From contig CANJIS010000005.1 in NCBI GenBank assembly GCA_947474565.1, positions 62,001 to 126,000 on the forward strand: a stretch of DNA of 64,000 bases, read 5' to 3'. The position numbers were made by a program, and so were the translations under genes. Shown piece after piece: positions 1 through 64,000 of this stretch. The notes beneath the pieces are model-generated. The model searched no databases. It was not told the DNA's origin and saw only the letters and a list, made by a program, of their open reading frames with translations. Numbering within the stretch: position 1 is the first letter of the stretch; each line of letters opens with the position of its first letter. This DNA is from Alphaproteobacteria bacterium (GTDB lineage Bacteria; Pseudomonadota; Alphaproteobacteria; Micropepsales; Micropepsaceae).

Positions 1-19
1 CCTGGGCCATGGTGCGAAA

Positions 20-1210
20 CTACGCTTCGCTGTCTTTCAGGGCGCGGTCCGCCGTGACGTCGCGCGCCGTGCAATAGAGAAATCCATGCTCCGGCACCGC
101 CACCCAGGACAGCACGCGGGTCTCCCCGTTTTTGGTGAGGTAGCGGTTTTCGAAATTCAGCGCCGCTTCGCCGCCTTGCACATGCTCCCAGGCTTCCTGC
201 GTCATGTCCCGGTCATCGGGATGGAAAAAATCATAGAATGGCTTTCCCACCAGCTCGTCTTCGCTCCATCCCATGGCGGCGGTCCAGCCCGGATTGACGC
301 GGGAGAAGCACCCCGTCTCCAGATTGATGACCGACAGAAGATGGGGACTGAGCTGCCATGTCGTGCCGCGCTCGGAAGACCGCTCCACCACCTGGCGTTC
401 CAGATCGGCATTCAGCAGCCGCAGCTTTTCTTCCGTCGCCTTGCGCGAAGTGATGTCGAAACTGACGCCGGGAAACCGCGATGGCGTGTTGTCGGCGTCA
501 TAGACGCAGCGGCCGACCGCCAGAACCCAGCGCAGCGTGCCGTCGGCTTGCACCAGCCGATAGTCCTCGCGTAATTCCGTGCCGGTGGCGATGGCCTTTT
601 CCACCGCAGCCTGCACCCTGGCGCTGTAATCGCCATGGATATGGCCGAAGAATTCCGCCAGCGGCGCGCCATCCCGGGCCCGCGCAACGTCCACGCCATA
701 CAGGCGGGCGAATTGTTCGTTCGCCGTGACCAGGCCAGAGGCGATGTCCAGGTCCCAGGCGCCGACACCGCCGCCAGCCGACAGCGCCATCTGCAAACGG
801 TTTTCGCTGTCGCGTTGCCGGTCGAAGGCGGCGAACATGGCGTTCATCAGCACGATGATGATGGTGGCGGTCAGGGCGTAGAATCCCAGCGCGATCCAGC
901 CGGCCGCGCCGGTCTCGGCAAAAGAGTTGATCGGCTCAATCAGATAATATTGCGCCAGCAAGCCGCCCAGGATGGCGGCGGTGATACCCGCCATCCGTCC
1001 GCCCAGAAACGCCGCCAGGGTGATGGCGGGAAAAAATGTCAGGAATGGAAATCCCGTCAGCGCATCGCCGATCAGCAGGCGAACGCCGATGGCCGCGAGC
1101 GAAAGCAGAATAGCGAGCAATTGGCCCAGCATGACGCTGGACTGGATGAACTCCAGCCGGTTCGCGGCGGTATGAATAGTCGTCACGGCAATCCCCGCCC
1201 TATTCCGCAT
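20..1210 (-). CDS. DUF4118/PAS membrane sensor, apparently cut by an in-frame amber codon
   Basis: Membrane-anchored sensory protein. With the ATG at 1210 it has 396 codons; a TTG at 1237 is an alternative. Residues about 27-115 form a hydrophobic four-helix region of the DUF4118 type found at the N-terminus of histidine kinases. Two PAS folds follow, at about 135-260 and 285-390, the second containing WSEDELVGKPFYDFFHPDD. No kinase or output domain is reached. The frame ends LKDSEA-TAG, and the same frame reads on as FRTMAQ up to the window edge. SEA-x-FRTMAQ is the usual beginning of a further PAS domain, so the TAG stands where one residue is expected. The gene probably continues beyond base 1 as a multi-PAS sensor kinase. 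A nonsense mutation (for example CAG to TAG) or a sequence error is more likely than a natural end. Domain calls are confident; the output function is unknown. Confidence 0.75.
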   Translation of the reverse strand: MRNRAGIAVTTIHTAANRLEFIQSSVMLGQLLAILLSLAAIGVRLLIGDALTGFPFLTFFPAITLAAFLGGRMAGITAAILGGLLAQYYLIEPINSFAETGAAGWIALGFYALTATIIIVLMNAMFAAFDRQRDSENRLQMALSAGGGVGAWDLDIASGLVTANEQFARLYGVDVARARDGAPLAEFFGHIHGDYSARVQAAVEKAIATGTELREDYRLVQADGTLRWVLAVGRCVYDADNTPSRFPGVSFDITSRKATEEKLRLLNADLERQVVERSSERGTTWQLSPHLLSVINLETGCFSRVNPGWTAAMGWSEDELVGKPFYDFFHPDDRDMTQEAWEHVQGGEAALNFENRYLTKNGETRVLSWVAVPEHGFLYCTARDVTADRALKDSEA

Positions 1211-1273
1211 TAGAGCATCTGCGGTTCCCGAGTGCAAAAACCGCCAATTACGGTGCGGTTTGGTACGGGGAGA

Positions 1274-1633
1274 TTATTTTTTAGATGCCGCAGCCAGCGC
1301 CGAAACCAAAGCGGTGCGGACGCCATAGCTGGTGACGGTAGCGGTTGAGACCATGTGGATCGCCACACCCTGCGCCGAAATGATTTCGCTTTTCAGGCGC
1401 GGCTGGACGAATTCGGTGATCTCGACCGAACGCGGCCGGTCATCGGGCATCTTCAGGAAAAGCACATCGACGATCTTGCCGCCCTGGATCACCACCTTGA
1501 TCGAAACCTGGCCCCATTCGATCTCGGTGTCGCCGGTATAGGTGCCGTCTTTATACTTGGGCTGGGCGCAAGCCGGTGCGCCCGCCAGGAAAAGCGCCAG
1601 CACGGCCAGAACAGAGATGCGGTGGTTCAACAT
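1274..1633 (-). CDS. Small exported FMN-binding-domain protein
   Basis: 119 residues with a cleavable signal peptide (hydrophobic residues 8-22, cut near ACA-QP). The mature part is almost only an FMN_bind domain (PF04205 type): DGTYTG, then WGQVSIKVVIQGGKIVDV, then VSTATVTSYG near the C-terminus. The last motif corresponds to the SGAT-like segment, whose threonine carries covalent FMN in NqrC/RnfG-type proteins. Here the S/G preceding it is replaced (STAT), so covalent flavinylation is uncertain. Periplasmic electron transfer is the likely role. It stands alone on its strand between the PAS sensor and the divergent sorbosone-dehydrogenase-like gene; no flavin transferase (ApbE) gene is nearby. 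Confidence 0.75.
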   Translation of the reverse strand: MLNHRISVLAVLALFLAGAPACAQPKYKDGTYTGDTEIEWGQVSIKVVIQGGKIVDVLFLKMPDDRPRSVEITEFVQPRLKSEIISAQGVAIHMVSTATVTSYGVRTALVSALAAASKK

Positions 1634-1769
1634 GGGGTGGAATTTTCTCGAAACGTCCCGGCCTGTCCAGAGGAAGTTATGCTTTTTTGTAACATACCGT
1701 CCTGACGCCCGCCGCTATCAAAAGGGCCCAAACCGGCTAAAGTAAGGCCGATACCGAGTGGGGGCTCCA

Positions 1770-3017
1770 ATGACGTTCAAGGTTTTGCTTTTGGCCGCAT
1801 GCGCGGCTGTGTTCACCAATGGGGCAATGGCCCAGGAGACGGACGGCATCAAGCTGCCGGCTGGCTTTCACGCCACCGTGGTGGCCGACAAGCTGGGTGT
1901 GCTGCGCCACATCGCCTTCCGCGACAATGACAACCTGTATGTCTCCACCCAGTGGAGCGCCACCGGCGCCGCCGGCGACGTGATCGCCATTCATCTCGAC
2001 AAGAACCGGGTCGCCGACAAGACCCAGCATTTCGGCGCCATGATGGGCGGCACCGGCCTGGTGGTCTATCGCGGCGCGCTCTATGCGGCCTCGCCCGCGC
2101 GCGTCTATCGTTACGCCTTCCATGGCAAGGATCTGGTGCCGGTTTCCGAACCGACCATTGTGATCGACGGCATGCCCGCGACCCGCAACACCGCGCGCGG
2201 CATTGCCTTTGATGGCAAGGGCAACCTGTTCGTCTCCATGGGCGCGACCCAGGGCGCGAATATGTGCGTCAACGGCAATTCCAAAACGGGGCTCAAGCCC
2301 TGCCCGCTGCTGGACACGCGCTCCGGCATCTGGCGCTTTTCCGCCACCAAGCTCAATCAGGAATTCAAAGACGGCGAGAAATTCTCCACCGGCATCCGCG
2401 ATATGGGCGCGCTGACCTGGTCGCCCACCGACAATGCCCTCTATGGCATCATGCATGGCCGCGACAACACCAGCCGCGATTTCCCCGCTGTCGTGAACGG
2501 GGCCGATGACGACGCCATCGCCGATGAAATGCACAAGGTGGTCAAGGGCACCGATTTCGGCTGGCCCTACACCTATTATGATGGCGTGCGGAAGATCCGT
2601 CTGGTGGCCCCGGAATATGGCGGCGACAACAAGAGCGCTGCGCCGGCTGGCCAATACGCCACGCCGGTGGCCACCTTCCAGTCCACCCGCTCTTCGCCGC
2701 TGGATCTGGCCTTCTATACCGGCAAGGCGTTCCCCCCGGCCTATCGCGGCGGCGCCTTCATCACCCGCCACGGTTCAGCCGGCCCCAAGCCCAACAACAA
2801 GGGCTATGACGTGGTCTTCATTCCGTTCGACAAGAACGGCGTGGCCGGCGCGGAACAGGAATTCGCCACCGGCTTTGCCGGTCCGACCCAGGCCGAGAAG
2901 ACGGCTGCCAAAGCCAAGTACCGGCCCGTCGGTACGGCGATGGCGCCGGACGGCTCGCTCTATGTCACCGACTCCACCTCGGGCAAAATCTGGCGCATTA
3001 GTTATACGGGTAACTAA
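1770..3017 (+). CDS. Exported L-sorbosone dehydrogenase-like PQQ-type beta-propeller protein
   Basis: 415 residues. The ATG at 1770 gives a classical signal peptide (MTFKVLLLAACAAVF, cut after AMA); a GTG at 1758 would add four residues. The body matches the glucose/sorbosone dehydrogenase six-bladed propeller family. Recurring blade strands carry aromatic/Gly motifs such as GFHATVVADKLGVLRHIAF, YGIMHGRDN, DFGWPYTYYDG and the terminal DGSLYVTDSTSGKIWRI. Family members oxidise aldehydes or sugars in the periplasm with PQQ. No PQQ biosynthesis gene is in the window, so cofactor use is inferred. A close paralogue starts 33 bases downstream, so the pair is a tandem duplication. Confidence 0.82.
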   Translation: MTFKVLLLAACAAVFTNGAMAQETDGIKLPAGFHATVVADKLGVLRHIAFRDNDNLYVSTQWSATGAAGDVIAIHLDKNRVADKTQHFGAMMGGTGLVVYRGALYAASPARVYRYAFHGKDLVPVSEPTIVIDGMPATRNTARGIAFDGKGNLFVSMGATQGANMCVNGNSKTGLKPCPLLDTRSGIWRFSATKLNQEFKDGEKFSTGIRDMGALTWSPTDNALYGIMHGRDNTSRDFPAVVNGADDDAIADEMHKVVKGTDFGWPYTYYDGVRKIRLVAPEYGGDNKSAAPAGQYATPVATFQSTRSSPLDLAFYTGKAFPPAYRGGAFITRHGSAGPKPNNKGYDVVFIPFDKNGVAGAEQEFATGFAGPTQAEKTAAKAKYRPVGTAMAPDGSLYVTDSTSGKIWRISYTGN

Positions 3018-3050
3018 AAACGATTTGGAACGCCGGCGGGGGCAACTGAA

Positions 3051-4313
3051 ATGAAAAACTTGTCGCACTGGCCGCATCCCTCCTGGCATTGGGCGGCGCG
3101 GCCAGTGCCGATGAGCCCGACAACATCCAACTGCCGCAAGGCTTTCACGCCACGGTGGTGGCCGACAAGTTGGGCGTGCTGCGCCACCTCGCCTTCCGCG
3201 ACAATGACAATCTCTATGTCTCGACCCAGTGGAACAACACTGGCACCAGCGGCGATCTGATCGCCCTTCACCTCGACAAGAACCGCGTTGCCGACAAGAC
3301 GGTGCATTTCGGCGTCATGGGCGGCGGCACCGGCATCCGCGTCTATAAGGGCGCGCTCTATGCCGCCTCGCTGGCGCGCATCTATCGCTATAGCTTCCAC
3401 GGCAAAGACCTGGTGCCGGTTTCCGAGCCGGTGATCTGCTGGACGGCATGCCGGCATCGCGCCTCACCGCGCGGGGCCTGGCCTTCGACACCAAAGGCAA
3501 CATGTATGTCTCGGCCGGGTCGGTGCCGCAGGTGGATTGGTGCGCCGATCCCAACGTGAAGACCTCCCCGCCGAAAGGCCTGGAGCATTGCCCGATCCTG
3601 GATGTGCGTTCCGGCATCTGGCGCTTTCCCGCGGGCAAGCTGAACCAGAATTTCAAGGATGGTGTGCGTTACGGCACCGGCATCCACGACATGGCGGCGC
3701 TGACCTGGTCGCCTGCCGATGACGCGCTCTATGGCATCATGCATGGCCGCGACAACACCAATAAGGCGTTTCCGAACGCCGTGACGCCAGAACAAGACGA
3801 CGCCATCAGTGACGAGATGCACAAGGTGACCAGCGGCACCGATTTCGGCTGGCCCTATACCTATTGGGACGGCGTGCGCGGCAAGCGCATCATCGGCGTG
3901 GAATATACCGGCAACAACAACACCGAAGCCCCGGCGGGAAAATATTCAACCCGGTGGAAGCGTTTCATGCCCGCTCGTCACCACTGGATCTGGTGTTCCA
4001 TGACGGCAAGGCCGTTCCCGCCAAATACAAGAACGGCGCGTTTGTCTCGCGGCATGGCGCCAACAGCATTGACCCCAACCGGCCGAACGGCAATAACGGC
4101 TTTGATGTCGTGTTCATTCCGTTCAACAAAAACGGCAAGTCCGGCCCGATGGAAGAATTCGCCACCGGCTTTCCCGGCCCCAATGTCAGCGACAGAACGG
4201 GCGCGAAGGCGAAATTCCGCCCCGTGGGCGTGACCGAAGCGCCGGATGGTTCGCTCTATGTCACCGACTCCACATCGGGACGTATCTGGCGGATTGCCTA
4301 TACCGGCAACTGA
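3051..4313 (+). pseudogene. Second sorbosone dehydrogenase-like gene, three apparent single-base frameshifts
   Basis: Tandem paralogue of the preceding propeller gene, about 420 codons if repaired. The frame breaks three times, each time as if one base were missing. First, in the A5 run at 3054-3058: ATG is followed by a good signal peptide (KLVALAASLLALGGAASA) only if one more A is supplied. Second, near 3434-3438, where the paralogue PVSEP..DGMPA continues in the next frame. Third, near 3944-3948, where NPVEAFHARSSPLDL resumes in the third frame. Outside these points every blade is conserved to the end (DGSLYVTDSTSGRIWRI), and no other stops have accumulated. Either it decayed very recently or the consensus has deletion errors. 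It ends at 4313, directly abutting the convergent chrA stop at 4314. Confidence 0.75.
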
Positions 4314-5675
4314 TCAAATAAAGTGAAGCGCCAGTCCTGCTGCGCAACTGGCGGCCAAGACTGTGACGACGCCCAGCTTGAAGCAGAACAGTCCGATCGC
4401 CGCGCCCGCGAATATCGCCAGCGCCGCCCAGTCCACCGTGGCCAGCACAGGCACCTGAAAACGCAATCCGCCAAAGGGCAGAATATCGACCTGGTGAAAA
4501 AGCGACTGCAGCGCGAACCACACGGTCAGGTTCAGGATCACGCCCACCACCGCCGCCGTGATCGCCGATAACGCCGCGTTCAGCGCCTTGTTGCCGATCA
4601 GCGCCTCGACATACGGCCCGCCCATGAAAATCCACAGGAAGGACGGCACAAAGGTGGACCATTTCGCCATCAAGCCGCCCAGCGTTCCGGCCAACAGCGG
4701 ATTGAGAAGCCCCGGGGCGCGGAACACCGCCATGAAGCCGACAAACTGCACCACGCTGATCAGCGGGCCGGGCGTGGTTTCCGCGAAGCCCAGACCGACC
4801 AGCATTTCGCTGGGCTTGAGCCAGTGAAAATGCTCCACCGCCTGCTGCGCCATATAAGACAGCACGGCATAGGCGCCGCCGAACGTCACTACCGCCATTT
4901 TGCTGTTGAAGGCGGCGATGGCGGTAAAGACATTGTCCGGCCCTAGCACCACAAACAGCGCCAGCAGCGGCCCCAGCCACAGCGCGCCGCCGATCACCGC
5001 AACTTTCAGAAGACGCAGCAAAGACGGCTTCACATGCGCCGGAACGCCATGCGCGAAGGTCTGGTCTATCAGCGCCTCTCGCCCGTCATCCTGCGCCTTG
5101 CCGTGGCTGGCGGCTTTGAGCCAGCTTGGCGCCACGCGTTGCAGCGCCATGCCCCCAAGCCCTGCCGCAAGAATGATCAGCGGAAACGGCACGCCGCCGA
5201 AGAATATGCCCACAAAGGCAAGACCCGCGATCACCACAGAGGCGCTGGTTTTGAGCGCGCGGCGACTGATGCGTTGCAGCGCTTCCAGCACAATGGCGAG
5301 CACCGCCGCCTTCAGCCCAAAGAAAATCGCCGCCACCAGCGGCACCTCGCCATAGGCGGCATAAATCAAACTGAGCGCGCCAAGGCTGACCAGGCCGGGC
5401 AACACGAACAGCACGCCCGCCATCAGGCCGCCGCGTACCCGATGCATCAGCCAGCCGATATAGATGGCGAGCTGGTGCGCCTCCGGCCCCGGCAGCAACA
5501 TGCAGTAGTTGAGCGCGTGCAGAAACCGGCGCTCGCTGATCCAGTTTTTCTCTTCCACCAGGATGCGGTGCATCACCGCGATCTGCCCGGCGGGACCGCC
5601 AAAACTTAAAAGCGCGATGCGTACCCAGGTGGGGAACGCTTCGCGCAAGGACGGAAAGGCGGGTGGCGAACTCAA
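4314..5675 (-). CDS. chrA: Long-chain chromate transporter ChrA
   Basis: 453 residues, hydrophobic throughout, with the CHR-CHR architecture of long-chain ChrA. The N-terminal CHR domain carries FGGPAGQIAVMH and LPGPEAHQLAIYIG; the C-terminal repeat carries FGGAYAVLSYM and ETTPGPLISVVQFVGF. These FGG and PGP motifs are the family hallmarks. ChrA is an inner-membrane protein that exports chromate (chromate/sulfate antiport family). The start lies 15 bases after the stop of the upstream VWA gene on the same strand, so the two may be cotranscribed. No ChrB-type regulator is adjacent. Confidence 0.93.
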   Translation of the reverse strand: MSSPPAFPSLREAFPTWVRIALLSFGGPAGQIAVMHRILVEEKNWISERRFLHALNYCMLLPGPEAHQLAIYIGWLMHRVRGGLMAGVLFVLPGLVSLGALSLIYAAYGEVPLVAAIFFGLKAAVLAIVLEALQRISRRALKTSASVVIAGLAFVGIFFGGVPFPLIILAAGLGGMALQRVAPSWLKAASHGKAQDDGREALIDQTFAHGVPAHVKPSLLRLLKVAVIGGALWLGPLLALFVVLGPDNVFTAIAAFNSKMAVVTFGGAYAVLSYMAQQAVEHFHWLKPSEMLVGLGFAETTPGPLISVVQFVGFMAVFRAPGLLNPLLAGTLGGLMAKWSTFVPSFLWIFMGGPYVEALIGNKALNAALSAITAAVVGVILNLTVWFALQSLFHQVDILPFGGLRFQVPVLATVDWAALAIFAGAAIGLFCFKLGVVTVLAASCAAGLALHFI

Positions 5676-5690
5676 CGAAAACTCCGGGCG

Positions 5691-6752
5691 TCAGAGAATG
5701 CGCCTGTACCACATCATTGATAGCACGCTCGCGGCGAGCAAAAAGAGCAGCGCCGCAGCAGCGAAGAACGAACTGATTTCCATCGTCTGGGTCTGGAATT
5801 CCATCCGCGTGGTGAGGTCCTGATAAATCTTGGTCAGCTCTAGCGCCGTGGTGGCATGGAAATATTGCGCCGCCGTGATGGTGGCCATTTTCTTCAGCGT
5901 GTCTTCATCCAGCACCGCGCGGATGTTCCGGCCATAGAAGCTGACCATCTGGCCGTTGGCCGAGCCGAAGCCGATGGTATAGACGCGCACACCGAGGTTA
6001 GACGCCATCCGCGCCACATCCAGCGGATCGGGGCCCGAGGTGTTGCGCCCGTCTGTCATCAGAATGATGGCGGCGGACTTATAAGAACCGGCGGGCACCG
6101 GCGGGGGCGGCGGCTCCGGCGGCTTGGGGCGCTTGTCCAGCGACTCCCGTCCCGAACCCGGCGGCGGACCGCTGGTGAAGGTCACGCCCAGGCTGGGCAT
6201 CAGGGTAGCCAGCTTCACATCCGGAAAGATCGCCTGCAGCGACGTGACCACTGCCGAGCCGACTGCGGTGGTGAATTGCGGCTGCAGACTGTCAACCGCC
6301 TTGTCCAGTTGCGCCGTGTCGTTGGTGGGCGCCTGCACCAGAAAGGCGTTGCCGGAAAAACCGACAATGCCGATGCGGATCGGCTTGTCGCGCTTGTCGA
6401 TAAACGCCTTGGCCGCAACCTGGGCGGCGCTGATGCGGTTTGGCATCACGTCCGCGGCGCGCATCGAACCCGACACGTCTATCGCCATGATGATGGTGCC
6501 GCCGCGCGTCGCCAGCGTCAGGACGGCGGCAGGCCGGGCGCAGGTCAGCAGCAGCAGCACAAAGGCCACCAGCAGCAAGCCCGCCGGAATATGTCGGCGC
6601 CAGCGCTGGCCGCCTTCGGCAAGCTTCAGCAGGGTGAGGTCGGTATAGCGCAGGGTGAATTTCTTGCGCCGCGACAACAGCCAGAAATAAAGCGCCACCG
6701 CCATGGGCGCCAGCAGCAGCAGCCACAACATCATGGGCGAAAGAAAAGTCAT
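5691..6752 (-). CDS. VWA-domain membrane protein, BatA/aerotolerance type
   Basis: 353 residues from the ATG at 6752 (MTFLSPMMLWLLLLAP), which begins directly with the first membrane segment. Two N-terminal helices (about 8-25 and 53-75) flank the basic SRRKKFTLRY stretch. A von Willebrand A domain follows with a MIDAS DVSGSM motif and a later LMTDGRNTSGPD. One helix closes the C-terminus (SSFFAAAALLFLLAASVLS). A Pro-rich insert PKPPEPPPPP sits within the VWA domain. The layout matches BatA-type proteins, which usually lie beside a MoxR ATPase and DUF58 gene; neither is present here. It is divergent from the spermidine-synthase-like gene across 163 bases. Confidence 0.8.
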   Translation of the reverse strand: MTFLSPMMLWLLLLAPMAVALYFWLLSRRKKFTLRYTDLTLLKLAEGGQRWRRHIPAGLLLVAFVLLLLTCARPAAVLTLATRGGTIIMAIDVSGSMRAADVMPNRISAAQVAAKAFIDKRDKPIRIGIVGFSGNAFLVQAPTNDTAQLDKAVDSLQPQFTTAVGSAVVTSLQAIFPDVKLATLMPSLGVTFTSGPPPGSGRESLDKRPKPPEPPPPPVPAGSYKSAAIILMTDGRNTSGPDPLDVARMASNLGVRVYTIGFGSANGQMVSFYGRNIRAVLDEDTLKKMATITAAQYFHATTALELTKIYQDLTTRMEFQTQTMEISSFFAAAALLFLLAASVLSMMWYRRIL

Positions 6753-6915
6753 GACTTCAGCGCGCCGCGTAAATGACATCCGGTGGACGGAAGAACCCAG
6801 TTTAGAGGGGCCCCAGCAAAATATCCAACGCCCCCGCCTTATTCTCCGGCAAGCCTCATTTTCAGGGGGGTTTTCTTCTGTTAGCGTTTCGGCGGGGCTT
6901 GGGGGCTTACCGGCT

Positions 6916-9342
6916 ATGGAAACATCACGGCTTCGCGGCTCCGGCCCGCTCCTGCTCCTGTTCGGTCTCAGCGGCATGGCCGCGCTGATCTATGAGATCA
7001 CCTGGTACCAGATGCTGCAGCTGGCCATCGGCGCCATCACCATTTCCCTGGCGGTGCTGCTGGCCAGTTTCATGGGCGGCTTGTCGCTGGGCGCGGCGCT
7101 GCTGGCGCGGCTGAATACCAAAACCCATCCTCTCAAACTCTACGCCGTCATCGAAGTGGGCATCGCGGTGTGCGGACTGGCGGTGCTGTTTCTTCTGCCG
7201 CTATTGGATCGGGTTTATTTCGCGGCGGTTGCCGCCGGCATGCCGTCGCTGCTGATGCGTGGGCTGTTGGCCGGGCTGTGCCTGCTGCCGCCCACCATGC
7301 TGATGGGCGCGTCCTTGCCCGCCATTGTGCGCTTTGCCGGCAAAGGCGAAGGCGTGTGGGCGGGGCTTTATGCCGCCAACACGCTGGGCGCGATGGCCGG
7401 TGCGCTGGCCGCCGCCTTTTTGCTTTTGCGCCAATTCGATGTCGCCATCGCCAGTTACGCCGCGATTGCGATCAATCTTGTGGTGGCGGCGGCAAGCTAT
7501 GCCTTGGCCCAATCGCAACCGATGACGGACACCGCACCACAAACAGCCGCACCCATCTCCTCCACCTCGCAGCCCTCGCATTGGCCTGTCTATGCCATCA
7601 CCGCCCTGTCGGGCTTGACCGCGCTGGGCGCGGAAGTGGTGTGGACACGCCTGCTCGGCATGCTGTTCGCCGGCACCGTCTATGCCTTCGCCACCATTCT
7701 GGCGGTATTCTTAGGGGGCATGGCGCTGGGAAGTTTTGTCGCAGCGCCGATCATGAAACGCACGCGGCCCGTGGTGGCGCTGGGGCTGTGCCAGCTTCTG
7801 CTCGCCGCCGCCATCGCCTGGGCCGCTTATGCCATCGCCGAGCTTCTGCCGAAGTATCCGCTGTATTGGGTGCGCGATGGCTGGAGCGTGGCGGGCGGCG
7901 ATCTTCTCTATGCCGCCGCCGCGCTGCTTCCCGCCACTTTGCTGTGGGGCGCCAGCTTTCCCTTCGCCATGGCGGCGGTGAAAGGCGATGCCGATCCTGC
8001 CAAGCCCGTTGGCCGCATCTATGTCGCCAACACGCTGGGCGGCATCGCGGGTGCATTGCTGGTCAGCCTGATCCTGGTGGTGGCGATCGGCACACAGAAC
8101 ACCCAGCGCGTGATGCTGGCGCTGACCGCGCTGGGCGGCATCGGTCTGTTGCTCAGCCAGCTCAAGACTCCCGTATGGATGGCGGGCGCCGCTGCGTCTG
8201 CTGCCATCGCCGCCGTCCTGGTCTGGAAGGTGCCGCCGCTGCCCGCATCCCTGGTGGCCTATGGCCCCAATGCCGCGATGTTCGATAAGGAGCTGCAATC
8301 CCTGGCGCTGGTGGAAGGCATCAATTCCACCGTCGCCATCAACACCCGCAATTCCGACGGCATTATCGAGATCAGCGTTTCCGGCCATGTTGAGGCGTCC
8401 AACCAGATCAACGATATGCGGCTGCAGCGCATGGTGGGCCACCTGCCCGGCTTGCTGCATCCGAACCCAGTCAAGGTTCTGGGCATCGGCTTCGGCGCTG
8501 GCGTTTCCGCCGGCACCTTCACCCGCTACCCCTCCGTCAAAAGCATCACGGTGGTGGAGATTGAACCGGCCATCCCGCCCACCTCCAACAAATTCTTCGG
8601 GCCTTACGACAATCACGTTTACGAAGACCCGCGCACCCGCATCGTCTATGACGATGCCCGCCATTACATGATGACGACCCATGAGATGTACGACATCATC
8701 GCCCAGGATCCGCTGGATGTGTGGGTGAAGGGCACCGCTTCCATCTACACCAAGGAATTCTTCGAGAAGGCGCGCGACCATCTCAATCCCGGCGGTTATT
8801 TCACGCTCTACGTGCCGCTCTATCAGGCCGACGATGCGGTGATCAAAAGCGAGTTGGAAACCTTCTTCCAGGTTTTCCCCAACGGCACCATCTGGGGCAA
8901 CACGCAAGGCGGCGGCCTGGGCTACGACATGGTGGCGATGGGCCAGAAGGAGCCGCTGAAGATCGACATGACGCAAATCCAGCAGCGGCTGAACCGGCGC
9001 GATTACAAGCCGGTCAAAGCCTCGCTGGAAGAGATCGGCTTTCATTCCACCCATTTCCTTTACGGCACCTTCGCCGGCCAGCGCACCGATCTGGCGGGAT
9101 GGCTGAAAGGCGCGCAGGTCAACAGCGACCGCAATCTCAAGCTGATGTACCTGGCGGGCTGGGCCTATAACGCCGACCTCGCCAACCCGATCTATGAGGA
9201 AATCACGGCGGTACGCAAAAAGCCCACCAACATCTTCAGCGGCGATGCCGGCGACCTGTCCGGCCTTTATGCGGTGCTGAACGACCGCACCAATGACCCG
9301 GGCCTGGGGGACGCGATGGTCCTGGCCAACGACTCGCAATAG
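6916..9342 (+). CDS. Multi-spanning membrane protein fused to a spermidine synthase-like domain
   Basis: 808 residues from the ATG at 6916 (METSRLRGSGPLLLLFGLSG). The first ~530 residues hold many transmembrane helices of the spermidine-synthase-associated membrane type, including SGMAALIYEITWYQML and SGLTALGAEVVWTRLLG, which look like two homologous halves. The soluble C-terminal part from about 560 resembles a polyamine aminopropyltransferase Rossmann fold: VLGIGFGAGVSAG as SAM loop, VVEIEP as the acidic end of strand 2, then YDDARHYM and QDPLDVWVKG. The acidic QDP replaces the usual DSSDP active-site segment, so true spermidine synthesis is doubtful. Such fusions are widespread and mostly of unknown substrate. 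Confidence 0.83.
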   Translation: METSRLRGSGPLLLLFGLSGMAALIYEITWYQMLQLAIGAITISLAVLLASFMGGLSLGAALLARLNTKTHPLKLYAVIEVGIAVCGLAVLFLLPLLDRVYFAAVAAGMPSLLMRGLLAGLCLLPPTMLMGASLPAIVRFAGKGEGVWAGLYAANTLGAMAGALAAAFLLLRQFDVAIASYAAIAINLVVAAASYALAQSQPMTDTAPQTAAPISSTSQPSHWPVYAITALSGLTALGAEVVWTRLLGMLFAGTVYAFATILAVFLGGMALGSFVAAPIMKRTRPVVALGLCQLLLAAAIAWAAYAIAELLPKYPLYWVRDGWSVAGGDLLYAAAALLPATLLWGASFPFAMAAVKGDADPAKPVGRIYVANTLGGIAGALLVSLILVVAIGTQNTQRVMLALTALGGIGLLLSQLKTPVWMAGAAASAAIAAVLVWKVPPLPASLVAYGPNAAMFDKELQSLALVEGINSTVAINTRNSDGIIEISVSGHVEASNQINDMRLQRMVGHLPGLLHPNPVKVLGIGFGAGVSAGTFTRYPSVKSITVVEIEPAIPPTSNKFFGPYDNHVYEDPRTRIVYDDARHYMMTTHEMYDIIAQDPLDVWVKGTASIYTKEFFEKARDHLNPGGYFTLYVPLYQADDAVIKSELETFFQVFPNGTIWGNTQGGGLGYDMVAMGQKEPLKIDMTQIQQRLNRRDYKPVKASLEEIGFHSTHFLYGTFAGQRTDLAGWLKGAQVNSDRNLKLMYLAGWAYNADLANPIYEEITAVRKKPTNIFSGDAGDLSGLYAVLNDRTNDPGLGDAMVLANDSQ

Positions 9343-9368
9343 CGCACCGCTTTTGATATTGCGCCCCC

Positions 9369-9950
9369 ATGTGGGACGGAATGACATTGGTACCGGGGCG
9401 CGAATGCGGCGATTGCGCCCTGTGCTGCACCCTGCCCAATATCGACAAGCCGGAAATCCAGAAACTGTCCGGTGCGCGCTGCATCCACTGCACCGGCACG
9501 GGCTGCGCCATCTATGACACCCGCCCGCCGGTCTGCCGCGCCTGGTATTGCGCCTGGCGCACGGTGGATATTTTCGGCGACGATTGGCGGCCGGATAAAT
9601 CCGGCGTGCTGGCGACGGTGGAGACCGACGGAATTCCCGGGCATTTCGAATATTCCACCGCCATCGGCCTGATGCTGGTGGACAATCCCGCCAAGACGAT
9701 CCGCCAGCGCTGGTTTCAGGAATTTGTCGTCACCGGGATCATGAACTCGATCCCGCTATTTCTCTCCCTGCCCGGCCCGCGCGGCTATCAGGCCGCTACC
9801 GTGCTGCTGAACACGCAGGAGATGCTGGACGCCATCAAACAGGGCACGGTGAAAGACGCGCTGGAAAACGTGCTCAAGATTTTACGCGGCTGGACCTTCG
9901 AGAAATCCGCCATCACCAACACCGGCAACGATGTGAGCGGGCCGCCATAA
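9369..9950 (+). CDS. YkgJ-type Cys-cluster protein
   Basis: 193 residues, probably cytoplasmic, starting 26 bases after the upstream stop; an ATG at 9381 is the alternative start. Residues 12-60 carry the metal-chelating cluster of the YkgJ/UPF0153 family: CGDCALCC, then GARCIHC, GCAIYDTRPPVCRAWYC. Family members are presumed to bind zinc or iron-sulfur, and their role is not established. The rest is ordinary, with a hydrophobic segment GIMNSIPLFLSLPGP near 125. Position suggests cotranscription with the membrane/spermidine-synthase-like gene. Confidence 0.8.
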   Translation: MWDGMTLVPGRECGDCALCCTLPNIDKPEIQKLSGARCIHCTGTGCAIYDTRPPVCRAWYCAWRTVDIFGDDWRPDKSGVLATVETDGIPGHFEYSTAIGLMLVDNPAKTIRQRWFQEFVVTGIMNSIPLFLSLPGPRGYQAATVLLNTQEMLDAIKQGTVKDALENVLKILRGWTFEKSAITNTGNDVSGPP

Positions 9951-9957
9951 ACCCCAC

Positions 9958-10010
9958 TGTCATCCCGGCGAGTGAGGCGCGCAGCGCCGAACGAGGGAAG
10001 GGGACCCAGG
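9958..10010. repeat. Family A dispersed repeat, left half
   Basis: Begins TGTCATCCCGGCGAGTGAGG and ends GGGGACCCAGG. It matches the left arm of the complete family A copies at 16030-16175 and 23327-23480. The matching right arm is not adjacent; it appears about 550 bases downstream at 10555-10606. Confidence 0.7.
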
Positions 10011-10047
10011 CTCTCTAAACCGGGACGGTCTTACCAACTAAACTCCA

Positions 10048-10132
10048 CCATGGGCGGGCTTGATCCGGTCATCCATCTGTCAGCAAGCGTGATCGCGGTG
10101 AAATGGATGGGCGGCTCGGGGGCCGCCCATGG
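10048..10132. repeat. Family B palindromic repeat
   Basis: Inverted repeat whose outer arms are CCATGGGCGGGC and GCCGCCCATGG, with inner arms around ATCCAT/ATGGAT. The same plan is seen at 20535-20609. No coding potential. Confidence 0.65.
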
Positions 10133-10148
10133 AGGAAATAACCTAAAC

Positions 10149-10253
10149 TGTCATCGCCCGCGAATGCGGGCCATCCAGGTGACGTCTGCGCCAGTCTTTC
10201 GGCAACGTGTTCGCTTCACCTGGATGGCCGACACCCCGGTCGGCCATGACAAG
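10149..10253. repeat. Family C palindromic repeat
   Basis: Starts TGTCATCGCCCGCGAATGCG, has GCCATCCAGGTGA and its inverse TTCACCTGGATGGCC, and ends GGCCATGACA. Related copies are at 45738-45864 and 54650-54696. It ends directly before the stop codon of the orphan gene at 10254. Confidence 0.65.
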
Positions 10254-10541
10254 TTAGGTCAGGGCTGCCTGGGCAAAGCCTGAAATGTGCGGGCTATCCA
10301 TGGTAGATAACCTCGGATCGCCCTCGTACACATTCAGATTATAGTATCCATCCTTGACGGTATGACGCTGACTAAGCGCAACCCAATATCCGTCGAGAGA
10401 ATGACCAGGATTCGAAACCTGCCCTATAAAAATGCTTCCTGAGGTTTCTTCCGCTTCCAAAAGAAATTCCGGCGGGACATCGAGGGTCGTACCAGACCCG
10501 AACCATCCCAAACCGTATATGGGCGTTACAAGAATTCTCAT
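10254..10541 (-). CDS. Orphan protein of low G+C, flanked by repeats
   Basis: 95 residues, no signal peptide or membrane segment, family not recognised. It has a plausible globular composition with aromatic-rich stretches (YGLGWFGSGT, LDGYWVALSQRH, DGYYNLNVYEGDP). G+C is about 49 % by hand count, well below the neighbours, and codon use includes many A/T-ending codons. It lies between repeat copies on both sides. Both features suggest recent acquisition. No partner gene adjoins it. Confidence 0.5.
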   Translation of the reverse strand: MRILVTPIYGLGWFGSGTTLDVPPEFLLEAEETSGSIFIGQVSNPGHSLDGYWVALSQRHTVKDGYYNLNVYEGDPRLSTMDSPHISGFAQAALT

Positions 10542-10554
10542 GTGCGTCTCGATA

Positions 10555-10606
10555 CGAAAGCCTGGATCCCTTTCCCTCGCCGCTTGGTCGCGGCTCGCCG
10601 GGGATG
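10555..10606. repeat. Family A dispersed repeat, right half
   Basis: Runs from AAGCCTGGATCCC to GCTCGCCGGGGATGAC, the right arm of the family A element. It complements the left half at 9958-10010, from which it is separated by family B and C copies and the low-G+C orphan gene. Confidence 0.65.
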
Positions 10607-10639
10607 ACGTGAAATAACGCGTGCGTTATTTCACGTCAT
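10604..10639. terminator. Perfect 17-bp inverted repeat at the end of the VOC gene
   Basis: Arms 10604-10620 (ATGACGTGAAATAACGC) and 10623-10639 are exactly complementary around a GT centre, giving a near-continuous 36-base palindrome. It overlaps the TGA stop of the VOC gene (10636-10638). There is no T tract, so it may act as a hairpin protecting the 3' end or as a protein-binding palindrome rather than as an intrinsic terminator. Confidence 0.5.
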
Positions 10640-11634
10640 TTCACTTCTACTAGCGCAATCGCTTCATGGCTCGGGCCTTCGATCATGATGGCGCGGGTGT
10701 TGCCGTATTTGTATTCCTCTTTGAGGAAATGAACGCCTTCCGCCTTCAGCTTGGCGATCCAGGGATCAAGGTTCGGCACCGAAAGTCCCACGCTATCCAT
10801 CAAATGTCCCAGCGTGCCGACCAGCGGCTTGTCTGTCTGGTCCATGTACCAGTTCATCGCCACATCGCCGAAGGTGACCCCTGCGGTGGGGTAGCGGTAC
10901 ATGCCGTCCTTGGTCAGGGACGGCCAGGTGGCGACGCCGCGCGCCACATGGCAATTTTCTTCGGTGTAAGTGGGCTGGCCCGCCGCCACGGGGCGCACCG
11001 CCGCATTCAGATGCTTGTAATACCAAAGCTGGGCGCAATAAGGCTCGTCCTGCCACATGTGAATGTGATTGAAGCGTTCCTGGTCGTTGTTGCCCGCCAC
11101 TTCCACCATCGCGCCATCGGGCCCGGCGAGATAGGCAAAGCCCGCGCCGCCCAGCGGCTTGACGCCCTTGGCCTGCGCTTCCTTCATCTGCTCGCGCGTC
11201 TCGCCATTGCCATAGACGCCGCCCAGGCCGGGATAGGTGTCGGAAGAAATAACCACCGAGCCTTCGCCGATGCCGGTCCACAAAGGTGCGAATTTGTACC
11301 CGCTGTCCTGAAGCTGTTTGACCTTGGCCCGCTCATCGGTGGCGTTCCAGCCGAAATGCCAGAACGGCGTGATCTGGGAGTCAAAAACCGGCGGCGCGGC
11401 CACCTTGTTGAACAGCACCAGGACATGATTGTCGGTGGTGATGGCGGGATAGCCTTCCCAGGTGGTGCCCCGGGTGTTCACAAAGCCCTTGCTGTAGTAG
11501 TCAATCGAGGCCTGCGGATCGACCGTATTGACCATCAGGTGATGGAAAACCGGCGGGGCCAGCGCCTGCTGGGCCAAAGAGGGTCCAGCCAGAAGGGCAA
11601 GGCTGGCGACAGCCAGAAGAAGTCGGGCTTTCAT
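10636..11634 (-). CDS. Exported VOC (glyoxalase/dioxygenase-fold) protein
   Basis: 332 residues with a signal peptide (MKARLLLAVASLALLAGPSLA, cut before QQ). It contains two vicinal-oxygen-chelate modules. The first begins VFHHLMVNTVDPQASIDYYSKGF and ends DGAMVEVAGNN; the second includes VTFGDVAMNWYMDQTDKP and ends IEGPSHEAIALVEV. VOC modules bind a divalent metal through His/Glu side chains; H31/H32, the E of MVEV and several His of HIHMW are candidates. Substrate unknown. Export of a VOC protein is less common than the cytoplasmic forms. The 3' end is fused to a perfect palindrome and a family A repeat arm. Confidence 0.8.
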   Translation of the reverse strand: MKARLLLAVASLALLAGPSLAQQALAPPVFHHLMVNTVDPQASIDYYSKGFVNTRGTTWEGYPAITTDNHVLVLFNKVAAPPVFDSQITPFWHFGWNATDERAKVKQLQDSGYKFAPLWTGIGEGSVVISSDTYPGLGGVYGNGETREQMKEAQAKGVKPLGGAGFAYLAGPDGAMVEVAGNNDQERFNHIHMWQDEPYCAQLWYYKHLNAAVRPVAAGQPTYTEENCHVARGVATWPSLTKDGMYRYPTAGVTFGDVAMNWYMDQTDKPLVGTLGHLMDSVGLSVPNLDPWIAKLKAEGVHFLKEEYKYGNTRAIMIEGPSHEAIALVEVK

Positions 11635-11728
11635 GGACGCTCCTGTTATTAAGACCGGTTGGCCAAATTATTGACACGGAATGACGTCAAGAAAATACTC
11701 GGCAAACGTACCCCCGCAAAGGCCCCCG

Positions 11729-12208
11729 ATGCACCGCTTACCGCTTTTCCTGAGCCTTGGACTGATGGCCACCTGCGCCATTGCCGGTTCTTCCCTCCCC
11801 GTCCGGGCGGCGGAAGAGCATTTTTATACCCTGATCAACGTCGACAAGACCTCAGCCGCCTTCGCCGAAGACAGCGCCAAGCGCGGCCGTGACGGCTCGA
11901 TCCGGATGACGGTTTTGCGGGTCTATGAGGGCGGGCCCATCGCCTATGCCACCTATCAGATGATGCTCAACTGCGCCGCCAAGAAGGCCCAGACCCTGGA
12001 AGGGATGAATTATTCCCGGGACGGTCGTCCGTCCGTGATTGAAGGCGAGGCCGAAGCCACCGTCATCAAGACCGGCACGCTGGGCGCGGTGCTCAGAGGC
12101 TATATCTGCGACGGCGTTGATCCTTATCCGCGCAGCAAAACCATCAAGAGCCTGGCCGATGCCCGGGAACGGGCCGTTGAGCTGATCGCGGTGGAAAAGA
12201 CCCGGTAA
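11729..12208 (+). CDS. Secreted protein of unknown function
   Basis: 159 residues from the ATG at 11729, chosen because it begins directly with a signal peptide (MHRLPLFLSLGLMATCAIAG, cut near VRA-AE); an upstream in-frame start at 11681 would put a basic, hydrophilic extension in front. The mature part contains two cysteines (MMLNCAAKK and GYICDG), possibly a disulfide, and reads like the small surface-adhesin-like periplasmic proteins of alphaproteobacteria. No firm family assignment. It is divergent from the VOC gene and 40 bases ahead of the next secreted-protein gene. Confidence 0.65.
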   Translation: MHRLPLFLSLGLMATCAIAGSSLPVRAAEEHFYTLINVDKTSAAFAEDSAKRGRDGSIRMTVLRVYEGGPIAYATYQMMLNCAAKKAQTLEGMNYSRDGRPSVIEGEAEATVIKTGTLGAVLRGYICDGVDPYPRSKTIKSLADARERAVELIAVEKTR

Positions 12209-12248
12209 TCGGCTATGGTCCGCCCGGTTGAATATTCCGGGGGATGCC

Positions 12249-13100
12249 ATGCGCAACTTTTTTAATGGTCGCACGACCAAGCGGAAAACCGCTTCACACT
12301 TTTCCGGGCCGATGCTCTTGGCCTGCGGGCTTGCTTTGATTTCAAGCACCGCTTTCGCACAAGCCCCCGCCACACCGCCTGCGCCGCCGCCGTTGCCGCC
12401 ACAAGGCGCGGTGATGTTTGCCTCCGCCGAGTATCGCTTCCAGCTCGATCTCGCGGTCGATGCGGCGCAGCTGGCGAAATATCTTCCCGCCGGCTTTACC
12501 TCAAACGTCGCGGCCCAGGGCCCGGCCAAGGACGCCAATCTGCGCCTGATTTTTGTCGACTCCCAGGAAATCGAAGGCGCGGATAATCGTGTGCTGGGCA
12601 AAGGCGCCAACCGCATCGCCATGCTGGCGGCGCCGGTGAAGAACGCCACGGGCACGGCGCAGATGATCATTGGCGGCATCGCCGAAGACACCGCCGCCGC
12701 GCCGGACGCCTTCGGGGTTTATCTGGCCGCCACCAATACCAAGGCTTCGCGCAGCTTCAGCACCACCGGCGGCGTCACCACCATCACCGAAGATTGGGAT
12801 TTCACCGCCGCGGGCGGCGAACATCTCGCCATCCATCTGAAATTCACCAAGGCCGCCGCCAATCGCGGCATCGGCGCGACGGTTTTCTACAATCCCGCCG
12901 ACCCCACCAAATATGTCGTGTCGCACACCGATGGCTCCACCGACATCGCCCGCAACGTCACCACAAATCCGCCGGACCGGGTGCAGGAATTCACCCTCAC
13001 CGCCAGCGGCGGCAAATATGCCGATCTGTTGAATGGCGCCAAGCCGCTGTCCTGGGATTCGCAGCCGGTATTCAGCCGCACCGTCAACAGCGCGCCTTAA
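12249..13100 (+). CDS. Secreted protein of unknown function with repeat-encoded N-terminus
   Basis: 283 residues from the ATG at 12249, preceded by a GGGGG tract; a TTG at 12228 is the alternative. The signal peptide core is MLLACGLALISSTAFAQ, followed by a Pro/Ala linker (ATPPAPPPLPPQG) and a ~230-residue domain containing YLPAGFTSNV, NRVLGKGANRIAM and TTITEDWDFTAAGG. The order recalls acetoacetate-decarboxylase-like folds, but the resemblance is weak. Residues about 6-22 (NGRTTKRKTASHFSGP) are encoded by a family D repeat, which supplies the basic n-region. It converges on the MEKHLA gene with overlapping stop codons (TTAA). Confidence 0.65.
   Translation: MRNFFNGRTTKRKTASHFSGPMLLACGLALISSTAFAQAPATPPAPPPLPPQGAVMFASAEYRFQLDLAVDAAQLAKYLPAGFTSNVAAQGPAKDANLRLIFVDSQEIEGADNRVLGKGANRIAMLAAPVKNATGTAQMIIGGIAEDTAAAPDAFGVYLAATNTKASRSFSTTGGVTTITEDWDFTAAGGEHLAIHLKFTKAAANRGIGATVFYNPADPTKYVVSHTDGSTDIARNVTTNPPDRVQEFTLTASGGKYADLLNGAKPLSWDSQPVFSRTVNSAP
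12264..12315. repeat. Family D repeat inside a coding 5' end
   Basis: Contains AATGGTCGC, GCGGAAAACCGC and CACACTTTTCCGGGCCG. The last block is shared with 37375-37450 and 37909-37957, and GGAAAACCGC and its inverse form part of a small palindrome. Translated as part of the secreted-protein N-terminus. Confidence 0.6.
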
Positions 13101-13603
13101 AGACGGCGGAAGGTCTTGAACGTGGCGGCCGCCCCAAAGGGCTCGCCGCTCAAATCCACCAGCCACCAGATGGTGACGTTTTCAATCACAAACAGGCGGC
13201 CCGTGGCGCTGATGCGCCGCCCGGCATAGTTGCTGACGTAACCATCGCGCGCCACCGCCGCCATCATGCCGGCGCGTTCGGCAACATCGCCGTCCGGCGC
13301 AGTGGCTTGCGACGGCGTGGCGGTCAGCATGGCCCAATCCATCTCCCACAGATCCAGCGCAAAACGGTTGGCGTAATTCAGCACCGCGTGAGCGTCGCCG
13401 CGATGGGACAGAAGGGCGAAATTTCCCTCCCAGGCGCTTTGCCCCAGCCTTGCTGGGTCCAAGCCCATCTCCGTAATAAAGTCCCGGCCCGTGATCCGAG
13501 TGAAGGTTTCCGCCAGCCGGGCGACATGGCGCCCCTGCCAGTCATTGTCCGGGCCGGGAAATGTAAGATGGGGACCAATCATAATGGGGTTATCGCAGTA
13601 CAA
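13097..13603 (-). CDS. MEKHLA-domain protein
   Basis: 168 residues, cytoplasmic. The whole protein fits the MEKHLA domain, a PAS-related module: LAETFTRITGRDF, ALLSHRGDAHAVLNYANRFAL, TATPSQATAPDGDVAERAGMM, then GYVSNYAGRRISATGRLFVI and ENVTIWWLVDLSG. The PAS-like core may bind a small ligand; stand-alone bacterial MEKHLA proteins have no settled function. ATG at 13603, with a second ATG at 13582 equally usable. It is divergent from the TPR gene across 41 bases, so the two share a promoter region. Confidence 0.8.
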   Translation of the reverse strand: MYCDNPIMIGPHLTFPGPDNDWQGRHVARLAETFTRITGRDFITEMGLDPARLGQSAWEGNFALLSHRGDAHAVLNYANRFALDLWEMDWAMLTATPSQATAPDGDVAERAGMMAAVARDGYVSNYAGRRISATGRLFVIENVTIWWLVDLSGEPFGAAATFKTFRRL

Positions 13604-13644
13604 AGTGTGGAGTTGAAGCCGATATTTCTTTAAACAACCCCGCC

Positions 13645-14529
13645 ATGCGCCCTGCCCAGCTCAAGATCGAGAAAGCCCTGAAACTGCATCACGAAGGCCG
13701 CCTGGATGAGGCGGCTTCGGAATATCGCGATATTCTGCGCACCCATCCCGACCATACCGACGCCCTGCATCTTCTGGGCATGATCACCATCCAGCGCGGC
13801 AATGCTCCGATGGCCGAACAACTTTTCAAGCGCGCCATCGCCGGCAATGATCATGTGCCCGCCTTTCACTTTCATCTGGACTTTACGCTGGAAGCCCAGG
13901 GCAAATGGGAGGAAGCGGAAATCAGCTATCGCCGCGTGCTGGCGCTCAGCCCGGACGAACCCGAAGCGCTGAACAATCTGGGCAATGTGCTGACGGCGGC
14001 TGGCCGCGTTGCGGAAGCCGCCGCCTGCTACCGCCAGCTTCTGCAGCTTCAGCCCGACCATGCCGTGGCCTACAACAATCTGGGCAATGTTCTGTGGCAT
14101 CTGGGCGAGAAAGACGATTGCGAAGCCGCCTATCGCAAGGCCATCGCGCTGAAGCCCGGCTTTGCGGAAGCCCTGGGCAATCTGGGCAATCGCCTGCGCG
14201 AAAAAGAAGCCTTCCGCGAGGCCCTGCTCTGTTATCAGCAGGCCGTGGCCTCATCGCCGGAAAATCCCGTGCTTTATAATAACCTCGGCATCACCCTTTG
14301 GGCGCTGGGCCAGGAAGACGACGCCATGGGCTTTTATCGCAAGGCGCTGGCGCTGAATCCCAACCATGCCGACGCCCTTGCCAATCTGGGCGTGGGCCTG
14401 TGGAAAGCCGGCGAACTGGACGAAGCCGAGGCGCATTTCAGCAAGGCGCTGACACTTCGCCCCAATGATCCAGTGTTCCAGAAAAACCTCAAAGATCTTG
14501 CCGAGGCCCGTCAACCAAAACCGCATTGA
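13645..14529 (+). CDS. TPR-repeat protein
   Basis: 294 residues made almost entirely of tetratricopeptide repeats, about eight 34-residue units from residue 5 to 285. Clear examples are ALNNLGNVLTAAGRVAEAAACYRQ-type helices recurring as AYNNLGNVLWHLGE, ALGNLGNRLREKE, LYNNLGITLWALGQ and ALANLGVGLWKAGE. No signal peptide, glycosyltransferase or other catalytic domain is attached, so it is probably a cytoplasmic protein-interaction scaffold. The aldehyde dehydrogenase gene starts about 30 bases later and may be cotranscribed. Confidence 0.85.
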   Translation: MRPAQLKIEKALKLHHEGRLDEAASEYRDILRTHPDHTDALHLLGMITIQRGNAPMAEQLFKRAIAGNDHVPAFHFHLDFTLEAQGKWEEAEISYRRVLALSPDEPEALNNLGNVLTAAGRVAEAAACYRQLLQLQPDHAVAYNNLGNVLWHLGEKDDCEAAYRKAIALKPGFAEALGNLGNRLREKEAFREALLCYQQAVASSPENPVLYNNLGITLWALGQEDDAMGFYRKALALNPNHADALANLGVGLWKAGELDEAEAHFSKALTLRPNDPVFQKNLKDLAEARQPKPH

Positions 14530-14561
14530 TTTTGAACCGGGTGGAGGCCTTAATCCCACTC

Positions 14562-16022
14562 ATGAACCATTTCACCCTTCCTGCTTATAGAGACCATAGC
14601 GTGCCTACCGGATTGTTCATCGGCGGATCCTGGATCGACGCCAAAAAAACCGCTCCCGTCATCAATCCGTCCAACGGACAGGTCATTACCCAGGTCGCTG
14701 ACGGCGATGAAGCCGACGCCATCGCCGCGGTGGATGCGGCGCAAGCAGCCCGCATCGGCTGGGCCGCAACCCCACCCCGCAAGCGCGCGGAAATCCTGCG
14801 CCAGTGCTACGAGAAAATGATCGCCGCCACGGACTGGCTGGCCTGGACCATCTCGCTGGAGATGGGCAAGTCCCTGGCCGATTCAAAATCCGAAGTTCTG
14901 TACGCCGCCGAATTCTTCCGCTGGTATTCCGAACAGGTCGCCCATGTGCTGGGCGAAAACACCGTGACGCCGGGCGGCAGCAACCGCATTCTGGTGGAAT
15001 ACCAGCCCATCGGCATTTGCCTTCTGATCACGCCGTGGAATTTTCCCGCCGCCATGGCCACCCGCAAGATCGCCCCTGCCCTGGCGGCCGGCTGCACCGT
15101 GATCCTGAAACCGGCGATTGAAACCCCGCTGACGGCGCTGGCCATCACCAGCCTGATGGCCGATGCCGGTGTGCCGCCCGGCGTGATGAACCTGATCACC
15201 ACCACGCAGTCCCCCGCCATCGCCAGAAAAATTCTCCATGATCCCAGGGTGCGCAAACTCTCTTTCACCGGCTCCACCGCGGCGGGCCGGTTGCTGCTGA
15301 AGGAAGCTGCCGATCAGGTGATTTCCTGCTCCATGGAATTGGGCGGCAATGCGCCCTTCATCGTCTGCGGCGATGCCAACCTGAACGACGCGCTGGACGG
15401 CGCCATGCTGGCCAAGATGCGCAATGGCGGCGAAGCCTGCACCGCCGCCAACCGCTTTTATGTTCAGCGCGGGCACTACAAGGCTTTCACCGACGGCATG
15501 GTAGAGCGGATGGGAAAACTCAAGCTGGGCGAAGGCACCGATCCGGAAACCACGCTGGGACCGATGATCACCGACAAGGCCGTGGCCAAGATCACGGAGC
15601 TGGTGGACGACGCTGTGGCCAAGGGCGGAAAAATCCTGCTTGGCGGCACAAGGCTGAACCGGCCGGGCTCCTATTACCCCGCCACGGTGATTGCGGATGT
15701 GCCGGATAACGCCCGCCTCTGGAAGGAAGAGATTTTCGGACCCGTGGTGGCGATCCAGGCGTTCGACAGCGAAGACGATGTCATCGCCAAGGCCAACGAT
15801 ACCGAACTGGGTCTGGCAGCGTATCTGTACGCGGGCGACCTCAAGCGCGGGCTAACGATGGCGGACAAGATCGAAGCCGGCATGATCGGACTTAATCGCG
15901 GCATGATTTCCGATCCGGCCGCGCCGTTCGGCGGCGTCAAGCAAAGCGGCCTTGGCCGCGAAGGCAGCCATCACGGATTGATGGAATTCACCGAGTGCAA
16001 GTATGTGGCGGTGAACTGGTAA
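14562..16022 (+). CDS. gabD: NAD(P)-dependent aldehyde dehydrogenase, succinate-semialdehyde dehydrogenase type
   Basis: 486 residues from the ATG at 14562; GGAGG at 14543-14547 is rather far (14 bases), and GTG/TTG starts exist upstream. Aldehyde dehydrogenase superfamily with all key elements: LITPWNFPAAM, the cofactor loop FTGSTAAGRLL, catalytic Glu in MELGGNAPF, nucleophilic Cys in GGEACTAANRFYV, and EEIFGPVVAI. The N-terminus GLFIGGSWIDAKK and the end GGVKQSGLGREGSHHGLMEF match GabD-type succinate-semialdehyde dehydrogenases, which oxidise succinate semialdehyde to succinate in GABA catabolism. No GABA transaminase gene is near, so the exact aldehyde is inferred. Confidence 0.83.
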   Translation: MNHFTLPAYRDHSVPTGLFIGGSWIDAKKTAPVINPSNGQVITQVADGDEADAIAAVDAAQAARIGWAATPPRKRAEILRQCYEKMIAATDWLAWTISLEMGKSLADSKSEVLYAAEFFRWYSEQVAHVLGENTVTPGGSNRILVEYQPIGICLLITPWNFPAAMATRKIAPALAAGCTVILKPAIETPLTALAITSLMADAGVPPGVMNLITTTQSPAIARKILHDPRVRKLSFTGSTAAGRLLLKEAADQVISCSMELGGNAPFIVCGDANLNDALDGAMLAKMRNGGEACTAANRFYVQRGHYKAFTDGMVERMGKLKLGEGTDPETTLGPMITDKAVAKITELVDDAVAKGGKILLGGTRLNRPGSYYPATVIADVPDNARLWKEEIFGPVVAIQAFDSEDDVIAKANDTELGLAAYLYAGDLKRGLTMADKIEAGMIGLNRGMISDPAAPFGGVKQSGLGREGSHHGLMEFTECKYVAVNW

Positions 16023-16029
16023 CTCTGAC

Positions 16030-16175
16030 TGTCATCCCCGGCGAGCATCGTCCGCGAAGCGGGCGATGTGAGGGAAGGGGATCCAGGCGTTTCCAACTGC
16101 GGTAATCTTTCCGGGGAAATGCCTGGATTCCATTCCCCTCGCAAAGCTGCGCTTTGCTCAGCCGGGAATGACAAG
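16030..16175. repeat. Family A dispersed repeat, complete palindromic copy
   Basis: Left arm TGTCATCCCCGGCGAGC...GGGATCCAGGC and inverted right arm GCCTGGATTCC...CCGGGAATGACA, with smaller hairpins inside each arm (CGCGAAGCGGGCGATG, GCAAAGCTGCGCTTTGC). It sits between two convergent transcription units. Confidence 0.75.
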
Positions 16176-16178
16176 CGG

Positions 16179-16427
16179 TTACGGAATGCGCGGGTCTTCC
16201 CCGGAATGGGCCCGGCGGATGGCTTCTTTCAGCCCCGCCTCCAGTTTGCCGGAATCCAGCACCACCTTCTCGTCATGCACGTCCTTGACCGCCGACAGCG
16301 GCACCTCGAAATCTCCCGCATTCTCGATATAGACGGTGATGCCATGGGCATGGAGCCGGCGCACCGCGCCGAATGCTTTTTCCCCGTCATGGACAAAAAC
16401 GTCGAAACCTTCGGCAATCGCTTCCAT
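16179..16427 (-). CDS. Small protein at the end of the flavoprotein/UBP operon
   Basis: 82 residues from the ATG at 16427, preceded by GAGAGA. No signal peptide or membrane segment. The sequence FVHDGEKAFGAVRRLHAHGITVYIENAGDF... reads like a small beta-barrel fold of the PRC/DUF2171 kind (IENAGDFEVPLSAVKDV, EKVVLDS), but this is a loose resemblance. It lies 25 bases after the UBP zinc-finger gene and is the last gene of the five-gene operon; a family A repeat follows. Confidence 0.6.
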   Translation of the reverse strand: MEAIAEGFDVFVHDGEKAFGAVRRLHAHGITVYIENAGDFEVPLSAVKDVHDEKVVLDSGKLEAGLKEAIRRAHSGEDPRIP

Positions 16428-16452
16428 GGTGCTATCTCTCAATTGGCGGGCT

Positions 16453-16761
16453 TCAGTAGTAACGCGGGATCGGGCCAACCTGTTGCGTGACATCGTCACC
16501 CAGATCGAACAGCACTTCATCGACATAGCACCAGCCCCAGCCTTCCGGCGGGTCATAGCCTTCGATGATGGGATGCTTGCTGCGATGAAAATGCTTGGTC
16601 GCGTGCTTGTTCTTGGACGAGTCGCAGCAGCCGACATGACCGCAAGTCCGGCACAGGCGCAAATGAAACCAGGTGTCACCCTGCTTCAGGCAGTCCTCAC
16701 ACCCCTTGGCGCTTGGCGTCACTTTGTGAATCGTATCCAAATGAGAGCAGCTATCGCCCAT
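16453..16761 (-). CDS. UBP-type zinc finger protein
   Basis: 102 residues. The full UBP/BUZ zinc-finger signature is visible: CSHLDTIH, GCEDCLKQGDTWFHLRLC, CRTCGHVGCCDSS, KNKHATKHFHRSKHPI and GWGWCYVDEV, giving enough Cys/His for three zinc sites. In eukaryotic deubiquitinases this domain binds the free Gly-Gly tail of ubiquitin; the ligand of bacterial single-domain versions is unknown. It overlaps the upstream eight-Cys gene by 11 bases and belongs to the flavoprotein operon. Association of UBP fingers with thioredoxin-reductase-like flavoproteins in bacteria is, to my knowledge, recurrent. Confidence 0.9.
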   Translation of the reverse strand: MGDSCSHLDTIHKVTPSAKGCEDCLKQGDTWFHLRLCRTCGHVGCCDSSKNKHATKHFHRSKHPIIEGYDPPEGWGWCYVDEVLFDLGDDVTQQVGPIPRYY

Positions 16762-17281
16762 TAGCGTTCACCGGACGGCAGTCCTGCCAGATTTTATTGG
16801 CTTCAAAATCTTCTTTGCCCGGCGCCACGGCCCAGCACCAACCCCGCGCAGACAAAATTGCTATCGCACGGGAGCGTGTGTTGCAGGCATCTTCCGTCAA
16901 AGACCAGGTGGTCTGGCCACCCCGGCATTTGTCGTTCCAGTCTTCTGCCACCGCAATCAACGTATCAATGGGCGCGGTGCGCCAACCAGGCACCAGGGGC
17001 CGCGGAAGCGGGCGCGTTTCAACCAAACCTGGTTTGCCGTAGCAGCGCAGCAGTTGACCTGGGAAATCCGCGTCTCCACAGGTGGTGAGCTCATCCACAT
17101 GCCGGTTCCGATCCACACCATAGCCTGCATGCCGCATGCAATCGGTGGCATCATTTACGCCAGAATCTGCGTCCTTGGCCTGGACAGACTTTTGACACCG
17201 CACCAAGTCGGATGCGATGTCCGCCCGCGCCGGCACGAAAGCCAACACCAACAACAACGCTACCCCTGCCCCTAACAACAT
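16751..17281 (-). CDS. Secreted eight-cysteine protein, second tandem copy
   Basis: 176 residues from the ATG at 17281, which begins the signal peptide MLLGAGVALLLVLAFVPARA. The mature part has eight cysteines in the same order as the adjacent paralogue: RCQKS, DCMRHAGYG, TCGDA, RCYGKPG, KCRGG, ACNTR, WCWAV, DCRPV. Even spacing suggests four disulfides, and the protein is presumably periplasmic. Family not recognised. It lies two bases after the stop of the first copy and overlaps the UBP gene. Confidence 0.7.
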   Translation of the reverse strand: MLLGAGVALLLVLAFVPARADIASDLVRCQKSVQAKDADSGVNDATDCMRHAGYGVDRNRHVDELTTCGDADFPGQLLRCYGKPGLVETRPLPRPLVPGWRTAPIDTLIAVAEDWNDKCRGGQTTWSLTEDACNTRSRAIAILSARGWCWAVAPGKEDFEANKIWQDCRPVNANGR

Positions 17282-17283
17282 CT

Positions 17284-17808
17284 TTATGGGGCATCCTTGC
17301 GGCAGGCCTGCCACTTCTTGTTGGTCTCGACCAGATCCTTGGGATCATCGGCCTCAAAGCACATGCCGCGCGCCTTCAGCACCATCACCAGCCGGTCACG
17401 CTGATTGCAGACATCGGCGGTGAGAAACTTGCTGGGCATGCCCTTCTGGCATTTTCCGCTCCAATCCGCGACCTGCATCTGCAAAGACTCGATCCGGGCC
17501 TGTTGCCAATTGGACGGCACCGGCGGCGGCACCGGCGCGGTATTGGTCACACCCGGCTTGCGATAGCAGCGCATTTCAATCGCGGGATACAGCATATTGT
17601 GGCACTGGGTCAGCGTGTCCATCTGCAGCGTGCCGTCCAGCAGATAACCCACGCCCTGCATGCAGGCGGCGACATCGCCGCCTTCAATATCGCCGGTCTT
17701 CTGCTTGATCGTCTTTTCGCACTGCGACAGGTCAGACGTGGTATCGGCGCTCGCCGGCATGCATGCCAGCAGCAGAAGCGCCACGCCTGCACCCACGAGC
17801 AGCTTCAT
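17284..17808 (-). CDS. Secreted eight-cysteine protein, first tandem copy
   Basis: 174 residues. The ATG at 17808 overlaps the TGA of the frame-corrected flavoprotein (ATGA), which fixes the start. The signal peptide is MKLLVGAGVALLLLACMPASA; a Cys lies in its core, but the AC-MPASA context does not make a good lipobox. The mature protein has eight cysteines (QCEKT, ACMQGVGY, QCHNM, RCYRKPGV, KCQKG, VCNQR, MCFEA, ACRKD) and a Pro-rich link PVPPPVPSN. It aligns throughout with the next gene. Function unknown; an extracytoplasmic thiol role is suggested only by context. Confidence 0.72.
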   Translation of the reverse strand: MKLLVGAGVALLLLACMPASADTTSDLSQCEKTIKQKTGDIEGGDVAACMQGVGYLLDGTLQMDTLTQCHNMLYPAIEMRCYRKPGVTNTAPVPPPVPSNWQQARIESLQMQVADWSGKCQKGMPSKFLTADVCNQRDRLVMVLKARGMCFEADDPKDLVETNKKWQACRKDAP

Positions 17809-19468
17809 TGCGCCGCTTCCGCAAGGGCCGCGCGTTCGCGCGCCAGATAGGCATGCAGCGCTGACACCACGGTGGAGCCTTCGCCCACCGACGCCGCCAC
17901 CCGCTTGATCGAGCCGCAGCGAATATCGCCCACCGCAAAACGCCGTGGCGGCTGGTGGCCAGCGTGTGGCCGTCACCCTGGCCGGTGATGACAAAGCCCT
18001 TTTCATCCAGCGTCACGCCGGAGCCTTCCAGCCAATCGGTATTGGGATCGGCGCCGATGAACGAAAAGACATGGCGCAGGGGTTGGGAGGTTTCCGCGCC
18101 GTTGTCGCGGTTCTTCCAGCGCACCTGTTCCAGCGCATGGTCGGGGCCGTCCAGCCCGCAAATCTCGGTGCGCAACAGCAATTTGACATTGGGCAGCGCC
18201 AGGATGCGGTCCACCAGATATTGCGACATGGTGTCTTCCAGCCGCCTGCCGCGCACCACCATCCAGAGATTCTTCACTTGCGGCGCCAGATAGACAACTG
18301 CCTGCCCGGCGGAATTGCCCGCGCCGGTCAGCGCGATTTCCTGCCCCGAGCAGAGCCGCGATTCCACCGCGCTGGCCCAATAATGCACGCCGCTGCCTTC
18401 GAAGGCATCGAGATTGGCGATATCCAAGCGCCGGTAGCGCGCCCCGCCCGCCAGCACCAGGCTGCGCGCTTTCACCCGCTCGCCAGTGCCCAGTTTCAAA
18501 TGGAAACGCGCGTCACCGGCCTGATCGGGCAGCAGCTTCATCGCATCGCTGGGAATGGCGATCTCGGCGCCGAATTTCTGCGCCTGATTGTAAGCCCGCG
18601 CCATCAGCGCCATCCCAGAAATACCGGTCGGGAAACCCAGGTAATTCTCGATGCGCCCCGATGCGCCCGCCTGGCCACCGAAACTGCGGCAGTCCAGCAC
18701 CAGCACCGACAGGCCTTCGGACGCGGCATAGACCGCCGCCGCCAGCCCCGCCGGCCCCGCGCCGACAATCACGGAGTCATAAATCACATTCGGGTCGATG
18801 TTTTTCAGCAGCCCGATACAGCGCGCGAATTCGGCTTCAGTGGGGTTGTGCAGAAGCTGCCCGCCAGGGCACAGCACGATCGGCAATTGCTTGACGGCAA
18901 AGCGGCCGACCAAAGTTTGCGCGCAACTGTCATTGGCCGGGTCCAGGCTTCGGTGCGGCTGGCCGTTGCGGGTGAGAAAATTCTCCAGCCGCATCATGTC
19001 GGGGCTGCCATCATTGCCGACCAGGATGGGGCCGCTTTCGCCCTGCTCCAAAAGACCGACCCGGCGCAGGATCAGGGCGCGCATCAGCCGCTCCCCCAAT
19101 TCGGCTTCCTGCACCATCACATCGCGCAGGCCCTTTGCCGCGACCACCACGCCTTCAACATCGGTGGCAGCTTTTGCATCCACCAGCGCAGGGCGGTCTG
19201 ACAATTGCGCCAGCTCACCCAGAAATCCGCCGGGGCCATGTTCGACGATGGTGGCTTGGCTATGGCTGAAGGCGCCGCCCTGGGTCACCGCAATGGTGCC
19301 CTTCAGCACCACCACCAGCCCGGGCGAGTTTTCGCCGGCCTTGACGATGAATTCCCCGGCTGGAAAATGGCGTACCTCGCCGAACCGCTTCAGCCGGGCG
19401 ATATCCATGTCGTCCAGCACGGGAAACATCTGGTCCCGGCGTGCCTCTATGACGGGTCTTTCAGCCAT
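17805..19468 (-). CDS. cNMP-binding / thioredoxin-reductase-like flavoprotein, one apparent frameshift near the C-terminus
   Basis: About 554 residues if one base is restored. Residues 15-130 are a Crp-type cyclic-nucleotide-binding domain (PAGEFIVKAGENSPG, GGFLGELAQLSDRPALVDA). Residues 147-220 resemble a thioredoxin fold without a CxxC pair (ILVGNDGSPDMMRLENF, KQLPIVLCPGG). From 230 onward is a thioredoxin-reductase module with FAD loop GAGPAGLAAAVYAASEG and NADPH loop GAGNSAGQAVVYLA. The redox CxxC of true reductases is replaced by WASA. The raw frame breaks at the A4 run 17937-17940 (TTTT in the gene). With one more T the standard end FAVGDIRCGSIKRVAASVGEG and a TGA at 17805 appear, overlapping the next ATG. 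First gene of the operon. Confidence 0.8.
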
Positions 19469-19761
19469 TGCCTATCCAACCTGAAAAAGCGGGGATGGAA
19501 CAGTCATGCTCTTAAGCCCTGGAAATCACAGCATTTCAGTTCTGCCGACAAGCCGTCAGCCCATATTGAGGGCAGCAAAAGACCCGCGCGTTGATGTCCC
19601 CTCACACGCCCCGCGAGCACCAGCAGATTGCCGCTGTCTTGTTCGATGGCGATTTCGTGACGCTTCATCGGTGCGATCCGGGACAAAGAAAATGGAATTG
19701 CGTCTCCAACCGTACCAAGTTCGCGCGCATACGGACAGCGCCGCCGTCCTACAATGACGCC

Positions 19762-19968
19762 ATGGATTACGAATTCCGATTCTTCCGTGGCCCTGAGTTC
19801 GACGCCATCCACATGACGTCGGTGGAATCGGACGCCGATGCGCTGGAACGCGCCCGCATCTATCTGCGCCAAAATCAAAGCTTCTCGCATGTGGAAGTGC
19901 GGCGGGGCATGTCCTTCATACGCCGGCTGGAAAATGACAGCCTGCCGGGCGAAGCGCCCCTCTTCTAA
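19762..19968 (+). CDS. Small acidic/basic protein of unknown function
   Basis: 68 residues from the ATG at 19762. Begins MDYEFRFFRGPEFDAIHM and contains DADALERARIYLRQNQSF, a pattern seen in short alphaproteobacterial proteins that mix a beta strand, a helix and a second strand. No cysteines, signal peptide or membrane segment. The 293 bases between it and the flavoprotein start hold no convincing gene and presumably contain both promoters. Confidence 0.55.
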   Translation: MDYEFRFFRGPEFDAIHMTSVESDADALERARIYLRQNQSFSHVEVRRGMSFIRRLENDSLPGEAPLF

Positions 19969-20074
19969 AAGAGCAGCCCTCTAACACCCCGAACTGCAAG
20001 CATTTTGCCGATGGTCCGCCACCGGAACCGTCTTCGCGCGTTTAAGACAGACTAGGAAAGCGCGAAGGCCCATT

Positions 20075-20236
20075 ATGACGCATGTCGAATTTGTGATGAT
20101 CCAGCCGCTGGTGGCGCTGATTTTCGGGATTCTGATCCTGATCCTGCCCCGGCTGCTGAATTATCTGATCGCGATCTATCTGATCCTGATCGGCCTGACC
20201 GGCCTGTTCCCCCACCTGTTCACGACCACAACATAA
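20075..20236 (+). CDS. DUF3096 small membrane protein
   Basis: 53 residues, below most gene-finding cut-offs. The sequence MIQPLVALIFGILILILPRL followed by LLNYLIAIYLILIGLTGLFP is diagnostic of the DUF3096 family: two short hydrophobic helices with PRLLNY between them. Inner-membrane location is expected; role unknown. It is 13 bases upstream of the next small gene and likely cotranscribed. Confidence 0.8.
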   Translation: MTHVEFVMIQPLVALIFGILILILPRLLNYLIAIYLILIGLTGLFPHLFTTTT

Positions 20237-20249
20237 AAAGGAGCGTCCC

Positions 20250-20519
20250 ATGACTGCGACCCCCAATGTCGTCCATCCCTCGGGCCAGAAAGTGCCGGAG
20301 CATATCTCGAAGCCGGCCGCGACCAAGGAAGAGAAGATCGACCAGCAGATGGAAGATTCCTTCCCCGCGTCCGACCCGCCGTCCTTCTCCGTGGGCAATC
20401 ACATCATCGGCGCGCCCGTGGCCCGCGAAAGCGAAGCCCCGACCGCCGACTCGGCCGAAGTGAAAGATGCGGAAAAGAAAGTGAAAGACGGCGACGCCAA
20501 GAAGCCGGAAACTTACTAA
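20250..20519 (+). CDS. Small hydrophilic protein with DSFPASDPP motif
   Basis: 89 residues, start preceded by AAAAGGAG. Entirely hydrophilic and probably disordered. It contains IDQQMEDSFPASDPPSF, a short motif found in many small proteobacterial proteins that typically sit next to stress genes. The C-terminal third is Lys/Glu/Asp-rich (AEVKDAEKKVKDGDAKK). Function unknown. A family B repeat follows. Confidence 0.75.
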   Translation: MTATPNVVHPSGQKVPEHISKPAATKEEKIDQQMEDSFPASDPPSFSVGNHIIGAPVARESEAPTADSAEVKDAEKKVKDGDAKKPETY

Positions 20520-20534
20520 CCGTCCCTCAATCCT

Positions 20535-20609
20535 CCATGGCCGGGGTTAACCCGGCCATCCAACTTCGCCGCAACAAAAGTTGGATGGGCGGGTCAAGCC
20601 CGCCCATGG
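20535..20609. repeat. Family B palindromic repeat
   Basis: CCATGGCCGGGGTTAACCCGGCCATCC forms an inner hairpin; ATCCAACTT is repeated inverted as AAGTTGGAT, and the element ends GCCCGCCCATGG. Lies between the DSFPASDPP gene and the convergent DsbD-like gene. Confidence 0.65.
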
Positions 20610-20632
20610 TGATTATCTGGCGATAGCGGCTT

Positions 20633-22696
20633 TCAACTATTCAGCGCGCCCAGCACGCCGGATTCCGTCAGGATCTGCGGCAGGATCACCGGCTTGTCCG
20701 CGCCCGGGGCGAAATACAGATACAGCGGCACGCCATCGCGGCCATTCTCGGCCAGCATCTTGGTGATCGCCTCGTCGCGCTTGGTCCAGTCGGCGACCAT
20801 GTACACGACATTCTTGCTCTTGAACGCGTCCTTGACTGCGGGCCGCGACAGCACCGCCTGTTCATTGACCAGACAGGTGATGCACCAGGCGGCGGTGGCA
20901 TCCACGAACACCGGCTTGCCCGCGTCGCGCAGCGACGCCAGCCGGTCCGGCGTGAATTTGTCGGAGGCCAAAGACGCCGTCGCCGGCGGCGCGGCCATGG
21001 TGGAAAGGGTTGTCAGGCCATACAGCGCCAAAATCAGGATCGCCGCCGCCGCAACCGCACCGGTGATGCGCCCGCGTGTTTCCAGATCGCGGGTAATGCC
21101 CCACAGCCAGGCCGCCATGCCCGCCGCCACAAAGGCCGCCAGCAGCACCGCCACGGCATTGGGACCGGCCTGCTGCGCCAGCACCCAGGTCAGCCACGCC
21201 GCCGCGCCATACATGGGGAAAGCCAGGAATTGCTTCAGCCGCAGCATCCAGGTGCCGGGCTTGGGCAGGAATGACAAGGCGCGGGGGAAGAAGGCCAGAA
21301 TCAGGAACGGCAGGGCAAAGCCCAAGCCCAGCCCCAGGAAGATCAGCATGGACGACACCACGCCTTGCGTCAGGGCATAGCCCAGCGCCGCCGCCATGAA
21401 GGGCGCGGTGCAAGGCGCCGCCACCGCCACGGCCAGCACGCCGGTAAAGAAGGCGCCGACGCCGCCGGACTTGGACGTGAGACTGTCGCCCACCGTCACC
21501 GAACCGAATTCGAACAGGCCGGAAAGATTGAGGCCCACCGCGAAGATCAACAGCGCGAAGTCCGCCACGGCGATGGGGTTCTGCAACTGAAAGCCCCAGC
21601 CCACGGATTCGCCGCCCTGGCGGAGCAGCGCGATCACCAGACCGAAGGCCAAAAAGCTCAGCACCGCACCGGCGGAATAGGAAAGCCCCTCTTTGCGCGC
21701 TTCGCCGCCACCACCGCCATAAGAGGCCAGCGACAACGCCTTCATCGCCAGGATGGGCAGCACGCAGGGCATGGCGTTCAGGATCAAGCCGCCGATAAAG
21801 GCGAACAGCACCGCCAGCAACAAGGTCGTCTCACCCGCACCAGCGCCGCCGCTGCCCGCATCCGGCACCACGCCCACCGGCGCGTCCACCGTCAGCGCCT
21901 GCACCGATTTGTCGGACGAGGTCATCACCAGCACGCCGGAAAGATTGCCGCTGATGATCGCCTTGTCCGCCGCCGTCAGCTTCAGCACCAGCCCATCCTT
22001 GGCGAACGCCATGGCCTGGGGGGCGGTGCCTTTGATGAGGCCGCTCTTCAAGGGAAAGAAAACCGCATCCACCGGATGCGCCGCCGCCAGGGCGGGCGCT
22101 TCCACATAAAGAGAAAGGTTCGGGCCCGAGGCCGCATAGGTCAGCTTCCAGGGCGAGGTCACCGGCAGCGCCGCGCGGGCATCGGCGAAATCTTTTGCGA
22201 CGGCAGGATCAGCAGCGCCGTCGCCAATCTTCATCGGGATGGAAAGACCGGTGTCCTGCGGAATGCAAATCTCTTTGCACACCAGGAAATGCGCCTGGCC
22301 CTTCAGGGTGACACTGCCGCCAACCTTGGCGTCAGCCGGCACGGTGAGATTGGCCAGCAGCGTCGCCTTGCCCTCATAGCCGAAATCCATGAACGGGCCG
22401 ACCGGCAGGCGCTTGGGCGTCGGCCATTCAAACGCGCCCGCCGTCCAGCCTGCGGGCAGCGTCCAGTCCATGCTGGTGGCCTGGCCGACATCGCCCGGAT
22501 TGATCCAGTAAGTGTGCCAGCCGCTCGCGATGCTCTGCTCCACCGCCACGGTGACGGTGCCACCGGGCTTGGCCGTCGCCTGTTCGGCGATCAGCCGGGC
22601 CGTGACCTTGGGCGGACCCGCGCCGGGGTCTTCTTGCGTCCAGGCAGGGGCAGCAAAAGCCAACAGGAACGCAGCGGAAAGTGCGAAACGTTTCAT
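20633..22696 (-). CDS. DsbD/ScsB-like transmembrane thiol-disulfide interchange protein
   Basis: 687 residues from the ATG at 22696, which opens the signal peptide MKRFALSAAFLLAFAAPAWT. Residues 30-270 are a periplasmic DsbD-alpha/ScsB-type domain with a cysteine pair in FLVCKEICIPQD. Then come about eight transmembrane helices with the two redox cysteines of the DsbD beta domain, NAMPCVLPIL and AAPCTAPFM. The C-terminal periplasmic thioredoxin-like domain has CxxC in AAWCITCLVNEQ. DsbD-type proteins pass electrons from cytoplasmic thioredoxin to periplasmic substrates. The long N-terminal domain favours the ScsB subgroup. Divergent from rsmD across 61 bases; no scsC or scsD gene is adjacent. 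Confidence 0.87.
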   Translation of the reverse strand: MKRFALSAAFLLAFAAPAWTQEDPGAGPPKVTARLIAEQATAKPGGTVTVAVEQSIASGWHTYWINPGDVGQATSMDWTLPAGWTAGAFEWPTPKRLPVGPFMDFGYEGKATLLANLTVPADAKVGGSVTLKGQAHFLVCKEICIPQDTGLSIPMKIGDGAADPAVAKDFADARAALPVTSPWKLTYAASGPNLSLYVEAPALAAAHPVDAVFFPLKSGLIKGTAPQAMAFAKDGLVLKLTAADKAIISGNLSGVLVMTSSDKSVQALTVDAPVGVVPDAGSGGAGAGETTLLLAVLFAFIGGLILNAMPCVLPILAMKALSLASYGGGGGEARKEGLSYSAGAVLSFLAFGLVIALLRQGGESVGWGFQLQNPIAVADFALLIFAVGLNLSGLFEFGSVTVGDSLTSKSGGVGAFFTGVLAVAVAAPCTAPFMAAALGYALTQGVVSSMLIFLGLGLGFALPFLILAFFPRALSFLPKPGTWMLRLKQFLAFPMYGAAAWLTWVLAQQAGPNAVAVLLAAFVAAGMAAWLWGITRDLETRGRITGAVAAAAILILALYGLTTLSTMAAPPATASLASDKFTPDRLASLRDAGKPVFVDATAAWCITCLVNEQAVLSRPAVKDAFKSKNVVYMVADWTKRDEAITKMLAENGRDGVPLYLYFAPGADKPVILPQILTESGVLGALNS

Positions 22697-22757
22697 GGCC
22701 GCCCTATACCATCCTTCCCCGTCCGCCGCTAATGTCCGCGCCCTTAACGAGGTTTTG

Positions 22758-23324
22758 ATGCGGGTTTCTGGCGGAAATTTGGGGGGACGGCGGCTGGTCG
22801 CGCCTGCCGATGAGGGGGTGCGCCCGACCTTGGACAAAACCCGCCAGGCGATTTTCAACATCCTGGCGCACAAGGATTTCGGCATCGATTTCACGCTGGA
22901 CGGCGTGGCGGTGGCCGACCTGTTCGCCGGCACGGGGGCGCTGGGCATCGAAGCGATCTCGCGCGGAGCGAAATTCTGCCTGTTCGTGGATGACAATGCG
23001 GACAGCCGCGCCCTGCAGCGCGAAAATGTCGAAGCGCTGGGCCTGACCGGCGTCACCAAAATCTGGCGGCGCGATGCCACCGATCTGGGCCCGCTGGGCA
23101 CAGGCGCGGGCGGACCGTTCGGTCTGGTGTTTCTCGATCCGCCCTATCTCAAAAACCTGATCCCGCGCGCGTTGAAAAGCCTGAAGGACGGCGGCTGGCT
23201 GACGGATAACGCGCTGCTGCTGGCGGAAACGAGCAAAGGCGAAGACATCGCGGCGGAAGGTTTTGAAATTCTCGACTGCCGCAGCTATGGCGAGACGGAG
23301 ATTCATTTTCTGACGATAAAATAA
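22758..23324 (+). CDS. rsmD: 16S rRNA (guanine(966)-N2)-methyltransferase RsmD
   Basis: 188 residues from the ATG at 22758, preceded by GAGG. Class I SAM methyltransferase with the RsmD pattern: N-terminal RVSGGNLGGRRL and RPTLDKTRQAIFNIL, SAM loop VADLFAGTGALGIEAISRG, and the catalytic LVFLDPPYLKNL motif (DPPY) for N2 methylation of G966 in 16S rRNA. Length is typical. A complete family A repeat follows directly. Confidence 0.93.
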   Translation: MRVSGGNLGGRRLVAPADEGVRPTLDKTRQAIFNILAHKDFGIDFTLDGVAVADLFAGTGALGIEAISRGAKFCLFVDDNADSRALQRENVEALGLTGVTKIWRRDATDLGPLGTGAGGPFGLVFLDPPYLKNLIPRALKSLKDGGWLTDNALLLAETSKGEDIAAEGFEILDCRSYGETEIHFLTIK

Positions 23325-23326
23325 GA

Positions 23327-23480
23327 TGTCATTCCCGGCGAGTGAGGCGCGGTACGCGCCGAACGAGGGAAGGGAACCCAGGTCTATCTAGCGAACCGGT
23401 TTCACCGCCTGGGTCGTTCATACGCTGCCGCTATGAACTCCCTCGCTCAGGCTTCGCCTTCGCTCGCCGGGGATGACAAG
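23327..23480. repeat. Family A dispersed repeat, complete copy
   Basis: Left arm TGTCATTCCCGGCGAGTGAGG...GGGAACCCAGG and right arm CGCCTGGGT...CTCGCCGGGGATGACA, in inverted orientation, with an internal GAACCGGTTTC. Fills the gap between rsmD and the convergent mutL. Confidence 0.75.
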
Positions 23481-23485
23481 TGGGA

Positions 23486-25273
23486 CTAACGCCGCCCGAA
23501 CAGCTTCTCGATATCCGACAGCTTCAATTCCACATAGGTCGGCCGGCCGTGATTGCACTGGCCGGAATGGGGTGTGGCTTCCATTTCGCGTAAGAGCGCG
23601 TTCATCTCTTCCGCATTCAGCCGCCGCCCGGCGCGCACGCTCATATGGCAGGCCAGCGTGCCGGACACTTCCTCCAGCCGCTCTTTCAGAGACAAGGCAT
23701 TGCCGCTTTCGGCGATTTCATCCGCCAGGTCGCGGATCAGGCCTTTCACATCCAGCTTGCCCAGCATGGCGGGGACTTCGCGCACCATCACGGCATCGGG
23801 CCCGAACGCTTCCACCACCAGGCCCAGCTCGGCCAGCTCGTCCATCCGGCTCGACAGGCGCGTGACTTCCGACGGGTCCAGGTCCACCACTTCGGGGATC
23901 AGCAAAGGCTGGCGCGCCACGCCGCCATTGCTGAGCGCCTTCTTCATCCGTTCATAGACCAGCCGCTCATGCGCGGCATGCTGATCGACGATCACAATGC
24001 CGTCAGCGGTCTGGGCCACGACATAGGTTTCATGCAATTGCGCCCGGGCGATGCCCAAGGGCGACTCCGCCACATAGTCCGCCGGAGCCTCTTCCACCCG
24101 CGCCGACAGAGTTGGGCCAGATTCACCAAACAGCGGCGCGACATTCGAAGCGGGCCAATTGCGCGCGCGGGCCGCATAGCCAACGCCGGAAAAATTCGGG
24201 CTCTGCCGCTGCAACGCGGACAGCGCCGCCCCTGCCACCGTGGTGGAAGCGCGATGACCGGCCTCGTTCAAGGCATATTTCAACGCGCCAACAATGAGGC
24301 CGCGCACCAACCCGGCATCCTGGAAGCGCACTTCGGTCTTGGCGGGATGCACATTCACGTCCACGAAGGCCGGGTCGCAATCGACAAACAGCGCCAGCGC
24401 CGGATGGCGGTCGCGCGCCAGGAAATCGGCATAGGCGCCGCGCACCGCACCGATCAGCAGCTTGTCGCGCACCGGGCGGCCATTGACGAACAGGAACTGC
24501 ATCTGGGCATTGGCGCGATTGTAGGTGGGCAGCCCGGCATAACCCGACAGCCGCACGCCTTCGCGGTTGGCATCCACCTTCACGGCATTGTCCTGAAACT
24601 CGCGGCCCATGATCTGGCCCAGGCGCTTCAAGCGGCCTTCGAAAAGATCGGCTTCGGCGGGAAGATCGAGCGCCTTGCGCCCATCCAGGGTCAGATGAAA
24701 CGCCACATCGGGCCGCGCCATCGCCAGGCGCTTGACGATATCGGTGGTGGCGAGATCTTCCGAGCGCGAGGATTTGAGAAATTTCAGCCGCGCCGGGGTG
24801 GCGTAAAACAATTCGCGCACTTCCACGCGTGTGCCGTGCTGGCCGGACCCGCGAAACCCGGTGGGGCGCGGGCCGGTGAGCTTGCCGCCTTCCACCCGTA
24901 TTTCGCGCGCTTCGCCGCTGGCGGTGCGGCTCAAGATCGCCAGCCGCGACACCGCGCCGATGGAGGGCAAGGCCTCGCCGCGAAAACCCAAGGTTTCGAT
25001 ATGCGAAAGATCGTCTTCGCCGTTGCGCGCCGGCAATTTGGACGTGGCGTGGCGTTCGATGGCAAGCACCAGGTCACCCGCCTCCATGCCGCTGCCATTG
25101 TCTTCCACCAGGATCAGGTCGGCGCCGCCATTGGACGCCGCCACTTCGATGCGGGTGGCCCCCGCATCCAGCGCGTTCTCGACCAATTCCTTCACCGCCG
25201 CAGCGGGCCGTTCCACCACTTCGCCTGCAGCGATGCGGTTGACCGTGCCTTCGCTGAGACGGCGAATGGCCAT
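23486..25273 (-). CDS. mutL: DNA mismatch repair protein MutL
   Basis: 595 residues. N-terminal GHKL ATPase: [21 protein letters not shown] (motif I), [21 protein letters not shown] and THIE-type [17 protein letters not shown], then [14 protein letters not shown], all standard for MutL residues 1-330. The C-terminal dimerisation domain spans about 410-595 ([45 protein letters not shown]) and ends [21 protein letters not shown]. The [11 protein letters not shown] and CNHGRPT segments resemble those of endonuclease-type MutL. MutL links mismatch recognition to strand incision. It starts two bases after the pgi stop, forming an operon. Confidence 0.96.
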
Positions 25274-25275
25274 GC

Positions 25276-26550
25276 CTAGCCTTCACCGAGATACTGGCGC
25301 GCCAGTACCTTGCCTTCTTCCACGCCGGGCTGGTCAAACGGGTCCACGCCCATCAACTGGCCCATCAGCATGGTCTCCAGCATGAAATGCATCATCAGCG
25401 CGCCCATGCTGAATTCGTTCACCGCCGTCACATGCAGCCCGCGCACCGGGCGGCCATTCTTGAACAGGGTCTGGGCGGTGGCACGGCGTTCCGCATCCAC
25501 CAGATCACCCAGCTTCTTGCCCGCCAGGTAATCGAGCTTCAGCGATTTCGCAGCCGCGCGTGGTGCGGTGGCGCCCTTGCCTTTCATGTCCACGCTCAGG
25601 ATCGTGAACAGTGCATTGCCCGGGCCATCGCGGAAAAGCTGCAACTGGCTGTGCTGATCCACCGGCCCCAGCACCGACACGGGCGTCGAGCCCTTGCCGT
25701 CCTTGCCCAGGCTCTCGGCCCACAATTGCCGCCACCAGCCGCCGAACACGGCAAGCTTGTCGACATAGGGCCACAGCACCGTGGTCGCCAGCTTGTCCTG
25801 CTGCGCCAGCGCATGATGCAGCGCCGCGCCCACAGCGGCGGGCACCTCGCCTGCGCTTTTCGCCGCCAGTGCTTGGTTCAGCACCGCGCCCGCGCCCGCG
25901 CGCAACGCCTTCACATCAAGGCCCATCAGAATGGCAGGCAGCAAGCCCACCATGGTCAGCACCGAATAGCGCCCGCCCACACCCAACGGGTGATCCAGCC
26001 GCGACGCGCCGATGCCATCGGCAAAATCGCCCAGGATGCTTTTCTTCGGCTCGGTGATGATTGTGAAATGCTTCTTCAGGGATTTGACGCCCGCCTTCTT
26101 TAAGGCCTCCGCCGCCGTCAGCACCTGCATCAGGGTTTCAGCGGTGCCGCCGGATTTGGAGATGGCGATGAAATGGGTCTTCTTCAGGTCGAAGCGCTTT
26201 AAAGCCGCATCCCAGGAAAAAGGATCGGGATTGTCGTGGAATTCCACGGTCGCATTTTTCGCCAGCGCCGTGAGCGCCTGGCCGCCCAGGCTGGAGCCGC
26301 CAATGCCCAGCACCGCAACAGTCTTGGCATTGATACCGGCGGCCACCTTCTGCGCCGCCTTGATGTCGTCTGTCCGCGCCGGAATGCCCAGCAGCTCCAA
26401 TTTCTTTCCAGCGGCCTGATCCTTCAGCCACACCAGCGCGTCCTGAGCGCGCGTCAAGGAAGCCTCGTAAACCGAAGCGGGCGGCGCCCCTTTGCCGGAA
26501 AGGGCGAGGCTGAGGGATTGAAAAAGGGGGGATTTTTTTGAATCGGGCAT
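25276..26550 (-). CDS. pgi: Glucose-6-phosphate isomerase
   Basis: 424 residues, shorter than the ~550-residue E. coli enzyme and of the compact bacterial type. SIS folds contain [12 protein letters not shown] and [16 protein letters not shown], matching phosphosugar-binding loops, and [16 protein letters not shown]. The conserved catalytic Glu/Lys region includes [16 protein letters not shown]. The enzyme interconverts glucose-6-phosphate and fructose-6-phosphate. The C-terminus ends [20 protein letters not shown], with the expected final Lys segment. Directly upstream of mutL on the same strand. Confidence 0.93.
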
Positions 26551-26616
26551 GGGGTCACTCTATCAGAGGGTTCAAACGGAATTCCGCCCCCCGGCGCCCC
26601 ATCAACAGCTAGAAAA

Positions 26617-28089
26617 TTACGGCGGCGTCGGCGTCCGGCCCGGCTCAATCGGGGCTTTGACCTGCGGTTTCACCATCGGCTTGACCCCCGGTGTCGGCGC
26701 GGCAGCGGTGTTGGCCGTGGCAGGCGCACCCTGCTGGGGCGGCGTCGGCCGTACCGGGTTTTTGGGCCGCTCGGTGGCCTTGCGGCCTTCGACGGGCGAA
26801 CCGGCCACCACCACCGTCAGCCGCGCAGGATCGAACAGTTTCTTGGCCACCCGCCTCACATCCTCCAGCGATACCTGCTGGATAAGACTGTTGCGCCGCG
26901 CGACATAGCCGATGTCCAGGCCCTGGCGCTGGAAGGTGGAAAGCTGGGCGGCAAAGCCCGAGGTGGACGAAAACGCCAGCGGGAAAGAACCGGTCAGGAA
27001 GGTCTTGGCGTCGTCCAGTTCCGCCTGCGTTGCGCCGGTTCTGGCGAAATCGGCCAGCGTGTCATGCACCACCGTGATGGTGTGGCGCACCGCGTCGGCG
27101 CGCGTGGCCACCGAACCCAGCATGATGGCGGCGCGGTTGTAAGCGCTGACCTGGGTGGAGATGCCATAGGTCAAGCCACGCTTGACCCGCACTTCATCCA
27201 TCAGGTGAGAGGAAAATCCGCCGCCGCCCAGAATGTAGTTGGCGACATAGCCGGGAATGAAATCCGGATCGGCGCGCATGATGCCCGGCAGGCCGAAGAT
27301 GACGGTGGGCTGCGGCACATCCATGGCAATGACATGCGTGCCGGGCGCGCCCAGCCGTCTGATGGCGGGCGGCGAAGCCGGTCGCACATCCGGCACCGGC
27401 TTGAAGGTATCGCCCACCAGCTTGGTCGCTTCGGCGGGGCTGATGTCGCCGGCAATCGAGACTTTCAATCCGCCGCGCACCCAATGGCTGCGGGCAAACC
27501 CGCGCAGATCATCGGGCGTGATGGACGCTACGCTGGCCGGATCGCCGTCGGAATCATGGCCGTAAGGATGGCCATTGAAAAAGGCTTTGACGAAGGCGCG
27601 GCGCGCCACGGTGGGCGGGCGGCTGTCGCCCTGTTGAATGCTCTGCAGAATCTGGGTGCGGATGCGGTTCACCGCTTCGCTGTCAAAGCGCGGATGCAGC
27701 AGCGCGGTCTGCAGCAGCTTCATCGCCTGCGGCATGTTTTCCTTCAGGGACGTCACCGAGATCACCAGCGAGTCACGGTCCACGCTGGCACTGAACTGAA
27801 TCGCCTTGTCGGCCAGGGTTTCATGGAACGCGCGCGTGTCCATGTTGCCTGCGCCTTCGTCGATCAGCGATGCGGCGAAGGACGCCAGCCCGGGCTTGCC
27901 CGCCGGATCGTAAACCGAACCCGCCGGCAACGCCGCCACCACCGCAATGATCGGGACGGTGTGATCTTCCGAAAACCACACTTCGGCATTCTTGCCGAGG
28001 TCGAGCTTCTTGAGTTCGGCAGCGGATACGGGCGCGGCCATCAGCAACAGCGCGCCAACTGCGATTGAAGATAGGATCAACCGCTTCAT
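26617..28089 (-). CDS. M16 peptidase-like protein lacking the zinc site
   Basis: 490 residues with a signal peptide (MKRLILSSIAVGALLLMAAP). Two M16 half-domains are recognisable, but the HxxEH zinc motif is absent: the position reads KPGLASFAASLIDEGAGN. The second half keeps MDEVRVKRGLTYGIS, typical of the M16 C-terminal part. Such proteins pair with an active M16 subunit in a periplasmic heterodimer, as in the alpha/beta mitochondrial processing peptidase and many bacterial pairs. The ATG overlaps the TGA of the active partner (ATGA). The C-terminal tail is Pro/Ala-rich (TPPQQGAPATANTAAAPTP). Confidence 0.88.
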   Translation of the reverse strand: MKRLILSSIAVGALLLMAAPVSAAELKKLDLGKNAEVWFSEDHTVPIIAVVAALPAGSVYDPAGKPGLASFAASLIDEGAGNMDTRAFHETLADKAIQFSASVDRDSLVISVTSLKENMPQAMKLLQTALLHPRFDSEAVNRIRTQILQSIQQGDSRPPTVARRAFVKAFFNGHPYGHDSDGDPASVASITPDDLRGFARSHWVRGGLKVSIAGDISPAEATKLVGDTFKPVPDVRPASPPAIRRLGAPGTHVIAMDVPQPTVIFGLPGIMRADPDFIPGYVANYILGGGGFSSHLMDEVRVKRGLTYGISTQVSAYNRAAIMLGSVATRADAVRHTITVVHDTLADFARTGATQAELDDAKTFLTGSFPLAFSSTSGFAAQLSTFQRQGLDIGYVARRNSLIQQVSLEDVRRVAKKLFDPARLTVVVAGSPVEGRKATERPKNPVRPTPPQQGAPATANTAAAPTPGVKPMVKPQVKAPIEPGRTPTPP

Positions 28090-29522
28090 TTGGGCGCTCC
28101 CGCCGCAACCGGCGTGGCAGCCGGCGGGGCCTTGGGCGCAGCAGCGGCGGCCGCAGGCGGCGGCGAAGCCGGCAGCGGCATCAGGTAAGCGGTCACGGCA
28201 TTGCGCTTGTTGAGGGCGCGCGCCGCCATCACGATTCCTTGGCCCGTCACGGCGCGCACACGCGCCGGCCATTCATTCACATCCTGCACCGTCAGGCCGA
28301 TGGTCAGCGCGCTGCCATAGGCCGATGCCATGGCGTACTGGCTGTCGCGGCGATAGATGACGGAAGAAACCAGCTGTGTCTTGGCGCGGGTCAGTTCGGT
28401 GGCCGACGGCGCCTTGGCGGTGAAGCCTTGCAGCACCTGATCCATCGCCTTTTCCAGCGTCTCCAGCGACACGCCGGGGCGCGGCACGGCATATAGGCTG
28501 AACTCGGCGGCATCGCGGGCATAGCCGTCATAATTGGCCCCCGCATCGGAGGCGATTTTTTTCTGCTCCACCAGGGTGCGATAGACCGTGCTGGTTTCGC
28601 CGGACCCCATGATCTGGGACAGCAGTTCCAGGCTTTCCGCCTGACCCTGCCCGGCCTGGGCATAAGACGGCACGCGATAGGAACGGGTGAAGACCGGCAC
28701 CTTGGCGTCGGGGCGGCGCACCACCATGCGGGTTTCCGCCAGGCGCGGCGGTTCGGAGAATTCGGCGCGGGGTTCAAGATCGCGCGCCGGCAGCTTGCCA
28801 TAAGAGGCCTGCGCCATGGTGCGGATTTCTTCCGGCGTCACATCGCCCGCCACCACCAGGATGGCGTTGTTGGGCGCGTAATGATGGTCATAGAAATTCT
28901 GCGCCGACACACGGTCGATGCGGCGGATTTCATCGGCCCAGCCGATCACCGGCCGGCCATAAGGATGCGACAGGTGCAGCGCCGCCGCCATCTGTTCGCC
29001 CACCAGCGCCTGGGGACTGTTGTCCACCCGCATGCGGCGCTCTTCCATCACCACATCGCGTTCGGTGACGACATTGTTGTCGGACAGATCGAGATTGGCG
29101 ATACGGTCGGCTTCCAGATCCATCGCCAGCGGCAAGCGGTCGGCGGCGATCTGCTCGTAGAAGGCGGTATAGTCGTGGCTGGTGAAGGCGTTGTTCTCGC
29201 CGCCATTCTTGGCGATGAGCTGGGAGAATTGATCGCCCGGCACCTTCTTGGTGCCGCGGAACATCATATGCTCGAAGAAATGGGCCAGGCCCGAAACACC
29301 GGGCGGATCATCGACCGCGCCCACCTTGAACCACACCATTTGCGTCACGACCGGCGCACGATGATCGGGGATCACCAGCACCTGCATGCCGTTCTGCAGC
29401 GCGAACTGGAAAACCGGCGAGGATTGCGGACGGGACGCGGGCGCTTGCGCGCGCGACGCACCCGCCACGGGCAAGATCATAAGGCCGGCAAGCAAGCCAG
29501 CTTTGAGCTTAGAACCAGTCAA
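28086..29522 (-). CDS. M16 zinc metallopeptidase, active subunit
   Basis: 478 residues with the TTG at 29522 as the most plausible start: it gives MTGSKLKAGLLAGLMILPVA as signal peptide and overlaps the DUF3035 stop by 14 bases. No strong Shine-Dalgarno is visible, so the start is tentative. The inverted zinc motif HFFEH is present in SGLAHFFEHMMFRGT, followed by ENNAFTSHDYTAFYEQ and the distal Glu in VVMEERRMRVD. Periplasmic processing or degradation of small peptides is expected. The C-terminal Ala/Pro tail resembles that of its partner. Confidence 0.9.
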   Translation of the reverse strand: MTGSKLKAGLLAGLMILPVAGASRAQAPASRPQSSPVFQFALQNGMQVLVIPDHRAPVVTQMVWFKVGAVDDPPGVSGLAHFFEHMMFRGTKKVPGDQFSQLIAKNGGENNAFTSHDYTAFYEQIAADRLPLAMDLEADRIANLDLSDNNVVTERDVVMEERRMRVDNSPQALVGEQMAAALHLSHPYGRPVIGWADEIRRIDRVSAQNFYDHHYAPNNAILVVAGDVTPEEIRTMAQASYGKLPARDLEPRAEFSEPPRLAETRMVVRRPDAKVPVFTRSYRVPSYAQAGQGQAESLELLSQIMGSGETSTVYRTLVEQKKIASDAGANYDGYARDAAEFSLYAVPRPGVSLETLEKAMDQVLQGFTAKAPSATELTRAKTQLVSSVIYRRDSQYAMASAYGSALTIGLTVQDVNEWPARVRAVTGQGIVMAARALNKRNAVTAYLMPLPASPPPAAAAAAPKAPPAATPVAAGAPK

Positions 29523-29988
29523 ACCAACCGCCAGAACTCTTGGGCGCCACCGTCGGCTTGGCCGTGGGCGTAATCTTGCCGCTGAGAACGCGGTCGGTGA
29601 AGCTTTGATCCGCGGCAGCAGCGGCGGTGCGGTCATCGGCGCGAAGCTGGGCGCGAATGGTGGGATCGGCCTTCTGCGCCCCCGCCGTGGCCAGCAGCAT
29701 GCGCTCGCCTTGAGAATAGGAGCCGTTGAAGGATTGCGCCGCCAGCTGGGTGTCGTTGGTGAACAAGGCGGCCTGGGCCGAGCTGGTGGGGTCCATCTGG
29801 TTCAGCGGCGGCGCGCCGGGCGCGGGCGGCTGCAGATTGAAATTGGGCGGAATGATCAAGGGCGCCTTGGTCATCACCGCGAACTCATCCGGCGTCTGCT
29901 TGGTCAGACCGGCATTGCGGCGAAGCGTGTCGCAACCGGTGAGCGAAACCGTCAGTGCCAAGGCAGTGAGTACAAGAGTACGGCGCAT
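29509..29988 (-). CDS. DUF3035 lipoprotein
   Basis: 159 residues. Signal peptide with lipobox LTGCDTLRR, so an outer-membrane or periplasmic lipoprotein with mature Cys at about 19. The family-typical motif TPDEFAVMTKAPLIIPPNF and LQPPAPGAPP follows the N-terminus, and the protein ends with an aromatic GGWFDWF. DUF3035 proteins are alphaproteobacterial, usually sit beside lspA and the M16 pair as here, and lack an assigned function. Lies 9 bases after lspA on the same strand, in an operon running ileS-lspA-DUF3035-M16-M16. Confidence 0.87.
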   Translation of the reverse strand: MRRTLVLTALALTVSLTGCDTLRRNAGLTKQTPDEFAVMTKAPLIIPPNFNLQPPAPGAPPLNQMDPTSSAQAALFTNDTQLAAQSFNGSYSQGERMLLATAGAQKADPTIRAQLRADDRTAAAAADQSFTDRVLSGKITPTAKPTVAPKSSGGWFDWF

Positions 29989-29997
29989 AGACCTTCC

Positions 29998-30504
29998 TTA
30001 TGTTCCGCCTTCAGACGGATTGGGGTGCTCGGGCTTGAGCACCTCATACATGATCGCGATGGCGCCAAAGGTAATGGCAACATCCGCTATATTGAAGACA
30101 TACCAGTCATAGCCGAAGCCGTAAAAGTGGAAAAAATCGGCAACCCGGCCATAAACGATACGGTCGGCCACATTTCCAATGGCGCCGCCGATTATAAGGC
30201 CAATGCCAATCCCCAGGGAAACACTGGTCAGTTTCCAAAGCCAGATGCCCAAACCGATGATGGCGCCCAGGGAAAAAATCACCAAGGCGGCGGTGCCTAT
30301 CCAGCTGGAAGCCGGGAACAATCCGTAGGAAATGCCCGGGTTCCAATCCATGACCAGGTTAAAAAACGGCAAGACCGGCACGGCCTCGCCCGGCGCCATG
30401 GCCGCAAAGCCCGCGCCATATAAAAGGTACAGCTTGCTGCCCTGGTCGGCGATCAGCGCCAGCACCGCCAAAATCAGCCCCAGGTTCCGCGGCGTCATGT
30501 TCAT
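29998..30504 (-). CDS. lspA: Lipoprotein signal peptidase
   Basis: 168 residues from the ATG at 30504, which overlaps the ileS stop (ATGA). Four membrane helices. The two catalytic aspartates lie in GNVADRIVYGRVADFF and VFNIADVAITFGAI, the conserved aspartyl protease motifs of signal peptidase II. The enzyme cleaves prolipoprotein signal peptides before the lipidated Cys in the inner membrane. Several lipoproteins in this window are candidate substrates. Confidence 0.95.
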   Translation of the reverse strand: MNMTPRNLGLILAVLALIADQGSKLYLLYGAGFAAMAPGEAVPVLPFFNLVMDWNPGISYGLFPASSWIGTAALVIFSLGAIIGLGIWLWKLTSVSLGIGIGLIIGGAIGNVADRIVYGRVADFFHFYGFGYDWYVFNIADVAITFGAIAIMYEVLKPEHPNPSEGGT

Positions 30505-33401
30505 GCCGGGGCCATGGCCGCGTCGCAGCGGTTGCACAGATCCGGATTGTTCTTGTGGCTGCCCACTTCCGGCAGCACCCGCCAGCAGCGGCCGCATTTG
30601 TGGCCCTTGGCCAATGCCGCCACCGCCGCGACGTCTTTTACGTCGGGAAGCTGGAATGCACCTTCGGGCAGAATGCCGGTCATCACCTTGAAGCCCGAGG
30701 TGATCGCCACTTCTTCAAACGGCACCGAGGCCAGCAATTCGGCATCGCTTTCCTGGATGACATGCAAGGCGGGCGCCGCTTCCAGGCTGGCGCCCATCTT
30801 CTTGGCGGCGCGCTCCACTTCCAGGGCGCCGGTGACGACGCGGCGCAGTTCGCGCAAGCGTTTCCACTTTTCGATCAGGCCGGGATTCTTCCACTGCGCC
30901 GGCGTTTCCAGGAACGACTGCAGATGCACACTTTCCTGTTCGCCCGGGAAGCGCGACAGCCAGGCTTCCTCCATGGTGAAGCACAGGATGGGCGCGAACC
31001 AGGTGACGATGCGGCGGAAAATCTCGTCGGTGACGGTGCGCACCGCACGGCGGCGGTCGGCATTCGCGGGATCGCAATACAGTGCATCCTTGCGGATGTC
31101 GAAATAGAAAGCCGACAGCTCGTTGGTGCAGAAGGAAAACAGCGTGGAGGTGACGCGGTTGAAATCGTAACTCGCATAACCAGCTCGAATTTGTTCATCC
31201 AGCTCCGCCAGCTTGGCCAGCATGAACCGCTCCAGCTCCGGCATCTTGTCCGTGCCGATGCGTTCCTTTTCATCGAAGCCCGACAGATTGGCCAGCATGA
31301 AGCGGATGGTGTTGCGCAACCGGCGATAGGCATCGACGTTGGCGTTCAGAATATCCTGGCCGATGCGCAGGTCTTCGGTGAAATCCGATGACGCCGCCCA
31401 CAGGCGCAAGATATCCGCGCCATGCTTTTCCGCGATCACCTGGGGCGCCAGGGTATTGCCCAGCGACTTGGACATTTTGCGGCCCTGGTCATCGAGCACG
31501 AAGCCATGCGTCAGCACGCCCTTGTAGGGGGCGTGTCCGCTTGTGCCGACAGCTTCCAGCAGCGAAGACTGGAACCAGCCGCGATGCTGGTCGGAGCCTT
31601 CCAGATACAGGTCCGCCTGCTTGGCGCGTGGCCAATGCGGATCAATCGGCTCTTCAAACGTGAAGACATGGGTCGAGCCGGAATCGAACCACACGTCCAG
31701 AATGTCGGTGACTTGTTCAAAGTCTTCGGCTTTCCGGCCCGGGCCCAGAAAGCGTTCCGGCTTTGAGGTAAACCAGGCATCGGCGCCTTCGGCTTCAAAC
31801 GCCGCCGCGATGCGCTTGAACATCTCCGGATCGTTGACAACCTTGCCGGTGGCCCTTTCGACAAAAATTGCCAGCGGCACGCCCCAGGCGCGTTGACGCG
31901 ACAGCACCCAGTCGGGACGGCTTTCCACCATGGCGCCGATGCGGGTCTGGCCGCGCGGCGGATACCATTTGGTTTCTTCAATCGCCTTCATCGCCAGCTG
32001 GCGCAGCGTCTTGCCGTCTAAGAAGGGCTTATCAATCGCCACAAACCATTGCGGCGTGGCGCGGTAGATCACCGGCGCCTTGGAGCGCCAGCTATGGGGA
32101 TAGGAATGGCGAAGCGAACCCTTGGCCAGCAGCTTGCTGCGCTCGATCAATTCCTTGATCACCGCACCATTGGCGTCGCCATCCTTGCCTTCGGGCGTCA
32201 GGATGCGCTTGCCCGCGAAAATCGGCACGTTCGCTGAAAAGCTGCCGTCGGGCTGCACCAGGTTGAAGGCGTCGGGATTGGTCTTGGCGTAGTCGGGGAA
32301 GTTCGACATCACCAGTTCGAAGTCGTCTTCGCCATGACCGGGCGCGGTATGAACAAAGCCGGTGCCGGTATCGGCGGTAACGTGCGCGCCGGGCAACACC
32401 GGCACGGGGAAATCATAGCCCTGGCTGCGGAACGGATGCGCCGCCACCAGCGACTTCAATTCATCGGTGGTGACGCCGCGCACCCGCGACAGCATCGCCT
32501 TGGCCTTGACCGCGACATCTTCCGCCAGCGTGTCGGCCAGGATCAGTTGTTCGCCGGGCCGCGCCAAGGAACCTTCCGCTGCATCGCCGATCTGATACAG
32601 GCCGTAGGAAATCTCCGGCGAAAACGCGATGGCGCGGTTGCCCGGAATGGTCCAGGGCGTGGTGGTCCAGATCACGATGAAAGTGTGCGCCAATTCCTTC
32701 GGCGCGGTGGCCAGCGGAAATTTGACATAAATCTCGGGCGACGACTTGTCGTGATATTCGACTTCGGCATCGGCCAGCGCCGTCTTTTCCACCGGCGACC
32801 ACATCACGGGTCTGAAGCCGCGATAGAGCAGACCATTTTCGACGAACTTCGTGGCTTCGCGGGCGATCACCGCTTCGGCCTTGAAGTTCATGGTGGTGTA
32901 GGGCCGCTCGAAATCACCCATCTGGCCCAGGCGCTGAATCTGCGCCCGCTGCACATTCAGCCAGTGGCTGGCGAACTGGCGGCACTCGTGACGAAGAACG
33001 TCCTTGGGAATTTCATCCTTCGCTCTGCCCTCGGCGCGGAATTTTTCTTCCACTTTCCATTCGATGGGCAAGCCGTGACAGTCCCAGCCCGGCACATAGG
33101 GCGCGTCCATGCCCAGCATGCCCTGGGAGCGCACGACGAAATCCTTGAGAATGTGATTGAGGCCGGTGCCGGAATGGATATCGCCATTGGCATAGATCGG
33201 GCCGTCATGAAGGATGAAAAGCGGCTTGCCCCGCGCCTTCTGGCGCAGCTTGCCGTAGAGGTCCATCGCCGCCCAGCGCGCCAGCCAACCCGGCTCAGCC
33301 ACGGGCAGGCCCGCCTTCATGGGAAAATCGGTGGTGGGCAGGAACAGGCTGGATCGATAATCTTTGCCGGAATCCTTGGGATTTTTGGGGGTGTCGGACA
33401 T
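30501..33401 (-). CDS. ileS: Isoleucyl-tRNA synthetase
   Basis: 966 residues from the ATG at 33401. Class Ia synthetase: ATP-binding signature in IYANGDIHSGTGLNHILKD, where the usual HIGH is HSGT; the KMSKS loop GRKMSKSLGNT; an editing domain between them (WTTTPWTIPGNRAIAF, TGTGFVHTAPGHGEDD); and the C-terminal zinc-binding HKCGRCWRVLP...LCNRCD typical of bacterial IleRS. It charges tRNA-Ile with isoleucine in the cytoplasm. ribF lies 26 bases upstream on the same strand. Confidence 0.97.
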   Translation of the reverse strand: MSDTPKNPKDSGKDYRSSLFLPTTDFPMKAGLPVAEPGWLARWAAMDLYGKLRQKARGKPLFILHDGPIYANGDIHSGTGLNHILKDFVVRSQGMLGMDAPYVPGWDCHGLPIEWKVEEKFRAEGRAKDEIPKDVLRHECRQFASHWLNVQRAQIQRLGQMGDFERPYTTMNFKAEAVIAREATKFVENGLLYRGFRPVMWSPVEKTALADAEVEYHDKSSPEIYVKFPLATAPKELAHTFIVIWTTTPWTIPGNRAIAFSPEISYGLYQIGDAAEGSLARPGEQLILADTLAEDVAVKAKAMLSRVRGVTTDELKSLVAAHPFRSQGYDFPVPVLPGAHVTADTGTGFVHTAPGHGEDDFELVMSNFPDYAKTNPDAFNLVQPDGSFSANVPIFAGKRILTPEGKDGDANGAVIKELIERSKLLAKGSLRHSYPHSWRSKAPVIYRATPQWFVAIDKPFLDGKTLRQLAMKAIEETKWYPPRGQTRIGAMVESRPDWVLSRQRAWGVPLAIFVERATGKVVNDPEMFKRIAAAFEAEGADAWFTSKPERFLGPGRKAEDFEQVTDILDVWFDSGSTHVFTFEEPIDPHWPRAKQADLYLEGSDQHRGWFQSSLLEAVGTSGHAPYKGVLTHGFVLDDQGRKMSKSLGNTLAPQVIAEKHGADILRLWAASSDFTEDLRIGQDILNANVDAYRRLRNTIRFMLANLSGFDEKERIGTDKMPELERFMLAKLAELDEQIRAGYASYDFNRVTSTLFSFCTNELSAFYFDIRKDALYCDPANADRRRAVRTVTDEIFRRIVTWFAPILCFTMEEAWLSRFPGEQESVHLQSFLETPAQWKNPGLIEKWKRLRELRRVVTGALEVERAAKKMGASLEAAPALHVIQESDAELLASVPFEEVAITSGFKVMTGILPEGAFQLPDVKDVAAVAALAKGHKCGRCWRVLPEVGSHKNNPDLCNRCDAAMAPA

Positions 33402-33427
33402 GGGTACCGCTTCTAAACGACCCGGTA

Positions 33428-34393
33428 TCAAGCGTCCAGTTTGGGCTTCGAAGGGGCCGCCGCCAGGATCGCCCGCGCCCGGTCCGCATCCTTGCCGATC
33501 TGGGCGATCAGGGCGGGCAAGCCGTCGAATTTCGCCTCGGGGCGGATATAGGCAATCAGCTCCACCTGCAGATGCTTGCCGTAAAGATCGCCGTCGAAAT
33601 CGAACAGATGCGCTTCCATCAGCGGCACCTTGGTCTCATACATGGGCCGGATGCCGAAATTGGCGACGCCGTCGCGGCGGGCGACCTCCCGCTCATTGTC
33701 GGTGATGACCACGCGCACGGCATAGACGCCGAAGGCCGGCGCGAAACAGTGGCCCAGATGCATGTTGGCGGTGGGAAAGCCCATGGTGCGGCCGCGCTTG
33801 TCGCCATGCTCGACCCGGGCTTCCACCGCCCAGAAGCGGCCCAGCAACCTTGCGGCTTCTTCCGGCCGCGCCGCCGCCAGAAGATCGCGGATGCGGGTGG
33901 AGGAAATCTTTTCCGCGCCACTGCGCACCATCTCGAACGCGGTGACGAAAAACCCGTCCGCCGCGCCCATGGTTTTCAGCCGGACGATATTGCCGCCGCG
34001 CCCTTTGCCGAATTCAAAATCCGGTCCCACCACCACGCCGGCGACACCAAGCCCGTCTTTCAGAATGTCCTTCACAAAAACTTCGGCGGTGCGCGCCGCC
34101 ATGGCGGCATCAAACGGCAGCGCGAAGAACGCGTCCACGCCCAATTCCGCCAGCAGCCGCGCCTTGGTGCGCAGCGGTGTCAGACGAATAGAGGTGGGAC
34201 CGGGCCGGAAATATTCCTGCGGGTGCGGCTCGAACGCCATCACCGAAACCGGGCCGCCCACGGTGCGGGCCTGCCAGTGCGCCTGTTCGATCAGCGCCTG
34301 ATGACCGCGATGCACGCCGTCGAAATTGCCGATCGCCACCACCGAACCCTTCAGGTTCGCCGGCACATCGTCAAAGTGACGGAAGATGCGCAT
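33428..34393 (-). CDS. ribF: Bifunctional riboflavin kinase / FAD synthetase
   Basis: 321 residues. The N-terminal nucleotidyltransferase domain has AIGNFDGVHRGHQALIEQ, FEPHPQEYFRP and the ISSTRIRDLLA signature. The C-terminal riboflavin kinase domain carries GDKRGRTMGFPTANMHL, GVYAVRV and VANFGIRPMY. It converts riboflavin to FMN and then FAD, cofactors used by several proteins of this window. The ATG shares one base with the TGA of the MaoC gene (TGATG), indicating translational coupling. Position upstream of ileS and lspA is common in proteobacteria. Confidence 0.95.
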   Translation of the reverse strand: MRIFRHFDDVPANLKGSVVAIGNFDGVHRGHQALIEQAHWQARTVGGPVSVMAFEPHPQEYFRPGPTSIRLTPLRTKARLLAELGVDAFFALPFDAAMAARTAEVFVKDILKDGLGVAGVVVGPDFEFGKGRGGNIVRLKTMGAADGFFVTAFEMVRSGAEKISSTRIRDLLAAARPEEAARLLGRFWAVEARVEHGDKRGRTMGFPTANMHLGHCFAPAFGVYAVRVVITDNEREVARRDGVANFGIRPMYETKVPLMEAHLFDFDGDLYGKHLQVELIAYIRPEAKFDGLPALIAQIGKDADRARAILAAAPSKPKLDA

Positions 34394-34818
34394 CAGACTT
34401 CCGGTGCCGGCTTCTTGGGCGCCATCACCAGCGCCTCGCCCGTTACCACCAGCTTGCCGTCCACTTCGCAGCGGCAATCCAGCACCACGCGGCGGTTTTC
34501 CCGCAATTCCTTCACGGTGACAGTGGTCAACACCGCATCGCCGATGCGGACCGGGGCTTTGAATTCGGTGTTGGCCGAAATGAAGATGGTGCCCGGGCCG
34601 GGCAATTCATTGCCGATCACCGCGGACATGAAGCCGATGGACAAGACGCCATGCGCCACCCGGCCTCGGAACACGGTCTTCTTGGCGTATTCTTCGTCGA
34701 AATGCACCGGGTTCATGTCGCCGGTGGCTTCGCCGAACAATTGAATGTCACGCTCGGTGACGGTGTGGGAAATGAACGCCGATTGGCCCAGTTTCAAATC
34801 ATCGTAATAGAAGGTCAT
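34393..34818 (-). CDS. MaoC-family (R)-hydratase-like protein
   Basis: 141 residues from the ATG at 34818 (MTFYYDDLKLGQSAF). Hot-dog fold of the MaoC family with the catalytic pattern DIQLFGEATGDMNPVHFDEEYA and FRGRVAHGVLSIGFMSAVIG, where the Asp and His of D..N.H are active-site residues. Such proteins hydrate enoyl-CoA esters, e.g. (R)-3-hydroxyacyl-CoA formation. Lies between the HAD protein and ribF in one tight operon. Confidence 0.88.
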   Translation of the reverse strand: MTFYYDDLKLGQSAFISHTVTERDIQLFGEATGDMNPVHFDEEYAKKTVFRGRVAHGVLSIGFMSAVIGNELPGPGTIFISANTEFKAPVRIGDAVLTTVTVKELRENRRVVLDCRCEVDGKLVVTGEALVMAPKKPAPEV

Positions 34819-34822
34819 GCGC

Positions 34823-35662
34823 TCACCATACCAACTTGCGGGACGCCGCCATTGCGGTGACGCCATGTTTTGCGAACAGCTTGCTTAAGTGATCGGCGGA
34901 GTAGGGTTCGACATCCTCGCCATGCACGCCATCGGCGATGAACAGAACATCCAGCCCGGCCTTGTTGGCCCCGGCGACATCGGTGAACATGCCGTCGCCC
35001 ACCGCCAATGGCCGCGATGCATTGCCGATGGTCTTCAGCGCCATGTCGTAAACCGGCAGATGGGGCTTGCCGTAATAGATCGCGGTGCCGCCCAGCTTTT
35101 CATATTCTTTCGCCAGCGCGCCTGCGCAGTAGCAAAGCTGCGCCCCACGGTGCACCACAAGATCGGGATTGGCGCAGAGCATGGTGAGACCCCTCTCCCG
35201 CATGGCAATCAGCCTGCCGGTATAATCTTGCGGGGTTTCGGTCAGGTCGTCCACCAAGCCGGTGCAAAAAGCGATCTGCGCTTTATCAATGCCGGTGAGG
35301 TTCAATCCCAGCCCGTCCAGCAGCGGCAGATCCTTGTCGGGGCCTATATAGTAAAGTGGAAGACCGCGGGCGCCCCGTCGCACCAGCTCGGCCCGGGCGG
35401 CGGCGCCGGAGCTGACAATGGCGTCGTAGCAGCCTTCCGGCACGCCAACCTGGGCGCACTGGGCGGCCACTTCCGATGTCAGGCGCGGGGCATTGGTCAG
35501 CAGCACCACGGGCCCGTGTTTGGCGCGGAACTGCTTCAGGGCCTCAGCCGCCGCAGGATGGGCGGCCTTGCCGTCATGGATCACGCCCCAGACATCGCAG
35601 ATCAGGGCATCATAGCCGGATGCGATTTCGGACAGGCCGGTGATGAGACGGGGAGCGGTCAT
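34823..35662 (-). CDS. HAD-superfamily IIA hydrolase, TIGR01459 type
   Basis: 279 residues from MTAPRL at 35662; an ATG at 35674 adds four residues, and neither has a clear Shine-Dalgarno. HAD motif I is DALICDVWGVIHDG, motif II PVVLLTNAPR, and the C2-type cap and motif IV region GKPHLPVYDMAL ... PLAVGDGMFTDVAGANKAG. This matches the alphaproteobacterial TIGR01459 (HAD-IIA) family of phosphatases with unknown substrate. Starts the operon that continues into MaoC, ribF, ileS and lspA. Confidence 0.88.
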   Translation of the reverse strand: MTAPRLITGLSEIASGYDALICDVWGVIHDGKAAHPAAAEALKQFRAKHGPVVLLTNAPRLTSEVAAQCAQVGVPEGCYDAIVSSGAAARAELVRRGARGLPLYYIGPDKDLPLLDGLGLNLTGIDKAQIAFCTGLVDDLTETPQDYTGRLIAMRERGLTMLCANPDLVVHRGAQLCYCAGALAKEYEKLGGTAIYYGKPHLPVYDMALKTIGNASRPLAVGDGMFTDVAGANKAGLDVLFIADGVHGEDVEPYSADHLSKLFAKHGVTAMAASRKLVW

Positions 35663-35711
35663 GTTCGAGCGCATGACATGAGAGCACCAGCCAGGTCAAA
35701 CCCAGCCTAGC

Positions 35712-36977
35712 TTAGCCCGCTTTACGCAGCGGAACCACGGTAGCCGGGGCCATAACGCCGCCTTCCGGCTTCAGCGCATCGTCGCGCACCGCGCGCGGCT
35801 CGCCGAACAGGAAACCCTGGGCGTAATCAACATTGTAATCCAAGAGCTGGACCACGGTCTTTTCTTCTTCCACGCGCTCGGCGATCAGGTTCAGGCCATG
35901 GCGCGACAGCAGCTTCTTGAAGTCTTCCGCCGCCACGGCCGCATTGGCGCCTTCCATGCCCTGCGTCAAGGTCGAAGCGCGCACCTTGATATGGCTGAAG
36001 CCGATGGCCTTCAGGCGCAGGAAATCCAGCGCCAGGGTTTCGACATGATCCATGGAGAGGGCAAAGCCCAGATTGGACAGGAAGCGCAAATTCTTCTCGC
36101 CCTGAACGCCAGCTTTCAGCACCGCGCTTTGCGAGAATTCGAAAATGATCTGCCCGGCCAGGTCGCGATTGGCCTGCATGTAATCCAGGAACTGGGGGAA
36201 GAATTCGGTGTCCGCCAGCGTGTCACCCGAGATATTGCAGAAGATGCCGATATCGCGCGTCTTCTGCGCCAGACGTCGCACCACCTGGACGCAGCGGAAC
36301 AGCAGAAGATTGTCCACCACGCTCATCAGGCCCGCAGGCGCAGCCACTTTCATATACTGCGCCGGCATGATTACCGAGCCATCAAGAGCACGCAGCCGCG
36401 ACAAGGCTTCGTAATAGCGCAGCTTGCGCTGCGGCAGGCTGACGATGGGCTGCAGGTAAAGATCAACTCGGTTTTCTTCCAGGCTGAGACGGATGGTCTC
36501 CAGCATTTCATTCTGATGCGGCGCGATGCTGGCGACGTAAGACGCTGCGGTGCCCTGGCGGCGGCCGGTCTGCATCACAGCCGCAGGCCCGATCTCGGCC
36601 TGGCCCGCGCGCGCGGTCCGGGAAATCTTGCCGGCGAAATCGCGCATCAGCGATTCCAGCACCTGCAATTCGGCGACGATCTTCTTGTCCTGGGCCGACG
36701 TGGCGTTGTCAGCCTGGGCGCTGATGTCTTCCATGCGATTGGCGGCGGCGTTCAGGCGCTGCTCGAAATCCATCGTGATCTTGCGAAGCTGCGTGAATTC
36801 CCGCGCCACCAGCGTCTTGTCTTTGCGCCGCGCGAAGGAAAGACCCATATGCTGGGTGAACAGGAACGACACCGCCGCAGACAGGATCGCTACCGGCCAG
36901 CCGGTGAACAAAGCCAGCGCCGCGCCCAAAGTGGCCGATGCGAACAGGCAGGTCAGGGTCACGAGAATCTTGGTCAT
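35712..36977 (-). CDS. TipF-like membrane protein with degenerate EAL domain
   Basis: 421 residues from the ATG at 36977. Two N-terminal membrane helices (about 4-20 and 22-42), a predicted coiled coil (REFTQLRKITMDFEQRLNAA to ~125) and a C-terminal EAL domain from ~170. The domain keeps YEALSR, NISGDTL and QGFLFGEP. However, EFSQ replaces the EIT(E) site and the metal-binding DDFG is replaced by MDHV, so phosphodiesterase activity is unlikely and c-di-GMP binding more so. The layout matches TipF of Caulobacter, a c-di-GMP receptor that positions the flagellum. The match is by architecture; flagellar genes are not in this window. Confidence 0.8.
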   Translation of the reverse strand: MTKILVTLTCLFASATLGAALALFTGWPVAILSAAVSFLFTQHMGLSFARRKDKTLVAREFTQLRKITMDFEQRLNAAANRMEDISAQADNATSAQDKKIVAELQVLESLMRDFAGKISRTARAGQAEIGPAAVMQTGRRQGTAASYVASIAPHQNEMLETIRLSLEENRVDLYLQPIVSLPQRKLRYYEALSRLRALDGSVIMPAQYMKVAAPAGLMSVVDNLLLFRCVQVVRRLAQKTRDIGIFCNISGDTLADTEFFPQFLDYMQANRDLAGQIIFEFSQSAVLKAGVQGEKNLRFLSNLGFALSMDHVETLALDFLRLKAIGFSHIKVRASTLTQGMEGANAAVAAEDFKKLLSRHGLNLIAERVEEEKTVVQLLDYNVDYAQGFLFGEPRAVRDDALKPEGGVMAPATVVPLRKAG

Positions 36978-37127
36978 GCGCGCAGTGTGCGCTCTACCTG
37001 TTTCCAATTTCTTAACCCTGAAACCCGGGGAAAAAGGCGGGATTTCCGCCTTATTTTCGCCCGGCCTCATTCATCCTGGGTTCAACCAGGTGCTGCCAAT
37101 CTGGGGCCAACGAAAGCGAGCGGTGTC

Positions 37128-37376
37128 ATGCGGAAATTCTTCATTCACCTGGATATGGACGGCAAAATTCAGAAGGACGATATCGGCCTTGTCTGTGAAG
37201 CGCCGGAGCTGACCTATCTGCACGCCTGCCGCGCCATCCCCGAACTGGCCGCCGCCATGCTGCGCGCCCGCCAGGATCCTATGAAGTGCAGCTTCCACAT
37301 CGAGAATGAGACGGGCGAAGAAATGTTCGACGTGCCGTTTTCAGAAGTGGCGCGTGAGAAGACGCATCACGGATAA
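37128..37376 (+). CDS. DUF6894-type small protein
   Basis: 82 residues from the ATG at 37128. The start MRKFFIHLDMDGKIQKDDIG followed by an alternating hydrophobic strand and HACRAIPELAAAML fits the DUF6894 family of short alphaproteobacterial proteins. Ends within a family D repeat (the TAA lies at its border). Function unknown; no partner nearby. Confidence 0.65.
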   Translation: MRKFFIHLDMDGKIQKDDIGLVCEAPELTYLHACRAIPELAAAMLRARQDPMKCSFHIENETGEEMFDVPFSEVAREKTHHG

Positions 37377-37450
37377 TGGTCGCGCGGCCTACGGAAGTCG
37401 CCTAGCGACAGCGTAGGCGACGCGAGGCCTCACTTTTCCGGGCCGACGCT
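37375..37450. repeat. Family D repeat, intergenic copy
   Basis: Starts AATGGTCGCGCGGCC, has an internal inverted repeat GTCGCCTA/TAGGCGAC and ends TCACTTTTCCGGGCCGACGC. Lies between the convergent DUF6894 and OmpA-lipoprotein genes. Confidence 0.6.
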
Positions 37451-37451
37451 C

Positions 37452-37973
37452 CTAGCCGATGATCCTGATCACCACGCGGCGGTTGCGCTGGTCGCGCACG
37501 CCGTCGCCGGTGCGGACTGCCAGGCGTTCTTCGCCATAGCCGCGCGCCAGAATGCGCCCCGCCGAGATGCCGTGGCGCACCAGAACGCTGGCCACTTTTT
37601 CGGCCCGGGCCTGGGAAACAACCATATTGTCGTCGCGGGTGCCCGATGTGTCGGCAAAGCCTTGCACTTCGATACGCGCGCGCGGCCGCTTCTTGGCGTC
37701 GGCGGCGACGCGGGCGACCATGTTATAGGGGTTTTTGGAAAGTTCGGCGGAGTTGTGGGGTAACAGCAGCGCGCCCGCCATTTCATAATCGGTTTCGCCG
37801 GCGCGGTTGGTCACCAGCCAACGGCCATCGTCACGGCCGGTGATATTGTCGGCACAGCTGGCCAGCATGAGAGCCGCCATAGCAGCGGCGAGGTGCGGGA
37901 TGGAACGACGGCCCGGAAAAGTGTGGCCTCGCGGTTTTCCGCAGGCCGCGCGACCATATAAAATGCGTTTCAT
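37452..37973 (-). CDS. OmpA-family lipoprotein with repeat-encoded N-terminus
   Basis: 173 residues. The lipobox LASCADN lies at residue ~40, after an unusually long n-region whose residues about 6-22 (YGRAACGKPRGHTFPGR) come from a family D repeat. The C-terminal OmpA domain has the peptidoglycan-binding pattern RIEVQGFADTSGTRDDNM, LSQ-like VSQARAEKVASVLVRHGI and ARGYGEERLAV ... QRNRRVVIRI. It probably tethers the outer membrane to peptidoglycan. Confidence 0.82.
   Translation of the reverse strand: MKRILYGRAACGKPRGHTFPGRRSIPHLAAAMAALMLASCADNITGRDDGRWLVTNRAGETDYEMAGALLLPHNSAELSKNPYNMVARVAADAKKRPRARIEVQGFADTSGTRDDNMVVSQARAEKVASVLVRHGISAGRILARGYGEERLAVRTGDGVRDQRNRRVVIRIIG
37909..37957. repeat. 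Family D repeat inside the OmpA-lipoprotein 5' end
   Basis: On the minus strand it reads TATGGTCGCGCGG, GGAAAACCGC and CACACTTTTCCGGGCCG, the same blocks in the same order as at 12264-12315. Confidence 0.6.
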
Positions 37974-38027
37974 ATGGCTCTCCCAAACGAATCAACCTGC
38001 GAATCAGACCAGTTCGCGATTCGCCCG

Positions 38028-38429
38028 TCAAAGAGAAACGGGTAAACGTTGCACCAGCAGAAATGCCGCCAGCGCGGCGACGCTGGTCAGGAGTGCGCCC
38101 CAGCCGGTATCGATCAGCGCCAGCGATGCGGTCCAGACCTTGAGCGTGGCGTAGTTGGTGGCTTCATAGGTCATGTAGGCGAGGAAACCGAAGGCCGCGC
38201 CATACAGCGCCGCCTGCATCCAGTCCCGCGCCAGGCCCAGCGGAAACAGCAGCACGCCCGCAGCGTAGAGAAGATAGAACAACACCGCGCCGCTCCAGCG
38301 CGGATTTTCCAGCAGGATCGAGCCCAAGGTGGGCCGGAACACGGCCGGCGCGAACCAGGACAGCCAGAGGAAATCCCCTGCCGCCAACACCACCAGCACA
38401 ACGATATAACGGGCCGCAAGCGCCATCAT
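38028..38429 (-). CDS. DUF2177 membrane protein
   Basis: 133 residues, four membrane helices. LAAGDFLWLSWFAP, FYLLYAAGVLLFPL and AFGFLAYMTYEATNYATLK match the DUF2177 family. In other alphaproteobacteria DUF2177 genes occur in ChrR-type ECF regulons next to cyclopropane-fatty-acid synthase and DUF1365 genes, and here too it follows the sigma/anti-sigma pair (9 bases after the ChrR-like gene). Role in the membrane response to singlet oxygen is inferred. Confidence 0.87.
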   Translation of the reverse strand: MMALAARYIVVLVVLAAGDFLWLSWFAPAVFRPTLGSILLENPRWSGAVLFYLLYAAGVLLFPLGLARDWMQAALYGAAFGFLAYMTYEATNYATLKVWTASLALIDTGWGALLTSVAALAAFLLVQRLPVSL

Positions 38430-38438
38430 CTTCGTCTC

Positions 38439-39089
38439 CTAATACTGGCTTCCGGTAACCGCCTGCACCAGGCGGGCCGGAAAGCTTTTCAATCGCATCG
38501 GGGCTTCGGCACTGATCAGGCACAGGCATTCGCCATCCTGGGTAACGCCGGGCGCGTGATGAACGGTATCGTCGGTCAATGCGAAATCGCCCGCACGATA
38601 GGTGCCGGTGCCATCAGAGAAAGCGCCGCTGATGACATGGGTGAATTCGCGGCCGCGATGGGAATGTTCGGCCAGCACCGTGTCGGCCTTGGCATAAACC
38701 AGATAGGTGCGCGCCGCCCCACGCTTCACTTCACCCGGGGCTTCCACCGGGGCGAACCAGATGGACGGGGTGACAAAGCGGCGGCGGCCGATCTTCTGCG
38801 CCGCCAGGGCTTCCGGAATACCAAAACGCGACAGAAAAGACGGCGGCGCGGGCCGCTGTGGTTCATCCTCATCCAGCCGCGCCAGCATTTGGGCCAGCGC
38901 ACCCGCTGACATTGGCGCAGGCGCTACATCTTCCAGCAGCGCGCCACCGGCGCAATTCCACAAACCGGATTCCTGGCGGCACAGCACGCAGGCTTCCAGA
39001 TGACAGGCGACGATCAACGCTGCGCCACGCGGCAAGGAACCACCGGCATAAGCGGCGAGCAGATAAGGTTCCGGATGGTGCTGGATCAC
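38439..39089 (-). CDS. ChrR-type zinc anti-sigma factor
   Basis: 216 residues. The N-terminal anti-sigma domain has the zinc pattern HHPEPYLLAAYAGGSL, ACHLEACVLC. The C-terminal cupin domain (from ~95) has SHRGREFTHVISG with metal-type His/Glu ligands and the later APGVTQDGECL. This is the layout of ChrR from Rhodobacter, which binds its ECF sigma factor and releases it under singlet oxygen. The ATG overlaps the TGA of the sigma gene (ATGA), giving translational coupling and a fixed ratio. Confidence 0.92.
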   Translation of the reverse strand: MIQHHPEPYLLAAYAGGSLPRGAALIVACHLEACVLCRQESGLWNCAGGALLEDVAPAPMSAGALAQMLARLDEDEPQRPAPPSFLSRFGIPEALAAQKIGRRRFVTPSIWFAPVEAPGEVKRGAARTYLVYAKADTVLAEHSHRGREFTHVISGAFSDGTGTYRAGDFALTDDTVHHAPGVTQDGECLCLISAEAPMRLKSFPARLVQAVTGSQY

Positions 39090-39622
39090 TGCCTTTCCTC
39101 CACCAGCGCGCGCAGCCGCGTCATCGCCAGACGCACCCGCGACTTCACCGTGCCCAGCGGCAATCCCAACGCGGTGGCGATTTCGCTGTGCGGCCGGTCT
39201 TCGAAGAAGGCAAGCCGGATCGCTTCAGCCTGGTCCGGCGGCAATTCGCGGATCGCCCGGTGCAACGCTTCGCAGCGCTCCGCCGAAACAAGCTGGTCGC
39301 TGGGCGTCGGTTCGGCCACGCCTTCAAAGAATTCCGCCAGCAGGTTCGGATCGCGCTCCCGCCGTTTGGCGTCAATGCGCAGATTGCGGGCGATGGTGAA
39401 AATCCAGGTGGAGGCTTGCGCCCGCTCCGGATCGAACATCGCCGCCTTGCGCCACACCATCAGCATGGTCTCCTGGGCCAGATCTTCGGCCAGGCCGTTA
39501 CCGGCGCCCCCGCGCAGGAAAAATCCTTTCAAGCGCGGCGCGAAATGACCGAACAGCAAAACGAACGCTTCGCGGTCACGTTTCTGGGCGATGGCGCGCA
39601 GACAGGAAGACCAGTCACTCAA
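39086..39622 (-). CDS. ECF RNA polymerase sigma factor, RpoE/ChrR-partner type
   Basis: 178 residues. The TTG at 39622 is chosen because GGAAGG precedes it at the right distance and it yields the family-like start MSDWSSCLRAIAQKRDREAF. Region 2 contains AEDLAQETMLMVWRKAAMFD and TWIFTIARNLRIDAKRR; region 4 contains LPPDQAEAIRLAFFEDRPHSEIA and GTVKSRVRLAMTRLR. Partner of the ChrR-like protein encoded next. In Rhodobacter this pair controls photooxidative-stress genes, including DUF1365- and FAD-protein genes like those upstream here. Confidence 0.92.
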   Translation of the reverse strand: MSDWSSCLRAIAQKRDREAFVLLFGHFAPRLKGFFLRGGAGNGLAEDLAQETMLMVWRKAAMFDPERAQASTWIFTIARNLRIDAKRRERDPNLLAEFFEGVAEPTPSDQLVSAERCEALHRAIRELPPDQAEAIRLAFFEDRPHSEIATALGLPLGTVKSRVRLAMTRLRALVEERQ

Positions 39623-39735
39623 AATGCGTGCCTTCCGCGGGGTGGCATCCGGAGAAGAGCCGGTGCGGACGCGAGGGTGCCATGTCCGCCGCCAGACCGC
39701 ACCAGAAAACTCGCCGGTTCCAATCAGGATTGCGC

Positions 39736-40518
39736 TCACGGGCTTTCTCCCCGTGGCGGCCTGGGAACGAACAGGCTGGTGCGGCGGACATAATCGGCAT
39801 AACCGGGGCGGCGGCTTTTGATGGTGTCTTCCATCAATCCCGCGCCGGAATAATGGATCAGCAGCGCGCTTATCACCACCGGTCCCAAGATTGTCCACCA
39901 CGGCGCACCGGCGGCCAGCGCCAGCAGGAAAAAGCCCCACCACAGCGTAAAGTCCCCGAAATAATTGGGATGACGCGACCAGCCCCACAAGCCGCTCGCC
40001 ATCACGCGTTCCCGGTTGGCGGGATCGGCGCGAAAGCGCGTCAATTGCAGATCGGCCACCGCTTCGATCACGATGCCTGCCAGCGCCAGCGCGATACCGG
40101 CGGCATCCAGCCAGCCCAGCGACCCAAGCGAACCGGCCGCCGCCTGCAGCGGAAACGAAATGATCCAGAGCAGCAGCGCCTGCAGCCAGAAGATCGTGAT
40201 CAGGCTGGTGCGGGGGAAACCCTTGCCGCCCCGGCGGCGAAACTCGGCATAGCGGTAATCTTCATGGCCCAGCCGGCGCCAGCGCGCGAAAATATGGCTG
40301 CCCAGCCGCAGCGCCCATAGCGACACCAGCGCCACCGCAATCATGGCGCGCGGACCGGTGCCATCCGTGGCGATCAGGCAGGCCCAGGCCAGCACGGCGA
40401 AAGCGGGCGCCCACAGAATATCGATGATGCTGACATCGGCCAGCTTTACGCTGAGCGGCCACAGCGCCGTCATCATGGCGAACGACAAGGCGAAGGTGAG
40501 CGCCAGATGGTTCATCAC
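39736..40518 (-). CDS. DUF1295 membrane protein (steroid 5-alpha-reductase/ICMT-like)
   Basis: 260 residues with six to seven membrane helices. DUF1295 signature: DILWAPAFAVLAW, RLGHEDYRYAEFRRR, and the C-terminal GLWGWSRHPNYFGDFTLWWGF, which resembles the cofactor-binding end of isoprenylcysteine methyltransferases and steroid reductases. Reaction not known; a lipid-modifying reductase or methyltransferase is likely. The ATG overlaps the TGA of the DUF1365 gene (ATGA). Confidence 0.88.
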   Translation of the reverse strand: MMNHLALTFALSFAMMTALWPLSVKLADVSIIDILWAPAFAVLAWACLIATDGTGPRAMIAVALVSLWALRLGSHIFARWRRLGHEDYRYAEFRRRGGKGFPRTSLITIFWLQALLLWIISFPLQAAAGSLGSLGWLDAAGIALALAGIVIEAVADLQLTRFRADPANRERVMASGLWGWSRHPNYFGDFTLWWGFFLLALAAGAPWWTILGPVVISALLIHYSGAGLMEDTIKSRRPGYADYVRRTSLFVPRPPRGESP

Positions 40519-41267
40519 ACGGTCACCCGTTCTTCCGGCGGCGGCGGCTTGTTGAAATGACGAATGCCTTTCAGGAACAGCTTGACCGCCTGATAATGGA
40601 TCAGCCCGATCACCTTGAAAGGATAAAGCGGGTTGCGCGCCAGAACGCGCAACAGATGCGAAGGCGTCAACGGCACCAGCCGCCCGCCCACCGATGTGCG
40701 CAGCAAAAGGCCGTCATCGTCTGACAGGTCAATGGCGATGGCGACGCCGTCCTGCGCAATCACAAAGCGAAATGCATAATTCCCCTCCACCGCGATGAAG
40801 GGCGACACATGAAACACCTTGCGCGCTTCCAGCCGGTCGCCCGGCGCGATGACGCGATGATCGGCGTGAAAGCAAAGATAGGAATGGCGCTCGCCAAACG
40901 TGTTGTTCACCTCCGCCAGCACGGCGCGGAGGCCGCCGCTAAGGTCATGCGCCAGCCAGAAGCTGACGGGATTGAAGCCGTAACCCAGAATGCGCGGCAG
41001 GGTCATCAGGCGGACTTCGCCATCCGCTTCCACCAGACCATGCGCGTCCAGCACTTTTTTAATATGAAAAGCGGGCGTCTGGCCCGGATCGCCGTAATCT
41101 TTTTCATGAATGCTGAACAGGCCGAAGCGGTTCAGGGCCATCCATCCGCCGCGCCGCACCGCCAATTCCTCCAGCGGCAACACGCAATACAGCGCGCCAT
41201 AACTGAAGCGATTGTTGCGAGGCCGAACCCGCTCATGGAAAATCCTGGCTTCCATCAGTTGGATCAT
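40515..41267 (-). CDS. DUF1365 protein
   Basis: 250 residues from the ATG at 41267 (MIQLMEARIFHERVRP). Family motifs: EARIFHERVRPRNNRFSY, LPRILGYGFNPVSFWL, EVNNTFGERHSYL, and HVSPF with the following GNYAFRF. DUF1365 is regularly found between an FAD-dependent oxidoreductase and cyclopropane-fatty-acid synthase and is thought to take part in fatty-acid modification. Here the Cfa-type gene is missing from the cluster. 10 bases downstream of the FAD protein gene. Confidence 0.9.
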   Translation of the reverse strand: MIQLMEARIFHERVRPRNNRFSYGALYCVLPLEELAVRRGGWMALNRFGLFSIHEKDYGDPGQTPAFHIKKVLDAHGLVEADGEVRLMTLPRILGYGFNPVSFWLAHDLSGGLRAVLAEVNNTFGERHSYLCFHADHRVIAPGDRLEARKVFHVSPFIAVEGNYAFRFVIAQDGVAIAIDLSDDDGLLLRTSVGGRLVPLTPSHLLRVLARNPLYPFKVIGLIHYQAVKLFLKGIRHFNKPPPPEERVTV

Positions 41268-41277
41268 GGCACTCTCT

Positions 41278-42609
41278 TCATGACAAAGAGCCCGCCGCCG
41301 CCGGCACGGGATCGCCGACCCAGCCAAGTTCGGGGGTGGGCGTAGCTTCGATCCAGGGCGCGGGGACACCCAGGCCCTCGGCCACCGCCATGGCGCTGAC
41401 CAACCCGTCTTCGTGGAAGCCATGACCCAAATGCGCGCCGCAGAACCAGGTGCTCCGGCGGCCGTTCATCTCTTTCAGCGCCGACTGCCCGGCCATGGCG
41501 GGAAAATCGAACACCGGATGATCGAACAGATGCGTGTCGAAGATTTTGTCTTCCGCGATGTCCTTGTTCGGGTTCAAGGTCACGAACAGCGGTGTGCGTT
41601 CATCAATCCCCTGCAGCGAATTCATCCAATAGGTGACGGAGATTTTGGTTTCCGCCCCCGCGTCATCGGCATGATAGATCCAGCTTGACCAGCAGGGCCG
41701 GTTCTTCGGCATGATCCGCTCGTCGCTGTGCAGCACCGCCAGGTTCTTCTGATAGGTGATGGGGGCCAGCGCCGCGCGCTCTTCCGCATCGGCATCGGCC
41801 AGAAGCGCCAGCGCCTGGTCGGCGTGGCAGCCGAACACGATCTGGTCGAAGCGCTCGACGCCGCCATGCACATCTTCCACCGTCACGCCGGTTTCATCGC
41901 GCACAACCCGGCGCACGCCGCAGCCCAGCCGCACCTGCTCACCCAGCGCCGCCGTCAGCTTCGACACATAAACTTGGCTACCGCCATCCACCGTCAGCCA
42001 TTGCGGCTGGCCACGCAGCGACAGCAAATGATGATTGACGAAAAAACGCACAAAGGTGCGGGCGGGAAATTCCAGCATCTGGCGCGGCGGGCAACTCCAG
42101 ATCGCGCCCGCCATCGGCAACAAATAATGGCGCAGGAACCAGTCGCCCAGCCGCATCTTGGTGAGCAGCGCGCCCAGCGTCAGGTGCGGCGCGCGCTCCA
42201 CCTGCGCCACCACGCCGGCATTGAAGCGGAACACGTCATAGAGAAGCTTGAGAAATTTGGGCCGCAGCAGATTGCGGCGCTGGCCGAAAATCGCGCTGAG
42301 GCTTTTGGCGCCCCATTCCAGCCTGCCGTCATCCACGGTCAGGCCAAAACTCATATCGCTGTTTTTGACCGGCACGCCCAGGCGGCGGAACAACTGCGTC
42401 AGGTTGGGATAGTTGCGTTCGTTGAAAACGATGAACCCGGTATCCACCGGAATGTCGCGCCCGGAATGGCGCACCGTCATGGTGCGGCTATGGCCGCCGG
42501 CACGGGGATTTTTCTCATACACGGTGACGTCGTGGCGGCGATGCAGCAGCCAGGCCGCCGAAAGGCCGGAAATCCCCGTTCCAATGATCGCAATCTTTGC
42601 CATGCCCAT
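41278..42609 (-). CDS. FAD/NAD(P)-binding oxidoreductase of the Cfa/DUF1365 cluster
   Basis: 443 residues. N-terminal Rossmann loop AKIAIIGTGISGLSAAWLL, then VYEKNPRAGGHSRT as the second FAD motif. The family is the amine-oxidase-like protein that accompanies DUF1365 and Cfa genes (VDTGFIVFNERNYPNL, LPMAGAIWSCPP, FVNHHLLSL). It probably oxidises or desaturates membrane acyl chains. First gene of the operon; the second Met (42603) is an alternative start. A possible ECF promoter lies immediately upstream. Confidence 0.88.
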   Translation of the reverse strand: MGMAKIAIIGTGISGLSAAWLLHRRHDVTVYEKNPRAGGHSRTMTVRHSGRDIPVDTGFIVFNERNYPNLTQLFRRLGVPVKNSDMSFGLTVDDGRLEWGAKSLSAIFGQRRNLLRPKFLKLLYDVFRFNAGVVAQVERAPHLTLGALLTKMRLGDWFLRHYLLPMAGAIWSCPPRQMLEFPARTFVRFFVNHHLLSLRGQPQWLTVDGGSQVYVSKLTAALGEQVRLGCGVRRVVRDETGVTVEDVHGGVERFDQIVFGCHADQALALLADADAEERAALAPITYQKNLAVLHSDERIMPKNRPCWSSWIYHADDAGAETKISVTYWMNSLQGIDERTPLFVTLNPNKDIAEDKIFDTHLFDHPVFDFPAMAGQSALKEMNGRRSTWFCGAHLGHGFHEDGLVSAMAVAEGLGVPAPWIEATPTPELGWVGDPVPAAAGSLS

Positions 42610-42637
42610 TTTACGCAGGGGCCGCCCAATTGGATCG
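42609..42637 (-). promoter_or_regulatory. Candidate RpoE/ChrR-type ECF promoter
   Basis: On the minus strand CGATCC (42637-42632), an 18-base spacer and TAAAA (42613-42609) resemble the Rhodobacter RpoE consensus TGATCC-N18-TAAGA. Transcription would begin almost at the ATG at 42603, giving a very short or absent leader. Single-site match, so tentative. Confidence 0.3.
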
Positions 42638-42671
42638 TCCGAATGTGGACCTGATGCGTATATTAAGTCAG

Positions 42672-43520
42672 ATGAAGACTATTCCCCTCCTCGCCGCAGT
42701 GCTGATGCTGGCCGCCTGTTCGCCCATATCCCTGGCGAATGAGCTGATTTCGCGCGCCGGGTATCATGTGGTGAACGACCTGGCCTATGGCGCCGATCCC
42801 CGCCAGAAGCTGGACCTGTACGTCCCCGATCATCCCAACGGCACGGTGCTAGTGTTCTTTTATGGCGGCGGCTGGCAGAGCGGGAACAAAGCGATGTACC
42901 CCGCCTTCGGCCAGGCCTTCGCCGCCCAAGGCATTCTCACCGCCGTGGCCGATTACCGGCTGCACCCGCAGGTGCGCTATCCCGCCTTTATAGAAGACAG
43001 CGCCAAGGCCACGGCCTATGTGCGCGCCCACGCGGCGCAATATGGCGGCGATGCCAAAAAGCTTTTCATCTCCGGTCACTCGGCCGGCGCCTACAACGCC
43101 ATGATGCTGGCGGCCGATCCGAAATACCTGAAAGCGGCGGGCACGGACTTGAATCAGGTTTGCGGCGTGATCGGCATTGCCGGGCCGTATGATTTTCTGC
43201 CCCTCACCGATCCCAGCTACATCGCCACCTTTGAAGGCAACAACCGGCCAGATACCCAGCCCATCACTTATATAGACGGCAAACGCCCGCCCATGCTCTT
43301 GGCCTATGGCACATCCGACACCACGGTGGAGCCGCGCAACAGCATCAGCCTGGCCGCCAAGCTGCGCAGCTTCGGCTCAGATGTGACCGTGAAGGCCTAT
43401 CCCCATACCGGCCATATCGGGATCATCATGTCCCTGGAGCCGGGCCTGCGCTGGACGACAGGCTTGCGCGCCGACATGCTGGAATTCATCAATAAAACCG
43501 CCCCTGTTTGCCGAGGCTAA
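42672..43520 (+). CDS. Alpha/beta hydrolase (esterase) lipoprotein
   Basis: 282 residues from MKTIPLLAAVLMLAACSP at 42672, chosen for its lipoprotein signal peptide and lipobox LAAC; an ATG at 42654 adds six residues. Alpha/beta-hydrolase fold of the carboxylesterase/BD-FAE type: oxyanion segment FFYGGGWQSGN, nucleophile elbow SGHSAGAYNA (Ser), likely acid near YGTSDTTVEP, and catalytic His in YPHTGHIGI. Outer-membrane or periplasmic esterase; substrate unknown. Divergent from the FAD protein. Confidence 0.83.
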   Translation: MKTIPLLAAVLMLAACSPISLANELISRAGYHVVNDLAYGADPRQKLDLYVPDHPNGTVLVFFYGGGWQSGNKAMYPAFGQAFAAQGILTAVADYRLHPQVRYPAFIEDSAKATAYVRAHAAQYGGDAKKLFISGHSAGAYNAMMLAADPKYLKAAGTDLNQVCGVIGIAGPYDFLPLTDPSYIATFEGNNRPDTQPITYIDGKRPPMLLAYGTSDTTVEPRNSISLAAKLRSFGSDVTVKAYPHTGHIGIIMSLEPGLRWTTGLRADMLEFINKTAPVCRG

Positions 43521-43572
43521 GCCTCGCGTATAGGCTCGCCACCCAAGAGCAGAAACTGCCTTGGGGTTGGGG

Positions 43573-45309
43573 ATGATCCGCAGCAAATTTCTACGTGGTG
43601 TCGCGCTGTTGGCGCTGTTGGCCATTCCGGCCGCCGCTGGCCCGCTGGAAGATGGCATGGCCGCTTTCCAGAAAGGCGATTACGCCAACGCCGCCACCGC
43701 CTTCACCGTCGCCGCCGCCCAGGGCAATCCCGAAGCGCGCACCTATCTGGGCATCATGTTCCTGGATGGAAACATGGGCATCCCCCAGGACGCGACCCAG
43801 GGATTGTTCTGGCTGAACCAGGCGGCCAAGCAGGGCAACCCCATGGCGCTGACCACGCTGGGCAAAATGTACGCCACCGGCCGCTTTGTGAAGCAAAGCT
43901 TCCCCGACGCCATTTCCAATTACGAAAAAGCTGCGTCGCAGAATTTCGCGCCCGCCCAGGCCGCACTCGGCGACCTGTACGTCAAAGGCTATGGCAGCGC
44001 CTTCAGCGTCACCAAGCCGGATTTCGCCAAGGGCGTGCCGCTGCTCAGCGCCGCGGCCCAGGCCGGCGACGCCGATGGCCAATTCGGGCTCGGCTTTCTT
44101 TATTATTCCGGGCGCGGCGTGCCGCAGAATTACGTCGCCGCCGTCAATCTGTTTCAGCAGGCGGCCAATCAGAACCGGGCAGATGCCCTGGCCTGGATGG
44201 GCGTGGTCTATCAGGCCGGCACCGGCGTGCCGGTGGATCTGGCCAAGTCGGCTTATTACTTCAAGCTGGCGGGCGCGCGCGGCAACATGAATGCGCTGGG
44301 CATTCTGGGCGAATATTATGTCTATGGCCGCGGCGTGAAGCTGGATTATGTGCGCGGCTATATGCTGACCAACATCGCCGCCAATGCATTTTCGCCCGGC
44401 AAGACGCGCGACACCACCGTCAAGCAGCGCGACGAAGCCCTGGCCCATCTGTCGCCGCAGGAAACGAGCGCGGCGCAGCAGCTGGGCAGCTTCTGCCACG
44501 ATGCCGGTTACATCATCTGCGTCGATGACAGCCTTTCGGTGGTGTCGGAAGCAGCCGATCCCCCGGGGCAGTTGCAGCGCCTGATCGCCGCCGCGCAGAA
44601 GTCGCGCGAAGCGGGCGAGAGCGGCCAGTCCACCACCAGTGACGGCAAAACCGCCACCGCCGCATCCTCATCCAGCGGCAAGCCGGAGATGATTGGCAAC
44701 GGCACCGGCTTTTTCGTCAGCGCGAATGGCGATCTGGTCACCGCCGCCCATGTCACGGCGGAATGTCCCGACATGCGCGCGAACGGCCAGCAACTGAAAC
44801 TGATCGCGCAGGACCGCGCTTCGGATGTGGCGGTGGTCACCACCGGCCAGAAATCGCCGGCCTTCTTCAAGCTGCGCGGCCAGCGCGGCCCGCGCATCGG
44901 GGAGCAGATCGTGGTGATCGGCTATCCGCTGCAGGGCGTGCTGGGCGAAGACCCCATCGTCACCACCGGCATCGTTTCCTCGCTGGCGGGGCTGGAGAAT
45001 GACCGCCGCCAGATTCAGATTTCCGCGCCCATCCAGCCCGGCAACAGCGGCGGCCCGGTGATCGGCGAAGACGGCGCGATCCTGGACGTCGCCGTCTCCA
45101 GCATCAGCACCCTGAACGCCGCCAAAATGACCGGCGGCTCGGTGCCGCAGAATGTGAATTTCGCCTCCAGCGTCGGCACACTGAAATCCTTCCTCAACGC
45201 CCATCACGTCAGCTATGTGCAGACCGATGGCAAAGAGGCCAGGCACAACGCCGCCGACCTGGCCGACGTCGCCACGGGCTACACAGTGATAATTGAGTGC
45301 TGGAAATAA
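43573..45309 (+). CDS. Sel1-repeat protein fused to a trypsin-like serine protease
   Basis: 578 residues from the ATG at 43573, with a signal peptide (FLRGVALLALLAIPAAAG). Residues about 30-290 are Sel1-like repeats (ARTYLGIMFLDG, ALTTLGKMYATG, GQFGLGFLYYSGRG, ALAWMGVVYQAGTG, ALGILGEYYVYGRG). A Ser/Thr/Ala linker near 350 leads to a trypsin-like domain with the complete triad: His in VTAAHVTAE, Asp in ASDVAVV, Ser in QPGNSGGPVI. No PDZ domain. Periplasmic quality-control protease with a protein-binding solenoid is a reasonable reading. Two cytochrome c genes follow on the same strand. Confidence 0.85.
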   Translation: MIRSKFLRGVALLALLAIPAAAGPLEDGMAAFQKGDYANAATAFTVAAAQGNPEARTYLGIMFLDGNMGIPQDATQGLFWLNQAAKQGNPMALTTLGKMYATGRFVKQSFPDAISNYEKAASQNFAPAQAALGDLYVKGYGSAFSVTKPDFAKGVPLLSAAAQAGDADGQFGLGFLYYSGRGVPQNYVAAVNLFQQAANQNRADALAWMGVVYQAGTGVPVDLAKSAYYFKLAGARGNMNALGILGEYYVYGRGVKLDYVRGYMLTNIAANAFSPGKTRDTTVKQRDEALAHLSPQETSAAQQLGSFCHDAGYIICVDDSLSVVSEAADPPGQLQRLIAAAQKSREAGESGQSTTSDGKTATAASSSSGKPEMIGNGTGFFVSANGDLVTAAHVTAECPDMRANGQQLKLIAQDRASDVAVVTTGQKSPAFFKLRGQRGPRIGEQIVVIGYPLQGVLGEDPIVTTGIVSSLAGLENDRRQIQISAPIQPGNSGGPVIGEDGAILDVAVSSISTLNAAKMTGGSVPQNVNFASSVGTLKSFLNAHHVSYVQTDGKEARHNAADLADVATGYTVIIECWK

Positions 45310-45327
45310 GAGCGATCTAACAGCGAC

Positions 45328-45771
45328 ATGAAAAAAGCCGCTGTTTTGCTTTTCCTTTTCGCAGCTCCGCTGATCTGCCCCCCTTTGGCGGCGCAGGAGG
45401 CGATGCGTTCGTCCAATTCCGGCGTCTATACCCAGGCGCAGGCGGATCGCGGCCATCAGCTTTATGCCTTCCGCTGCGCCCGCTGCCATGACACCGGCTT
45501 TTCCGGCGCGCCGCGCTTAGGGGATGGCCGCTTCATCAATGATTTTATCGGCAAGACGCTGTTCGACATTACCGACCTGATCCACACCTCCATGCCGGTG
45601 GACAAGCCGGGCACCACGCCGAAAGCCGAGGCCACCGAAATCGCCGCTTACATATTGTCGGTGATGGGGGCCACGGTGGGCGCCAATGACCTGCCCGCCG
45701 ATGACGATGTGCTGCGGCAGATCCGGGTAGACCTTCCTGTCATGCCCGCCGGAGAGCGGGCATCCAGATGA
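45328..45771 (+). CDS. Periplasmic class I cytochrome c, first copy
   Basis: 147 residues with a signal peptide (MKKAAVLLFLFAAPLICPP). One heme c site CARCH in YAFRCARCHDTGFSG and a distal Met candidate in HTSMPVDKPGT. The sequence up to RQIRVDLP aligns with the next gene, but the last nine residues (VMPAGERASR) are translated from a family C repeat that supplies the stop codon. Likely electron carrier for periplasmic dehydrogenases. Starts 18 bases after the protease gene. Confidence 0.83.
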   Translation: MKKAAVLLFLFAAPLICPPLAAQEAMRSSNSGVYTQAQADRGHQLYAFRCARCHDTGFSGAPRLGDGRFINDFIGKTLFDITDLIHTSMPVDKPGTTPKAEATEIAAYILSVMGATVGANDLPADDDVLRQIRVDLPVMPAGERASR

Positions 45772-45864
45772 AACAACGACAAAGATGCAGAAGAAGATAT
45801 CGAACCCACTTCTAAAGATTATCCTGGTTTCACCGGGATGGCCCGCATTCGCGGGCCATGACAG
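45738..45864. repeat. Family C repeat with arms split around a short spacer
   Basis: Left arm TGTCATGCCCGCCGGAGAGC...CATCCAGATGAAA lies inside the first cytochrome gene's 3' end. The inverted right arm TTTCACCGGGATGGCCC...GGGCCATGACA lies just before the second cytochrome gene. Confidence 0.65.
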
Positions 45865-45877
45865 CAAAGGGGCATTT

Positions 45878-46303
45878 TTGAAAGTCGCGCTCCTGCTCAC
45901 CATGTTCATTTTTGCCACCACACCGCTGGCGGCCCAGCCGGATAATCGCGGCATGCGCTCCTCGCTCGCGGGGGTTTACACCACCGCCCAGTCCGAACGC
46001 GGCCACAAACTGTATCTGGAACGCTGCAACCGCTGTCACGGGCTGCAATTCGGCGGCGGCAACGGCGCGCCGTCGTTCGGCGGCCCCACCTTCAACGGCG
46101 ATTTTGAAAACTACACGCTGTTCGACCTGGAGAACCGCATCCACACCTCGATGCCGCGCGACCAGCCCGGCACCACCAGCAAGGTGGAGGCGACCGATCT
46201 GACCGCGTTCATTCTTTCCCAGATGCACGCGCCTGCGGGGCCACGTGAACTTCCCGCCTATGAGACCGTGCTGCGCCTGATCCGGATTGATCTGCCTCAG
46301 TAA
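45878..46303 (+). CDS. Periplasmic class I cytochrome c, second copy
   Basis: 141 residues. The TTG at 45878 is chosen: AAAGGGG precedes it, and it begins the signal peptide MKVALLLTMFIFATTPLAAQ. An upstream in-frame start at 45785 would translate the repeat arm. Heme site CNRCH in ERCNRCHGLQFGGG, Met candidate in HTSMPRDQPGTT, and the natural end RIDLPQ. A tandem duplicate of the preceding cytochrome. A bidirectional terminator follows. Confidence 0.8.
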   Translation: MKVALLLTMFIFATTPLAAQPDNRGMRSSLAGVYTTAQSERGHKLYLERCNRCHGLQFGGGNGAPSFGGPTFNGDFENYTLFDLENRIHTSMPRDQPGTTSKVEATDLTAFILSQMHAPAGPRELPAYETVLRLIRIDLPQ

Positions 46304-46335
46304 AAAAACGGCCCCTTCTCCGGAGCCGTTCTTTA
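46302..46335. terminator. Bidirectional intrinsic terminator
   Basis: Stem AACGGC (46307-46312) / GCCGTT (46325-46330), with an A7 tract on the left and TTCTTTA on the right. It serves the cytochrome gene on the plus strand and the Gly/Tyr-rich gene on the minus strand. Confidence 0.7.
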
Positions 46336-46353
46336 TTCGATAGCGTTCAGCGC

Positions 46354-46764
46354 TTACCGGCGGCCGCGGCCACGGCCGCCATACCCGCCACGATAGCCGC
46401 CGCGATACCCGCCGGCATAACCACCGCGATAGCCATAGCCGCCATACACGTTGCCACGCGGATAATAATAAGGCCGCACATAGCCGCGCGAATACAAAGG
46501 ATAGGCCGAATAGGCCGGGTAGCCGCAACGATACGGATCATAGAAACGGCTGTAGGTATCGCAGCTATAAGCCGGCACGCCGCCGCCATAATAACCGCCG
46601 CCAAAACCGTTATAGTAACCACCGCCGCCGAAGCCGCCGCCGTAATAGCCGCCGGGGCCGATGCCGATACCGAACGACACCTGCGCCGAAGCGGGCGCAG
46701 CCATCGCCAGCATGGCGCCGCCGGCCAGCACCGCCGCGGCACAGAATTTTGCAAAAGCCTTCAT
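46354..46764 (-). CDS. Exported Gly/Tyr-rich low-complexity protein
   Basis: 136 residues from the ATG at 46764, preceded by AGGAG. Signal peptide FAKFCAAAVLAGGAMLAMAA. The mature protein is dominated by Gly, Tyr and Arg: GGYYGGGFGGGGYYNGFGG, then repeats of GGYRGGYRGG and a GRGRGRR end. Two cysteines occur in YSCDTYSRFYDPYRC. Such proteins are presumed structural or surface-associated; no function is known. Divergent from groES across 347 bases, which hold the groE promoter and otherwise nothing recognisable. Confidence 0.75.
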   Translation of the reverse strand: MKAFAKFCAAAVLAGGAMLAMAAPASAQVSFGIGIGPGGYYGGGFGGGGYYNGFGGGYYGGGVPAYSCDTYSRFYDPYRCGYPAYSAYPLYSRGYVRPYYYPRGNVYGGYGYRGGYAGGYRGGYRGGYGGRGRGRR

Positions 46765-46999
46765 GTTGGTCTCCTCATCTCCACGCACTCTCGCCAAACG
46801 TGAGGGGTAAAATCTTCGCCCGCGCCTGAACCGCACATGAACAAACGGTTAGAAGCATGCAGGGGTTCTGTGGTGAACGCCACATTTTCCAAACGCCCGT
46901 CGATTGCCTCGAAAACCGGCATGCAATGGGTGCCAAAAGGTGCGCAGACCGGGAGAAGCTCCCGCTCAAAAACTGTTCAACAAGCTGGGGGGCCGCTGC

Positions 47000-47028
47000 T
47001 TGACCTTTGCCCGCACCCTTCCTAAATA
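47000..47028 (+). promoter_or_regulatory. Sigma-70-type promoter of groESL
   Basis: TTGACC (47000-47005), a 17-base spacer and TAAATA (47023-47028). The start of transcription would fall near 47035, just upstream of the CIRCE operator. Confidence 0.7.
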
Positions 47029-47039
47029 CCCGGCTAGGC

Positions 47040-47066
47040 TTGGCACTCACCCCATGTGAGTGCTGC
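47040..47066 (+). promoter_or_regulatory. CIRCE operator (HrcA site)
   Basis: TTGGCACTC-N9-GAGTGCTGC, close to the consensus TTAGCACTC-N9-GAGTGCTAA. It lies downstream of the promoter and about 45 bases before groES. HrcA repression released by heat shock is expected; hrcA itself is not in the window. Confidence 0.9.
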
Positions 47067-47111
47067 CGGACAATATTTCATTGTTTAAAATCAATAATTT
47101 AGGAGAGGTGT

Positions 47112-47414
47112 ATGACCAAGTTCCGTCCCCTTGGCGACCGCGTTGTGGTTCGCCGCGTGAAAGAAGACCAGAAGACCGCTGGCGGCATCATCATTCCCGA
47201 CACCGTCGCGGAGAAGCCCCAGGAAGGCAAAATCATCTCCGTCGGCCCCGGCGCGCCGGACAATAACGGCAAGCTGATCCCCACCACCGTCAAGGCCGGC
47301 GAACGCGTGCTGTTCGGCAAGTGGTCGGGCACCGAAGTGAAGATCGACAATGAAGATCTCCTGATCATGAAGGAGAGCGACATTCTGGGCGTGATCGAAG
47401 GCAATAAGAAATAA
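47112..47414 (+). CDS. groES: Co-chaperonin GroES
   Basis: 100 residues, start preceded by AGGAG. Complete Gro[22 protein letters not shown], mobile loop [17 protein letters not shown], roof region and the final EGNKK. It caps the GroEL cylinder during ATP-driven folding. First gene of the operon with groEL, 51 bases upstream of it, under CIRCE control. Confidence 0.97.
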
Positions 47415-49118
<1,704 letters not shown>

Positions 49119-49144
49119 GGTCCACGTTCACCGCAGAAATGAAC

Positions 49145-49173
49145 AAGGCCCGGTGGAATCACCGGGCCTTTTT
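49145..49173 (+). terminator. groESL terminator
   Basis: 11-bp stem AAGGCCCGGTG / CACCGGGCCTT with loop GAAT, followed by a T tract (TTTTT). Lies 27 bases after the groEL stop. Confidence 0.85.
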
Positions 49174-49217
49174 CGTGTCATGGCCGGAGCGCGCTTTGCA
49201 GCGGCCTCAACCCGCTT

Positions 49218-50525
49218 TCAGGGTTGGGGCGGTTTGCCGTCGCGGGCGCGGGCTTCGTCGTCCAGTTTTTTCCGGGCGAGCCTGCGCGCCTCTTGCTGCG
49301 CTTTTCTGTCTGGCGGAGCCACAACCGGCGCGACGGCAGCAGCGGCGGCGGGCGGTGCCGCCGCGGGTGCGGGCGCTGGTGCTGCCGCAGGCGCGGCAAC
49401 AACGGGTGCCGGTGCAGCTGCGGGCGCCGCCACAGCAACCGGCGCAGCTTGTTTGGGCGCGGGCGCGGCATTGGCGCGGTTGCCGCGCGGAGATTCCTGG
49501 CGCGCCTTATCGGCATCTTTCCGCGCAGAGGCTTTATCGGCATCGGCCTGCCGCTGCTGGCGAGCCTTGTCCTCAACCTGACGCGCCTGATCCTGCTGCT
49601 GCTTGGCCTTGTCCTGTTCTTGGCGCGCCCGATCCTGTTGCTGGCGAGCCTGGTCTTCCGCCTGGCGCGCTTGATCCCGCTGCTGCTGCCCGTCGGCGCG
49701 ATTGCCGGCGGTCACCGGCGGCGGCGGCCCGCTATAGCCGCGTGCCCGCCAATCGTTGAAGGACTGGGCCGACTGTTCACGGCGGGCACGCTCAGTTCTC
49801 CAATCATTCTGATCCTGGACCGCATGCGCCGCGTGATAGGTGCGCCAGGAGTCCTGCTGGTTTTGCGCCGCCTGCCATTTGGCGCGTTTGTTGGCCAAGG
49901 CGGACTGCTGCGCCGCCCAGTTGGCGGCATTGACGGCGCGCCGTTCGCTGCTGCGCGCCGCGCCGTACAAGGCTGCGGCCCGCGCCAGAATGCGCCCGGC
50001 ATCGTCGTCGCGCCGGTCCCACTCCCGGTACGGCAACAGCCGTCCGTTTCCATCATACACAGCCACCAATTCGCCATTGGAAAAGCCGTAGGCATATTGC
50101 GGATCGCGCACCAGGTAAGGCCGGTCGGCGCCCGGCTGATAATAATAATCGCGATAGCCGCCCGAAACCGGCTCCACCATCCGCGTGGAACGGTTGGTGC
50201 TGCGCCACACCCAGGGATGGGAGTCCTGGTAATCAAAGCCATAGTCCGGCGGCGCGTCGCCGATGGCATCGCTCATGGCATAGGCGCGATCCACATAGGA
50301 ATAATCGTCATCCTCCGGCGTGGCGCGCGCCGCGATCCGGGGGCGGGGCGCCGGGGGCAAGGCTTCGGGCGGCGGCGCTTCGACAATGGCCGTGGGCGGC
50401 GCGTTGGTGAGCGGCAAAGGCTCGTCCACCGCGGTTGTTGTGGCATCCTGCTTGCCGCAGGCGGCCAAGGACAGCGCACAGGCAAGCGCCAGAGCGGTGG
50501 AATTGAGGAATCGGAGTTTGGTCAT
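49218..50525 (-). CDS. Lipoprotein with Gln/Arg-rich coiled coil and Ala/Pro-rich tail
   Basis: 435 residues from the ATG at 50525. Lipobox SLAACGKQ. Residues 55-200 form a tyrosine-rich region (DYGFDYQDSHPWVW, GGYRDYYYQPGADRPYLVRD) ending in a short domain YGFSNGELVAVYDGNGRLLP, which resembles bacterial YXWGXW-type envelope proteins only loosely. Then a long helix rich in Gln/Arg/Ala (DQARQAEDQARQQQDRARQ and so on) and an Ala/Pro-rich stretch, ending with RKAQQEARRLARKKLDDEAR. No known catalytic motif; probably an envelope structural protein. It is convergent with groEL. Confidence 0.7.
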   Translation of the reverse strand: MTKLRFLNSTALALACALSLAACGKQDATTTAVDEPLPLTNAPPTAIVEAPPPEALPPAPRPRIAARATPEDDDYSYVDRAYAMSDAIGDAPPDYGFDYQDSHPWVWRSTNRSTRMVEPVSGGYRDYYYQPGADRPYLVRDPQYAYGFSNGELVAVYDGNGRLLPYREWDRRDDDAGRILARAAALYGAARSSERRAVNAANWAAQQSALANKRAKWQAAQNQQDSWRTYHAAHAVQDQNDWRTERARREQSAQSFNDWRARGYSGPPPPVTAGNRADGQQQRDQARQAEDQARQQQDRARQEQDKAKQQQDQARQVEDKARQQRQADADKASARKDADKARQESPRGNRANAAPAPKQAAPVAVAAPAAAPAPVVAAPAAAPAPAPAAAPPAAAAAVAPVVAPPDRKAQQEARRLARKKLDDEARARDGKPPQP

Positions 50526-50575
50526 GCTGTGACAACGCCTGGGGAGAGTGGCTGTTCCTCGCCAGGGCGGGATTC

Positions 50576-50626
50576 CCCAACAAGGCTGCGCGCCGCCCCG
50601 GCGGCATGGGCGGCATGGACTTTTAA
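50576..50626 (+). pseudogene. Remnant of a groEL 3' end
   Basis: In frame it reads PGGMGGMDF followed by TAA (50624-50626). The DNA GGCGGCATGGGCGGCATGG then ACTTTTAAG matches the real groEL end at 49087-49120 apart from a 9-base gap. No upstream groEL-like sequence precedes it. Followed by its own strong terminator. Confidence 0.55.
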
Positions 50627-50648
50627 GTCCAGCGCACATCACGAAAAA

Positions 50649-50680
50649 GCAAAAGGGCCAGAAAAATCTGGCCCTTTTGC
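50649..50680 (+). terminator. Strong intrinsic terminator hairpin
   Basis: Perfect 13-bp stem GCAAAAGGGCCAG / CTGGCCCTTTTGC with loop AAAAAT. The right arm itself holds the T4 tract. It lies 22 bases after the groEL-tail remnant. Confidence 0.7.
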
Positions 50681-50736
50681 TTTGCAGGCCATGCGGCTGC
50701 TGGGGGGAGGCAATATTATGGGGCGGTGCAGACATC

Positions 50737-50901
50737 TTACTGCGATCCCGCCATGAAGCCCTGGCGCCAGCGTTCGCGCTCCGGGTCGCGTGGATAGGGA
50801 TTGCGCACCCCCGGCTTGGTGGCGGCCGTGCGCGCCGCGTTCCAGCCCTGGGCATAGATGCGGCTATACTGAAATTCGGTCATCACGTGTGGTTCGTTCA
50901 T
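50737..50901 (-). CDS. Ribosome modulation factor (Rmf)-like small protein
   Basis: 54 residues (50901 to TAA at 50737-50739). The sequence SRIYAQGWNAARTAATKPG, then RNPYPRDPERERWRQGFMAG, follows the Rmf pattern: A-x3-G-x2-A, a central NPY, then W..GF..G near the end. In E. coli Rmf dimerises 70S ribosomes in stationary phase. The resemblance is in pattern and size; a CrpP-like relative is the alternative. The ATG overlaps the TGA of the upstream gene (ATGA). Third gene of the operon led by the EcfG-like sigma factor. Confidence 0.7.
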   Translation of the reverse strand: MNEPHVMTEFQYSRIYAQGWNAARTAATKPGVRNPYPRDPERERWRQGFMAGSQ

Positions 50902-51167
50902 GGCGAAGCCGCAGGATCAGGATGCTGGTCGCGGGCCCACGCCTGCGTCAATTCCGCCGGATCAACCGGGACAAACTCCAGCGCGCCGTCGCGCCGCAGC
51001 TGCATGGTGGTGGCGATGTGCCGCCAGGCGACCAGGGTCAAACTGTCCAGCGCTTCCTGCTCCACTTCAATCGTATACACACCCGCCGCTTCATCGTGGC
51101 TGAACCCGGCCAGCCGGAAGGGATGGCGAAAGATGACGGTCTGACTGGTAAATCGCCGGTGCATCAC
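50898..51167 (-). CDS. Small protein between sigma factor and Rmf-like gene
   Basis: 89 residues. No membrane segment or cysteine. RRFTSQTVIFRHPFRLAGF and AAGVYTIEVEQEALDSLTLVAWRHIATTM suggest an alpha/beta fold; family not recognised. It overlaps both neighbours by ATGA junctions, so it is translated together with the sigma factor and the Rmf-like protein. Could be a sigma-associated regulator by position, but it lacks the NepR or anti-sigma signatures I would expect. Confidence 0.65.
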   Translation of the reverse strand: MMHRRFTSQTVIFRHPFRLAGFSHDEAAGVYTIEVEQEALDSLTLVAWRHIATTMQLRRDGALEFVPVDPAELTQAWARDQHPDPAASP

Positions 51168-51784
51168 TCCGCCTTGGTCTTGCGGCGCGCGGCCTTGGGC
51201 ACAATCGCGTCCAGCTGCCCCATGATGTCGGCATGGCCGTGCTTGGCCGCACCCGCAACGTGCGGCACCTTCGCGCCGCTTTCTAGGAATTTCGCCAGCG
51301 CCTCACGCCCGCGCGCCACGCGGCTTTTAAAGGTGCCGTCCGGCACGCCGCAAATGCCACCGGCTTCCTGATAGGAAAATCCGGCCGCGCCAACCAAAAT
51401 CAGCGCCTCGCGCTGGTCATCCGGCAATGTCCGCAAGCCGTCGGCGACATCGCAAAGCTCCAGATACCATTGCTGGGCATCGGCGGCGGCGGGTACGCGC
51501 GCGCCGGCTCCTTCGTCCCAGGGCATCTGGCGCCAGCTGCGCCTTGCCTGCGAATAAAATTCATTGCGCAGAATGGTGAACAGCCAGGCCTTCATGTTGG
51601 TGCCGGGCACGAAACTGGTTCGCGCATGCCAGGCCTTGACCAGCGCTTCCTGCGCCAGATCTTCGGCCTGGGCGGGCTGGCGGCACAGCGAACGGGAAAA
51701 GGCGCGCAAAAACGGAATCAGCGCGGTCAGGTCGCGCTTGAAGTCGAACTTCTGCGGCGTGGTGTCTGATGACGGTGTAGGCAT
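51164..51784 (-). CDS. ECF sigma factor, EcfG-like (general stress response type)
   Basis: 206 residues. Region 2: FKRDLTALIPFLRAFSRSLC, AEDLAQEALVKAWHARTSF, GTNMKAWLFTILRNEFYSQARRSWRQM; region 4: LRTLPDDQREALILVGAAGFSY and GTFKSRVARGREAL. These match EcfG-family sigma factors, which drive the alphaproteobacterial general stress response from GGAAC-N16/17-CGTT promoters. A ~30-residue basic tail (PKAARRKTKAE end) extends past region 4. The usual neighbours phyR and nepR are absent, so this may be a secondary EcfG paralogue. Operon with two small downstream genes. Confidence 0.85.
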   Translation of the reverse strand: MPTPSSDTTPQKFDFKRDLTALIPFLRAFSRSLCRQPAQAEDLAQEALVKAWHARTSFVPGTNMKAWLFTILRNEFYSQARRSWRQMPWDEGAGARVPAAADAQQWYLELCDVADGLRTLPDDQREALILVGAAGFSYQEAGGICGVPDGTFKSRVARGREALAKFLESGAKVPHVAGAAKHGHADIMGQLDAIVPKAARRKTKAE

Positions 51785-51814
51785 CGGGGCGCGTCTCGTC
51801 CGCTACGAAATGGA

Positions 51815-51845
51815 AAAGCGCGGGAGGGCGCAATCGCCCTCCCGC
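51815..51845 (-). terminator. Terminator hairpin after the disordered small gene
   Basis: 11-bp stem GCGGGAGGGCG / CGCCCTCCCGC (51820-51830, 51835-51845) with CAAT loop and a short T tract on the minus strand. It separates the 51852-52061 gene from the EcfG-like sigma gene. Confidence 0.65.
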
Positions 51846-51851
51846 AACACT

Positions 51852-52061
51852 TCAGACCTTGGCCACTTCGGGCTTGGCCTCTTCGGCATGGCCCTTGTCA
51901 GACTGGCCGTTCGGGTTGGATTCGCCATTCGGCTTGGACGCATCCGGCTTTGCCTGCTCCACATTCGGCTTCGATGCCTGATTGGGCTGAGCGGCCTGAT
52001 CCTTGTTGGACGCAGACGGATTCGCGTTCGCCGCGGCGGGCGCGGGGTTCTGATTGGTCAT
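51852..52061 (-). CDS. Small disordered Asn/Pro/Ala/Lys-rich protein
   Basis: 69 residues from the ATG at 52061; an ATG at 52076 is an alternative. Composition is dominated by N, P, A, K, Q, S and E (AAANANPSASNKDQAAQPNQ, KPDASKPNGESNPNGQ), with no hydrophobic core, so it is intrinsically disordered. Similar tiny hydrophilic proteins are often stress-induced in alphaproteobacteria. Function unknown. The 248 bases between it and the next plus-strand gene hold only short inverted stretches (ATCGGCC/GGCCGAT). Confidence 0.55.
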   Translation of the reverse strand: MTNQNPAPAAANANPSASNKDQAAQPNQASKPNVEQAKPDASKPNGESNPNGQSDKGHAEEAKPEVAKV

Positions 52062-52309
52062 GGTGGGATCTTTCATGATGGCTGTCAGGTGCCACCGCAC
52101 TGTGAGATGGTGATCGGATAACGCGCACACAAGCCGCGCGCCCAAATAAACCCGCCAGGTATGGGCGGTATTAATGTCACGTATGGTGCCAATCGGCCGA
52201 TTTCAATGCGATATCGGCCAATCTCACCGAATAGCGCCAGATAAACCGGCAACGGCGCGCCGCACCTGATAGTGTCTGCCACAATCCGGAGATTTGAGAT
52301 GGCCGCGCT

Positions 52310-52516
52310 TTGAACCGCATTCCGAGCGCCGATGAACTCACCTCTTCGGAATTCATGTCGCTGGTGCTGGTATCGCGCGGTTTCATGAGCAAAGGCACCA
52401 TACCGCGGGCGCATCAGGCGCGGCTGGTGGAGCTGGGCCTTATTCATCTCGCCCTGGGCGGCATGATGGCAACTCCGGCGGGCAGCATGGTGGCGCGCAT
52501 CCAAATCGGCGGCTGA
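52310..52516 (+). CDS. Small helical protein of unknown function
   Basis: 68 residues with a TTG at 52310, or a shorter form from the ATG at 52355. The stretch SSEFMSLVLVSRGFMSKG, then AHQARLVELGLIHLALGGMMATPAG, reads like the short winged-helix-like proteins found in many alphaproteobacteria (a helix-turn-helix followed by TPAG and a strand). DNA binding is possible but not shown. First of four small genes in a row. Confidence 0.5.
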   Translation: MNRIPSADELTSSEFMSLVLVSRGFMSKGTIPRAHQARLVELGLIHLALGGMMATPAGSMVARIQIGG

Positions 52517-52556
52517 ATCGCAATTGGCGCAGAACGAGACGAGAAACAACAACGTG

Positions 52557-52967
52557 ATGACAAACAAAAGCACTGCCCGCCTGCGGGCCGACAATGCCTT
52601 CGCCGCCCTGCGGCCCTATGCCGAACCGCCCACCATCGTGAACGAATTGATCGCCGTGCTGGCGCCACATCCCAAAGGTTTGCGCCGCTGGTCGGTGATG
52701 CGCGCCATCCGTGACATCCGCAACAAAGACAGCCGCGCCATGTCGCTCAAATTCGAAATCGAAGTCGAGCGCGCGTTCCGGGGCGCCTGCAGCAATTGCG
52801 CCGAAGGCAACAACAATCCCGACGCGCCGTTCTTCCGGCCGGAAGGCAAGGCGGGCGAAGTCTGGGCCCTGCATCCCCGGCACAATCCTGCCAACGTGTC
52901 TGAAAGCGCGCCCGAAAGCCCGCCCGAGAACGTATCTGAGAGCGTCCCCGAGAGCATCCATGAATAA
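52557..52967 (+). CDS. Protein of unknown function with CxxC
   Basis: 136 residues from the ATG at 52557; TTG at 52524 possible. The N-terminal ~75 residues are helical (RLRADNAFAALRPYAEPPTI, GLRRWSVMRAIRDIRNKD). GACSNCAEG provides a single CxxC. A tail of Ser/Pro/Glu repeats follows (VSESAPESPPENVSESVPES), made of near-identical VSES-PES units. No family recognised. Its end overlaps the next ATG by eight bases. Confidence 0.55.
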   Translation: MTNKSTARLRADNAFAALRPYAEPPTIVNELIAVLAPHPKGLRRWSVMRAIRDIRNKDSRAMSLKFEIEVERAFRGACSNCAEGNNNPDAPFFRPEGKAGEVWALHPRHNPANVSESAPESPPENVSESVPESIHE

Positions 52968-53202
52968 CGGCCGCCCCATGTCCGAACACGAAGGCGCGCT
53001 GTTCGATGCCGTGCTGGTGCTGGCCGCCACCATGCTCGACATGGGCGCCGATTCCGCAATATTGCGCGAACGCCTCACCGCCGCCCGCGCCACCGCCGAT
53101 ACCCGCGGCAACCGCCACGGCGTCGAGACTCTGGATTTTCTGATCACCAGCCTGTTCGCCGAAGGTGCGCCGCCCGCCAAACCGTCTTTTCGCGTCGTAT
53201 GA
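52960..53202 (+). CDS. Small protein of unknown function
   Basis: 80 residues; the ATG at 52960 overlaps the end of the previous gene, and a second ATG at 52978 is possible. Mostly helical (EGALFDAVLVLAATMLDMGADSA..., RERLTAARATAD) with a hydrophobic ETLDFLITSLFAE near the C-terminus. No family recognised. Probably cotranscribed with its neighbours. Confidence 0.5.
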   Translation: MNNGRPMSEHEGALFDAVLVLAATMLDMGADSAILRERLTAARATADTRGNRHGVETLDFLITSLFAEGAPPAKPSFRVV

Positions 53203-53227
53203 CGCCCATCAACGAGGCCCAAGCCTG

Positions 53228-53434
53228 ATGACCGAAGACCTGACCACCTATCTGGAATATGAGATCGGCATTATCGCCGACGGCGCCCGCTTCAAGGCGC
53301 GCGTCACCCGCGAAGGCGGGCTGATCGAACATGACGGCCGGGCCTCGGAAATCTGGATGTCGGCCAGTTGCGTCAGCCGCGACAAGGCGTTGTGGGTCGC
53401 CAAAAACGCCATAGATACCGACACAATTCGCTAA
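53228..53434 (+). CDS. Small protein of unknown function
   Basis: 68 residues from the ATG at 53228. The sequence EYEIGIIADGARFKARVTRE, then GRASEIWMSASCVSRDKALWVAKNAID, suggests a beta sheet with one helix. No signal peptide. Last of the four small genes; the NHL-propeller gene starts 85 bases later. Confidence 0.5.
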   Translation: MTEDLTTYLEYEIGIIADGARFKARVTREGGLIEHDGRASEIWMSASCVSRDKALWVAKNAIDTDTIR

Positions 53435-53519
53435 GGCCCGCTCTGGTCCGTTTGGCCGGGCTGTGGTCATATCCCCCAAAATCGGCAGGCAGCAAGCCTG
53501 CGTCCATGGGGAGCCGCTT

Positions 53520-54641
53520 ATGAGTCTGGGCAAATCGCTTTTATCGTTTGTGTTCGCGGCGGCGCCGATAGCGGCAGCTTTCACCGCGCCTGGGTTTATC
53601 ACACCAGCCTTGGCGCAATCTGGCCGCCCGGCCTTCATGGGCTCGGCCTGCAATACCGTAACCCCCTATGGCGTGGTCCAGCCCGCCAGCGTGGTGCCTG
53701 AACCGCCGCCAGCACCGGCCCGTCCCGCCGGCGCTGCGCCGCCGCCCACACCGACAAGCTTTCCCATCCCCAACGCGCCCAAGCTGAATTACACCGCCGT
53801 GCCCTCGCCGCCCCCGCCGGTCGGCACGCTGTGGCAGGGCGTCAGCGAAGTGGATGTTGCGCCCAACGGCCATCTTTATGTCTTCCAGCGTTCGGCCATG
53901 AACATGCTGCTGGAATATGACGAAGACGGAAAGCTGCTGCGCACCTTCGACGACAACATCGCGGCGCGCGCCCACGGCATCAAAATCGATCGCCACAACA
54001 ATATCTGGATCACCGATATCCTTTGCCACACGGTGATGAAGCTGGCACCCACCGGCGCGGTGCTGATGACGCTGGGCACCAAGGGCGCCGCCGGCATCTG
54101 GGATGAAGCCAGCGGCAAGCATCTGTTCAATCAGCCCAATGAAGTGGCCTTCGGCAAGAATGACGATTTCTGGGTGGTCAGCGGCCATGGCGGCGGCGGC
54201 GACCCGCGCGTGCTGCACTTCGACGCCAACGGAAAATTCCTCACCAGCTGGTCGATGAAACACGAGGACGGCACCAACGCCACCATCCATTCCATGATCG
54301 TGCGCGACAATGGCGAGCTGTGGATCGCCGACCGCAGCTTGAAGCAGATCATTGTGATGGATCAGACCGGCAAGCGCCTCAAGACCATCCAGCTTGTGAA
54401 TCAGGTTTCGGGCCTGGTGGTCGATACCAAGGGCAATCTTTGGATGGCCGGCGGCCAGGACGGCATGGTCATGTCAATGGATTGGGACGGCAAGATCACC
54501 GGCTGGACCGGCAAGGTCGGGCCCGGCAACGACACGAACGAATACACCGAAGTGCACTACATCGCCGTCTCGCCCGACCTGAAATACATCTATGTGGCGG
54601 ATTCTTTGGGCAACCGGCTGGACAAGCTCAAGCGCAATTAA
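53520..54641 (+). CDS. Exported NHL-repeat beta-propeller protein
   Basis: 373 residues from the ATG at 53520, preceded by GGGGAG. Signal peptide SLGKSLLSFVFAAAPIAAAF, then a Pro-rich linker (PEPPPAPARPAGAAPPPTP). Six NHL-type blades follow: VSEVDVAPNGHLYVFQRS, AHGIKIDRHNNIWITDI, PNEVAFGKNDDFWVV, IHSMIVRDNGELWIADRS, VSGLVVDTKGNLWMAGG and HYIAVSPDLKYIYVADS. Peptidylglycine alpha-amidating-lyase-like and other NHL propellers share this form; no catalytic residues can be assigned. Extracytoplasmic. Confidence 0.8.
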   Translation: MSLGKSLLSFVFAAAPIAAAFTAPGFITPALAQSGRPAFMGSACNTVTPYGVVQPASVVPEPPPAPARPAGAAPPPTPTSFPIPNAPKLNYTAVPSPPPPVGTLWQGVSEVDVAPNGHLYVFQRSAMNMLLEYDEDGKLLRTFDDNIAARAHGIKIDRHNNIWITDILCHTVMKLAPTGAVLMTLGTKGAAGIWDEASGKHLFNQPNEVAFGKNDDFWVVSGHGGGGDPRVLHFDANGKFLTSWSMKHEDGTNATIHSMIVRDNGELWIADRSLKQIIVMDQTGKRLKTIQLVNQVSGLVVDTKGNLWMAGGQDGMVMSMDWDGKITGWTGKVGPGNDTNEYTEVHYIAVSPDLKYIYVADSLGNRLDKLKRN

Positions 54642-54649
54642 GCCCAACG

Positions 54650-54696
54650 TGTCATGGCCCGCCTTCTCCATCGCTAGAGTGGGCGGGCCAGGACAG
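54650..54696. repeat. Family C-like short palindromic repeat
   Basis: TGTCATGGCCCGCC and its inverse GGGCGGGCCAGGACA around a short centre. Lies between two convergent genes and may also terminate transcription. Confidence 0.5.
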
Positions 54697-54709
54697 CGAT
54701 GGTTACGTC

Positions 54710-55087
54710 TTAAAGCAGCGGGCCGACGTTACGCGGAATGTCATAGGCGCCGTAGACGCGCGTGCCATACGCGGCGTTGAACTCCGGCAGATTGTCGAGC
54801 GGGAAATGCGGCGCGCTTTCCAGCGTTTCCTTGTCGACGTCCACGACAAAGCCGCCCTTGTCTTCGTCATAGTCCAGCAGCGCCCACGGAACCGGATAGT
54901 AATCCGAACCCATGCCAAGGAAGCCGCCGAACTGCAGCACGGCGTATTCCACCTTGCCGGTGAACTTGTCGACCATGAAATTGTAGATCGAACCCAGCTT
55001 TTCGCCGGCGGGATTGTACACGGTGGTGCCTTCCACCTTGTTGGAAGCGATGAGGTCGAGGGATTCTTCTTTTTCGATATCGGCCAT
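54710..55087 (-). CDS. PRC-barrel domain protein
   Basis: 125 residues from the ATG at 55087, preceded by GGAG at good spacing. PRC-barrel fold: LIASNKVEGTTVYNPAGEK, LGSIYNFMVDKFTGKVEYAV, GGFLGMGSDYYPVPWALLDY. The C-terminal half (LESAPHFPLDNLPEF, YGAYDIPRNVGP) is typical of short alphaproteobacterial stress-linked PRC proteins. Cytoplasmic; ligand unknown. Divergent from the EcfG-promoter gene across 180 bases. Confidence 0.85.
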   Translation of the reverse strand: MADIEKEESLDLIASNKVEGTTVYNPAGEKLGSIYNFMVDKFTGKVEYAVLQFGGFLGMGSDYYPVPWALLDYDEDKGGFVVDVDKETLESAPHFPLDNLPEFNAAYGTRVYGAYDIPRNVGPLL

Positions 55088-55207
55088 GGGATTCTCCATC
55101 AATGTTGAGGTGCACCAGCAACGATTGGGCCGTAGATTCGCTGCGGAGAATTCCGGGTCGCAATCCATTTTTCGAGAATGGAACTTCAAATTCCCGTGAT
55201 CCGGACC

Positions 55208-55233
55208 GGAACCTCCCGGCCCGCAAGACCGTT
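55208..55233 (+). promoter_or_regulatory. EcfG (general stress response) promoter
   Basis: GGAAC (55208-55212), a 17-base spacer and CGTT (55230-55233), an exact match to the alphaproteobacterial EcfG consensus. It is 35 bases upstream of the ATG at 55268. An EcfG-like sigma factor is encoded at 51164-51784. Confidence 0.7.
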
Positions 55234-55267
55234 GCTGTGTCAGATTCCAATAATAAGGAGAACCAGC

Positions 55268-55591
55268 ATGACAGTGGTCGTAAACAAAGACGGTGGCGGC
55301 TCAGGCGGCGGCAGCGTGCTCTTGTCCTTTATCCTGGGCGCGGTGCTGCTGGCGGTGGCCGTGGTCGGCTTCCTGATGTGGGACAATTACAAAAGCGGCG
55401 GCGCCCCCCAAGGCGGTCGTGATCACCCAACCCAAGTAGGAGTGCCCATGGGCGACCAAGTCATCATTATTGACGACGAGCCCAAGACCAAAGTGGTCGA
55501 AAAGGAAACGGTCGTCGTTGTGCCGGAAATCAAGACCGAGAAGAAAGAAACCGTCACCGAACGCACGGTGGTACGCGAAACCCGCGAATAG
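55268..55591 (+). CDS. Small single-span membrane protein behind an EcfG promoter
   Basis: 107 residues, ATG preceded by AAGGAG. A Gly/Ser-rich N-terminus (KDGGGSGGGS) and one hydrophobic helix (LLSFILGAVLLAVAVVGFLM) precede a highly charged Val/Glu/Lys C-terminus (VVEKETVVVVPEIKTEKKE). No family recognised. The upstream EcfG promoter indicates general-stress induction. Confidence 0.7.
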   Translation: MTVVVNKDGGGSGGGSVLLSFILGAVLLAVAVVGFLMWDNYKSGGAPQGGRDHPTQVGVPMGDQVIIIDDEPKTKVVEKETVVVVPEIKTEKKETVTERTVVRETRE

Positions 55592-55617
55592 CCGTCTAAA
55601 ACCCCGTTCTTACCGAC

Positions 55618-55646
55618 AAGCCCCGGCGCCAACGCCGGGGCTTTTT
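55618..55646 (+). terminator. Intrinsic terminator
   Basis: 11-bp stem AAGCCCCGGCG / CGCCGGGGCTT with loop CCAA, followed by a T tract. Ends the stress-gene transcript. Confidence 0.85.
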
Positions 55647-55826
55647 CGTTGGTCGCCCGCGTCAAAACAGCCCGGCTAAGCTGCTGCTTTCGCGGGCAGA
55701 ATGCCGCCTTTGGCATCGCTCCAGCGCGCTTGTCGAAAATCCGTAACGGAACTATTTTACAGTCGATTCTGGGCTGGAGCCGCGGCAAGGGGCTGTGGCT
55801 TTCACTGAGCTGTTTTTCTGGGGCGC

Positions 55827-57276
55827 ATGCAATATTTCCACGCCGGCCGTCTCCAGGCAGCCGTGCTTCTACTGTTGGGGAGTGTGATTTCGCCGCCTCC
55901 TGGGGCGCCGATGCGGGCGATGCGCAAACGCGTTCGGACATTGAACTGCTCGCCGCCACCGGCGTGATCGACAGCATTACCCAGGCCTATCCGCTGGCCT
56001 GGGGCAGCATCCGGAAAGACCTGCAGAATTCCGGGTCTCAGCCCGCTTATATAAGTGGTGCTGCCCGCCGCACCTTGAAGCAGGCGGCGGCCGACACCGC
56101 CGATACCGGGCTTCGCGCTTCCTTCGATGCCGATGTCACCAGCGCCCCCGCCCTTATTCGCGGCTTTGACGCGCTTGGCCGCCAGGCAGTGCAGGGCCAG
56201 GCGATCCTGCATTATTCCCAGGACGGCATCACGCTCCATCTGGCTGCCGGCGCCCGCACCACAAATCGCGGCGACCGCCAGGTGCTGATGCTGAACGGTT
56301 CCTATGCCGCGGCGCAATTGGGCGGCGCCGTCGTATATGCCGGTTATGTGCCGCGCTGGTGGGGCCCGGGATGGCGCACCGCCTTGTCGCTGTCCACCAA
56401 TGCGCGCCCCTCACCCACCATCGGCATCACCCGCGCCAGCACCACACCATTCCGCACGCCGCTGTTGTCGTGGATGGGCCCCTGGCAGGCGGAATTCTTT
56501 ATCGGTGTGCTGGATGGGCCGCGCCTCACCACCAACACGCTGTTCAACGGCCTGCGCGTCAGCATCACCCCCCCCTGCACGGCCTGGAATTGGCGCTGGC
56601 CCGCACCCAGCAATCCTGCGGCACCGGCCAGCCCTGCCAGCCGGTCGAAGAATTTTTCAACGTCTATAACGACCCGGCTCGCATCAACAAATCCAAAAGC
56701 GAAGTGAATTTCGACCTGCGCTATACCAATGTGCTGCAGGGCGTACCCTACTCACTTTACACCCAGGTGATGAACCGCGACACCGGCCCCTTCACCCATT
56801 CGGCGTCCAACCATCTGTTCGGCGCCAGCCTGTGGCTTCCGGTGGACGACACCGTGGTGCGCCTGACCGCCGAATATGCCAGCACCATTTCCACCCAGAA
56901 TTTTTTCAGCTTCGGCAAGTATCAATACGGGGTCACCTATGAGGACGCTGTCTATCGCTGGAATTATCGCGGCCGCAGCATGGGCGCCAGCGTGGATACC
57001 GACTCGCGCCTTGCCTCGTTCCAGGCCAGCTTCATCGGTGGCAATGGCATCAACTACAGCTTCAGCTTCGACCATGCCATGATCGGCTCGCCGGCACCGG
57101 GCTCGGTCAACCGCCTGACCACAACGCCGATCACCATCAATTCCGGTGAGCTGCGGCTCAGCTTCCCCCTCGGCCAATTCAAATTCGATCTTGCCGGCCG
57201 CTACCAGGACGATCAGCTCAGGCCCAATTCCGGCGGCCTTTTCGGTGTCGAAAGCCGCATCCGGATGGCGCTGTAA
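55827..57276 (+). pseudogene. Wzi-like capsule-assembly outer-membrane protein, two apparent frameshifts
   Basis: About 483 codons if repaired. The ATG at 55827 starts a signal-like segment (MQYFHAGRLQAAVLLLLGS). The frame then shifts near 55870-55880 into DIELLAATGVIDSITQAYPL, and again in a C8 run at 56568-56575 into LHGLELALARTQQ. Both shifts equal one missing base. The body fits the capsule-assembly Wzi family: LLAATGVI.....PLAWG near the N-terminus, GYVPRWWGPGWRTAL, and a C-terminus of amphipathic beta strands. Wzi proteins anchor capsule or act as outer-membrane barrels. No capsule genes are adjacent. Either a recent pseudogene, a phase-variable gene (C8 tract) or consensus errors. Confidence 0.72.
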
Positions 57277-57279
57277 AAC

Positions 57280-57309
57280 AAAAAGGCCCGGATTGCTCCG
57301 GGCCTTTTT
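57280..57309 (+). terminator. Intrinsic terminator
   Basis: 12-bp stem AAAAAGGCCCGG / CCGGGCCTTTTT with loop ATTGCT. Symmetric A and T tracts make it usable from both strands, serving the Wzi-like gene and the convergent dehydrogenase gene. Confidence 0.85.
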
Positions 57310-57401
57310 GCTTTGCTGCCGTGGCCGCTCGCTCAAGCTCGCGGCGTTCGCTGCTCAAATCGGTCCACTGGACCGATTTGCCCCTGACGGGTCGCAGCTC
57401 A

Positions 57402-58619
57402 CTACTTCGGCGTGATGTGAAACAACTGGCCAGGATTGTCGTCTTCCAAGGCCCACAGCGTGCCATCCGGCGCCTGCTCGATATCGCGAATGCGCTTGCC
57501 CACCGCAAAGCGGTTCAGCACCTTGGCGCCGCCTTTGCCGTCCATCGCAATGCGGGTGAGGCTCTGGGTCGCCAGGCCGCCCATCAGGGCATTGCCCTTC
57601 CACTGCGGGAACGCGTTGCCGGTATAGAACATGATGTTGCCCGGCGCGATGATGGGATCCCAATAGATCACCGGGCCCACCATGTCCGGATGGCTGGGCG
57701 GCTTTTCAATCGCCACGCCATTATAGTTGTTGCCCCATGACACCACGGGCCAGCCGTAATTCTTGCCCTTCTGGATCAGGTTGAGTTCGTCGCCGCCGCG
57801 CGGGCCGTGCTCGACTTCCCACAATTCGCCGGTGGGCGAGAACGCCATGCCGTACGGCGTGCGATGGCCTTCCGACCAGGTCAGCGCCGGAGTCATGTTC
57901 GGTGTGGTGTAGGTATAAGTGCTCACCACCTTGGCGGTCTTGGCGGCGATGCTGTCGGATGCCGGATCGATCAGCGGAAGGCTGGTGGCGCCCGCCTGAC
58001 CGATATGGGGATTGTCCGCCGCCGGTTTGCCGTCCAGCGTGAAGTGCAGAATCTTGCCGACCGGCTGGTTGATGTCCTGCGCCGGGGTAAAGCGCTGGCG
58101 GTCACCCACCGTCAGGAACAGCGAATTGCCATCGGGCGCAAACGCGATCTGCGCGCCGGGCTGGCCGCCCATGCCCTTGGGCAATTGGCGCCACAGCACT
58201 TCCAGATTTTGCAGACCCGGGCCGCCTTCGCCCAGATTCAGCTTGGCGCGCGCCAGTGCCAGACCGCCGCCATACTCACCGGCTTCGACATAGGTGAGAT
58301 AGACCATGCCGTCGGTGGCGTAATGGGGCGACAGATACGCGCCATGCATGCCGTTCTGGCCCTGGTAATAGACCGAGGGCACACCGCGCAGCACGGTCTT
58401 CTTGCCGTCCTGGGTCACCAGCTGGATGCGGCCGATCTTTTCGGTCACCAGCATGCGGCCATCGGGCAGGAAGGCGACGCGCCAGGGCAAATCGAAGCTC
58501 GCCACCGGCGTCAGGGTGAACGGCAGATTGGCGTCGGCTTTGCCCGCGCCTTCATTGGTCTGGGCGACAGCGGCGGCGGGGATCAGGGAAAGCAGCAAGG
58601 CGGCTTTGAGAAATTTCAT
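57402..58619 (-). CDS. PQQ-dependent aldose sugar dehydrogenase-like protein
   Basis: 405 residues with a signal peptide (FLKAALLLSLIPAAAVA). Six-bladed propeller of the soluble glucose dehydrogenase/Asd (YliI) family: LPWRVAFLPDGRMLVTEKIG, GQNGMHGAYLSPHYATDG, AQIAFAPDGNSLFLTVGD, NQPVGKILHF, GHRTPYGMAFSPTGELWEVE and GKNYGWPVVSWG. The His of MHGA and the RTPYG region correspond to catalytic and PQQ-contact positions in the family. Periplasmic oxidation of aldoses is expected. It belongs to a superfamily shared with the tandem proteins at 1770-4313 but is only distantly related. Confidence 0.87.
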   Translation of the reverse strand: MKFLKAALLLSLIPAAAVAQTNEGAGKADANLPFTLTPVASFDLPWRVAFLPDGRMLVTEKIGRIQLVTQDGKKTVLRGVPSVYYQGQNGMHGAYLSPHYATDGMVYLTYVEAGEYGGGLALARAKLNLGEGGPGLQNLEVLWRQLPKGMGGQPGAQIAFAPDGNSLFLTVGDRQRFTPAQDINQPVGKILHFTLDGKPAADNPHIGQAGATSLPLIDPASDSIAAKTAKVVSTYTYTTPNMTPALTWSEGHRTPYGMAFSPTGELWEVEHGPRGGDELNLIQKGKNYGWPVVSWGNNYNGVAIEKPPSHPDMVGPVIYWDPIIAPGNIMFYTGNAFPQWKGNALMGGLATQSLTRIAMDGKGGAKVLNRFAVGKRIRDIEQAPDGTLWALEDDNPGQLFHITPK

Positions 58620-58807
58620 GGGGGTCCTTCAAAATTTCAGTGACCTGACGGATATTTTGTACCATCGGCATAGAGAGACTATTGCATCGCCGCCGCCTGA
58701 TCTAGAGGTGGCGGGACTGGGCTAAATGCCTGTGGTGCAGGTGGCCGATATCCCAGCGATGAGTGGGGTCTGGCGGTTTGGCGCCGCCTAGGTTTTTTGT
58801 GCCTTGT

Positions 58808-60184
58808 CTAAAAGAACGTCATGATTGAGATCGCACCAAAGGCCGTATCGCCCGTAGCCAGACTGTTGGGAGATTGAGTCAACTGGCTGCCCTTGAACAA
58901 CAGGGCGCCATTGGCTTCCAGGACCAAAGCATCGGGCACCAGCCAATAGCGCGCCCGCCCCTCGACCTGATGGCCCGCGAAGTTGCCCGCCTTGCCTGTG
59001 GCATCGCGCACCCCGGTGGTGGAAAAAGCGTCGGTGGAAGACGCCAGCCACATAGGCCGATAGGTGGCGAACAGATCAAAACGCGCCGTGGGTATGGCCT
59101 CGATGCGAATGGCAGGGCTGACGATATTGGCGCGGCCAACGGCGCTGAAAATGCCACCGGGAGAGAAGTCGGCCCGGCGCAGTCCATAAAGCGTATCAAA
59201 CCGCTGATAGCCGCTACCCGGACCATCGCCGCTGGCATAATCGCCTTGCAGCGACAGACGCAGGCTCCAGGCAGCCGGAAAGGTATACCCGGCGCTGAGA
59301 TGAGCGAACCAGGCAGAGACATCCAGGCGTGGCGCGGCGGCGGTGAGGTTGTCGCGGATCGTGCCGGTCTGATAGGCGGCCTCACCTTCATAATCGAATG
59401 AACCGGGTTTCGGATTGCGGATCAGCCGCGCATCCAGCGTATCCAAACTGCGGTTTTGTATGGGGCGTCCCGGCGCATCATGCTGGTCCAGATGCAGATA
59501 TGTGACGTCGCCTTCTATCTCGCCAAACAGATGCGGCCTTTCCAGATACCCGCCCCACATCGTCAAATCGAAAGTTTCGAGATCGAAGGTGACATCGTTG
59601 TTCAAAATGCCGGGCTTGTCGTGGGGCAGAATGATGTGCGGCAGGGTATAAAATAGCGTGACGGCAGTGCCGCCCAGCGAGAAATCGGTCCGTACACCGG
59701 TGTAGGAATTGTTGCTGTTGCGATAGTCTTCTGTGGCCAACAGGCGGCGCGAACCCAAAGCAAGCAGGAAGCGTCCGGCCTGAACGGTGAATTTTTCGGC
59801 ACCCAGACGGTTACCGAGGTCGAACAGAACATAAGCCTGGAGCGGCTCCAACGCATTGACGTCATTGACGCCGACCGAGCCGGCGGCATGACCGCCATAG
59901 GCACGGCTATCATAGATTTCCGCTACCAGCCGCACCCAATCCAACTGGTACGTAGCGAGCAGTGTGATGCGTGAGGTGGTGAGAGTATCGCTGGCGCTGA
60001 GCCCGACGCGTGGCTGGCCGCTCAAACTCTCATAACGCAGGCGTGCGGTGCCAGACAGGGAAAGGCCATCCGGCAAGTCCACCCCATCCTTGAGCGACCA
60101 AGGCGATGGGACCGCCATACCAGGCGCTCCAAACAGGAGAAGGACAGCGGCGCAGATTGCGGTGCGCAAGGGATGCATCATCAT
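58808..60184 (-). CDS. Alginate-export-family outer-membrane porin
   Basis: 458 residues. Signal peptide PLRTAICAAVLLLFGAPGMA. The mature protein alternates polar and hydrophobic residues in strand-length segments (SGTARLRYESLSGQ, TSRITLLATYQLDWVRLVAE, FTVQAGRFLLALGSRRLLA) and ends in phenylalanine (ISIMTFF), as outer-membrane barrels do. The strand GRFLLALGSRRLLATEDYRN is characteristic of AlgE-like alginate-export porins. Substrate unknown; no alginate genes are nearby. DUF3297 lies upstream on the same strand. Confidence 0.83.
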   Translation of the reverse strand: MMMHPLRTAICAAVLLLFGAPGMAVPSPWSLKDGVDLPDGLSLSGTARLRYESLSGQPRVGLSASDTLTTSRITLLATYQLDWVRLVAEIYDSRAYGGHAAGSVGVNDVNALEPLQAYVLFDLGNRLGAEKFTVQAGRFLLALGSRRLLATEDYRNSNNSYTGVRTDFSLGGTAVTLFYTLPHIILPHDKPGILNNDVTFDLETFDLTMWGGYLERPHLFGEIEGDVTYLHLDQHDAPGRPIQNRSLDTLDARLIRNPKPGSFDYEGEAAYQTGTIRDNLTAAAPRLDVSAWFAHLSAGYTFPAAWSLRLSLQGDYASGDGPGSGYQRFDTLYGLRRADFSPGGIFSAVGRANIVSPAIRIEAIPTARFDLFATYRPMWLASSTDAFSTTGVRDATGKAGNFAGHQVEGRARYWLVPDALVLEANGALLFKGSQLTQSPNSLATGDTAFGAISIMTFF

Positions 60185-60218
60185 GGCAATTTGTCTGCGG
60201 ATTATAAAATAGTGGCGT

Positions 60219-60476
60219 TTATTCCACGTCCCGGAAATACGGCTCCACTTTGCCTTTATACTTCACAGTCATCTGGTTGCCGTGACGGTCCACCGCCTTG
60301 CCCACCGCAAGGCGCACCCAGCCTTCGCTGACGCAATACTCTTCGACATTGGTCTTCTCGTTGCCGTTGAAGCGGATGCCGATGCCCCGCTCCAGCAGGG
60401 CGGCATCGTGGAACGGGCTTTGCGGATTGACCGAAAGCCGGTCGGGCGGGGTGGTAACTTCGGGCGTGTCTGTCAT
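60219..60476 (-). CDS. DUF3297 protein
   Basis: 85 residues from the ATG at 60476. The sequence PPDRLSVNPQSPFHDAALL, GIGIRFNGNEKTNVEEYCVS, GWVRLAVGKAVDRHGN is the DUF3297 family almost without change. Cytoplasmic, glutathionyl-peroxidase-neighbour type in some genomes; role unknown. The porin gene begins 34 bases downstream. Confidence 0.87.
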   Translation of the reverse strand: MTDTPEVTTPPDRLSVNPQSPFHDAALLERGIGIRFNGNEKTNVEEYCVSEGWVRLAVGKAVDRHGNQMTVKYKGKVEPYFRDVE

Positions 60477-60592
60477 GGCCCTGAAATACGGGATCATCCG
60501 GCCCGCCTCAAGCCCCTGTTTGCATCATGGTTGCGCCTGCCACAAGCCCAACGCAGGATGCCGCAAAATCCATAACAACGAGGTAGTACCCC

Positions 60593-61105
60593 ATGTCCTT
60601 TTCCATGTACGAAGCGCTTGTGCCGCCGGTCACCCACATGCTGGGCAGCTATTCCGGCTTTCTCGCCAAGGCCGAAGCTTACGCCAAGGAAAAGGGCATC
60701 GACCCCAATTCCTATCTCACCGCCCGCCTCTATGACGACATGCTGCCTTTGACCAAGCAGGTCCAGATCGCCACCGACACCGCCAAGGGCGCAGTGGCCC
60801 GTCTCACCGGCACCGAAGCGCCCAAGTATGAAGACAATGAAGCCAGCTTCGACGAGCTGCGCGCCCGTTTGAAAAAGACCATCGCCTATATGCGCAGCTT
60901 TGATGAGAAAGCCTTCGCCGGCGCGGAAGACCGCAAGATCCAGCTCAAATTCCCCAGCGCCGAATTCAATTTCGTGGGCAAGGACTATTTGAACAATTGG
61001 GTGCTGCCCAACGTCTATTTCCACATCACCACCGGCTACGGCATCCTGCGGATGAAAGGCGTGCCCCTGGGCAAGCCCGACTTCCTGTCCGGCGAAAAAG
61101 TTTAA
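60593..61105 (+). CDS. DUF1993 protein
   Basis: 170 residues, start preceded by GAGG. Four-helix DinB-like bundle of the DUF1993 family: YEALVPPVTHMLGSYSGFL, ARLYDDMLPLTKQVQIATD, KGAVARLTGTEAP, and the His-containing NVYFHITTGYGILR. Metal-binding fold whose substrate is unknown. Divergent from DUF3297. Confidence 0.88.
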   Translation: MSFSMYEALVPPVTHMLGSYSGFLAKAEAYAKEKGIDPNSYLTARLYDDMLPLTKQVQIATDTAKGAVARLTGTEAPKYEDNEASFDELRARLKKTIAYMRSFDEKAFAGAEDRKIQLKFPSAEFNFVGKDYLNNWVLPNVYFHITTGYGILRMKGVPLGKPDFLSGEKV

Positions 61106-61264
61106 GGGGCATCGCCGCCCGGCTTTTCGGCGAATAGAGAGCAGGATCATCCGGTTGGCTGGGGATTGCCATCCCCGGCCAGCGCCGGCCCGCGCCGCAG
61201 CCTTATGACAAATGGGTCATATCCGCGATCCGCGCGTTCCCTGCCTGATAGCAGGAGAACCATT

Positions 61265-61636
61265 ATGAAACGCATGATTACACTGGCGCTTGCCTTGTCG
61301 CTGTTGGGCGGCACCGCCATGGCGCAGCCCAATGGCCGGGGCAACGGCAACTACAACAACAATTCCAACAACGGCTACAACAACAACGGCCCGGACCGTT
61401 ACGACCAGTACCGGACCAATCCCGGCGTGCGCATGAGCCAGCCGCGCTGGTCGCGCGGTGACCGCGTGCCGCGCCAATACCGCAATCGTCAGTATGTCGT
61501 GACTGATTGGCAGCAGCGCCATATGCGCCGCCCGCCGCGCGGCTACAACTGGGTGCGTGACGACAGCAACAATTACTTCCTGGCCGGTATCGCCAGCGGC
61601 GTGATCCTGGACATGATGCTGAACGGCAACCGCTAG
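61265..61636 (+). CDS. RcnB-like periplasmic protein
   Basis: 123 residues, ATG preceded by AGGAG. Signal peptide MKRMITLALALSLLGGTAMA. An Asn/Gly/Tyr-rich stretch (NGNYNNNSNNGYNNNG) is followed by an RcnB-type domain: RNRQYVVTDWQQRHMRRPPR, GYNWVRDDSNNYFLAGIASG. RcnB in E. coli affects nickel/cobalt efflux, but most relatives have no proven metal role. A GC-rich hairpin follows. Confidence 0.82.
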   Translation: MKRMITLALALSLLGGTAMAQPNGRGNGNYNNNSNNGYNNNGPDRYDQYRTNPGVRMSQPRWSRGDRVPRQYRNRQYVVTDWQQRHMRRPPRGYNWVRDDSNNYFLAGIASGVILDMMLNGNR

Positions 61637-61656
61637 GCATTTCTTTTAACGGCACG

Positions 61657-61686
61657 CTCCCCGCCCTGGTTTGCCAGGGTGGGGAG
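61657..61686 (+). terminator. Hairpin after the RcnB-like gene
   Basis: CTCCCC-G-CCCTGG / CCAGGG-T-GGGGAG with loop TTTG, 13 pairs including one G-T. No T tract follows, so it is either a weak terminator or a 3'-end stabiliser. Confidence 0.55.
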
Positions 61687-61758
61687 AATGCTGTGTGGCC
61701 CTGTTGACGGATGCGCGATGCGCGGAAATCTGGTCTGGTAAGGGCATCGGAATTACTT

Positions 61759-61764
61759 TATAAT
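61759..61764 (+). promoter_or_regulatory. Probable -10 box of dps
   Basis: Perfect TATAAT in an A/T-rich stretch (TTTATAATC), about 28 bases before the dps ATG. No good -35 element is seen at the right distance (CTGGTA), which would fit activator dependence. Confidence 0.4.
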
Positions 61765-61792
61765 CTTTCTAATATATATTGAGCGGTGATCC

Positions 61793-62350
61793 ATGGCGAA
61801 GAAATCCCCCAAACCCGCGACTCCCAAGCCGATCTCCAAGTCCGCAGCCAAAGGCCGGCTGGAACCCCCCACCGATCTTTCCAACAACGCGGTGCCGGAA
61901 ATCGCCGAAGCCCTGAACGGCCTGGTCGCCGACGGCTACGCGCTTTACACCAAGACCAAGAATTTCCACTGGCATGTCTCGGGCCCGCATTTCCGCGACT
62001 ATCATTTGCTGTTCGACGAGCAGGCGGCGGAAATCTTCGCCACCATCGATGATCTGGCGGAGCGCGTGCGCAAGCTGGGCGCCAAAACCATTCATTCGAT
62101 TGGCGAGATCGCCAAGCTCCAGACCATCAAGGACAACAACAAGGGCTTTGTCAGTCCGGGCGACATGCTGCGCGAGCTGATGCAAGACAATAAGTCGGTG
62201 ATCAAGCGCATGCGCGCCGCCCACGAAATCGCGGACAGCCATGACGACATCGCCACCGCCTCGATCCTGGAGAATTTCATCGATCAGGCCGAAAAGCGTA
62301 ACTGGTTCCTGTTCGAGGCCAGCCGCTCCGGCTCGTCCGGCGGGCATTAA
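61793..62350 (+). CDS. dps: Dps-family DNA-protecting ferritin
   Basis: 185 residues. A Lys/Pro-rich N-terminal tail (AKKSPKPATPKPISKSAAKG) that could bind DNA precedes the ferritin-like core. Ferroxidase-site residues are seen in TKNFHWHVSGPHFRDYH and LLFDEQAAEIFATIDDLAERV, the Dps signature; IATASILENFIDQAEKRNWFL closes the bundle. Dps dodecamers oxidise Fe(II) with H2O2 and shield DNA. thrS follows 72 bases later. Confidence 0.93.
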   Translation: MAKKSPKPATPKPISKSAAKGRLEPPTDLSNNAVPEIAEALNGLVADGYALYTKTKNFHWHVSGPHFRDYHLLFDEQAAEIFATIDDLAERVRKLGAKTIHSIGEIAKLQTIKDNNKGFVSPGDMLRELMQDNKSVIKRMRAAHEIADSHDDIATASILENFIDQAEKRNWFLFEASRSGSSGGH

Positions 62351-62374
62351 ACAAGCCCGGTTGCCCTGAAACCC

Positions 62375-62413
62375 CCGAAACGGCTAAAGGATTGCCTCCT
62401 TTAGCCGCTTCGG
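62375..62413 (+). promoter_or_regulatory. Leader hairpin overlapping the thrS ribosome-binding site
   Basis: Perfect stem CGGCTAAAGGA (62381-62391) / TCCTTTAGCCG (62397-62407) with a 5-base loop. After one mismatch the pairing continues (CCGAA / TTCGG) so that the right arm reaches the first bases of GGAG (62412-62415), the thrS Shine-Dalgarno. No T tract. May control thrS translation or end the dps message. Confidence 0.55.
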
Positions 62414-62422
62414 AGAACACCC

Positions 62423-64000
62423 TTGTCCGCCACCGCCCAAGCCGAAATCACCATCACCTTGCCCGACGGCAAAGCGATGACTTTTCCGCGCGGCGCCACC
62501 GGCAACGACGTCGCCGCCGCCATCGGCCCGGGCCTGGCCAAGGCCGCCCTGATCCTGGAAGTGAATGGCAAGGAATGGGACCTGTTTCGTCCCATCGAAG
62601 AAAACGCCGCCGTCCGCATCATCACCAAGAAAGATGACAAGGCGCTGGAGCTGATCCGGCACGACGCCGCCCATCTTCTGGCGATGGCGGTGCAGGAGCT
62701 GTATCCCGGAACGCAGGTCACCATCGGTCCCGCCATCGATGACGGCTTCTATTACGACTTCGCGCGCAATGAGCCCTTCACGCCCGACGATCTGCCCAAG
62801 ATCGAAGAGAAGATGCGGCAGATCGTCAAACAGGCGCGCCCGACGCGGCGCGAAGTCTGGCCGCGCGCCAAGGCGGTGCAGCATTTCAAGGATATCGGCG
62901 AAAGCTTCAAGGCCGAACTGATTGAATCCATTCCCTCCGACGAAGACGTCTCGATCTATTGGCACGGCGACTGGCACGATCTGTGCCGCGGCCCGCATTT
63001 TCGCACCACCGCCGAAATCGGCGATGCCTTCAAGCTGACCAAGATCGCCGGCGCCTATTGGCGCGGCGACGCCAAGAACGCGCAGCTTCAGCGCATCTAT
63101 GGCACCGCTTGGCGCGACAAGAAGGAATTGGACGCCTATCTGCTCCGGCTGGAAGAAGCCGAGAAGCGCGACCATCGCAAGCTGGGCCGCGAAATGAACC
63201 TGTTCCACATGCAGGAAGAAGCGGTGGGCCAGGTGTTCTGGCATCCCGACGGCCATGCGTTGTGGCGGACGCTTGAGAATTATATCCGCCGCCGCGTGGG
63301 CGATGCCGGCTATCAGGAAATCAAGACACCCATCCTGTTCGACCGCAAGCTGTGGGAACAGTCGGGCCATTGGGCCACCTTCCACCAGAATATGTTCATC
63401 GCCGATGTGGAAAGCGAAGGCCGCACCCTCGCCGTCAAGCCGATGAACTGCCCCGGCCATATTCAGGTCTTCAAGCAGGGCACCAAATCCTATCGCGAAC
63501 TGCCGTATCGTTTGGCCGAGTTCGGCTCCTGCCACCGCTATGAGCCGTCCGGCGCGCTGCACGGCATCATGCGGGTGCGCGGCTTTGTGCAGGACGACGC
63601 GCACATCTTCTGCACCCACGACCAGATCACCGACGAAACAAAGTCCTTCTGCGAACTCTTGCTGCGCTGCTATCGCGATCTGGGCTTCACCGATGTGCTG
63701 GTCAAGCTCGCCACCCGTCCGGAAACGCGCATCGGTTCGGACGAGGTCTGGGATCTGGCGGAAAGCAGCCTGGAAAAGGCGACCCACGCCGCCGGGCTGG
63801 CATTCACCTACAACAAGGGCGAAGGCGCCTTTTACGGTCCCAAGCTGGAATTCACCCTCACCGACGCCATTGGCCGGCAATGGCAATGCGGCACGCTGCA
63901 GGTGGATTTCAACATGCCCGACCGGCTGGGCGCGTCTTACATCGGCGAAGACGGCGCCAAGCATCCGCCCGTGATGCTTCACCGCGCCATTGTCGGGTCG
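62423..64000 (+). CDS. thrS: Threonyl-tRNA synthetase, cut by the window end
   Basis: 526 codons to the window edge, of about 640 expected; the anticodon-binding domain lies beyond. TTG start at 62423 with GGAG 7 bases upstream. N-terminal TGS domain ([13 protein letters not shown]), editing domain with the HxxxH motif in [19 protein letters not shown] and the distal HDLCRGPHF, and the class II catalytic core: [11 protein letters not shown] (zinc Cys), [19 protein letters not shown] and [15 protein letters not shown]. It charges tRNA-Thr. The leader hairpin upstream may regulate it. Confidence 0.96.

Follow-up and report, generated by a model that had tools for sequence, protein, structure and literature searches.

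In a 64,000-nucleotide stretch of alphaproteobacterial DNA (the window), we found that the genes of an EcfG-type sigma factor, an uncharacterised protein (the middle protein) and a 54-residue Rmf-like protein form a real operon, conserved in part and in part relict, and that the canonical EcfG of this genome is broken. Since the canonical ecfG is broken, this operon carries the sole intact EcfG of the genome; a genome search at E<=1e-25 gave just two EcfG-type matches, the window sigma factor and the broken canonical gene. That the three genes act as a stress operon around the sigma factor, by the mechanism proposed below as a whole, has in our judgement an even chance of being right.

All three open reading frames were found on the minus strand of the window, where the earlier note had placed them (Table 1). 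That note had described two ATGA overlaps, and this proved right for one of the two junctions. The middle and Rmf-like genes overlap by 4 bases (ATGA), and inspection of the junction sequence revealed no evident ribosome-binding site ahead of the Rmf-like gene, which fits translational coupling at this junction. The sigma/middle junction reads GAGTGATGCAC, and with the ATG start, the invariant first residue in the middle-protein family, the overlap is a single base (TGATG); a 4-base GTGA overlap arises solely with the GTG start. The purine-rich sequence AAGGCGGAG lies upstream of the middle gene. The operon is flanked by a very stable hairpin downstream, which is probably a bidirectional terminator ending it, and by a terminator-like hairpin upstream. 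A gene similar to the small Asn/Pro/Lys-rich gene precedes a sigma remnant in the related genome G298, and homologues of the four small divergent genes recur beside csp, ArsC-like and Rmf-like genes across congeners.

Table 1. Features in and around the operon, with positions in the window.
Feature	Position	Strand	Remarks
Perfect EcfG consensus GGAAC-N16-CGTT	50534..50558	-	9 bases upstream of lipoprotein gene 49218-50525; does not precede the sigma operon
Strong inverted repeat with A/T tails	50646..50683		Directly 3' of the Rmf-like gene; fold z -6.7
Rmf-like gene	50737..50901	-	54 aa; NPYP loop between two predicted helices
Middle gene	50898..51164	-	88 aa from ATG; 89 aa from GTG at 51167, one codon upstream
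EcfG2-type sigma gene	51164..51784	-	206 aa; sole intact EcfG-type sigma found in the genome
Terminator-like hairpin	51819..51846	-	Separates the small upstream gene from the sigma gene
Small Asn/Pro/Lys-rich gene	51852..52076	-	74 aa; upstream of sigma
Four small uncharacterised genes	52310..53434	+	68, 136, 74 and 70 aa; divergent from the operon
Perfect EcfG consensus GGAAC-N17-CGTT	55208..55233	+	Upstream of a small glycine-rich membrane protein gene

The description of the sigma factor as EcfG-like was borne out by domains, similarity and phylogeny, which identify it as a paralog of the EcfG2 type. The protein contains Sigma70_r2 (2.9e-16) and Sigma70_r4_2 (3.1e-11) domains, and its nearest relatives are the NepR-linked EcfG proteins of its genus, with about 52-59% identity; ECF-type sigma-70 regions 2 and 4 together with this closest similarity assign it to EcfG (ECF15). 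The setting of the canonical copy, with nepR directly upstream and phyR nearby, was not found at the window sigma gene, and nepR lies on contig C2 beside the broken ecfG, so the window sigma factor is a paralog and not the canonical copy. In a tree of 52 sequences (row L175_canonNepR being the G304 paralog, a duplicate of G304p), it grouped with eight other copies without NepR linkage, apart from the canonical EcfGs (SH-aLRT 88), and the branching order inside this EcfG2 group, its own placement included, is unsure because of long branches. The EcfG2 proteins have common departures from the canonical sequence, such as VARGR for VARAR in several of them, which fall near the promoter-recognition regions; the KSRVAR stretch is retained, and the window sigma factor keeps 24 of the 30 near-invariant positions of region 4. 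A second ECF sigma gene in the window (39113-39499, minus strand) is weakly similar to EcfG2 (1e-10).

Second EcfG sigma factors have been described in other alphaproteobacteria, including R. etli EcfG2, C. crescentus SigU, S. granuli EcfG2 and the M. extorquens paralogs (PMC3892343, PMC4814048, PMC7083833). The window sigma factor resembles them in being of EcfG type and an extra copy beside a canonical NepR-linked gene. Unlike in those cases, the canonical copy is broken here, and the paralog shares its operon with a conserved, uncharacterised gene and an Rmf-like gene. In the literature searched, we found no description of such an operon and no paper that treats RMF together with EcfG.

The canonical locus, with nepR, ecfG and phyR, was found on contig C2 of the source genome (G000) at about 32752-34420 (locus L067, 7723-9420). 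There, nepR is intact, whereas ecfG is interrupted by an in-frame TAG following EFKT and by a frameshift following NQENAD, so that the remaining open frame of 172 aa is without the start of region 2, and phyR has lost about 45 residues through an in-frame deletion that takes out the sigma4-like stretch of intact relatives. The earlier statement that phyR and nepR are absent thus holds within the window and fails genome-wide. Compared with the PhyR-NepR-EcfG partner switch, the locus is recognisable and EcfG-type promoters are present, and the difference is that ecfG is a pseudogene and PhyR is without its sigma4-like region. The broken ecfG clusters with the canonical copies in the tree and is 88% identical to the ecfG of G014 over 171 columns, so its decay looks recent. 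In G014 itself (L026, 2473-3253), phyR is split over reading frames and adjoins an apparently intact nepR-ecfG pair. Of the 69 genomes surveyed in the genus, the same 15 lack both EcfG and NepR, near-complete genomes of 2.2-3.8 Mb included; the whole stress switch has been lost repeatedly in the genus.

To characterise the promoters, we searched for the motif GGAAC-N16/17-NGTT. It was found upstream of 22/22 canonical nepR-ecfG operons tested and of one of the nine EcfG2 genes, and the sigma operon of the window is without an EcfG promoter; in R. etli, the EcfG1 motif was reported in just 1/19 EcfG2-dependent units (PMC3892343). In the whole genome, the strict consensus occurred 38 times and the reversed control pattern, which may be enriched in coding sequence, 79 times; since the control is the commoner, the EcfG-type regulon that remains in the genome seems small. 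Half of the 30 consensus sites examined (15) were intergenic and 12 had an ORF just downstream, against one and none of 30 reversed-pattern sites, the gene calls around the sites coming from a simple hexamer score trained on the window. From these sites we infer that the window sigma factor may read the remaining GGAAC-N16/17-CGTT promoters; they could also be relics of the recently lost EcfG. The leader of the lipoprotein gene 49218-50525 after its consensus is unusually short. A general tie of the stress regulon to the Rmf-like gene is not supported: in contrast to the canonical operons, 0/22 middle-first or rmf-first units in congeners have an EcfG promoter. A dyad search for a common promoter upstream of the Rmf-like units gave nothing above random segments of the same loci.

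In the survey of the 69 genomes, 18 had the middle gene and 32 the Rmf-like gene. The two genes stand side by side on one strand in 12 of the 18 genomes with the middle gene (G000, G004, G022, G024, G027, G028, G031, G034, G035, G283, G297 and G298); in G004, G024 and G031 they are separated by an ArsC-like gene. The sigma gene adjoins in four genomes, in the orders sigma-middle-Rmf (G000), sigma-middle-ArsC-Rmf (G004) and sigma-Rmf (G291 and G304), so that sigma-Rmf linkage is found in four of the nine EcfG2 copies. The same three-gene order, which the earlier note had proposed to look for elsewhere, is therefore conserved in part only, namely as the middle-Rmf pair and as sigma by Rmf in four of the 69. 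In G283, G298 and G002, which are without a sigma gene at this place, the DNA ahead of the middle or Rmf-like gene matches the 3' end of the G291 or G304 sigma gene together with the bases following it (nhmmer values 2e-14, 4e-14 and 7e-9, respectively), and it reads ILAQLSALTPA in G283 and VLA-stop-PSAL in G298. We read this DNA, found in at least three species, as putative remnants of a lost sigma gene; possibly it is a conserved regulatory element overlapping the sigma tail. The 68-aa gene of the divergent group lies ahead of sigma-Rmf in G304, of middle-Rmf in G035 and of Rmf in G015, and these flanks agree with sigma loss. Among the 15 genomes without EcfG and NepR, eight keep the Rmf-like gene and six the middle gene, indicating that the Rmf-like protein does not need EcfG. 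The sigma-Rmf link is a variant in part of the genus and not general. The coupling of the sigma and Rmf-like genes in one operon is nevertheless backed by the overlaps, the sigma-Rmf adjacency in G004, G291 and G304, and the relict sigma tails, and a coupling of the two via a shared mRNA is plausible in this genome.

The middle protein matched no Pfam or NCBIfam family. Its predicted fold is a beta-sheet with a C-terminal helix (pLDDT 87); a Foldseek search against the PDB gave no significant match (best E 0.2), and the VIA comparison gave low Z values throughout (best 4.0), with no trustworthy match to solved structures. Neither a NepR motif nor the helical NepR fold was found, given the lack of a family match and the predicted beta-sheet. 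The pattern scan for relatives used a subset of the aligned sequences, the full set being too diverse. Azospirillum, Inquilinus, Roseicella, Belnapia and others carry relatives that have neither EcfG nor such Rmf-like genes beside them, and outside the genus no constant partner gene was found beside the middle gene. Because the family also occurs without any EcfG, the middle protein is a member of a widespread uncharacterised family and not a dedicated EcfG regulator. The earlier note had suggested that it might be a different type of regulator, which as a replacement anti-sigma factor does not agree with this distribution, and the middle protein as a NepR replacement was dropped on the same ground.

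For the 54-residue protein, the name Rmf-like stands for the fold, with weak to moderate support, and an Rmf function is not borne out at the residue level. The PF04957 match (E=0.0082, 16.6 bits) is below the curated cut-off of 27.9. The NCBIfam RMF model was matched by four members of the family (best 0.0048) and the Rmf/CrpP family by one (0.053). Profile comparison with E. coli and Vibrio RMF gave, over 43 columns, P of about 0.0007 and a probability of just 27%, and a plain pairwise alignment to RMF was not significant, 57/1000 shuffles being as good. The predicted structure consists of helices 9-26 and 41-53 and a loop (pLDDT 85). Among the 38 chains compared by VIA, RMF 2jrm ranked second (Z 4.6, rmsd 2.8, 47 residues) behind an unrelated fibulin fragment (Z 5.7), and Foldseek against the PDB found no significant match (best E 4.3). 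A PDB sequence search with the Rmf-like and middle-protein alignments found no relative, and PHROGs gave just weak matches of single members of the Rmf-like family. A two-helix Rmf fold is plausible, though not established, for this protein. A PF04957 search of 240 alphaproteobacterial genomes gave eight matches, one above the cut-off and mostly RMF-like stretches in longer proteins; such stretches lie at the C-terminal end of longer alphaproteobacterial proteins in L125, L127 and L129.

In E. coli RMF, replacing any of eleven residues (R3, K5, R11, G16, G23, C29, P30, W40, G43, W44 and R45) impaired 100S formation, alanine at such single positions sufficed to reduce 100S drastically, and R3, K5 and R45 contact 16S rRNA (PMC8126665). 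Five of the eleven (R11, G16, P30, W40 and G43) are kept in the 54-residue protein, W44 is replaced by F, and R3, K5, G23, C29 and R45 are missing. As most of the rRNA-contact and dimerisation residues are absent, 100S formation by this protein appears unlikely. It resembles RMF (PF04957; PDB 2jrm, 4v8g and 6h4n) in its length of about 55 residues, its two predicted helices, PY loop and conserved G/W/G spacing, and it differs in having no basic N-terminus, G23, C29 or R45 and in being alphaproteobacterial and encoded beside a sigma gene; part of its family also has a longer loop and an acidic pI. The pI in the family ranges from 4.8 to 11.3, with several acidic members and 10.0 for the window protein, which counts against one rRNA-binding mode common to the family. 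The 54-residue protein would thus be at most an Rmf scaffold with other contacts, and we did not file it as RMF.

Taken together, we propose that the window sigma factor would guide RNA polymerase to those EcfG-type promoters that remain, as a substitute for the broken canonical EcfG, that its activity would be set mainly by the expression of the operon, and that the intact NepR perhaps still restrains it. The middle and Rmf-like proteins would be co-produced from the sigma message as protective partners, and the 54-residue protein would keep the Rmf scaffold and act without E. coli-type 100S formation, possibly through another kind of contact with the ribosome or with RNA. The sigma-Rmf linkage would be older than the species, with the sigma gene repeatedly lost and the Rmf-like gene kept. 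A rather unlikely alternative makes the sigma gene a passenger within an older cluster of small genes of stress type, among them csp, ArsC/Spx-like and Rmf-like genes. Its adjacency would then reflect common expression in stationary phase or retention by chance, without any functional tie to the Rmf-like protein. This would agree with the Rmf-like genes of congeners standing mostly with csp or arsC and without sigma, with their persistence in the eight EcfG-less genomes and with the lack of EcfG promoters before the middle-first and rmf-first units, but the linkage in four of nine EcfG2 copies, the relict tails in at least three more species and the overlap of both junctions in the window speak against it.

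The decay of the canonical ecfG and phyR might be an assembly artefact, which would leave the window sigma factor merely a minor second EcfG as in Caulobacter. The assembly is a draft in 39 contigs and one of the lesions is a single-base frameshift; against this stand three lesion types (a substitution to TAG, a frameshift and the in-frame loss of about 45 codons) spread over two adjacent genes and an assembly completeness of 99.84% with 0.1% contamination, which make an artefact very unlikely. It is decidedly improbable as well that the 54-residue protein is a working RMF which dimerises ribosomes into 100S and couples sigma production to hibernation: the residues missing from it and the replacement of W44 argue against this, given how drastic single alanines are in E. 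coli (PMC8126665), as do the acidic members of its family, while the plausible fold, the five residues kept, the weak PF04957 and PRK14563 matches, the basic pI and an HPF-domain protein encoded in the genome are in its favour. The position of the middle gene directly after sigma, here and in G004, would suit a new anti-sigma or anti-anti-sigma factor for EcfG2. Such a role is extremely unlikely, since the middle gene occurs in six congeners without EcfG and NepR and in Rhodospirillales without EcfG nearby, and is not present where sigma adjoins Rmf in G291 and G304.

The most far-reaching form of the proposed mechanism, in which a stress sigma factor freed from PhyR-NepR has its output set by its own operon and is translated together with a non-canonical protein of Rmf fold that tunes ribosomes without forming 100S particles, is quite unlikely; if it were true, one message would reset both transcription and translation. 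The genome is a natural example of decay of the standard stress switch of alphaproteobacteria, with a second-type sigma factor and apparent target promoters still in place; added to this is a genus-wide, partly relict link between an EcfG2 sigma factor and an Rmf-like gene. As a defined operon, it makes testable the role of second EcfG copies and a possible wiring of stress transcription to ribosome inactivation outside the gammaproteobacteria.
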